Shown: one piece after another, positions 1-27,129 of the stretch
Numbering within the stretch: position 1 is the first letter of the stretch
How the letters are laid out: every line of letters starts with the position of its first letter
Origin: a virus
Virus record (IMG/VR): IMGVR_UViG_3300031753_000035
Coordinates: 1-27,129 of that record
Strand: one strand, 5' to 3'
Length of the DNA stretch: 27,129 nt
Made by a program: the position numbers and the translations under genes
The notes under the pieces: model-generated
What the model was told of the DNA's origin: nothing
Seen by the model: the letters and a program-made list of their open reading frames with translations, nothing else
The model's database searches: none

Positions 1-2004
1 GTTTCCCATGTTGGCGGCCAGCGCGTACCCGGCATTGAAACCGGCCATCTGGCTTTCATTGCCGTTCTGCAACGCATCGTAGATCAGTTGCGCGAGGACG
101 ATATAGCCAGCGGGGCTGGGATGCAGTGCATCAAGCGGCGCATAGGGAAGCGTCCATAAATTATCCGGGTCGCCGCCAGAGTAGTACACACCCATGGGAT
201 CTGGCGAGACGTACAAGCCGTTGTACGGCGCGCTGGTGACCAGCGTCTTGAGCGCAGCATTCAACAGGTCACGCTGTTGCAACATCGCATTGGTCGCACT
301 GATGTACGACCGGAACGGCAGCACGCCGATGACCACCGGATAAATACCGGCCGCAAGCCCGGCATTGAGCATGGTGGTGAAATTGGCGAGGATCGTCACA
401 TTGGTAACGCCCCCGAGGATGTCGTTCACGCCGCCCATGATGATGGCAAACTGCGGATTTTTTGCCACCACGTCCGCCGCAAACCTGGCCGCCATCTGCG
501 TCGTGGTCTGGCCGCCGATCCCTACATTCTGATTGGCGTAGCTCAGAAATGTCCCGAGAACATATGGAAATGACTGATAAAGCTGAGTCGTGACCTGGAA
601 GTTATCGGCAAACGAGGTTTGCGAGAGCAACCCGCTGGTGAGCGAATCGCCAATGGCGACGAAAACCGGTGCCGCCATGAACGTTTCGACAATGATCGCA
701 TTGCCGCTCAATGTCGTCTGCGCCGCCCAGTTGTATTGCGAGGTCGCGGGCGTGGCGCTGAGCACCGAATAGACAACCGTCGCAACATTGTCGTTGGTCG
801 TGTTCGCCGCGACCGAGGCAAACAAATTCTGCGCCGCTGCGCCGCCAGGAGCAAATTCCAGACGCAGGCCCACATAATCGCCCTTGAGAACGCCGGCGAT
901 CGGCGTCGCCAAGGTAATGGCGTTGGTCCCGGCTGTAATGCTCGCCGAGATATTCGAGCTGCCGACAAGATCGTATGCGGTGCCCTGCGCACGCCATATT
1001 TTCACGTAGGCGGCGGCGATCGAAGTCGTCGCCGGAAGATAGAATTTGACGGCATTGACCGTTCCGTCTTGCCTGATCCGGTAGATTTGGCCGACCGTAA
1101 CGAAATCTACGCTGGTTTGTCCGGCGCTCGGACCGAAATTGGCGGCTCCGGTCGCGGTCGTCGGATAGGGTCCGACCTGCACCGAACCGCCCTTTGATGC
1201 CTGCCGGTCGAGCCGCGGGAACGGCAGTTTCCATGCCCCCGTGGTGCCGTTTCCGATCGGCACGTACCCGAGTAAAGGCGTCCCGGTGATGGTGACGCCG
1301 CAGCTTGAGCTGCCGCTATCGAGGAGGTTGCCGGCGGCATCGGCGGTGATGCAGTGACCGAGAGTGAGCGAACCGCTGACAGTGGCAAAATCCGTGGTGT
1401 TGCCGCTCCTGGTTCCGGCGACCGGCGCGCCGCTGCCGCCGCCCAGCACCGGAGCATTGGCTGGGATCGCGCCTGATGATCCGATGCTGAGGGCGGTCGG
1501 ATAATAGGCAATCCCGCCCGGCGTGCCGGCGGCGATCGGGACAAATGGATAGGACGTGCCGTTGATGTTGAATTGCAGCGGCAGCGGCGAAGCCGTGCCG
1601 CCGGCACCGGCCGCGATCAGGCCGCCTCCTTGCGCATTGGCGGAAAAGCACAGGAAATGATAGCCGGTCGCGTTGGTGGTCGGCGCGTCGTAATCGCAGA
1701 AATTGGTGCCAAACGGCCCCGAGCCTTGCCCGGCATAGGGCGGAGTTCCGGTGCCGCGGGCAACGAGCAGCAGCTCCGAGAGGCCGACGCCGATTCCCCC
1801 ACCTCCCGCTGGGCCGGAATCCTGCACGATCGGCTGCGAGGTGCCCTGTCCGACATACATTGGCACGTGGCCGGGCGTCCACGGACCGCCCTGCAACACC
1901 GCGCCTTGCGGCCATGCCGCCGAAATTGGTAGAAACGCCGCCGCCGCAACGATAAGCGCGAGGCGCCGTGCGCAGTGGCAAACCGGCATCGGATAGCTCT
2001 TCAT
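1..2004 (-). CDS. Tailspike/tail fibre with signal peptide and C-terminal SGNH (GDSL) hydrolase domain, C-terminus beyond window
   Basis: One open frame of 668 codons starts at ATG 2004 (AAGGTGA upstream) and is still open at base 1. The first 35 or so residues form a Sec-type signal: basic start, then LALIVAAAAFLPISAAWPQ. The middle is Gly/Ala/Thr-rich, as in phage fibre shafts. The C-terminal part carries the SGNH blocks in order: GDSLTSG with Ser454 as nucleophile, Gly in NVGIGG (about 495-498), GGVND with Asn527, and DALH with Asp625 and His628. All catalytic residues are present. SGNH enzymes remove acyl or acetyl groups from esters; on tailspikes they typically deacetylate surface polysaccharide. 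The substrate here is inference. It is the last visible gene of the tail cluster, 15 bases after the preceding stop. The odd point is an export signal on a presumed virion protein. Confidence 0.85.
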   Translation of the reverse strand, partial: MKSYPMPVCHCARRLALIVAAAAFLPISAAWPQGAVLQGGPWTPGHVPMYVGQGTSQPIVQDSGPAGGGGIGVGLSELLLVARGTGTPPYAGQGSGPFGTNFCDYDAPTTNATGYHFLCFSANAQGGGLIAAGAGGTASPLPLQFNINGTSYPFVPIAAGTPGGIAYYPTALSIGSSGAIPANAPVLGGGSGAPVAGTRSGNTTDFATVSGSLTLGHCITADAAGNLLDSGSSSCGVTITGTPLLGYVPIGNGTTGAWKLPFPRLDRQASKGGSVQVGPYPTTATGAANFGPSAGQTSVDFVTVGQIYRIRQDGTVNAVKFYLPATTSIAAAYVKIWRAQGTAYDLVGSSNISASITAGTNAITLATPIAGVLKGDYVGLRLEFAPGGAAAQNLFASVAANTTNDNVATVVYSVLSATPATSQYNWAAQTTLSGNAIIVETFMAAPVFVAIGDSLTSGLLSQTSFADNFQVTTQLYQSFPYVLGTFLSYANQNVGIGGQTTTQMAARFAADVVAKNPQFAIIMGGVNDILGGVTNVTILANFTTMLNAGLAAGIYPVVIGVLPFRSYISATNAMLQQRDLLNAALKTLVTSAPYNGLYVSPDPMGVYYSGGDPDNLWTLPYAPLDALHPSPAGYIVLAQLIYDALQNGNESQMAGFNAGYALAANMGN

Positions 2005-2019
2005 TGGAAGCGGTCACCT

Positions 2020-2283
2020 TTATTTGGGCGCCTCGCTTGGTCCAGCAGCAGGCGCTGGCGGAGGCGCCGGGATGGTTTTCTGCTGCGCCGTCCGTTCGAG
2101 CTGCTCCCAGAAGATTACGGCCTGTAACGCGTCATCAAGGCGCATCTGTCCGAGCATCCGACGCATATCCTCGTAGGCCTTCTGATCGATGGTAATCGGG
2201 GCAAAGGGCACAGGGAACGCGCTTTGCTGCGCGCCGGCCGGGGAAGCGAGACATGCCAATGCGATGATCAGTGTTCGTTTCAT
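2020..2283 (-). CDS. Small exported protein of unknown function
   Basis: An 87-residue protein. The first 18-19 residues are a clear signal peptide (MKRTLIIALACLASPAGAQ, cleavage likely after AGA). The mature part is short, with a helical middle (DQKAYEDMRRMLGQMRLDDALQAVIFWEQLE) and a Pro/Ala-rich tail. The start ATG at 2283 overlaps the stop of the upstream gene (ATGA), so the two are probably translationally coupled. I do not recognise the family. Its place between two fibre-like exported proteins suggests a role in the tail or at the cell surface, which is inference only. Confidence 0.7.
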   Translation of the reverse strand: MKRTLIIALACLASPAGAQQSAFPVPFAPITIDQKAYEDMRRMLGQMRLDDALQAVIFWEQLERTAQQKTIPAPPPAPAAGPSEAPK

Positions 2284-2525
2284 ACGTGTTTCTCCGGACG
2301 GATACGCCAGGCGATGACGATGCATCGCCAGCCTAGCCGCAGCATTTCCTTGGCGCTCATCCGGAATTGGATGTAACCTTCGGGATTCAAGTCCGACACC
2401 TTAAGCATTCCGCCGCCATAACTGATTTTCGGGCCGGTACAATGCCAGAAAATTGTAGCATCCTCCGGCCGTGTAATGCTGTGGTCAGCGAAGGCGGTTT
2501 TTAGGTTTTCTTTCCGTTGCGTCAT
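2280..2525 (-). CDS. Unknown small phage protein
   Basis: An 81-residue protein starting at ATG 2525, chosen over an upstream in-frame ATG because AAGGAGAAGAGG precedes it at proper distance. It contains a compact domain with WHCTGPKISYGGGMLKVSD and a repeat of aromatic and basic residues near the end (LGWRCIVIAWRIRPEKHV). It has no signal peptide, unlike its neighbours on both sides, and three cysteines or histidines that could be structural. No family is recognised. It overlaps the downstream exported protein gene by four bases. Confidence 0.6.
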   Translation of the reverse strand: MTQRKENLKTAFADHSITRPEDATIFWHCTGPKISYGGGMLKVSDLNPEGYIQFRMSAKEMLRLGWRCIVIAWRIRPEKHV

Positions 2526-2535
2526 CCTCTTCTCC

Positions 2536-4320
2536 TTATCCGGCGTTTTGCGACATGCACACATAGTTGATGATATCGCCACTGGTGGAGGTCTGAGTCA
2601 ACGTGATGGCGGAGGCACTAACGACAAAGCTCTGCGACAGCAGCGGCGTCCCTTGCCACGTCACGGTGCAAAACGGCGTGTTGGCATATGCCTTGTTGAA
2701 AGTAATCACGCACCCAGTAGCTGCCGTGCCGGCGATGTCGGTGCCTAGGATGGTAGGACTTCCGGTCCCACACGAGGTCAGCGCGGGCGCTGTCGTGGCC
2801 CCGACCCGGAGGTGGGACTTGCTGTCAATCAGGAGTGCGTCCACTAACGCGTTGACCGCCGTGCCGGTTGTCCCCGCCGGCGCAGTCGCGATGTGAAAGA
2901 TGCCCCCGGCCCCGGTTCCCTTGCCAGGGGAGACGCCGAGCGTAAAATCCTTGCCAGCCTGATCGGCGGTCCCGCCAGCCAAAGTGCCTTGCGTCCGCAG
3001 GGTCTGGGCTACAATGCTGGCGTTCGTATCAACGTCGGTTTGACCGAGTTGAAGGGTGCCGGCAACATTGATGTTCTGCAAATAATTTACATTCGTGCCT
3101 CCCATTTTGACGCCGATGCTGGCCGCCGTAAAATTGACGGCGCCATAGGCGGTGAAAACGCCGCCGGCGCCAAACGGCGACGGGCTATACCACGAATTGG
3201 CAATGGTCACATTATAGTTGAGGCGGTCCAATCCCAGGATACTGACCTGGAGCTCCCCCGCCGCTGTTGCAACCAACCCGCAATTCGCGCCGCAATTCGA
3301 TAAGGCAAGCGCCGGCGCCGACAATGTTCCGGCGTTGCTGAGCGTCAGCGCCGGTGACGTGACCGTGCCGGTAAACGTCGGCGAGGCGGACAGCACCGCG
3401 CTCCCAGTCCCGCTGACCGCCGTGATCGCCGTGCCGTTGATCAGGAAGGAATTGCCTGCCCCGGCCGTGTCGTAGGTCTTGTTCGTGAGCGTGTCGGTCG
3501 TGGCCTTCCCGACCAGCGTGTCAGTCGCCGCCGGAAGGCTCAATGTGACCGTGCCGAGCGCGCCGGTCACGGGCTGCAACGTCAGGAGCCCGGACGTGGC
3601 GTTGCCAAGCGTCACCGACCCGAGCGTGCCTGACGCGCCGAGCGTCGGCGTCGCGGTGAAGGCCGGTCCAGCGCCCGCGAGCACCTGTCCCGCCACGCCC
3701 GTGATCGATATCGCGCCTGCGACCGACACGGCAACTGGACCCGTGCCCGTGATCGCGCCGCCGTTCGTGGTGGTCGCACAAGTGGCGCACGCAAGCGTTC
3801 TGTCGGCAGTGAGGTCGCCACCCCCGGTGATGGGTGCGGTCGTGTTTAGCAACCGCGTATTCAGGGCGCCGTTAGTTATCCCGTAGCCCGCAAGCGTCGT
3901 CGGCGTGCCGGAAAGATTTGAGAATGAAGGCTGCGCGTAGGTGCCGTCGCCGCGGAAGAACGTATTAGTGGTATTGGGCCACGCCGGCAACGCGCCAGAG
4001 AGCGCCGTGGTCGCTAGGCCGATCAGCGCGGTAAGTTGGACGTTGGTGTACTCGCCGATCACGCCGGCGTTGTCGTACAGCACACGCGTCGTGGTGCCGC
4101 CGGTTATCGTGGTGGTGTCCACAGTGATGGTTGTCATGCCGCAGGTATTGACGCCCACCGTGCCGGCATTGATGTAGAGGCATTGGCCGTTTGATCCGCC
4201 ATTGACGACGGTCGATCCCACGGTCAGCGCGGTGGCCGGCCCTTGAATCTGCCCATGCGCGGAACTGCACGCAGCGGCTGCAAGCGCAGACGCGAGAAGG
4301 GCCGCCCGAAGAGGACGCAT
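2536..4320 (-). CDS. Tail fibre-like protein with signal peptide
   Basis: A 594-residue Gly/Thr/Ala/Ser-rich protein. The N-terminus (MRPLRAALLASALAAAACSSAHGQ) is a signal peptide; the Cys at residue 18 is preceded by Ala-Ala-Ala, an imperfect lipobox. Short motifs common in phage fibres recur: SNGQCLYINAGTVGVNTC near the start, NTFFRGDGTYAQPSFSNLSGTPTTLAGYGI, KATTDTLTNKTYDTAG and SASPTFTGTVTSPALTLSNAG. The last 100 residues, from about APALTSCGTGSPTILGTD, look like a globular receptor-binding tip with paired cysteines. I take ATG 4320, six bases after the previous stop; an in-frame ATG at 4348 would put nine more residues before the signal. The long open frame continues upstream to 4437, but that part overlaps the previous gene. 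Likely role: adsorption fibre; receptor unknown. Confidence 0.75.
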   Translation of the reverse strand: MRPLRAALLASALAAAACSSAHGQIQGPATALTVGSTVVNGGSNGQCLYINAGTVGVNTCGMTTITVDTTTITGGTTTRVLYDNAGVIGEYTNVQLTALIGLATTALSGALPAWPNTTNTFFRGDGTYAQPSFSNLSGTPTTLAGYGITNGALNTRLLNTTAPITGGGDLTADRTLACATCATTTNGGAITGTGPVAVSVAGAISITGVAGQVLAGAGPAFTATPTLGASGTLGSVTLGNATSGLLTLQPVTGALGTVTLSLPAATDTLVGKATTDTLTNKTYDTAGAGNSFLINGTAITAVSGTGSAVLSASPTFTGTVTSPALTLSNAGTLSAPALALSNCGANCGLVATAAGELQVSILGLDRLNYNVTIANSWYSPSPFGAGGVFTAYGAVNFTAASIGVKMGGTNVNYLQNINVAGTLQLGQTDVDTNASIVAQTLRTQGTLAGGTADQAGKDFTLGVSPGKGTGAGGIFHIATAPAGTTGTAVNALVDALLIDSKSHLRVGATTAPALTSCGTGSPTILGTDIAGTAATGCVITFNKAYANTPFCTVTWQGTPLLSQSFVVSASAITLTQTSTSGDIINYVCMSQNAG

Positions 4321-4325
4321 CCGGA

Positions 4326-4532
4326 TCAGGCCGCGTCGGGCGTCCATGGCTTGCCGTCCGCGTGCACAACCTTGGCGTTGTCGTCGGCGTGTTTCTCGGC
4401 GGCCGCGCGCTGCTCTTGCAACATCAGCCTGGCGCATTCGTATCCCGGAGTTAGAAGCTTAACCAACTCCTCGAACTGGTCGTCGGCAAGCCGGACGGTT
4501 GCCGCCGGATGATCATTCTGCCTGCTGGGCAT
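4326..4532 (-). CDS. Unknown small protein
   Basis: A 68-residue soluble, charged protein starting at ATG 4532 behind a strong AGGAGGAGC ribosome site. The sequence is mostly helical (LADDQFEELVKLLTPGYECARLMLQEQRAAAEKHADD), resembling small coiled or helical accessory proteins in the fibre region of phages. The reading frame continues 46 codons further upstream but overlaps the previous gene there and has no ribosome site, so the short form is preferred. It could be a fibre chaperone or a head accessory; there is no direct evidence for either. Confidence 0.6.
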   Translation of the reverse strand: MPSRQNDHPAATVRLADDQFEELVKLLTPGYECARLMLQEQRAAAEKHADDNAKVVHADGKPWTPDAA

Positions 4533-4542
4533 GGTGCTCCTC

Positions 4543-4896
4543 CTATCTGGTTGCGTAGATCGATTTGGGGTGTGATTTCTCGTCGGCTTCTTCGGCTGTG
4601 GATTCGGTGGTTTCGTCCTCGACGGCCATCTTCTCGATCTGTAATTCAACGCGGCATTCTTCCTCGCCACCCTCCGTCTTGTTGATCGAGACAGAGGTTA
4701 CGCAGGCGAAGGCGCGGAGGTCGATCATGTCTCCGACTTCGCAGTCGGCGCTCAGGCCGAGCTTCGGCAGTTCCTTATGGGTGAGACAGATTTTGAGGCC
4801 GAATGGATAGCGCGGCCTTTCCGGCATGGGTATCGGACAACAGCAGTCGAGTTGATCCTCATCGTCCATCTCCATATCCACGAGCTTCGACCACAT
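4543..4896 (-). CDS. Acidic minor capsid/staple-like protein
   Basis: A 117-residue acidic protein. Residues 25-90 hold a conserved-looking core: RPRYPFGLKICLTHKELPKLGL, CEVGDMIDLRAFACVTSVS and ECRVELQIEKMAVE. Proteins with this YPFGL...GDMIDLRAFA...VELQI pattern are found in many phage head modules and are commonly described as capsid stabilising or minor capsid proteins; I assign that from memory of the pattern. The acidic C-terminal tail (DETTESTAEEADEK) is likely disordered. The start at ATG 4896 has AGGAGTCC upstream. It follows the highly charged histidine-rich protein by 11 bases. Confidence 0.6.
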   Translation of the reverse strand: MWSKLVDMEMDDEDQLDCCCPIPMPERPRYPFGLKICLTHKELPKLGLSADCEVGDMIDLRAFACVTSVSINKTEGGEEECRVELQIEKMAVEDETTESTAEEADEKSHPKSIYATR

Positions 4897-4907
4897 GCGG
4901 AGGACTC

Positions 4908-5354
4908 CTATGCCGCTGCCGCCATCTGGCCCGGAGGCGCAGCGTCGGGTGCGACATCGCCGTTTGGCGCTGCGCCTGCGCCGGCCGCCTCGCCGCCAGC
5001 GCCGCCAGCAGCACCGGCCGCTGCCATTTCGGCCATCTGCTTTTCCGCGAGCGCCTGGTGTGCATCCTGGTGACGCGCGTGCATCTTGTCGTGCTCGGCG
5101 CGGTGATTGCCGTGCAGGTCGCGGCGCTCGACGCGGTGCGCCTGGTGCAGCGTTTCGCGCTCGGCCTGATGGCGCTCGTGGATGGTCTTGTGGGCCTCAG
5201 CGCCGTGCTTGCCGGATTCCTCTTGCTTCTTGTCCTTGTGCTCTTTTTTGGCTGGGGCTTTCGTCTCCTTGCCCCCCTCTTCTTCTTTCTTGACCACGTC
5301 CTCCTTTTTGGCGGGAGGCTCGGCCATCTTCTTTTTCGATTCGACGGAATACAT
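4908..5354 (-). CDS. Charged, His-rich hendecad-repeat protein
   Basis: A 148-residue low-complexity protein. It begins with MYSVESKKKM, matching a peptide at the ends of three neighbouring proteins. Residues 15-57 are Lys/Glu-rich. Residues 58-112 are five consecutive 11-residue units starting with I/L/M and mostly reading x-H-x-x-H-x-x-E (IHERHQAERET, LHQAHRVERRD, LHGNHRAEHDK, MHARHQDAHQA, LAEKQMAEMAA), a hendecad pattern that suggests a right-handed coiled coil. The last 36 residues are Ala/Gly/Pro-rich. The start codon lies one base after the preceding stop, with GGAGG inside that gene. No enzymatic motif is present. It may be a head-internal or fibre-associated rod; the histidine ladder could bind metal. 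Function is unknown. Confidence 0.65.
   Translation of the reverse strand: MYSVESKKKMAEPPAKKEDVVKKEEEGGKETKAPAKKEHKDKKQEESGKHGAEAHKTIHERHQAERETLHQAHRVERRDLHGNHRAEHDKMHARHQDAHQALAEKQMAEMAAAGAAGGAGGEAAGAGAAPNGDVAPDAAPPGQMAAAA
5019..5183 (-). repeat. Five tandem 33-bp coding repeats (hendecads)
   Basis: This part of the charged protein gene codes for five back-to-back 11-residue units, residues 58-112. The unit is conserved at the protein level (hydrophobic at position 1, His at 2 and 5 in the first four units), while the DNA has diverged, so it is selected structure and not a recent duplication. Confidence 0.7.
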
Positions 5355-5355
5355 T

Positions 5356-5658
5356 TCAGGCCTCCATCTTGGAGCGGGATTTTTCGTAAATTTTCGAGGA
5401 TTTTGAGGATTTTTTGGTGCTTTTGCCGTGCATTCCCATCAGCGTCTTGGCAAGCCGAGCCTCACGGCCAAGCTCTCCAGGCGCGCCAGCTTTCTCCGCA
5501 GCGTATTCGCGCGTTGACTTCCCGGCCGCTTCCGCCTTGGCCTTGAAGACGCCCTTGCGGCTGTCGGGCACGGCCTTTTTGATCCAGGCTTTCTTCTTTG
5601 GGGCATCGGCCATCCCGGTAGTCCTCGACAGCATGTCAACGATGGTCGGATGCGCCAT
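5356..5658 (-). CDS. Small basic phage protein with shared C-terminal peptide
   Basis: A 100-residue basic protein. The middle (AWIKKAVPDSRKGVFKAKAEAAGKSTREYAAEKAG...LGREARLAKTLMGM) resembles small Lys-rich proteins found near head genes of many phages. The C-terminus, KIYEKSRSKMEA, matches the C-termini of the next gene upstream and of the scaffold. Start ATG overlaps the upstream stop as TGATG, indicating coupled translation. The basic charge suggests DNA contact or capsid interior location, which is inference. Confidence 0.65.
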   Translation of the reverse strand: MAHPTIVDMLSRTTGMADAPKKKAWIKKAVPDSRKGVFKAKAEAAGKSTREYAAEKAGAPGELGREARLAKTLMGMHGKSTKKSSKSSKIYEKSRSKMEA

Positions 5659-5834
5659 CAGGTCTTTTCCATCCGTGCCCGCGACTTTTCGTACATCTTC
5701 GAGGGCTTCTTGCGCTCTGGCAGTTTCCCGCCGGGATCGGCATCGGCAAACTCCTTGGCGGCGCGGCCTTCTCTGGTGTTCTTGTTTTTGTTACTCCACG
5801 CCCAGCGCCGCTGGGCCTCAGATACCGGAGGCAT
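5658..5834 (-). CDS. Small basic phage protein (SEAQRRWAW type)
   Basis: A 58-residue basic protein starting at ATG 5834 inside a TGATG overlap with the fibre gene stop; GGAG lies six bases before. The pattern SEAQRRWAW...GRAAKEFADADPGGKLPE is a recurrent small phage protein type in head regions. The C-terminus PSKMYEKSRARMEKT shares the terminal peptide with the two following genes and the scaffold. An in-frame ATG at 5852 exists but lacks the overlap logic. Function is unknown. Confidence 0.65.
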   Translation of the reverse strand: MPPVSEAQRRWAWSNKNKNTREGRAAKEFADADPGGKLPERKKPSKMYEKSRARMEKT

Positions 5835-7126
5835 CAGAGCTCCGCGGTCCATAGCATCTGGCCGCCGCCGGCTGCCGTCGATGTAAGGAAGCAGGCGTCC
5901 TTGGCCGTCATGCCGGTGGTGGTGAAGTTGATCGAGGCGCCGTTGACCGAATTGGCGCCGAGCGTCGCGGAAAACGGCGTCGCCAGGACAGTCGCAGTCT
6001 GCGAATCCGACACCATGGTCCAGGTCGTGGCGGTGATGGCGTTGGTGTAGGTCGGTGCCGCCCGCATCACCACGGGGAACGGGATGTACATGGTGCAGGT
6101 GGTCGTGGTGCCCTGCGCCGAGCCGAGCGGCGTTTGTACCGCACCCGCGGAATTGCGTTCATTGATCGAGTAGGTGTAGCGCTGTTGGAGTGCGGTCTCG
6201 ATCTCTTGTGGCCGGTGATAGAACGCCTTGGCGCGCGAGTCGTTGGGACTGAGCACCGCCCCGGCGGCGCCCGCGGCCGCTGTCAGTGCCGGGTTCACAA
6301 CCAGCTGCGCGCCGGTGAATTCAAACCAGTCACCCGCGACCCCGGTGCCGACCGGGGTGTAGCAGATGATGACCGCGAGTTCGGTCGCGGTCGCCGGGAT
6401 CGCAGCCACAACCGTATAGCGCGCCCAACCGGTGGTGATCGGCACGAGCAGGTTGGAGGCTGCATTGGTTTGCCCGGCCCAGGTCGATGACCCGCCGCCG
6501 CCGCCGTTGAACTGGAATGCCAGCTTTGACGTGCCTTCATCCACGCCAGTGCCATAGACGATCGAGACCTGCAGGTTGCTCGACGCCGCGGAGAAATTCG
6601 CTCCCGCCTTGGCGTGAAAATCGAATTCGGCCGTCGTGCCCTGGAAGCGGTAGGAATTGACGGACTCGATTTCCTGGGCGATGCAGGACTGCACCACGCC
6701 GGCGCCCGAGCCCTTGTTCACGCGCAACGACGCGCTGTAGCGCGCCGTGATATCGCCGGCGCCCGTCTGCTGCGTTACGGTAAGCGTCGTTGCGGTGCCC
6801 GACCACGCAATCCAACGATCGGCTGTGTAGAGCGCCGTGGTGGTGATCGAGCCCACCGAGGTGCCGCGCTGGAACAGGTTGGTGCCGAAGTCGCCGCCGA
6901 CGATGGCGTTCTCGGCGTTGCCGCCGGTGAGCGTGTTGCCGTAGGTGCCGAGCTGGGCGGCCGTCGCATACTGGTTGTTGGCCTGCGGCGAGCCGCCGAC
7001 GATATCGAGGAACAGGTCGCCGGCGCCGATCTGGGTGACCTGCGGGACGGTAATGACCTGTGCGATCGCCGCAACGGCAAAGCCGAGAGCAACCAGCGAT
7101 CCGGCAATCCACCGAAGTTTCTTCAT
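5834..7126 (-). CDS. Exported tail fibre/receptor-binding protein with carbohydrate-binding-like region
   Basis: A 430-residue protein. MKKLRWIAGSLVALGFAVAAIAQ is a textbook signal peptide (cleavage after AIA). Residues 34-60 hold the D-L-F-x-x-I-x-G-G-x-x-Q...AAQLGTYG element common near the start of tail proteins. From about residue 72, NAIVGGDFGTNLFQRGTSVG...YTADRWIAW matches the opening of the jelly-roll domain often seen in phage receptor-binding proteins. The C-terminal half (from about 290) has the YHRPQEIETALQQRYTYS segment typical of the same class. Start ATG 7126 has AAGGAG ten bases upstream. The probable role is surface-sugar binding at the tail or at the cell surface; why it should be exported is unexplained. 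Confidence 0.75.
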   Translation of the reverse strand: MKKLRWIAGSLVALGFAVAAIAQVITVPQVTQIGAGDLFLDIVGGSPQANNQYATAAQLGTYGNTLTGGNAENAIVGGDFGTNLFQRGTSVGSITTTALYTADRWIAWSGTATTLTVTQQTGAGDITARYSASLRVNKGSGAGVVQSCIAQEIESVNSYRFQGTTAEFDFHAKAGANFSAASSNLQVSIVYGTGVDEGTSKLAFQFNGGGGGSSTWAGQTNAASNLLVPITTGWARYTVVAAIPATATELAVIICYTPVGTGVAGDWFEFTGAQLVVNPALTAAAGAAGAVLSPNDSRAKAFYHRPQEIETALQQRYTYSINERNSAGAVQTPLGSAQGTTTTCTMYIPFPVVMRAAPTYTNAITATTWTMVSDSQTATVLATPFSATLGANSVNGASINFTTTGMTAKDACFLTSTAAGGGQMLWTAEL

Positions 7127-7154
7127 GACGTGATCTCCTTGGCCGATGGCCGGT

Positions 7155-7670
7155 TCAATTGACGCGATACCAGGTGTTAGCCGACGCCGAATACATGAAG
7201 CGCGACGATGTCGGGGTTGCGGTCGTGCATGACGTTGGGTTGGTTCCGACGATGGCCACGCCGGTCGGCAGCGTTGCCGTGATCGACAGGGTGGTGGTGT
7301 TGCCGCCGGGGCATCCGATCACCGCTTCCTGGCCGTCTTCCGGCGCGGTCGAAAGCACGATGTTCCAGGTCGTGATCGCGCCGGTGGCGAGCACGTTTTG
7401 CACGTTGGTGTCAATCAGGGTCGTATTGACGGTCGTTCCCGCCGCGACCAGGAGGTAGCCCTTGGAATTGCGGATCTGGTTGATGGTGACGGTTTCGACC
7501 TGCGGCCCGAGCCCGAGGACGTTGACCTGCTCCTTGCCGGTCGGGTTGGGGATGGAGAGTTGCGGCACGCCGGCAGGCTGCGAATAGGCGGCAATGGCGA
7601 TTGCGAGCGGAATTGCGACCGCACTCGCACCGGCGAGCTTGATGAGCGACGTGCGCCGCCACGATTTCAT
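7155..7670 (-). CDS. Exported tail-cluster protein with GPQ anchor motif
   Basis: A 171-residue protein with a twin-arginine-containing, hydrophobic leader (MKSWRRTSLIKLAGASAVAIPLAIAIAAYSQ). Residues 43-71 (PTGKEQVNVLGLGPQVETVTINQIRNSKGY) align with the N-terminus of the next gene upstream, and the end (SRFMYSASANTWYRVN) aligns with its C-terminus, so the two are partial paralogues. Between them lies a beta-rich Thr/Ala segment. Start ATG 7670 has AAAGGAACC upstream; a longer frame to 7748 runs into the preceding gene. It is probably a tail or decoration protein. The leader could be read as Sec or Tat (RRTSLIK), a call I cannot settle. Confidence 0.65.
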   Translation of the reverse strand: MKSWRRTSLIKLAGASAVAIPLAIAIAAYSQPAGVPQLSIPNPTGKEQVNVLGLGPQVETVTINQIRNSKGYLLVAAGTTVNTTLIDTNVQNVLATGAITTWNIVLSTAPEDGQEAVIGCPGGNTTTLSITATLPTGVAIVGTNPTSCTTATPTSSRFMYSASANTWYRVN

Positions 7671-7698
7671 GACAGGGTTCCTTTCCGCTCTCGAGCAA

Positions 7699-8733
7699 TT
7701 ACTGGATGCGGTCCCACGTGGCGTCAGGCGCCGAGTAGAGATAGCCAACGCCGCTGTCGGCGGGTAGTTTGAGAAATGGCGGCTTGTCGTGGGTGGATTC
7801 CGCTTTTTCCTTTTTCGGCAGCGTCGGCGACCAGTGGAGGCTCTGGTTTCTGTGTGCGAGCACGGTCAATTCGCCGATTTCCAGGGTCGAATAGATGAAT
7901 GCGAGATGACCATCGACCGGATGCTCAGGCAGGAGCACGGTGAGCGCCGGCAGCGGCTCGGGAGGTGAAAGCAGCAGGCGCGACACACCATCAGGGAATA
8001 CGACCCGTTCGGTCGGGATGCTGAACTTCAGGTCAACGCGATCGGGGACGGCCGCAGGCGGAGGCACAGGAACAGCAGGAGGCACAGGAACGGGAGCGCC
8101 GACAGCGGGCGCGACAGGCTTTGCAGCATCGCGCGCGTAGGTTCCATCGGGATTGCGCACCGGGAGCGCAAGCACGACTTCGCCTGGCGAGCCCGGACGT
8201 GTGTTGGTCGCCGCGACGGCGGGAGTGCGAACCTCTCGCACCGTCGCGCCTTCGGGGATCGATCCGCCGGATACGCGTGCGCCGGCAAGGCCGTCGGTCG
8301 CGGCCAGGCCGGCGATGGCGCTTTCGCGGGCGATCAGCGTGAATACGACCGGCTGCCGCACGCCAGTCGCCGGAGCAAACGGCTCGACGTTGGACAGGGA
8401 AACAACGCCGTCTACCGAGGGCGTTGCGGGAACGACGATCGACGCGACCTTCACTCCCTCGGGCAGGCCTTCGGTCGCCACCGAGGCGCCAACCAAGCCA
8501 TCGGTCGCGGCAAGGCCTTCGATCCGGTTGCCGTTCAGAAAGCCCGTCGTCTTGATGGTGACCGTGCTGCCGGCGAGCGTGACGATGCCGGATGCCGTCA
8601 CTTCGCGCGGCGGAAGCGGCGTCTGCTTGGAGTAGCCGGCCGCATCGCGGAATTGCGCAACCGACATGGTCTCGGCCTGTGGCCCGACGCCGTGCACCGT
8701 GACCTTCTGCGTTCCGCTCGGAGTCGTGATCAT
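7699..8733 (-). CDS. Tail/decoration protein with GLAATDGL repeats
   Basis: A 344-residue protein without signal peptide. Residues 7-34 (GTQKVTVHGVGPQAETMSVAQFRDAAGY) are the same anchor element as in the following gene. Two copies of a repeat follow: IEGLAATDGLVGASV...LPEGVKV and IAGLAATDGLAGARV...IPEGATV, a beta-type module common in phage structural proteins, where the pattern is G-L-x-x-G-x-x-V-x-x-x-x-I-P-x-G-T-x-V. A Pro/Val linker (about residues 212-230) leads to a C-terminal domain ending YLYSAPDATWDRIQ. Start at ATG 8733 with AGAGGAAAG. The role is structural by context. Confidence 0.65.
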   Translation of the reverse strand: MITTPSGTQKVTVHGVGPQAETMSVAQFRDAAGYSKQTPLPPREVTASGIVTLAGSTVTIKTTGFLNGNRIEGLAATDGLVGASVATEGLPEGVKVASIVVPATPSVDGVVSLSNVEPFAPATGVRQPVVFTLIARESAIAGLAATDGLAGARVSGGSIPEGATVREVRTPAVAATNTRPGSPGEVVLALPVRNPDGTYARDAAKPVAPAVGAPVPVPPAVPVPPPAAVPDRVDLKFSIPTERVVFPDGVSRLLLSPPEPLPALTVLLPEHPVDGHLAFIYSTLEIGELTVLAHRNQSLHWSPTLPKKEKAESTHDKPPFLKLPADSGVGYLYSAPDATWDRIQ

Positions 8734-8749
8734 GGTTCTTTCCTCTCGG

Positions 8750-9646
8750 TTAGCCCGAAGTGAGCGGCCCGATGGCGAGCGATTCCGCCGCGCCGCCGGT
8801 CTGCGAAAAACGATAATTGATGGTGCCGGACGTATATTCGATGCAATTGAGCCGGTAGAGTACGTTTTTCTCCGGCTCGCCGAAGGTCAGCGAGACCGAC
8901 GAGAGATCGAGATATTGCGCCAGCGCGCCGGCGCCCCCGATGTTGCACACGAGCCAAGTCGCGCCGCCGTCGAAGCTGCGTTCCACCTGCACGGTGGCGT
9001 CGTATTTGATCGCCGCCCCGGTAAAACTGGCCGCGGCATCGGCGCCCGTGACCGTGACGACGTTGCCGGTCGGCGCGAACTGGAACGGCACCGGCCCTGT
9101 CATGACGGGCGCTGCGGTTGCCGGGGCGGAGAGCTGCACAATCCCCGGAACGCCGGGATTGATGTTAGTCGGCGGGACTGCGACCTGGATGATGGCGGTG
9201 ACCGTCGTATTGGCCGGCAGCGTCACCTGCTCATTGTTCGACGGCACGGTGACCGTCGCGCCGAGCAATCCGGCGGTCGAGGCAAGTCCGCCGATCTGCG
9301 CCGCCGCGGTGTTGATCGTGCCGTAGAGGGTGATCGGCGGCAGAGCAAGCGTGACCGTAGTCCCGACCAGGTTGCCGATGGTCGCGCCGCGCGGCACGTT
9401 GGCGGAGTTGATCGCATTGCCGATCGCGAGCCCGGTTGCGCTCGCCACCGTCGGGGCAAGCGACCCGGCGGCTGTGGTCAAGGCGGTGTTGATCGATGCC
9501 CAGATGGCGAGGTTCATCGGGCCGCGGAAAGCAAACGGTGCGGTCGGACCGACGGCGGACAGCGTGCCGCCCAGATAGGCGTTGCACTGGTCGCCGGCGT
9601 TGGGGAGGCCGGCAGCTGCTACGCCGAGAGGTGCCGGAATTCCCAT
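8750..9646 (-). CDS. Structural protein with tail-type beta repeats
   Basis: A 298-residue Ala/Thr/Gly-rich protein. Two degenerate copies of the G-L-x-x-G repeat are visible: SATGLAIGNAINSANVPRGATIGNLVGTTVTLA and LASTAGLLGATVTVPS. The C-terminal third is more ordinary, with VQVERSFDGGATWLVCNIGG, a pattern seen in phage tail or fibre subunits, and YRLNCIEYTSGTINYRFSQTG at the end. Start at ATG 9646 with TAAGG seven bases upstream; its stop lies 17 bases before the next start. It is likely a virion surface or tail component. Confidence 0.6.
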   Translation of the reverse strand: MGIPAPLGVAAAGLPNAGDQCNAYLGGTLSAVGPTAPFAFRGPMNLAIWASINTALTTAAGSLAPTVASATGLAIGNAINSANVPRGATIGNLVGTTVTLALPPITLYGTINTAAAQIGGLASTAGLLGATVTVPSNNEQVTLPANTTVTAIIQVAVPPTNINPGVPGIVQLSAPATAAPVMTGPVPFQFAPTGNVVTVTGADAAASFTGAAIKYDATVQVERSFDGGATWLVCNIGGAGALAQYLDLSSVSLTFGEPEKNVLYRLNCIEYTSGTINYRFSQTGGAAESLAIGPLTSG

Positions 9647-9655
9647 GGACCGACC

Positions 9656-10423
9656 TTAGCTGCGCGGCGCGTTTTCGCCCCGCCGCAGCGGCTTTGCCAC
9701 GGTGCCGAGCACGTGCACGAATTCGGCATTGGGATCGTTGTTGTCGCCGCCAGCCGGTGCATCGATATCGAGCGCATCGGCAAACGGATGGACCGACGCG
9801 GTGGCGGTCGCGCGCGATTCGGGATCGCCCTTGACCGACAGGCCGCCGGGCGTAATCACATAGGGCCGGTCATCGACGCGCGTGGCGCCGCCATGCGGCC
9901 CGACGATGCGGCCAAGCTTGGCGGATGTCCCGATCGATTCCTTGAATGCGGCATAGATTTCCTTCGCCACGTCGTTGACCGGGAGCATGGCGAGCGACGG
10001 CATGCCGGTCCAGAAAATTTCGACGTTGCGGACCTTGCCGTTCCTGCCGCCGTCGCGGACATAGGGCTGGACCAGGCGCTCGTTGAGGTAGACCGGCGTC
10101 ACCAGGCGATATTCCGGCCTTTCGTTGCGTTGCCGCGCTGCCTCGATGAGCTGCCAAGCCTTCGCGGTGGCGGCTTCGCGGTGGCGAGCCTCCTCCGGCG
10201 AAATCTTGGTCTTCGGCTGGCCCTGCTGGTTGATCTCGGTCATCTGCAGCACGAGTTCGGAAAACAGCGCCTTGACCTCGTCGCCGACGCCGTTTGTCAC
10301 GAGCGCGGGTTGATCGCCGATCCGAATCCCTTCCAGGGCTTTGTGCGCGGCGGATTCGGCCACCTTGTCGAGCGCCGCCTGAAATTCGTCCTGCGTCATG
10401 GTCACGGTCTTGCGATCCGCCAT
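9656..10423 (-). CDS. Unknown protein of the head-tail region
   Basis: A 255-residue protein starting at ATG 10423 behind a perfect AAGGAGGGA ribosome site; an upstream in-frame ATG at 10456 is rejected for that reason. The N-terminal 110 residues are helical and charged (TQDEFQAALDKVAESAAHKALEGIRI...EEARHREAATAKAWQLIEAARQRNERPEYR). The second half is mixed, with RLVTPVYLNERLVQPYVRDGG and AKLGRIVGPHGGATRVDDRPYVI. No family is recognised. Placed directly after the capsid cement gene, it is probably a head-completion or connector-associated protein, which is inference from order only. Confidence 0.6.
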   Translation of the reverse strand: MADRKTVTMTQDEFQAALDKVAESAAHKALEGIRIGDQPALVTNGVGDEVKALFSELVLQMTEINQQGQPKTKISPEEARHREAATAKAWQLIEAARQRNERPEYRLVTPVYLNERLVQPYVRDGGRNGKVRNVEIFWTGMPSLAMLPVNDVAKEIYAAFKESIGTSAKLGRIVGPHGGATRVDDRPYVITPGGLSVKGDPESRATATASVHPFADALDIDAPAGGDNNDPNAEFVHVLGTVAKPLRRGENAPRS

Positions 10424-10460
10424 GGACAATTCCCTCCTTGATTTGCGCCCGGCCATTGGC

Positions 10461-11021
10461 TCAAGCGACCTTGTAATTGGCGGCGGCGAACTTATTCGCC
10501 TGGTCGTCGCGGACCATGGTGACCAGCGCGGATGCGATCGTGCCGGTTGTGAAGCTGCCGGACGGCAGTGCCGTGGCCGTCATCGGCGAGAACAGCAGCG
10601 ACAGGAACCGCGGCCGCAGGTTCGCCGGCATAGTCGGCAGGAACGGGAATCGCGCCACGACCGCGCCGGCAACCGCGTTGGCCATCGTGATGCCGTCCTG
10701 ACTGGCGATATCGACCCACGCGCCCGGCTGGTAGTTGCCGCCGACGCCGAGATCGACGGCGGCCTGCAATGCGACCTTGAGCAACTGCCCGGCCGCGCCG
10801 GTCAATCCCGTGCCGATCGTGATGTTCAATTCCGGCCGGATGCCGCCGACGCCGGCGTCCTCCCCGAACAATGCGGCGTTGCCGATGATGTTTGGCGGTG
10901 CCACGCCGACACCGGCGCCGAGCAGGTCGATAATGCCGGAACGGATGGTCAGGCCCGCACCTGCGACAAGAGAGAGATTGCCGCCGATCGGGACAAAGGC
11001 AACGAGCGCGTCGGTGATCAT
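10461..11021 (-). CDS. Capsid cement/decoration protein (Bbp16-like)
   Basis: A 186-residue protein immediately after the major capsid gene. It starts ITDALVAFVPIGGNLSLVAGAG, has GLTGAAGQLLKVALQAAVDLGVGG in the middle and RPRFLSLLFSPMTATALPSGSFTTGTIASALV near the end. This order and pattern (short beta-rich protein following the coat, ending in R-F-L-x-L-x-Y/F...G-x-F-T-x-G) fits the Bbp16-type capsid cement proteins named from Bordetella phage BPP-1. Such proteins bind between coat hexamers and stabilise the shell. The family call is from pattern memory. Confidence 0.7.
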   Translation of the reverse strand: MITDALVAFVPIGGNLSLVAGAGLTIRSGIIDLLGAGVGVAPPNIIGNAALFGEDAGVGGIRPELNITIGTGLTGAAGQLLKVALQAAVDLGVGGNYQPGAWVDIASQDGITMANAVAGAVVARFPFLPTMPANLRPRFLSLLFSPMTATALPSGSFTTGTIASALVTMVRDDQANKFAAANYKVA

Positions 11022-11042
11022 GATAGAGGTACTCCTATGGAT

Positions 11043-11077
11043 GCGTTCGCCCGATCAGTTGCGTTCGCCGATCAGTT
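11043..11077 (-). repeat. Tandem duplication over the capsid gene stop
   Basis: Two adjacent copies, GCGTTCGCCCGATCAGTT (11043-11060) and GCGTTCGCCGATCAGTT (11061-11077), differ by one base. The second copy contains the stop codon of the major capsid gene (TCA at 11072-11074), so the first copy repeats a stop just downstream. It is probably a replication slippage product. Confidence 0.7.
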
Positions 11078-12115
11078 GACGGTCGCTTCGGTATTGAGGA
11101 TCTGGTCGATGAGCTTGATAGGCTCGCCGCGGAAATTGTCGGTGACGATGCCGGCGTAGTCTTCGAGTCGCAGCAGAACGTTGCGCTGGCGCATCGCTTG
11201 CACGTACATCCAGTGCAGCATGGTACGGTTGCAGTACCAGACGTTGCGGGTGGCGTAGTTATCGTCGGGTGCGTCGGTCTTATCGACGCCGGAAACCTTC
11301 TTGCTGGTCTTCGGGAACAGCAGCGTCATTTCCGGCATCGTCGCAAAAATATCGATCGCGTTCGGTCCGGCCAAGCCTGCGGCCGTGGTATCGATATTTG
11401 CGAGCCGCGCGGCGCGCCGCCAATCCATCGGCACGAGGCCGACTTCTTGCTCGAAATAGGTGGTGAACGCGAGGTAGGGATTGCCGAGATTATCGTATGC
11501 CGGCACCGTATCGCTGCGGTCCTCGACTTTGAGGCCGGCTTGTCCGCCGCGCGGATAGGTCAGGAAGAACGAGCGCGGCGACCACCCGATGTACCAGAGC
11601 GAGGTGTTCGAATTGCCGGTGCCGCCGCCTGGCAGCACGTTGGCGGCGTTCTGCGCATTATTGGTGTTGATGGTGTTGTAGAACGGCGCGAGGCCCATGA
11701 ATTCGGGGGGCGTCAGGGTCGTGTTGCCGTAGATGAGGGTTTGTGCGATAACCTGCGAAAACCCCTCCAGAAATGCGAAATCTTCCGAGCGCCGGAATGC
11801 CTCGCCCTGTCCGGAATGGCGCAGCAGCGCCGCATCGACCTGGCTCCAATCGGCCAGCATGCCGAGACCGACGCGGGCCTTAGCGGTGGTGGATTTGCCG
11901 TAGGGCGTACCCTGGTTATAGGCGCGCCACGCCGGCGAGACAATCGAGGTCCGGTACGAGAACTCGTGCCCGGTGCGCTCGTTCGCCTCCATGAACGGTG
12001 CGTCGTCGGTCCAGTCGTTGCACTGGGACAGCATCTCGGCGACTTCCATGATTTCGCCGCTGGTGCTGGTGCGCGAGGCCACGTCGGTGATCGTTGGCCA
12101 TTGTCCGGTCGCCAT
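11072..12115 (-). CDS. Major capsid protein
   Basis: A 347-residue protein starting at ATG 12115 with AAGGAG nine bases upstream. Features fit the coat proteins of BPP-1-like podoviruses: WPTITDVASR near the start, IMEVAEMLSQCNDWTDDAPFMEAN, GHEFSYRTSIVSPAWRAYNQGTPYGKSTT, FLEGFSQVIAQTLIYGN, PPEFMGLAPFYN, GGTGNSNTSLWYIGWSPRSFFLTYPRG, then EVGLVPMDWRRAARLANID and a C-terminal domain with NRTMLHWMYVQAM. The coat forms the icosahedral shell with an HK97-type fold expected for the class. It lies between scaffold and cement, the usual order. Confidence 0.9.
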   Translation of the reverse strand: MATGQWPTITDVASRTSTSGEIMEVAEMLSQCNDWTDDAPFMEANERTGHEFSYRTSIVSPAWRAYNQGTPYGKSTTAKARVGLGMLADWSQVDAALLRHSGQGEAFRRSEDFAFLEGFSQVIAQTLIYGNTTLTPPEFMGLAPFYNTINTNNAQNAANVLPGGGTGNSNTSLWYIGWSPRSFFLTYPRGGQAGLKVEDRSDTVPAYDNLGNPYLAFTTYFEQEVGLVPMDWRRAARLANIDTTAAGLAGPNAIDIFATMPEMTLLFPKTSKKVSGVDKTDAPDDNYATRNVWYCNRTMLHWMYVQAMRQRNVLLRLEDYAGIVTDNFRGEPIKLIDQILNTEATVN

Positions 12116-12155
12116 TGTTCGTGGCTCCTTGCGTTAGAGCTTCTTGGTTTTTTTG

Positions 12156-12180
12156 GGGACCGGCGCGTTTGCGCCGTCCC
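12156..12180. other. Hairpin between scaffold and capsid genes
   Basis: GGGAC (12156-12160) pairs with GTCCC (12176-12180), and GGCGC (12162-12166) with GCGCC (12171-12175), leaving one bulged C and a GTTT loop. A run of seven T lies on the plus-strand 5' side, which becomes a run of A after the hairpin in the minus-strand transcript, so it is not an intrinsic terminator for the capsid operon. It sits 41 bases before the capsid start and could affect mRNA processing or stability. Confidence 0.6.
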
Positions 12181-12194
12181 GTGATTTGGTTCTG

Positions 12195-13115
12195 TCAGGT
12201 ACCGTTCATTTTTTGCCGGGATTCCTCGGAGTACATGCTGCCGCGCGGCGGCCGGCCGATGTTCCGCGGCGGCTTGATGTCGACGGGCAGGCTCGATGCT
12301 TGCGGCTGATCGACGAAGGCGGCGGCGTTATGCAAGATGCGCCACAGCGCGGGATGCGAGCCGGCGCCGGTGACACGCACAAATTCCTCGTATTCGGCGA
12401 GGTCGGCCTTGTACTTCGCCGATCCGAACGGGGCGGAGGAAATCAGCGCATCGCGCACGCGGGCGACCGCGGCTGAAGCGGTGGCATGGCCAGCACCGCC
12501 AAATTCAGGATCGGCAAGCACCTTTTTGTCCCAGGCCGCGGTTGTGGCGTTGAAAACGTCGAATTGATCGCGCCTGGTCTGCGCGGCAAATTCGGTTGCC
12601 GCCTTAGCGTAGAGATCGAGCAGTTTCTGTCCGGCCTCGGCCGGATTGGCGAGGCCTTCCTTCAAAATCGACTTGAATTCGCCGATCGCGGCTGGATCGG
12701 CTTTGACCGTCTCCGGAATTTTGAATTCGTATTTGTCGAGATCGACGGTGGGCGCCACTTCGGGCTTGGGTGGCTGCTGCCCTTCGGGCTTGGCTTCCGA
12801 TTTTGCGGGGGCTTCGGGTTTGGCTGCTTCGCCCGCCTTGGCGGCATCAGGCGCATCCGGCTTGACCTCGGGCTCGGGAGCGGCGGCGGCCTTGCGCGCC
12901 GCATCTTCGCGTTCGAGCAGCGTTTCGCGGAACGCCGGCGGTTGTTCGGGCTTCGGCGCGGCTTCTTCGGGAGGTGTGGAAGGAGCCGCGCCCGGAGCAG
13001 CGGCCGCAAGGAGGCTGACTTCGCTTGCGGCCGCTGGCGCCGCGGGAGGGGATTGGGGGGCTTCCGCGGCAACAGGGATGGGCGCGGCGATAGGAGGATT
13101 TGTATTATCAGTCAT
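12195..13115 (-). CDS. Capsid scaffolding/assembly protein
   Basis: A 306-residue acidic-basic mixed protein upstream of the coat gene, the expected scaffold position. The first 120 residues are low-complexity Ala/Pro/Glu/Lys, likely disordered. A structured part follows: DLDKYEFKIPETVKADPAAIGEFKSILKEGLANPAEAGQKLLDLYAKAATEF, then AAWDKKVLADPEFGG, a pattern typical of scaffolds in this phage group. The C-terminus is SMYSEESRQKMNGT, a basic helical peptide also found in three small proteins far downstream. In P22-type scaffolds a basic C-terminal helical element binds coat; by analogy this end may do so. The stop of the previous gene overlaps the start by eight bases. Confidence 0.8.
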   Translation of the reverse strand: MTDNTNPPIAAPIPVAAEAPQSPPAAPAAASEVSLLAAAAPGAAPSTPPEEAAPKPEQPPAFRETLLEREDAARKAAAAPEPEVKPDAPDAAKAGEAAKPEAPAKSEAKPEGQQPPKPEVAPTVDLDKYEFKIPETVKADPAAIGEFKSILKEGLANPAEAGQKLLDLYAKAATEFAAQTRRDQFDVFNATTAAWDKKVLADPEFGGAGHATASAAVARVRDALISSAPFGSAKYKADLAEYEEFVRVTGAGSHPALWRILHNAAAFVDQPQASSLPVDIKPPRNIGRPPRGSMYSEESRQKMNGT

Positions 13116-13542
13116 TGATCAGGCCTGCAAATCGCTGGTCGTTCTCGGCATGCATGAGCGCCACGGCGGACGCATCGAGCCGCAGCCATGCGTGATAGAG
13201 GCGCAGGCCGAAATCCTGCTCGCCGCGCGCGTAATCGGTTGCCTGCTGGTTCGGCATGCCCGACGGCGAGACCATCCAGCGGGTGTCAAAAGCATGAGCG
13301 TTCGTCGGCCCGGCGATGAGCCGCCACAGCTCGCGGCGCGCCACTGGCCCGGAATTGAGCAGGCCGCGCCAGAATTCGTCGGCCTCACGTTGCTCACGGC
13401 GAATCCGGTCGTTCTTTGCCTCGCGGCGTTTGCGTGGCGACGAGGGCGGATCGGCACCAAGAATATCGCGTTCGACCTCGGAAATGCGGACGGCGTCGCG
13501 TTCCGGATGTTCGGCGTCGCCTGCGGGATCGTCGCCATTCAA
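13108..13542 (-). CDS. Unknown protein between portal and scaffold
   Basis: A 144-residue charged protein. The middle (SPRKRREAKNDRIRREQREADEFWRGLLNSGPVARRELWRLI) is helical and Arg-rich; it is followed by DTRWMVSPSGMPNQQATDYARGEQDFGLRLYHAWLRL, then MHAENDQRF at the end. No family is recognised by name, though small proteins with a GEQDxGLRLYHAWL-like ending recur between portal and scaffold genes in such phages. It overlaps the upstream gene (ATGA) and the downstream scaffold start, so the three are coupled. Possibly a head maturation or connector accessory. Confidence 0.6.
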   Translation of the reverse strand: MNGDDPAGDAEHPERDAVRISEVERDILGADPPSSPRKRREAKNDRIRREQREADEFWRGLLNSGPVARRELWRLIAGPTNAHAFDTRWMVSPSGMPNQQATDYARGEQDFGLRLYHAWLRLDASAVALMHAENDQRFAGLIND

Positions 13543-14054
13543 TGCCAGCTCACAGTTTTGGGAATGATGATGCCGCCGGGCGTAACGTTGGTGATTTTCG
13601 CGGGAGAGGTCCAGCCGATCGGCACGGTATCGCGGTGCGGTCCCGGCAGCGGCGTCGGCAGGATCATGCCAACCCGGCCGGTGGCCTTGGTCCTGATGTC
13701 CTCAGCGATCTTCCGAGTGCCGCGCAGGCACTCCGCGAGTTTAAGAAAAGCGGGGTGCGCGATGCCGGGCGTGAGTTTGCGGCGGGTGCCGTCGGGCATC
13801 TTGATGCCGCGCAGCCAGTCGCCGGCGCGCTTGTGCACCTCAGCCATCGCCCGCCCGATGAAAAGCCAGCGGGTATCCTCGCGCCAGCAGTTCGCCTGCT
13901 TGGCACACCCTTCGATCAATCTGAGTTCGTAGCGGAATCTGTTGTAGGTGGGCCCTTTGAGCGGGACAACCGCGAGATCGTCGCACAGTTCGATCGCCAG
14001 CGCGAAACTCGCAAACATCCGGTCGAAGATTTCGGTCTCGGTCAGAGCACCCAT
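13539..14054 (-). CDS. Unknown protein downstream of portal
   Basis: A 171-residue protein from ATG 14054 (MGALTETEIFDRMF). The first 110 residues are helical (FASFALAIELCDDLAVVPLKG, EGCAKQANCWREDTRWLFIGRAMAEVHKRAGDWLRGIKMPDGTRRKLTPGIAHPAFLKLAECLRG), the last 60 are Pro/Gly-rich with VGMILPTPLPGPHRDTVPIGW. No recognised domain. The start is uncertain: ATG 14054 has no clear ribosome site and an in-frame ATG at 14111 would add 19 residues of out-of-character composition. It overlaps the next gene by four bases. Confidence 0.55.
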   Translation of the reverse strand: MGALTETEIFDRMFASFALAIELCDDLAVVPLKGPTYNRFRYELRLIEGCAKQANCWREDTRWLFIGRAMAEVHKRAGDWLRGIKMPDGTRRKLTPGIAHPAFLKLAECLRGTRKIAEDIRTKATGRVGMILPTPLPGPHRDTVPIGWTSPAKITNVTPGGIIIPKTVSWH

Positions 14055-14137
14055 GCCGCATCGGCGGCCATTATCTCGGCCGTGGCAATGTGCAGGCGTC
14101 GCATCGCGCATTCATGCGCATTAATCTGCGCACTTTT

Positions 14138-14383
14138 TCAGGCGATGCGGCGGGTTTCGCTCTTCGCCCAAGCGTCGAGATCGGTCCGGCGGTAGCGCAC
14201 TGTCTTCCACCCGATGCGGGTGTACGGGGGCCCGTTGCCCTTGTTGTTGTTGGACGCGCGGATGGCGAGCATGCGGGCCGAAATCGGGCAGCCAATCCGC
14301 TCAAGATACATCGCGGCCTGCTTGCGCGAGAACCATTCTTGCTCGGTTCGGTGCGGCGCCAGCTCTACCAGGGCGACGGTCAT
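14138..14383 (-). CDS. HTH DNA-binding protein (AlpA/excisionase-like) coupled to portal
   Basis: An 81-residue protein. Residues 17-76 (EWFSRKQAAMYLERIGCPISARMLAIRASN...GPPYTRIGWKTVRYRRTDLDAWAKS) have the winged-helix helix-turn-helix pattern of the excisionase/AlpA group (HTH_17-like): a helix-turn-helix followed by a wing ending in a strand that reads ...VRYRRxDLDAW. Such proteins bind DNA and act as transcription regulators or as recombination directionality factors. The start ATG 14383 overlaps the portal stop (ATGA), so it is translated with the portal, an unusual place for a regulator. The DNA site and purpose are unknown. Confidence 0.8.
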   Translation of the reverse strand: MTVALVELAPHRTEQEWFSRKQAAMYLERIGCPISARMLAIRASNNNKGNGPPYTRIGWKTVRYRRTDLDAWAKSETRRIA

Positions 14384-16218
14384 TGCGGAGCGGCCGCCTG
14401 CGGCCCGAGCAGTGCACCGAGCGCGGAATTGCCGCCGGGCAGTTGCGTTTCGCTCAATGTCTTCGCGGCCTGGACACCCGCCATCGCCTGTTGCGGCAGC
14501 TGCGCCTTTGCCATCTCGTGCGAGCGGATCGCGTCGTGCTGCTTCACTTCGTCGTCGGAATACATGAGGTCCGGCTCCAGATTGGCTAACTCGCAATACT
14601 TCCGGTACGCTTTGTCCATGTTGAGAACGCGCAGCGGATCGGGCACGCCGGCGGCCTTCGCGGCGGACGACAGTTCGCCGCCCGTGGTGAAGCAGTCTTT
14701 CATCGCGATCGATTCGGCGGAGCGCTGTGCCAGCCGCAGAATCGACACGTAGGTGATCTTGAGCGGGACATTCAACAAGCTCGCCGGCTTCGGCTTGAGC
14801 ATCTTGCGCCGTTCGAGGATTTCCAGGACGCGCGTGATGATGACATCGAATTCCTTTTCGGCGAGCGTGATCACCGGCCCGAGTTCTTGCAGGCGTTCCA
14901 GATCGCGCTTGGTCAATTCGAGTTCGTTGCGCGGCTGCACGCCCTCCATCCGCGAGATCGCCATGAACAGGTCGACAAACAGGCAGTGATCGATGCGCGC
15001 CTCGATCTTGCTGACGTTGTCCATCAGCACCTTGACCCACTGCGCCTGGACCTCAAACAGCGGCCAGTATTTCTTCACGGTGCCGCCGGCCGTGCTCATG
15101 TAGGTGGTCATGCCGGGCATGATCGAGGACGGCTCGTTCTTCAGCTCGACGTCGGCGCCCATCGGCGGGCGAACGCCCTTTTCGATGAACTCCGCGGTGC
15201 GCAAATCCATGATCTGGATTTGCTTGTTGTCGCAGATCGCGTCCATGCAGGGCGAGCGGCCGTAGGCGTCGTTCGACACGGACGACCATTTGAAATTGGC
15301 GAAAGGCACGGTCGCGCCGGTGTAACCCTTGCGCGACAGTGCATCCGCCGTCTTGATGCCCTTGAGCCAGTAGATTTCGCGCCAGGTGAACTTCGCGGGA
15401 ACGACCGAGACCTTGCCTTTCTGCCGGCCGCGTTTGGCGATGTCAAAATTCGGTTCGATGCAATGGCCGACCACGAACTCGGTATCGTACTGGCCGTCGC
15501 GCCACGCCCGCTGAACCTGGTCCGGGCATTTCTCCAGCGTGAACATATCCACAATCTGGAGCACGGTCAGAGTGAATTTCCGATAAAATGAATTGCACGA
15601 CAGCCGGGCCCCGAGCCCCAGGTAGTATTCCCCGGCCGCGGGACCGTAGAACCGGACGATATCCTCCGCGTCCTCGTACGGCAGGACTGGCGCTTGGGCG
15701 AACACCACCTCGTCCTGGAACGCCTGCGCCATGGTTGTATAGAAATTCGAATTGTTCGGCGCGAGCACCGTATAGGCCTTGTCCTCGGCATCCTTGAGCC
15801 ACTCCTTGCCGTCGGCATCGAGCGTAATCCACGGCAGCGCGATCCCGACCTTGAACCACGGGCGCGATGGCGAGCACAGGCCGGTCCACATGCCGGCGGC
15901 GCAGGTGCGCACCGCTGACACGCCGTGCGAATTGATGATCTGGGTGTTGAGGTTGTGGCCGCGCCACATCCGGTTTGCGGTGACGAGGAAAATGTAGCGG
16001 AAGGGGATGAAAAACGCGGCCAGGACCGACCAGAACGCCCACCACGAGTAACGCCAGTTGTCGAGTGCCAGCATCCGCGATTCGAGATGCGTCCAGATCG
16101 ACTGCCAGTCGTCGGATTCTTTCTTAGAATCGCGCTGTCGCGCCTGCGGCGGCTGCCGCGCGAGCAGCGTCGGCGACATGAACTCGTAGGCGGCGGCGGC
16201 GAAGTCGATGAGCGACAT
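14380..16218 (-). CDS. Portal protein (head-to-tail connector)
   Basis: A 612-residue protein from ATG 16218, in a TAATG overlap with the upstream gene. The pattern is that of the podovirus head-to-tail connector family: RYSWWAFWSVLAAFFIPFRYIFL near residue 45-70, NSHGVSAVRTCAAGMWTGLCSPSRPWFKVG, NSNFYTTMAQAFQDEVVF, FTLTVLQIVDMF, WSSVSNDAYGRSPCMDAICDNKQIQIMDLRTAEFIEKGVRPPMGAD, and a C-terminal EVQAQWVKVLMDNVSKIEARIDHCLFVDLFMAI...EVIT-type barrel region. The Y-G-R-S-P-C-M-D-A segment is the most telling. It forms the dodecameric DNA entry ring. A longer frame to 16503 overlaps the terminase and is rejected. C-terminal 60 residues are Gln/Ala-rich. Confidence 0.9.
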   Translation of the reverse strand: MSLIDFAAAAYEFMSPTLLARQPPQARQRDSKKESDDWQSIWTHLESRMLALDNWRYSWWAFWSVLAAFFIPFRYIFLVTANRMWRGHNLNTQIINSHGVSAVRTCAAGMWTGLCSPSRPWFKVGIALPWITLDADGKEWLKDAEDKAYTVLAPNNSNFYTTMAQAFQDEVVFAQAPVLPYEDAEDIVRFYGPAAGEYYLGLGARLSCNSFYRKFTLTVLQIVDMFTLEKCPDQVQRAWRDGQYDTEFVVGHCIEPNFDIAKRGRQKGKVSVVPAKFTWREIYWLKGIKTADALSRKGYTGATVPFANFKWSSVSNDAYGRSPCMDAICDNKQIQIMDLRTAEFIEKGVRPPMGADVELKNEPSSIMPGMTTYMSTAGGTVKKYWPLFEVQAQWVKVLMDNVSKIEARIDHCLFVDLFMAISRMEGVQPRNELELTKRDLERLQELGPVITLAEKEFDVIITRVLEILERRKMLKPKPASLLNVPLKITYVSILRLAQRSAESIAMKDCFTTGGELSSAAKAAGVPDPLRVLNMDKAYRKYCELANLEPDLMYSDDEVKQHDAIRSHEMAKAQLPQQAMAGVQAAKTLSETQLPGGNSALGALLGPQAAAPQ

Positions 16219-16445
16219 TATTCGCCGAACAGCGCCTTGCCGGCGGTGTTGGAGGCCGCCGCGCCCTCGGGACCGGATTTCAGCGTGCGGGCAAAGCCCA
16301 TGCCGCCAGCGGCGGCCGCCGCGGCCGCGCGTTGCGCCGCACCGGATTGCTGCACGCCGGCGCTCGCCAGTATCGGCGGATTGGGCGGCGGCGGCGGCGG
16401 GGCCGGAGCCGGAGCCGCCGGAGCCGCGGGGGTGAGAAACGACAT
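16218..16445 (-). CDS. Small Pro/Ala-rich protein between terminase and portal
   Basis: A 75-residue protein. Residues 6-25 are Pro/Ala (six prolines in a row), followed by a short Ala-rich helix and FARTLKSGPEGAAASNTAGKALFGE. Small proteins with a proline stretch and a closing G-P-x-G...A-G-K-x-L-x-G pattern commonly sit between the large terminase and portal of podovirus-like phages. Start at ATG 16445 with TAGGAG that overlaps the terminase stop codon. Function is unknown. Confidence 0.65.
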   Translation of the reverse strand: MSFLTPAAPAAPAPAPPPPPPNPPILASAGVQQSGAAQRAAAAAAAGGMGFARTLKSGPEGAAASNTAGKALFGE

Positions 16446-16456
16446 TTGTGCTTCTC

Positions 16457-17896
16457 CTATCCGCTTGCGCGCCGTTCGAGGTCGCGGAACGGCTCATAGG
16501 CAATATCGCGGTGCGAGGTCGGCCGCAGGCCTGCCCGCGCGGCGACCGGTTCCGCGAAGGTCAGCGCCAGCGCATCCGCGTCGTCGGGCGAATAGCCCAG
16601 CTTGATCTTGATCTCGTCCTTGGGCTCAAGCAAAAATCGGTCGCCTTTGAACGTGTATGTGGTCTGCGACAACGCCGCGGCTAATTCGCTCGATTCCGGC
16701 AGCGCGCCGCCGCGCTTGATCCATTCGACAAAATCGAAATACATCTCGGCGCGCTTGTTGACGTAGCGGTCCTTGTTGTTCGCCTGGCCGGCGAACTGCA
16801 CGCCGATCGGCGCCTTGCCAAGCAAGCGCAACTGATCGATCCAACCGGCGCCGAAGCCGCCGGTGGCGTCGATGAACGCCGCATCAGCTTCCCACTCATT
16901 CCATTTGCGCGCGACCTGGCCCGCGCCTTGCGTGGAATCGATGTTGCGATACTTGAGCAGCGGGAAGCACTGGATGCCCTGGCGCGGGGCAATCACACTG
17001 GCGGCATCGCCGTATTGGGCTACGTCGACGCCGAGCACTTTCGGTGCCTGCCCAATCTCAAAAGCCCGGTAATAGCGTTTCTGGGCATCGCGGACTTCGT
17101 CGGGACCGATCAGCGCGTTGAGCGACGACGGCGGAAACCGCCCAAACACGTTCACCAGAACGTAGGGATTGTCGCGCCCGTACTTCTCGATCTGCTGGCG
17201 CGCCCATTCGACCGAGACGCGGCTCGCCCGCTTCGGATCGTCGGGATCGCCGTTGATCTCGATGATCTTCCACAGCCGCCGCTCGGCGGTGCACGCATCA
17301 TAGAGTGGCCCTTCCAGATGCGTCGGATTGCCCGCCTGCACCAGGTGCCCCTCTTTGCACACTGACAGTGCCGCCTCGGCCGATGCCATGATGGCGCGCG
17401 GCATGCCGCCGGATTCGTCGAGCACAAACAGGATGTATTCCGCGTGCAGGCCCGCGAGCGTATTAGCCTGCTGCGTCTTGTCCGCCGCCTGCGGCGCCGA
17501 ACGGGCAGAACACCACCAGGTCTCGGGGTGGTCGTTGGCAAAAATGCGGGTTTTGGTCCACGTGAATTTAGCTGACAGCAGGGGCGATTTGTCCCGCCAC
17601 AGCGCCAGCTCGGTCCACAGGTTGTCCGCGAGATTGGCTCCGGAGATCGCGGTCGCGGCAACCTTTGGGTATGGCCGCGTGAGCAGAAAATTCCAGATCA
17701 GCCACGCTTCGAGGCAGGTTTTTCCGACGCCCTTCGATGCCTTGAGACAGATCCGCTGGTGAGAGGGAAACGCCTCCAGCGCCTCTTCCTGCCACGGTTC
17801 GGGATCGACGGCGAACAGCTCACGCACCATCGAGGCGGGATGCACGCGCCAGCGTTTGATGTTGTCAAACGGTGCTAGCGCCGGCTCAACACTCAT
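16457..17896 (-). CDS. terL: Large terminase subunit
   Basis: A 479-residue packaging motor. ATG 17896 is chosen for GGGGGAG upstream; an in-frame ATG at 17935 would add 13 residues. ATPase domain: Walker A SKGVGKT (54-60), Walker B ILFVLDES (155-162, with D160 and E161), coupling motif GNPTH near 189. Nuclease domain: VDVAQYGD (D291), FIDATGG (D343) and YSPDDADALALTFA (D438/D439/D441) give the three acidic positions of the RNase H-like fold. The protein pumps DNA into the procapsid and cuts the concatemer. Its partner, the small subunit, is separated from it by the plus-strand insertion at 17.9-19.0 kb. Confidence 0.93.
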   Translation of the reverse strand: MSVEPALAPFDNIKRWRVHPASMVRELFAVDPEPWQEEALEAFPSHQRICLKASKGVGKTCLEAWLIWNFLLTRPYPKVAATAISGANLADNLWTELALWRDKSPLLSAKFTWTKTRIFANDHPETWWCSARSAPQAADKTQQANTLAGLHAEYILFVLDESGGMPRAIMASAEAALSVCKEGHLVQAGNPTHLEGPLYDACTAERRLWKIIEINGDPDDPKRASRVSVEWARQQIEKYGRDNPYVLVNVFGRFPPSSLNALIGPDEVRDAQKRYYRAFEIGQAPKVLGVDVAQYGDAASVIAPRQGIQCFPLLKYRNIDSTQGAGQVARKWNEWEADAAFIDATGGFGAGWIDQLRLLGKAPIGVQFAGQANNKDRYVNKRAEMYFDFVEWIKRGGALPESSELAAALSQTTYTFKGDRFLLEPKDEIKIKLGYSPDDADALALTFAEPVAARAGLRPTSHRDIAYEPFRDLERRASG

Positions 17897-17928
17897 CAAT
17901 TCTCCCCCGGAATTATGCACTTTAGGGC

Positions 17929-17957
17929 TTGACAACGATATCCAGTAGGCTTAGATT
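17929..17957 (+). promoter_or_regulatory. Sigma70-type promoter of the inserted plus-strand block
   Basis: TTGACA at 17929-17934, 17 bases, then TAGATT at 17952-17957 (four of six matches to TATAAT). It reads rightwards into the three plus-strand genes and lies 32 bases upstream of the large terminase start, divergent from it. The start point would be near 17964, leaving a leader of about 58 bases before the first ATG with GAGGA upstream of it. Confidence 0.65.
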
Positions 17958-18021
17958 GTCGATTGTCAGGCCGATCTTGGCTTGATCCCGCGCCTCGGGG
18001 CATCAGGGGCGAGGACCGAAA

Positions 18022-18255
18022 ATGACCTACAGCACGATCTACGACATGCGGACCGGCGACACGATCACAGACGGAGTCCAATCGCAGAAAGTTTGTGATG
18101 CCACAATCAACACCGCTCGACAGATTGCTGCGGATCGTGGTCACAGCGTCATCGTCGAGGATCGAGGCACAGAGGAGTGCTACCGGGTGACGCCTGCCGG
18201 GCATCGCTGGCGCGCCCCGAAGGGTTGGGTTGGCTCGTGGGCGCAGGAGGATTGA
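18022..18255 (+). CDS. Small unknown protein, first gene of inserted block
   Basis: A 77-residue protein, MTYSTIYDMRTGDTITDG..., with RQIAADRGHSVIVEDRGTEECYRVTPAGHRWRAPKGW in the second half. It looks like a compact alpha/beta fold without cysteine clusters or export signal. GAGGA lies before the start. Proteins of this kind are, to my memory, frequent as single small hypotheticals in rhizobial genomes, but no function is known to me. It is transcribed opposite to the flanking terminase genes from its own promoter, the typical arrangement of a lysogeny-expressed moron gene. Confidence 0.7.
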   Translation: MTYSTIYDMRTGDTITDGVQSQKVCDATINTARQIAADRGHSVIVEDRGTEECYRVTPAGHRWRAPKGWVGSWAQED

Positions 18256-18258
18256 GCC

Positions 18259-18480
18259 ATGGTCAACCATCCTAACCGCAGGAAAGTTGTTGATTTTGAT
18301 GGGGCGCGCGTTGCGCCCTATCTCATTCGTGCGATTGAGGGTTTTCTGTCCGACCCTCCCGACACGGAGCATCAGCGCGGCTATCTCGCTGCACTGATTG
18401 CTGTGTACCTGGAGGGAATTGGCCGAGGCGCAACTGATGCACGCATTCTCGCCGGACAAAAACTGTTGGAGCGCGAATAA
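18259..18480 (+). CDS. Small unknown protein, second gene of inserted block
   Basis: A 73-residue protein starting three bases after the previous stop, with AGGAGG overlapping that stop. The core is helical: VAPYLIRAIEGFLSDPPDTEHQRGYLAALIAVYLEGIGRGATDARILAGQKLLERE. No export signal, metal site or HTH is obvious. It is co-transcribed with its neighbours. Function is unknown; it could be cargo with a host-directed role. Confidence 0.65.
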   Translation: MVNHPNRRKVVDFDGARVAPYLIRAIEGFLSDPPDTEHQRGYLAALIAVYLEGIGRGATDARILAGQKLLERE

Positions 18481-18993
18481 ATGACCTCGCTCATCGAAAT
18501 CTATCGCCGCTTCCCCACACGGGAAGCGGCTACCGCGCATCTCGAAAAGGTCCGCTGGCCATATGGCCCTGAGTGCGTCTACTGCGGCGCGACCACGACC
18601 GCGCATCATCGCGAGACGAGACGCGACCGCTGGCAATGCTGGTCCTGCAAAAAATCGTTCTCGGTGACGGTCGGAACGATTTTTCACAACAGCCACATTG
18701 ATCTGCAAAAATGGTTCCTTTTGATCGCGCTCATGATGAACGCGAAAAAAGGCCTGTCGTCGCTGCAAGCGTCCCGCGATATCGAGGTACAGCAACCGAC
18801 GACCTGGAAAATGATGCACCGCGTCCGCGCCGCGATGGTTGATGACGGCAAGCTGTTGTCGGGCCTTGTCGAGATGGACGAAGCTTACCTTGGCGGTAAG
18901 CCGCGCAAGCGGAACCGGCGCGATGACGATACGCCTTCGCCGCGCGGTCGCGCCACGTCCAAAAGACGCCGATTGTCGGCGCGTTCCTCATAA
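18481..18993 (+). pseudogene. IS1595-family (ISXO2-like) transposase, truncated and frameshifted
   Basis: A 170-residue frame that starts directly after the preceding TAA. Residues 32-56 are a zinc ribbon (CVYC...CWSC), followed by KKSFSVTVGTIFHNSHIDLQKWF and GLSSLQASRDIEVQQPTTWKMMHRVRAAM, the helix-turn-helix part, and EMDEAYLGGK with the first catalytic Asp at 133. These are signatures of IS1595 transposases, which normally run to about 300 residues. After RGRATSK the frame turns to arginine-rich nonsense; reading one base differently at the AAAA run (18961-18964) restores KTPIVGAF, the expected continuation, but this too ends within about ten residues. The second and third catalytic residues are missing, so the protein cannot be an active transposase. 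Confidence 0.85.
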
Positions 18994-19049
18994 ACGAGGA
19001 AATCAGCATGTCAAACGCCTTTGCAGCCGCCCATTTCCCCATCAATTCC

Positions 19050-19670
19050 TCACATGCTGCCCAGCACCAGTTCCGCCAGCGTCATGTCCTGGCCCGCCGT
19101 GTTGGTCGGAGCGATCTTGCGCGGTGCCTCCCAGCCACCGATCCGTGCCATCAGCGCGAGAATCGCAGCGCCGTCGCTGTATTTGTTCGGGCCCTTGATT
19201 CTGATGCGCTGCCGTTCGTTCGGCTCGCTCGTGATCTGCAACTCGGTCAGCCGGGCAAGCAGTTCCGGGCTCGCCTCGAGGTCGATCGCGCGCTCGCCTT
19301 GCCCGCGCGCAGTCAGGTAATCGTCTACGTTGAATGACCTGCAGCTGTCGAACAATTGCTTCGCCTCGCGCAGCGCCCAAGCCGCGTCGAGCTCGGCCTC
19401 GCGTGACGCCGCGGCCTGCAGCCCAGCGAGACGCGTCGAAAACGCAACAGAACGCAACAGCCGGCCGAATGCGACCTCCGCCGCGCGCGCCGTCGTATTG
19501 GGATAGACCGTGCGGTACGCGCGGCCGCCGTGCTTTTCCGGGTCGGCGAAATAAACGAGCGCAACAGCCTCGTGCTTGGCGCTCAGCTTTTTGGTCGGAG
19601 GATCGCGTCGTACATATCGTCGCGGTCGACGATCATCAGAATGGCCGCGGCGATTTGATTGGGATGGCAA
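19050..19670 (-). CDS. terS: Small terminase subunit, 5' end in doubt (frame break)
   Basis: The frame ending at 19050 codes for a protein whose convincing part begins at LSAKHEAVALVYFADPEKHGG (about 19586) and runs 178 residues: a helix-turn-helix-like RAYRTVYPNTTARAAEVAFGRLL, then AELDAAWALREAKQLFDSCRSFNVDDY and RIRIKGPNKYSDGAAILALMARIGGWEAP. This matches small terminase subunits, which recognise the packaging site and load the large subunit. No ATG or GTG precedes it closely in frame; TTG 19670 (GGAG upstream) is the nominal start used here, but residues before KKLSAKHE are Arg-rich with low GC at third positions, as in a wrong frame. The likely real N-terminus lies in the overlapping frame 19583-19696. 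Confidence 0.75.
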   Translation of the reverse strand: MPSQSNRRGHSDDRRPRRYVRRDPPTKKLSAKHEAVALVYFADPEKHGGRAYRTVYPNTTARAAEVAFGRLLRSVAFSTRLAGLQAAASREAELDAAWALREAKQLFDSCRSFNVDDYLTARGQGERAIDLEASPELLARLTELQITSEPNERQRIRIKGPNKYSDGAAILALMARIGGWEAPRKIAPTNTAGQDMTLAELVLGSM

Positions 19671-19696
19671 TTGTACTTCTCCGCCTCGATTTCCAC
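19583..19696 (-). CDS. Probable N-terminal part of small terminase in the other frame
   Basis: A 37-codon frame from GTG 19696 to TGA 19583: VEIEAEKYNC...NQIAAAILMIVDRDDMYDAILRPKS. Its third codon positions are GC-rich like the other genes here, whereas the overlapping terminase frame is not, so it appears to be the true coding frame. It stops just after an AAAAA run (TTTTT at 19588-19592 on plus); stepping back one base there joins it to KKLSAKHE of the small terminase. It is either the displaced start of terS or a tiny overlapping gene. There is no strong ribosome site before GTG 19696. Confidence 0.5.
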   Translation of the reverse strand: MEIEAEKYNCHPNQIAAAILMIVDRDDMYDAILRPKS

Positions 19697-19732
19697 CGGA
19701 ACCCACGCGTGCGCAACTCACACTCCCCGGCT

Positions 19733-19771
19733 ATGGAGAGCGCCGCCAGGCTTGTTCGCGGCGCTCTCCAT
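19733..19771. other. Strong hairpin between early and virion genes
   Basis: ATGGAGAGCGCCGC (19733-19746) and GCGGCGCTCTCCAT (19758-19771) are perfect 14-bp inverted repeats around an 11-base loop. It starts seven bases after the stop of the small basic protein on the minus strand and lies just before the terminase genes. No U-run follows, so it is at best an atypical terminator. Alternatives are a packaging (pac/cos) element recognised by the adjacent small terminase or a target of antitermination. Confidence 0.75.
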
Positions 19772-19778
19772 CCAGCCG

Positions 19779-19895
19779 CTACTTCCTCGCGGCACGCCGC
19801 CGCTTGGTTTTTGTCGCCGTTGTCTTGGCACTTGCGGCGCGCGCCGCCGGCTTTCGTTTCAGTCGTTTCAGTGCGGGCTTTTTCCTTGCGGGCAT
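19779..19895 (-). CDS. Tiny, very basic Lys/Arg/Ala protein
   Basis: A 38-residue protein MPARKKPALKRLKRKPAARA... rich in Lys, Arg, Ala and Thr, with no acidic residue. ATG 19895 is chosen for the perfect GAGGAGG seven bases or so upstream; the open frame extends far to the right but overlaps other genes. Composition resembles histone H1-like tails and small phage DNA-binding peptides, so nucleic acid binding is likely by charge alone. It is the last gene before the hairpin. Confidence 0.6.
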   Translation of the reverse strand: MPARKKPALKRLKRKPAARAASAKTTATKTKRRRAARK

Positions 19896-19984
19896 CTCGC
19901 CCTCCTCGTCTGCGATCGCAGCATGCAATCGACTTTCGAGGATTAGGCTTGTTCGTAAATTGATGCCAGCAAAAAAACTCGCAA

Positions 19985-20191
19985 TCAGGCCGGATTGCCA
20001 CTGTCTGCCACGCAGCCGATGCCGATCTGCGTGACCCTCTCGTGCCCTTCTATTTTCGATTCGAGCAGACTTTCCATCCGCAGTTTTGCTTGCTCCCAGC
20101 ATTCCGTTCTCGAGGTCATCGACTCGCGGCGCTCGTAATCCTGTCCGCCCACAGTCATGATGATGACGAGCGTAACAATCGTGAGGTCCAT
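19985..20191 (-). CDS. Small membrane-anchored protein coupled to integrase
   Basis: A 68-residue protein, start ATG 20191 overlapping the integrase stop as TGATG. The N-terminus (MDLTIVTLVIIMTVGG) is a single short membrane segment or uncleaved signal; the remainder is polar with two cysteines (TECWEQAKLRMESLLESKIEGHERVTQIGIGCVADS), consistent with a periplasmic or cytoplasmic-side domain. No family is recognised. Confidence 0.6.
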   Translation of the reverse strand: MDLTIVTLVIIMTVGGQDYERRESMTSRTECWEQAKLRMESLLESKIEGHERVTQIGIGCVADSGNPA

Positions 20192-21168
20192 CACAAAAAT
20201 CCTTTGCCGGAGTGATCGCGGAATGCATCGGCGACCTGGACGTAACCGCGCGTCGTGTCGAGCTTGGCGTGGCCCGCATGCTGTGCGATCGAGAGCAGCG
20301 ATGCGCCGGCATCGGCGGCGCTCGAAATGTAGCCCGAGCGCAACGAGTGGCCAGCGAACAATCTTGGATCGAGCCCGATCGCCGCGGCTCGCTTTTTCAC
20401 AATACGCGCCACCTGGCGCGAGCAGAGGCCCTCCCGCAGCACGGTGGTGCCGCGCACCCCGCGAAACAATGGCCCTTCGGTGATGTGGCTTGCCTCCATC
20501 CAGGCGTCGAGCGCCTCGACCGCGTGCAGTTTGCGTCCGTGCGGAATGGCCTTGATGAGGCCCGCGCCAGCCTGGTCCGTTTTGCTCCGGCGGATAGTGA
20601 TGATCAGGCCCTTGGGATGACGCGCGACATCGTCGACCACAAGCGCGACCAGCTCGGCGCGCCGCATCGCCGCCGCAAATCCAACCAGGATCATTGCCCG
20701 ATCGCGCAGGCCGGTCAGATCGCTCGGAATCTTGCGCAGCAACTTCGCGAGCAGCGCCGCCGTCAGTGCGGCCTTTTTCGCTAGTGCCGACCCGAGCGTG
20801 CGGCGTATGCCGGCGAGCGCTGCCTTGACTCCGGGATGAGCGGCCGGGTTGTCCAGCGCTGCAACCTTGTGGACGTGGCCGATCGCGGTGCAGCGGCGCT
20901 CCATGGTTCTGACCTTGCCACCTGTACTGGCCAGGGCGGCGAGGTAGGCAGCTACTGTTTCCGGACGGGCGGGCAGGTCGGCCAAGGTATGACGCGCGCA
21001 CCATCCGGCAAAATCGCGCCAGTCCGATGCATAGGCGCGCCGGGTCGCGGCTGCCTGGCTCGCCGCGACGAAATCCGCCGCAGCATCGACTGCGCTCTGC
21101 AGCGATTTAGCGGCCGAATCGGCGATAACTAGGGCATTTTTTTTGGCGTGCGAGCAGGGAATTTCCAT
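20191..21168 (-). CDS. int: Tyrosine recombinase (phage integrase)
   Basis: A 325-residue site-specific recombinase starting at ATG 21168 with GGGAG eight bases upstream; the open frame upstream to 21306 is non-coding in character. Residues 24-125 form the SAM-like core-binding domain (RAYASDWRDFAGWCARHTL...TVAAYLAALA). The catalytic domain follows with all six positions: Arg169 in MRRAEL, Lys196 in RRSKTDQ, His274 and Arg277 in HSLRSGY, His300 in HAGH, and nucleophile Tyr309 in TTRGY. It joins phage and host attachment sites by strand exchange. No arm-binding N-terminal domain is apparent, so it is closer to Xer-like or simple integrases than to lambda Int. It is coupled to a small membrane protein. 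Confidence 0.92.
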   Translation of the reverse strand: MEIPCSHAKKNALVIADSAAKSLQSAVDAAADFVAASQAAATRRAYASDWRDFAGWCARHTLADLPARPETVAAYLAALASTGGKVRTMERRCTAIGHVHKVAALDNPAAHPGVKAALAGIRRTLGSALAKKAALTAALLAKLLRKIPSDLTGLRDRAMILVGFAAAMRRAELVALVVDDVARHPKGLIITIRRSKTDQAGAGLIKAIPHGRKLHAVEALDAWMEASHITEGPLFRGVRGTTVLREGLCSRQVARIVKKRAAAIGLDPRLFAGHSLRSGYISSAADAGASLLSIAQHAGHAKLDTTRGYVQVADAFRDHSGKGFL

Positions 21169-21220
21169 CCGATCGTCTCCCGCGAACATCCGATAGTGAC
21201 GGTTCCGCGGGACTGAAAAG

Positions 21221-21250
21221 AGCGTCCGATATTGGCAGCTATCGGACGCT
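21221..21250. repeat. Perfect 11-8-11 inverted repeat upstream of integrase
   Basis: AGCGTCCGATA (21221-21231), an 8-base spacer TTGGCAGC, and TATCGGACGCT (21240-21250). The spacing is that of tyrosine recombinase crossover sites (two 11-13 bp arms around 6-8 bp). A partial further copy, CATCCGATAGTGAC, lies at 21187-21200. On the minus strand the hairpin is followed by CTTTTC, so a weak intrinsic terminator between the NusG-like gene and integrase is the competing reading. Confidence 0.7.
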
Positions 21251-21321
21251 GGATAGCGCCGCCAGAAAAAAATGGTGAAAACCTGGGGAAGGATATAGCG
21301 CCGCACTGCGGCATGGCCGCC

Positions 21322-21341
21322 GCGTGACTCTAGCGTGACTC
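21322..21341. repeat. Two direct GCGTGACTC repeats
   Basis: GCGTGACTC occurs at 21322-21330 and 21333-21341, an 11-base period that places both on the same face of the helix. They lie in the 254-base gene-free stretch between the integrase start and the NusG-like stop, as does a CGGACCG/CGGTCCG inverted pair (21363-21369, 21392-21398). Possible protein-binding sites (integrase arm sites, excisionase or regulator); nothing else is visible in this stretch. Confidence 0.5.
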
Positions 21342-21422
21342 GAAAGGGCGGCGATTAGCGGCCGGACCGTAGTTTGCGGGGGAGGGGAGCGCGGTCCGAG
21401 CTACATAGCCAACTTCCTTCTG

Positions 21423-22061
21423 TCAGATTTTTCGGATGTCGGCAATCGTCAGATCGACAGTGGTCGCGCGTCCGAACAGCTCGACAGCTAAGCGCAATCT
21501 GGTGGTCCCGTCAATACGCTCAATCGGACAATCCGGCGGATGCTCGACGATCCCGATCCTGTCAAGAAGCGCCCCGTCGAGGATTCGCACGCGATCGCCG
21601 ATGCGGAAAATCAGCTCGATCGGCGTGCCGCCGGGGATCGCCCCGCCGCCCTCGCGCTCGCGGGCCTGGAGCCCCTCGATCCAAGCGCCGGAGATGCGCG
21701 CCGGCGCGGTACCGACGCAAATCAGGCCGAGAATCCCCGGATAGTCCATCAGCTTTCTCACATCGGCCCGCGCCGACACAAACACCAGGCCCGGCAGGAA
21801 TGGGGCCACCTGCGGGCGCATCACGTTGACGCCGCAATCACGCTGCGAGCGCGACAGCTCGCGCAGCGGCACGCGCCGCAGCTCGCGCACCATGGGGTAA
21901 TACGTCGTGAATCCGGCTGCGTTGACACCGGCGAGCCAGGCCTGCATTCGAGATTGCCGACCGGCGTATTCCGGGAGCCCTCGCTTTCGCGTCCCGACCG
22001 CGCTCGAGCGCTCGTGCGATAACGCCATTACCCGCACGATCAGCCAATCGTCGGGCCTCAC
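21423..22061 (-). CDS. NusG-like transcription elongation/antitermination protein
   Basis: A 212-residue protein from GTG 22061, overlapping the upstream stop (GTGA). The NGN domain spans about residues 6-130: DWLIVRVM...AWLAGVNAAGFTTYYPMVREL, VAPFLPGLVFVSARADVRKLMDYPGILGLICVGTAPARIS and WIEGLQARE. The KOW domain follows: FRIGDRVRILDGALLDRIGIVE, then LRLAVELFGRATTVDLTIADI to the end. This two-domain order is that of NusG and its specialised paralogues RfaH and LoaP, which ride on RNA polymerase and suppress pausing or termination. An open frame continues upstream but overlaps the preceding gene. In a phage, placed before integrase and virion genes, it probably serves as a dedicated antiterminator; that role is inference. 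Confidence 0.85.
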   Translation of the reverse strand: MRPDDWLIVRVMALSHERSSAVGTRKRGLPEYAGRQSRMQAWLAGVNAAGFTTYYPMVRELRRVPLRELSRSQRDCGVNVMRPQVAPFLPGLVFVSARADVRKLMDYPGILGLICVGTAPARISGAWIEGLQAREREGGGAIPGGTPIELIFRIGDRVRILDGALLDRIGIVEHPPDCPIERIDGTTRLRLAVELFGRATTVDLTIADIRKI

Positions 22062-22444
22062 GCGGTGCTCGCTTCCGGCATGTCCGCCACGACCGCGCCC
22101 GGCGTGAACACAACATCGGCATTGAGCGTGATCGTCCACGCGTCGCGGGATCCCGGCGCATACGAGCAGTCCGCCGGTGTGATTACGGTCGCCGCGATGC
22201 ATAGGGTGGGCAAGTCCCGCCCGATCCGGCGCAGAAACCGGGCGGTCTGGTCGAACAGCCGCTCCCGCGACGGCGCGGTGACGACGACGAGGCCGCTTGG
22301 CCCGATCCGGACGAGGCAGCCATGCAGGCTGGGATGCTGCACGCCCACCATCGCCTCCCGCTCGACCTCGGTCAAGAGCCGGAAACCACGAACCGCCACG
22401 AGATCGCCCCGGACTAAAGGCTTGGCTTGCGACTGATACCCCAT
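22058..22444 (-). CDS. Unknown early protein
   Basis: A 128-residue protein, MGYQSQAKPLVRGDLVAVRGFRLLTEVEREAMVGVQ..., beta-rich with VRIGPSGLVVVTAPSRERLFDQTARFLRRIG and TLCIAATVITPADCSYAPGSRDAWTITLNADVVFTPGAVV. No family is recognised. The start is uncertain: ATG 22444 has no clear ribosome site and an in-frame GTG 22549 would add 35 residues. It overlaps the NusG-like start by four bases, so the two are probably translated together. The 143 bases upstream (22445-22587) hold nothing I can name. Confidence 0.55.
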   Translation of the reverse strand: MGYQSQAKPLVRGDLVAVRGFRLLTEVEREAMVGVQHPSLHGCLVRIGPSGLVVVTAPSRERLFDQTARFLRRIGRDLPTLCIAATVITPADCSYAPGSRDAWTITLNADVVFTPGAVVADMPEASTA

Positions 22445-22587
22445 GGCTAGCAGGGAATACCACACCCATTGTTGTTGCGGTTGAAACAATTTGTTCGCGG
22501 CCCGTCCCGACGGCTTTCGGAGTGCCAGGCTGCAACGGCGACCGTGCACGGGACCGGTCCAAGGCGCTCGCCGCGATGGGGGGGGCG

Positions 22588-23145
22588 TTAGCCGGAGGCG
22601 CCCCCAGCCTCTCGGTCCCCGATCTCCTCTCGCCGCACCTTCCTGGCGGCCAGATCGGCCTCAACCCTATCCCAATGGCGCCCGTCGTTTCGCTCAACCG
22701 GCGCCGGGTCGATCCGTTTCAGGCTCAGACCGTGCTTTTTCAGCACGGCGCCAACCTCCTCCTTACTAAGACGGCGGTTGCTGGCTGGCGGCGGCAAGGA
22801 TCGCAGCGCCAGATCTCGCAATCGCCGATTTTCGATCGGCTCATAGGCCGCTTCGCAGGCTCTCCTGATATCATCCAACATCGGGCGCTTGAACCTGGTC
22901 GGCAGCTCGGCTGCAACCTCGTTCACAACCTCGATTGGGTAACTGGCGAAGATCGCAATCGCGAGCGACAGGAAAGCTCCGTGATCCGCGACGTCCGGAA
23001 GGCTGCACACGCCGAACAACCTATCGACCGCCTTCGCCGCCGCCGCTTTCCGAGTCTCTCTCGATTCGCTCACGGAGCTTGGTGAGGGCGGCAAAGCCGG
23101 CGTCCTTTCGGGCCCGCCAATCGCTTGGGCTTGGGTTTCGTCCAT
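22588..23145 (-). CDS. Unknown protein of the replication region
   Basis: A 185-residue protein from ATG 23145, preceded by GTGGAGA at good spacing. Residues 27-100 form an Ala-rich helical domain (KAAAAKAVDRLFGVCSLPDVADHGAFLSLAIAIFASYPIEVVNEVAAELPTRFKRPMLDDIRRACEAAYEPI), a pattern seen in proteins that follow DUF1376 genes in phages; the C-terminal part is basic. It overlaps the DUF1376 gene by 125 bases, far more than other pairs here. A role with DNA replication (helicase-loader partner) is only suggested by the neighbour. Confidence 0.6.
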   Translation of the reverse strand: MDETQAQAIGGPERTPALPPSPSSVSESRETRKAAAAKAVDRLFGVCSLPDVADHGAFLSLAIAIFASYPIEVVNEVAAELPTRFKRPMLDDIRRACEAAYEPIENRRLRDLALRSLPPPASNRRLSKEEVGAVLKKHGLSLKRIDPAPVERNDGRHWDRVEADLAARKVRREEIGDREAGGASG

Positions 23146-23887
23146 GGTCGATCTCCACAATATTTGACGCGATAGGCCGCGTTATCGGCAGCGGCAATTG
23201 CTTGGCGTGTGCGCGGGCAAACGCCGCCTCGAAATATCGGATCGTCGCAGCCGGACCGTCACGCTTTTTGCGCATCATTGCCCGTGCCACATCGCGCATC
23301 GTCGGAATGAGCCAACCGCCGTCCAGCATCATCTGGACACGCATTGCCGGCGCGTCGCTTATCCACCGAGGTGGTAGAAATTCCAAGTCGTGGCCGGCTA
23401 TCTTGGCGATCTCATCCGCAAAATCGAGAGCTTGCTGCGTCAATCTGATTTTAGAAGGCTCTCTCGCGCGCGCGTCACCACCACCACCATCTATTGTACT
23501 TTGTGTTTGTAGATGTGGTTGGTTCAGCAATGCTGAAGCATTGCTTGAGCATTGCTTTGGCCGGGAACGCGCCTTACCCCCCTCCCGCCCCGCAGCAGCC
23601 CGACGCTCGTACTTTTCACGGGCTGTGACTAATTCCTTTTCAATTCGGCGATGGCGCCAGCTAGTGTCGAAAAATGCAGCAAGCACACTTTTATTGAGCG
23701 ACCACTCATCGATCGCCATACGGGCGATCATCGCAAGCTGAGCGTCATCGTCAGGAAGAGAACCTTTTTGCCAGTAGTGCATGATTAAATGGAGATACGC
23801 TCCACTTTGCGCGGCCCGCAGGTGGGCCGTGTCGGCTAGGTAATCGGCAATGTAAAGCGGCATCCATGGAGTGCTCACTTTAGCCAC
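23021..23887 (-). CDS. DUF1376-domain phage replication-type protein
   Basis: A 288-residue protein. Residues 7-95 match DUF1376: PWMPLYIADYLADTAHLRAAQSGAYLHLIMHYWQKGSLPDDDAQLAMIARM...EWSLNKSVLAAFF...WRHRRIEKEL. This domain is found in YdaU-type proteins that replace lambda O-like initiators in many temperate phages. Residues 96-140 are a low-complexity linker (GGKARSRPKQCSSNASALLNQPHLQTQST, then four Gly). The C-terminal half is helical and basic (RWISDAPAMRVQMMLDGGWLIPTMRDVARAMMRKKRDGPAATIRYFEAAFARAHA), plausible for DNA or loader contact. The linker DNA carries 9-bp repeats that may be the origin. The start overlaps the preceding stop by 13 bases. Confidence 0.8.
   Translation of the reverse strand: MAKVSTPWMPLYIADYLADTAHLRAAQSGAYLHLIMHYWQKGSLPDDDAQLAMIARMAIDEWSLNKSVLAAFFDTSWRHRRIEKELVTAREKYERRAAAGREGGKARSRPKQCSSNASALLNQPHLQTQSTIDGGGGDARAREPSKIRLTQQALDFADEIAKIAGHDLEFLPPRWISDAPAMRVQMMLDGGWLIPTMRDVARAMMRKKRDGPAATIRYFEAAFARAHAKQLPLPITRPIASNIVEIDHGRNPSPSDWRARKDAGFAALTKLRERIERDSESGGGEGGR
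23526..23556. repeat. Three 9-bp iteron-like repeats at 11-base spacing
   Basis: AGCAATGCT (23526-23534), AGCATTGCT (23537-23545) and AGCATTGCT (23548-23556): the first is the reverse complement of the other two, and start points are 11 bases apart. They lie inside the linker-coding part of the DUF1376 gene, next to an AT-rich stretch (about 23490-23520) that is unusual in this GC-rich sequence. Lambda's origin iterons similarly lie inside its initiator gene O. Confidence 0.55.
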
Positions 23888-24120
23888 TCCGTAAGCAGGC
23901 GGCCGCCCTTGCTAGAGTTGCATGGCCGCACCCTCCACTTCGCGAGCGCCTCGTCGATCAGCCGCCTTGTCTCCGGGTCGTCCTGTTTGATTGGGGCTGA
24001 GATTGGAGAGGACGGGGCGGTGAATTTGAATTTACCAGGATCCTGACTCAGTTCGGGCCTTGCGAGGGCGCGATTGCGGCGGTTCTGGCGGGCTAGGGCT
24101 TGGGGGCGCGAGTGGGTCAT
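23875..24120 (-). CDS. Unknown small basic protein
   Basis: An 81-residue protein from ATG 24120, chosen for TAAGG six bases upstream; a GTG at 24168 would add 16 residues without a ribosome site. N-terminus is basic (THSRPQALARQNRRNRALARPEL), the end (DDPETRRLIDEALAKWRVRPCNSSKGGRLLTEWL) is a likely helix pair. No family is recognised. It lies between the regulator and the DUF1376 gene and overlaps the latter by 13 bases. Confidence 0.55.
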   Translation of the reverse strand: MTHSRPQALARQNRRNRALARPELSQDPGKFKFTAPSSPISAPIKQDDPETRRLIDEALAKWRVRPCNSSKGGRLLTEWLK

Positions 24121-24171
24121 GCGGCGCCTTAGGATGGGTTCCGGAGGGAACCCCTTGAACTGACTCACGTA

Positions 24172-24438
24172 CTAGGCGGCGCGGGCGCGGCGGTGGCGGG
24201 AGGACGGTTTGGTTGCCGCAGGAACACTCTGAGCCGTCGGCCAAAGGTCCGGCCGCAACACACAGGCGGGTACCGCGCCGTTGGTGGCGCGGTGAATCGC
24301 CAATGCCATTTCCGGAGACACAGAGCCGCGCCGCTTAGCGCGCCAAATCGCATGCTGGCTGTAGCCCGTTGCTTCCCCCAGCTTGGTCTCTGAGCCGGTA
24401 ATTTTGATTGCGGATTCGATGTGCTCGCGAATACCCAT
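24172..24438 (-). CDS. YdaS/Cro-like HTH regulator
   Basis: An 88-residue protein. Residues 4-65 (REHIESAIKITGSETKLGEATGYSQHAIWRAKRRGSVSPEMALAIHRATNGAVPACVLRPDLWP) have the YdaS/Cro arrangement: a helix-turn-helix (TKLGEATGYSQHAIWRAKRRG) followed by SPEMALAIHRATNG and the characteristic ending LRPDLWP. Such proteins are small repressors of divergent phage promoters. A disordered basic tail follows. It is the first gene of the minus-strand operon and faces three operator-like palindromes. The start ATG 24438 has only AGGG upstream. It may be the Cro or the lysogeny repressor; no second regulator is visible. Confidence 0.85.
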   Translation of the reverse strand: MGIREHIESAIKITGSETKLGEATGYSQHAIWRAKRRGSVSPEMALAIHRATNGAVPACVLRPDLWPTAQSVPAATKPSSRHRRARAA

Positions 24439-24450
24439 TCGCGAACCCTA

Positions 24451-24531
24451 ACACCTATGAGTGTTTGAAGTCAACCCCGTGTGCATTGGTGATCACACCA
24501 ATAGGTGTTGACATGTCACACCGATTGGTGT
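24451..24531. promoter_or_regulatory. Divergent control region with three 14-bp operators
   Basis: Three copies of ACACCnATnGGTGT or close: ACACCTATGAGTGT (24451-24464), ACACCAATAGGTGT (24495-24508) and ACACCGATTGGTGT (24518-24531). A half-site CATTGGTG lies at 24484-24491, and ATTGGTG...CACCAAT (24485-24502) forms a second overlapping palindrome. Sites two and three flank and overlap the rightward promoter; site one lies 13 bases from the regulator's start. Together they suggest binding by the YdaS/Cro-like protein to control both operons. Confidence 0.8.
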
Positions 24532-24536
24532 AGTTC
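24508..24536 (+). promoter_or_regulatory. Rightward early promoter
   Basis: TTGACA at 24508-24513, 17 bases, then TAGTTC at 24531-24536, a weak -10. The spacer contains most of the third operator, so a bound regulator would block it. It would drive the plus-strand operon starting at 24572. The -35 is the best match in the region; the -10 is doubtful, as is usual for alphaproteobacterial promoters. Confidence 0.55.
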
Positions 24537-24571
24537 TCCCCCCCCATCATCGGACCAGGGGAGAGGCCCCC

Positions 24572-24790
24572 ATGTCAACATTAGTTGTCGAACTGTCCGC
24601 CAAGGGCCGCACGCCCGGCGAGATCGCCCGCATCCTGAAGGCTTGCTTCGATGCCGGGCTGCCGCTGGCAGGAGCGGCGGGGTTCATCCCGAAGAACCAT
24701 CCGGGCAAGGCCAGATTCCTTTGTGCGTGGCGGAGATGGGAGCGGGCGCGGCGCGCCCGCAACGCCGCCGCGCGCTGCGGAAACATGTGA
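24572..24790 (+). CDS. Small unknown protein with IPKNHP motif (copy 1)
   Basis: A 72-residue protein with GGGGAGAGG upstream. Residues 16-57 (GEIARILKACFDAGLPLAGAAGFIPKNHPGKARFLCAWRRWER) align with the protein at 25036: both read DAGL...A-x-G-x-IPKNHP...F-x-A-x-W-x-x-W. The tail is Arg/Ala-rich. It is the first gene of the plus-strand early operon. Function is unknown; possibly a small DNA- or protein-binding helical domain. Confidence 0.65.
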   Translation: MSTLVVELSAKGRTPGEIARILKACFDAGLPLAGAAGFIPKNHPGKARFLCAWRRWERARRARNAAARCGNM

Positions 24791-24803
24791 GAGGGAGGGT
24801 AAA

Positions 24804-25022
24804 ATGGCCACAAGCCCACAGCGCATGCTGTCGATCAAGCACGAGAACGTCGCCGAAATCTATGCCACCGCCGCGAAGTACGGCGCCAAGATCAGCCGCC
24901 TCGAAACCCATATACCGGCCTGGGACTGCTGGGCCGATCGCATCATGTGGCTGTCGATCGCGGCCTCGCGGTCACCGTCATCGCTCGCCAGCGCGGTGGC
25001 GACGGCGAACGAATATGCGTGA
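24804..25022 (+). CDS. Small unknown early protein
   Basis: A 72-residue protein, ATG 24804 with GAGGGAGGG upstream. Sequence SPQRMLSIKHENVAEIYATAAKYGAKISRLETHIPAWDCWADRIMWLSIAASRSPSSLASAVATANEY suggests helical content with no metal or HTH signature. It lies 13 bases after the previous stop and is in one transcript with the flanking genes. Confidence 0.6.
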   Translation: MATSPQRMLSIKHENVAEIYATAAKYGAKISRLETHIPAWDCWADRIMWLSIAASRSPSSLASAVATANEYA

Positions 25023-25035
25023 CGGGGGGGCGGCC

Positions 25036-25209
25036 ATGGAAATCCAAACCAAGCCAATCCCAAAGAGCGTGATGGAAATCCGCCGCGAACTGGAAGCCGC
25101 GCACGACGCCGGCCTCACCTGGGATCAGGCCAAAGGCGTCATCCCGAAGAACCATCCGCTGACGCTCGCCTTTCACGCCGAGTGGCTGGATTGGTCGGCC
25201 AATCCATAA
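25036..25209 (+). CDS. Small unknown protein with IPKNHP motif (copy 2)
   Basis: A 57-residue protein. Start ATG 25036 gives a frame of ordinary composition; the same frame extends far upstream over other genes and is rejected. Residues 14-52 (EIRRELEAAHDAGLTWDQAKGVIPKNHPLTLAFHAEWLDW) are paralogous to the product of 24572-24790. A G-rich stretch acts as ribosome site. Function is unknown. Confidence 0.65.
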   Translation: MEIQTKPIPKSVMEIRRELEAAHDAGLTWDQAKGVIPKNHPLTLAFHAEWLDWSANP

Positions 25210-25221
25210 AGGAGTCCCGTC

Positions 25222-25524
25222 ATGCCCGCATTCGATCACACCTTCGAGGAGTTGCCGCTGTTCCGCACCGAGGACGGCGCCTATGCGGCCGGCCGGGTCG
25301 ATGGCGGCTGCGACGTGTCGTTCACGTCGCCCGAGGATTTCCAGATCAGCGACATCTACCTCGTGGTCGACAACGGCCGCAACGGGACCGAGGCGCGCTG
25401 GAAGCGCCATTACCTCAACATCTCCGATCCGGCGTTCTGGTGCCGGATCCACGACGCGATCATGGAGCGCTACCGCGACCGGATCGAGGAGCGGATCAGC
25501 GAAGAAATGATGGAGGCGGCGTGA
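25222..25524 (+). CDS. Unknown early protein
   Basis: A 100-residue acidic protein (AAAGGAG upstream) with TFEELPLFRTEDGAYAAGRVDGGCDVSFTSPEDFQISDIYLVVDN in the first half, apparently beta-rich, and a helical end (FWCRIHDAIMERYRDRIEERISEEMMEA). No family is recognised by me. The stop overlaps the next start as TGATG. Confidence 0.6.
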   Translation: MPAFDHTFEELPLFRTEDGAYAAGRVDGGCDVSFTSPEDFQISDIYLVVDNGRNGTEARWKRHYLNISDPAFWCRIHDAIMERYRDRIEERISEEMMEAA

Positions 25525-25643
25525 TGCGCGGCTACGACATGCCGGACGATGCCGAACTGCACATCGTGCTGACAGCAAAAGACGAACGGCGGCTCAACAC
25601 GGCAATCGGCGCAATCGATAACGCGCTTCGAGGTGCGGCATGA
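25524..25643 (+). CDS. Tiny coupled early protein
   Basis: A 39-residue protein, MRGYDMPDDAELHIVLTAKDERRLNTAIGAIDNALRGAA, lying between two coupled genes: its ATG overlaps the previous stop (TGATG) and its TGA overlaps the next start (ATGA). The tight two-sided coupling and normal codon use support a real gene despite its size. Function is unknown. Confidence 0.55.
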   Translation: MRGYDMPDDAELHIVLTAKDERRLNTAIGAIDNALRGAA

Positions 25644-25882
25644 CCGAGATTTTCGACACCGACACCTACCGCGAGACGGTCCGAAGGATCGGCGCGGCGC
25701 GCGAGGCTCAACTTGAGCACCTTGGCACGATCAATGAGGAACTGACCGCCGCGCTCCGCGAGATTGAAGCCGGACTCCGCAATACCGGCACCGACAAATG
25801 GAAGTGGATGACGCGGATTACGAAGCCGCAGGCTTGGAAAATCGCCAACGCGGCGCTCGCCAAGATCGGGAGGACAGCATGA
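25640..25882 (+). CDS. Small unknown protein before endonuclease
   Basis: An 80-residue protein with a helical, charged N-terminal part (YRETVRRIGAAREAQLEHLGTINEELTAALREIEAGL) and a basic end (KWKWMTRITKPQAWKIANAALAKIG). Overlaps neighbours on both sides by four bases (ATGA). No family is recognised. Confidence 0.6.
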   Translation: MTEIFDTDTYRETVRRIGAAREAQLEHLGTINEELTAALREIEAGLRNTGTDKWKWMTRITKPQAWKIANAALAKIGRTA

Positions 25883-26496
25883 GCGGAACGATCACCATCC
25901 CTCGCGATAAAACGAACCTGTTTGTGCCCGACGTGCCAGCTGCAAACGGCAACGGCGCGGCGCTCCCGGCGACGCTCCCGGATGCTGCGCTCACCCCCAT
26001 GGAAATGCTGGGGCGTTGGGTTTCATATGACGCCGCTACTGGGCTAGTTTCCTGGAAATCAAAGCCAAATCGCAATATTCCAATTGGCAGAACTGCGGGA
26101 GTTCGCTGGAAGGATGGCCGGAACACCTACATTCGCATAATGATTGAAGGACACTGGGTCTTTGCTCACACTCTTGCGTTTGTTTCTGCTCATGGCCGGC
26201 TCCCAATTGGTTGCATTGATCACATAAATGGCGACGGCACAGACAACCGCCTAAGCAACCTTCGTGAAGTCGATCACACGACGAACCTTCGCAACCAGCG
26301 TCTCAACATTCGTAACAAATCCGGTTTGCTAGGGGTCGACCTTCATCGGGCTACCGGCAAGTGGCGGGCGAGAATAATCGTCGATCAAACAGAGCATCAT
26401 CTTGGAACCTTCGATTCATATGATGAGGCGGCGCGCGTCCGACGACGCGCCGAGCGTCGATTTGGTTTTCATCCAAACCACGGGAGGGCGTCATGA
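25879..26496 (+). CDS. HNH homing-type endonuclease with AP2-like domain, N-terminus possibly captured from ERF gene
   Basis: A 205-residue protein with GGGAGGACAGC before ATG 25879. Residues 1-45 (MSGTITIPRDK...LTPMEMLGRW) are Pro/Ala-rich and unlike endonucleases. Residues 47-140 form an HNH_3-type unit: YDAATGLVSWKSK, AHTLAFVSAHGRLPIGCIDHINGDGTDNRLSNLREV, with His115 and Asn123 among the motif residues. Residues 147-195 (SGLLGVDLHRATGKWRARIIVDQTEHHLGTFDSYDEAARVRRRAE) are an AP2-like DNA-binding module. Such enzymes cut a target site and promote their own spread. From about 26020 the DNA is AT-richer than its surroundings, suggesting recent acquisition. The stop overlaps the ERF start (ATGA). 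Confidence 0.85.
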   Translation: MSGTITIPRDKTNLFVPDVPAANGNGAALPATLPDAALTPMEMLGRWVSYDAATGLVSWKSKPNRNIPIGRTAGVRWKDGRNTYIRIMIEGHWVFAHTLAFVSAHGRLPIGCIDHINGDGTDNRLSNLREVDHTTNLRNQRLNIRNKSGLLGVDLHRATGKWRARIIVDQTEHHLGTFDSYDEAARVRRRAERRFGFHPNHGRAS

Positions 26497-27129
26497 GCGG
26501 CCAGCTAGAGGTTTTGAACCAAGAACGGGGACTTAATGGAAGTCAGCAGGCCGGCGCCGATGATAGTTTAATGCAACTCATTGAACGCGTGGCCATCAGC
26601 CCCGACGCAGATATAGCAAAGCTCGAAAGGCTTTTTGAGTTCAAGGAGCGCTGGGAGCGCCACGCCGCGCGCAAGGCCTTCGACGAGGCTGTTGCTGCGG
26701 CGCGAGCAGAAATCCCGCCCATCGCGAAAAACCGCACGGTCGACTTCACGTCAATCAAGGGCCGCACGAACTATCGACACGAAGACCTCGCCGAGATTGC
26801 CCGCACGGTCGATCCGGTTCTGAGCAAGCACGGCCTATCCTACCGCTGGCGCACCAATTCGAGCCCGAATGAGCCGGTGAGCGTAACCTGCATTGTCTCC
26901 CATCGGATGGGATACAGCGAGGAAAATACGCTATGCGCCGGCCGCGACGACACCGGCAACAAGAACGGCATCCAGGCGATCGGAAGTACGATCACCTACT
27001 TGCAGCGTTATACGCTCAAGGCGGCGCTGGGCTTGGCCGCGAGCAACGACGACGACGGGCGCGGAATCGGCAATGGCGCAGCGGTGAGTGACGAGCAAGC
27101 AGCGGAGCTTACTCGCCTCGCCACGGCCG
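26493..27129 (+). CDS. erf: ERF-family single-strand annealing protein, C-terminus beyond window
   Basis: At least 212 residues, open at the window end. Start ATG 26493 overlaps the endonuclease stop. Residues 27-65 (MQLIERVAISPDADIAKLERLFEFKERWERHAARKAFDEAV) are the N-terminal helices, followed by FTSIKGRTNYRHEDLAEIARTVDPVLSKHGLSYRW and the ERF hallmark GIQAIGSTITYLQRYTLKAALGLAASNDDDG. ERF proteins (P22 Erf) anneal complementary single strands for phage recombination and genome circularisation. About the first 50 codons are less GC-rich than the rest. It is likely to work with an exonuclease outside the window. Confidence 0.9.
   Translation, partial: MSGQLEVLNQERGLNGSQQAGADDSLMQLIERVAISPDADIAKLERLFEFKERWERHAARKAFDEAVAAARAEIPPIAKNRTVDFTSIKGRTNYRHEDLAEIARTVDPVLSKHGLSYRWRTNSSPNEPVSVTCIVSHRMGYSEENTLCAGRDDTGNKNGIQAIGSTITYLQRYTLKAALGLAASNDDDGRGIGNGAAVSDEQAAELTRLATA

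Follow-up and report, generated by a model that had tools for sequence, protein, structure and literature searches.

Candidate secretory tail fibres with conserved signal peptides and even cysteine counts in an epsilon15-like podophage

Five late genes of an epsilon15-like podophage, g1, g2, g4, g10 and g11 (Table 1), encode proteins with predicted signal peptides. Their sequences suggest that they are probably the receptor-binding tail fibres or tailspikes of this phage group and their small partners, made as Sec precursors, oxidised in the periplasm and joined to the rest of the virion at lysis. Export and oxidation, as judged from sequence, are the well-supported steps of this scheme. The genes lie in the window, i.e. 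the whole 27,129-base virus contig analysed here, which is part of such a phage.

Genomic setting and fibre identity

The major capsid protein encoded in the window was 28-37% identical to its counterparts in the epsilon15/BPP-1 group, nearly over its full length in most records. Close relatives of the window phage include a prophage of Rhizobium sp. BK313, in which tail and internal virion proteins were also homologous to those of the group, and one contig of a metagenome-assembled genome assigned to Rhizobiales. Head genes (terminase, portal, scaffold, capsid and small head genes) occupy the minus strand and precede the signal-bearing region; the tail adaptor, hub and internal virion genes lie past the contig end and were placed from relatives. 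The signal-bearing genes sit between head and tail-adaptor genes, within a tightly packed late structural operon. Genes with and without signals probably share one operon, since the intergenic gaps given by their coordinates are short or negative. Two further window genes were noted by eye. The open reading frame at 18481-18993 (plus strand), opposite to the late genes, starts with a zinc ribbon, resembles an IS1595-type transposase and is apparently truncated, and 21423-22100 (minus strand) encodes a NusG/RfaH-type antiterminator-like protein with a possible counterpart in the BK313 prophage (G001 41578-42201).

Table 1. Features of the window and the basis of each assignment.
Feature	Position	Strand	Mature Cys	Basis or detail
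g1, predicted exported fibre/spike, C-terminal GDSL esterase	1..2004	-	4 (truncated)	signal ~residues 1-30 (1915-2004)
g1 GDSL-like esterase domain, residues 450-634	103..657	-		PF13472, E 3.4e-19
Mature g1-family conserved N-terminal domain, residues 34-150	1555..1905	-		invariant Cys103, Cys119
g2, small predicted exported protein	2020..2283	-	0	signal residues 1-18 (2230-2283)
g3, signal-less; 4-base overlap with g2	2280..2525	-		scorer
g4, predicted exported repeat-rich fibre-like protein	2536..4320	-	10	signal ~residues 1-23 (4252-4320)
g5-g9, five small signal-less proteins	4326..5852	-		several or all in the same place in relatives
g10, predicted exported tail-fibre homologue, CBM4/CenC-like domain	5834..7126	-	4	signal residues 1-22 (7061-7126)
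g11, predicted exported 171-aa protein	7155..7670	-	exactly 2	signal ~residues 1-30 (7581-7670)
g12, signal-less g11-superfamily member	7699..8733	-	0	internal contrast
g13, signal-less protein, place conserved in relatives	8750..9646	-		relatives' gene order
Major capsid protein, epsilon15-like	11072..12115	-		match to epsilon15/BPP-1 group

Receptor-binding folds or domains were found in g10 and in the g1 family. A predicted model of g10 (mean pLDDT 65) matched predicted viral proteins, many of them named tail fibres (best E 2.5e-23), and among PDB structures it matched carbohydrate-binding modules (CBM4, best E 7.7e-6). For g1, the AlphaFold model (mean pLDDT 51) was of low quality except at residues 80-155 and was left out of the fold search; the contig end cuts the g1 frame, so that the C-terminus is missing. 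Across the g1 family the N-terminal domain is constant and the remainder variable, carrying GDSL, pectate-lyase-like or beta-helix parts, an Mtd second domain or an endosialidase extension, a layout typical of receptor-binding proteins. Several members matched PHROG tail-fibre or spike families. The member with the Mtd second domain (L087:1872-4130) also bears a signal, and a search for repeats in L085-L087 revealed no diversity-generating retroelement beside it.

No significant family match was obtained for g2, g4 or g11, and a scan with g12 returned no relatives. Short signal-bearing proteins like g2 also adjoin g1-family genes in other contigs (L075, L091/L023 and L019); our guess is that g2 and those in L075, L023 and L019 are fibre partners or chaperones, possibly periplasmic. 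Among the signal-less genes, those of the g7 family encode highly charged proteins, and all 39 members lack cysteine.

The earlier note had offered several roles for exported phage proteins: surface decoys, superinfection blockers, adhesins made by the lysogen, or fibres added after export. The last fits best because of the fibre and spike folds and domains, the place in the late operon, and the fact that these genes are the sole fibre candidates in the best-annotated relative; the other roles found no positive evidence. The broader alternative is that the proteins are exported but stay outside the virion; whether kept in the periplasm, displayed on the surface or released, they would act as decoys, adhesins, surface enzymes or blockers of superinfection. 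This would agree with the well-supported prediction of export, and GDSL and pectate-lyase domains would also suit surface enzymes. We nevertheless regard it as unlikely, given the fibre and spike folds and the position of the genes inside a tightly packed late structural operon. It would also leave the BK313 prophage without a recognised fibre: its tail and internal virion proteins were recognised, and no other, signal-less fibre candidate was recognised in it.

Signal peptides and cysteine counts

Signal peptides were called with a scorer written for this analysis, which weighs the charge of the n-region, the hydrophobicity of the h-region and the residues at -3/-1. Twelve E. coli controls scored 9-14 with the exception of PhoA, which was missed, so sensitivity is incomplete. 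The earlier note had assigned signal-like N-termini to five reading frames and none to 2280-2525, 4326-5834 or the sequence from 7699 onward, and the scorer agreed throughout. All five frames exist and combine a basic n-region, a hydrophobic core and small residues at -3/-1 (g1 12.1, g2 12.2, g4 9.1, g10 11.5 and g11 10.8), and the remaining window genes tested gave no call or at most 2.9. Residue-shuffled N-termini passed in 1-13% of cases and segments from mature parts in 0%.

An Ala-x-Ala-type cleavage site, followed by Gln in several of the proteins, had also been described, and this calls for some correction. For g4 two cuts are possible, AHG↓Q and the lipobox-like AAA↓C (AAAC at residues 15-18), and g1 is likely cut at SAA↓WPQ, with Gln at +3. 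Inspection by eye found no lipobox in g1, g2, g10 or g11. The n-region of g11 has a twin-Arg, making a Tat route possible for this protein, although the signals of its relatives resemble plain Sec ones. Ribosome-binding sites were fitting for g2, g10 and g11 and weak for g1; g4 has none and is probably translated by coupling to the gene before it.

Relatives of g1 were sought in virus contigs with the mature N-domain only (76 loci); with earlier loci added, 70 distinct untruncated open reading frames were scored. Sixty-two passed, with cleavage near the expected place. Inspected by eye, most of the eight failures also had a hydrophobic N-terminus, with AQ, SQ or GQ at its end, and fell short because the n-region was long, the ribosome site was weak or the score lay below the threshold. 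A search with the mature part of g10, pooled with other loci, gave 50 distinct proteins, 48 of them complete; 42 of the 48 passed, and most of the other six looked signal-bearing by eye. In the same phages, the capsid, portal, adaptor, hub, scaffold and small-gene families contained almost no scoring member (capsid, 1 of 21 open reading frames). The g11-family alignment was very divergent.

Signals were absent from the annotated fibres of six cultured relatives and from all 12 Hyphomicrobiales-genome proteins with g10-like stretches, many of which are weak matches. The g1 N-domain was present in one of 397 Hyphomicrobiales genomes, and this was the BK313 prophage itself, which suggests a family of phage rather than host proteins. 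When 50,697 phage records were searched with the g1 N-domain, g4, g10 and fibre-like proteins of four relatives, no match was obtained except for a 369-aa protein of L071, with two distant matches.

About equal numbers of odd and even cysteine counts are expected unless cysteines pair, and we therefore read an even excess in signal-bearing proteins as pairing. With one representative per 90%-identity cluster, cysteine-containing proteins with a signal were 83 even to 5 odd (8 more had no cysteine), versus 124 even to 174 odd among signal-less proteins of the same phages, a set that may include some spurious open reading frames. Clustering at 40% gave 20:2 with and 53:73 without a signal; the counts are inflated by shared descent, and the contrast between the classes is independent of an exact probability. 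The signal-less Hyphomicrobiales proteins with g10-like stretches, many of them weak matches, were 6 even to 6 odd.

The same pattern was seen within families. Even counts were found in 42 of 42 automatically called g10-family members, and in the g1 family Cys103 and Cys119 were each present in 63 of 63. In the g11 superfamily almost every short signal-bearing member has exactly two cysteines, one of which is differently placed in two subgroups, and three signal-less members (g12, a 140-aa protein of L049 and a 155-aa protein of L085) have none. The earlier reading of the five as a set of exported phage proteins is thus strongly supported at the level of sequence: relatives keep the signal, and its presence goes together with even cysteine counts. 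Separately, five neighbouring genes of a distant contig (L003:11628-20060) form a fibre-like cluster; all bear signals, and their products have 2, 20, 4, 0 and 24 cysteines.

The hydrophobic N-terminus might instead be an uncleaved virion or membrane anchor; fibre assembly would then be cytoplasmic in the usual way, and disulfides would form after release. Some n-regions are long and that of g11 starts with a twin-Arg, as this would allow. We hold it to be quite improbable, because small residues are conserved at -3/-1 and Gln at the usual +1 (Q33 is kept in 92% of the g1 family), because the segment diverges fast while its physical character is kept (25% identity over 1953 g1-family pairs, versus 55% for the mature domain), and because even cysteine counts are confined to signal-bearing proteins. 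Chance or a misplaced gene start in GC-rich, Ala-rich sequence, to which the purpose-written scorer and the weak (g1) or missing (g4) ribosome sites might point, is extremely improbable and was rejected, as 1 of 160 non-gene window open reading frames passed the scorer, the signals are conserved across dozens of phages, and signals are lacking from nearly every other virion family of these phages.

Proposed assembly route and known systems

Assembly of tailed phages is taken to be wholly cytoplasmic. In the route that we favour, with secretory fibres, the proteins would be translated from the late operon alongside other virion proteins, as the gene order supports. Their N-terminal signals would direct them to Sec, and signal peptidase would cut just before a usual Gln, a step that the sequences support. 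Paired cysteines would then form disulfides in the oxidising periplasm, as even counts and invariant pairs suggest; disulfides could form after release instead. Heads and tails would be built in the cytoplasm, and the fibres would dock on the tail once lysis mixes the compartments. We place docking at this point because fibre and tail have to come together at some stage, and lysis brings the contents of both compartments into contact. The chances seem evenly balanced that these phages represent a tailed lineage with a two-compartment virion, in which a cytoplasmic head and tail and periplasmic, disulfide-bonded receptor-binding fibres are joined only at lysis.

If true, secretory disulfide-bonded fibres would revise the wholly cytoplasmic picture, account for the way in which soil-bacterium phages come by oxidised fibres, and connect adsorption with the Sec and Dsb functions of the host. 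A signal with an even number of cysteines would also be a simple signature for finding receptor-binding proteins that are now annotated as hypothetical or mistaken for host secreted proteins. We found no account of exported tail fibres in the open-access literature, which does not prove that none exists.

The fibres and tailspikes of epsilon15-like phages (epsilon15 gp20, BPP-1 Mtd and Bbp9, PfDIW6 gp17) belong to the same virion type and likewise have receptor-binding and enzymatic domains. However, they are signal-less and their genes follow those for internal virion proteins, whereas the candidate fibres of the window have predicted signals and are encoded between head and tail-adaptor genes. 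Compared by fold, g10 resembles CenC/CBM4-type phage tail fibres (BcepNazgul, OP1h, BMB50 and others). Phage lysis proteins such as SAR or secretory endolysins and spanins are exported through the host Sec pathway. An endolysin carrying a signal is one example (PMC8878798). The window proteins would share this use of host Sec; those proteins act in lysis, whereas the window's are fibre-like and encoded in a structural operon. The resemblance extends to filamentous phages, in that their coats are also virion proteins with signal peptides, whereas the phage of the window is a tailed dsDNA phage, and its remaining virion proteins are signal-less. Filamentous coat proteins are assembled in the inner membrane. 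One phage record, PQ492659.1 (L158; Limnohabitans phage DC33), is entered as Inoviridae yet has an epsilon15-like capsid and a 39-kb genome, and is likely mislabelled.
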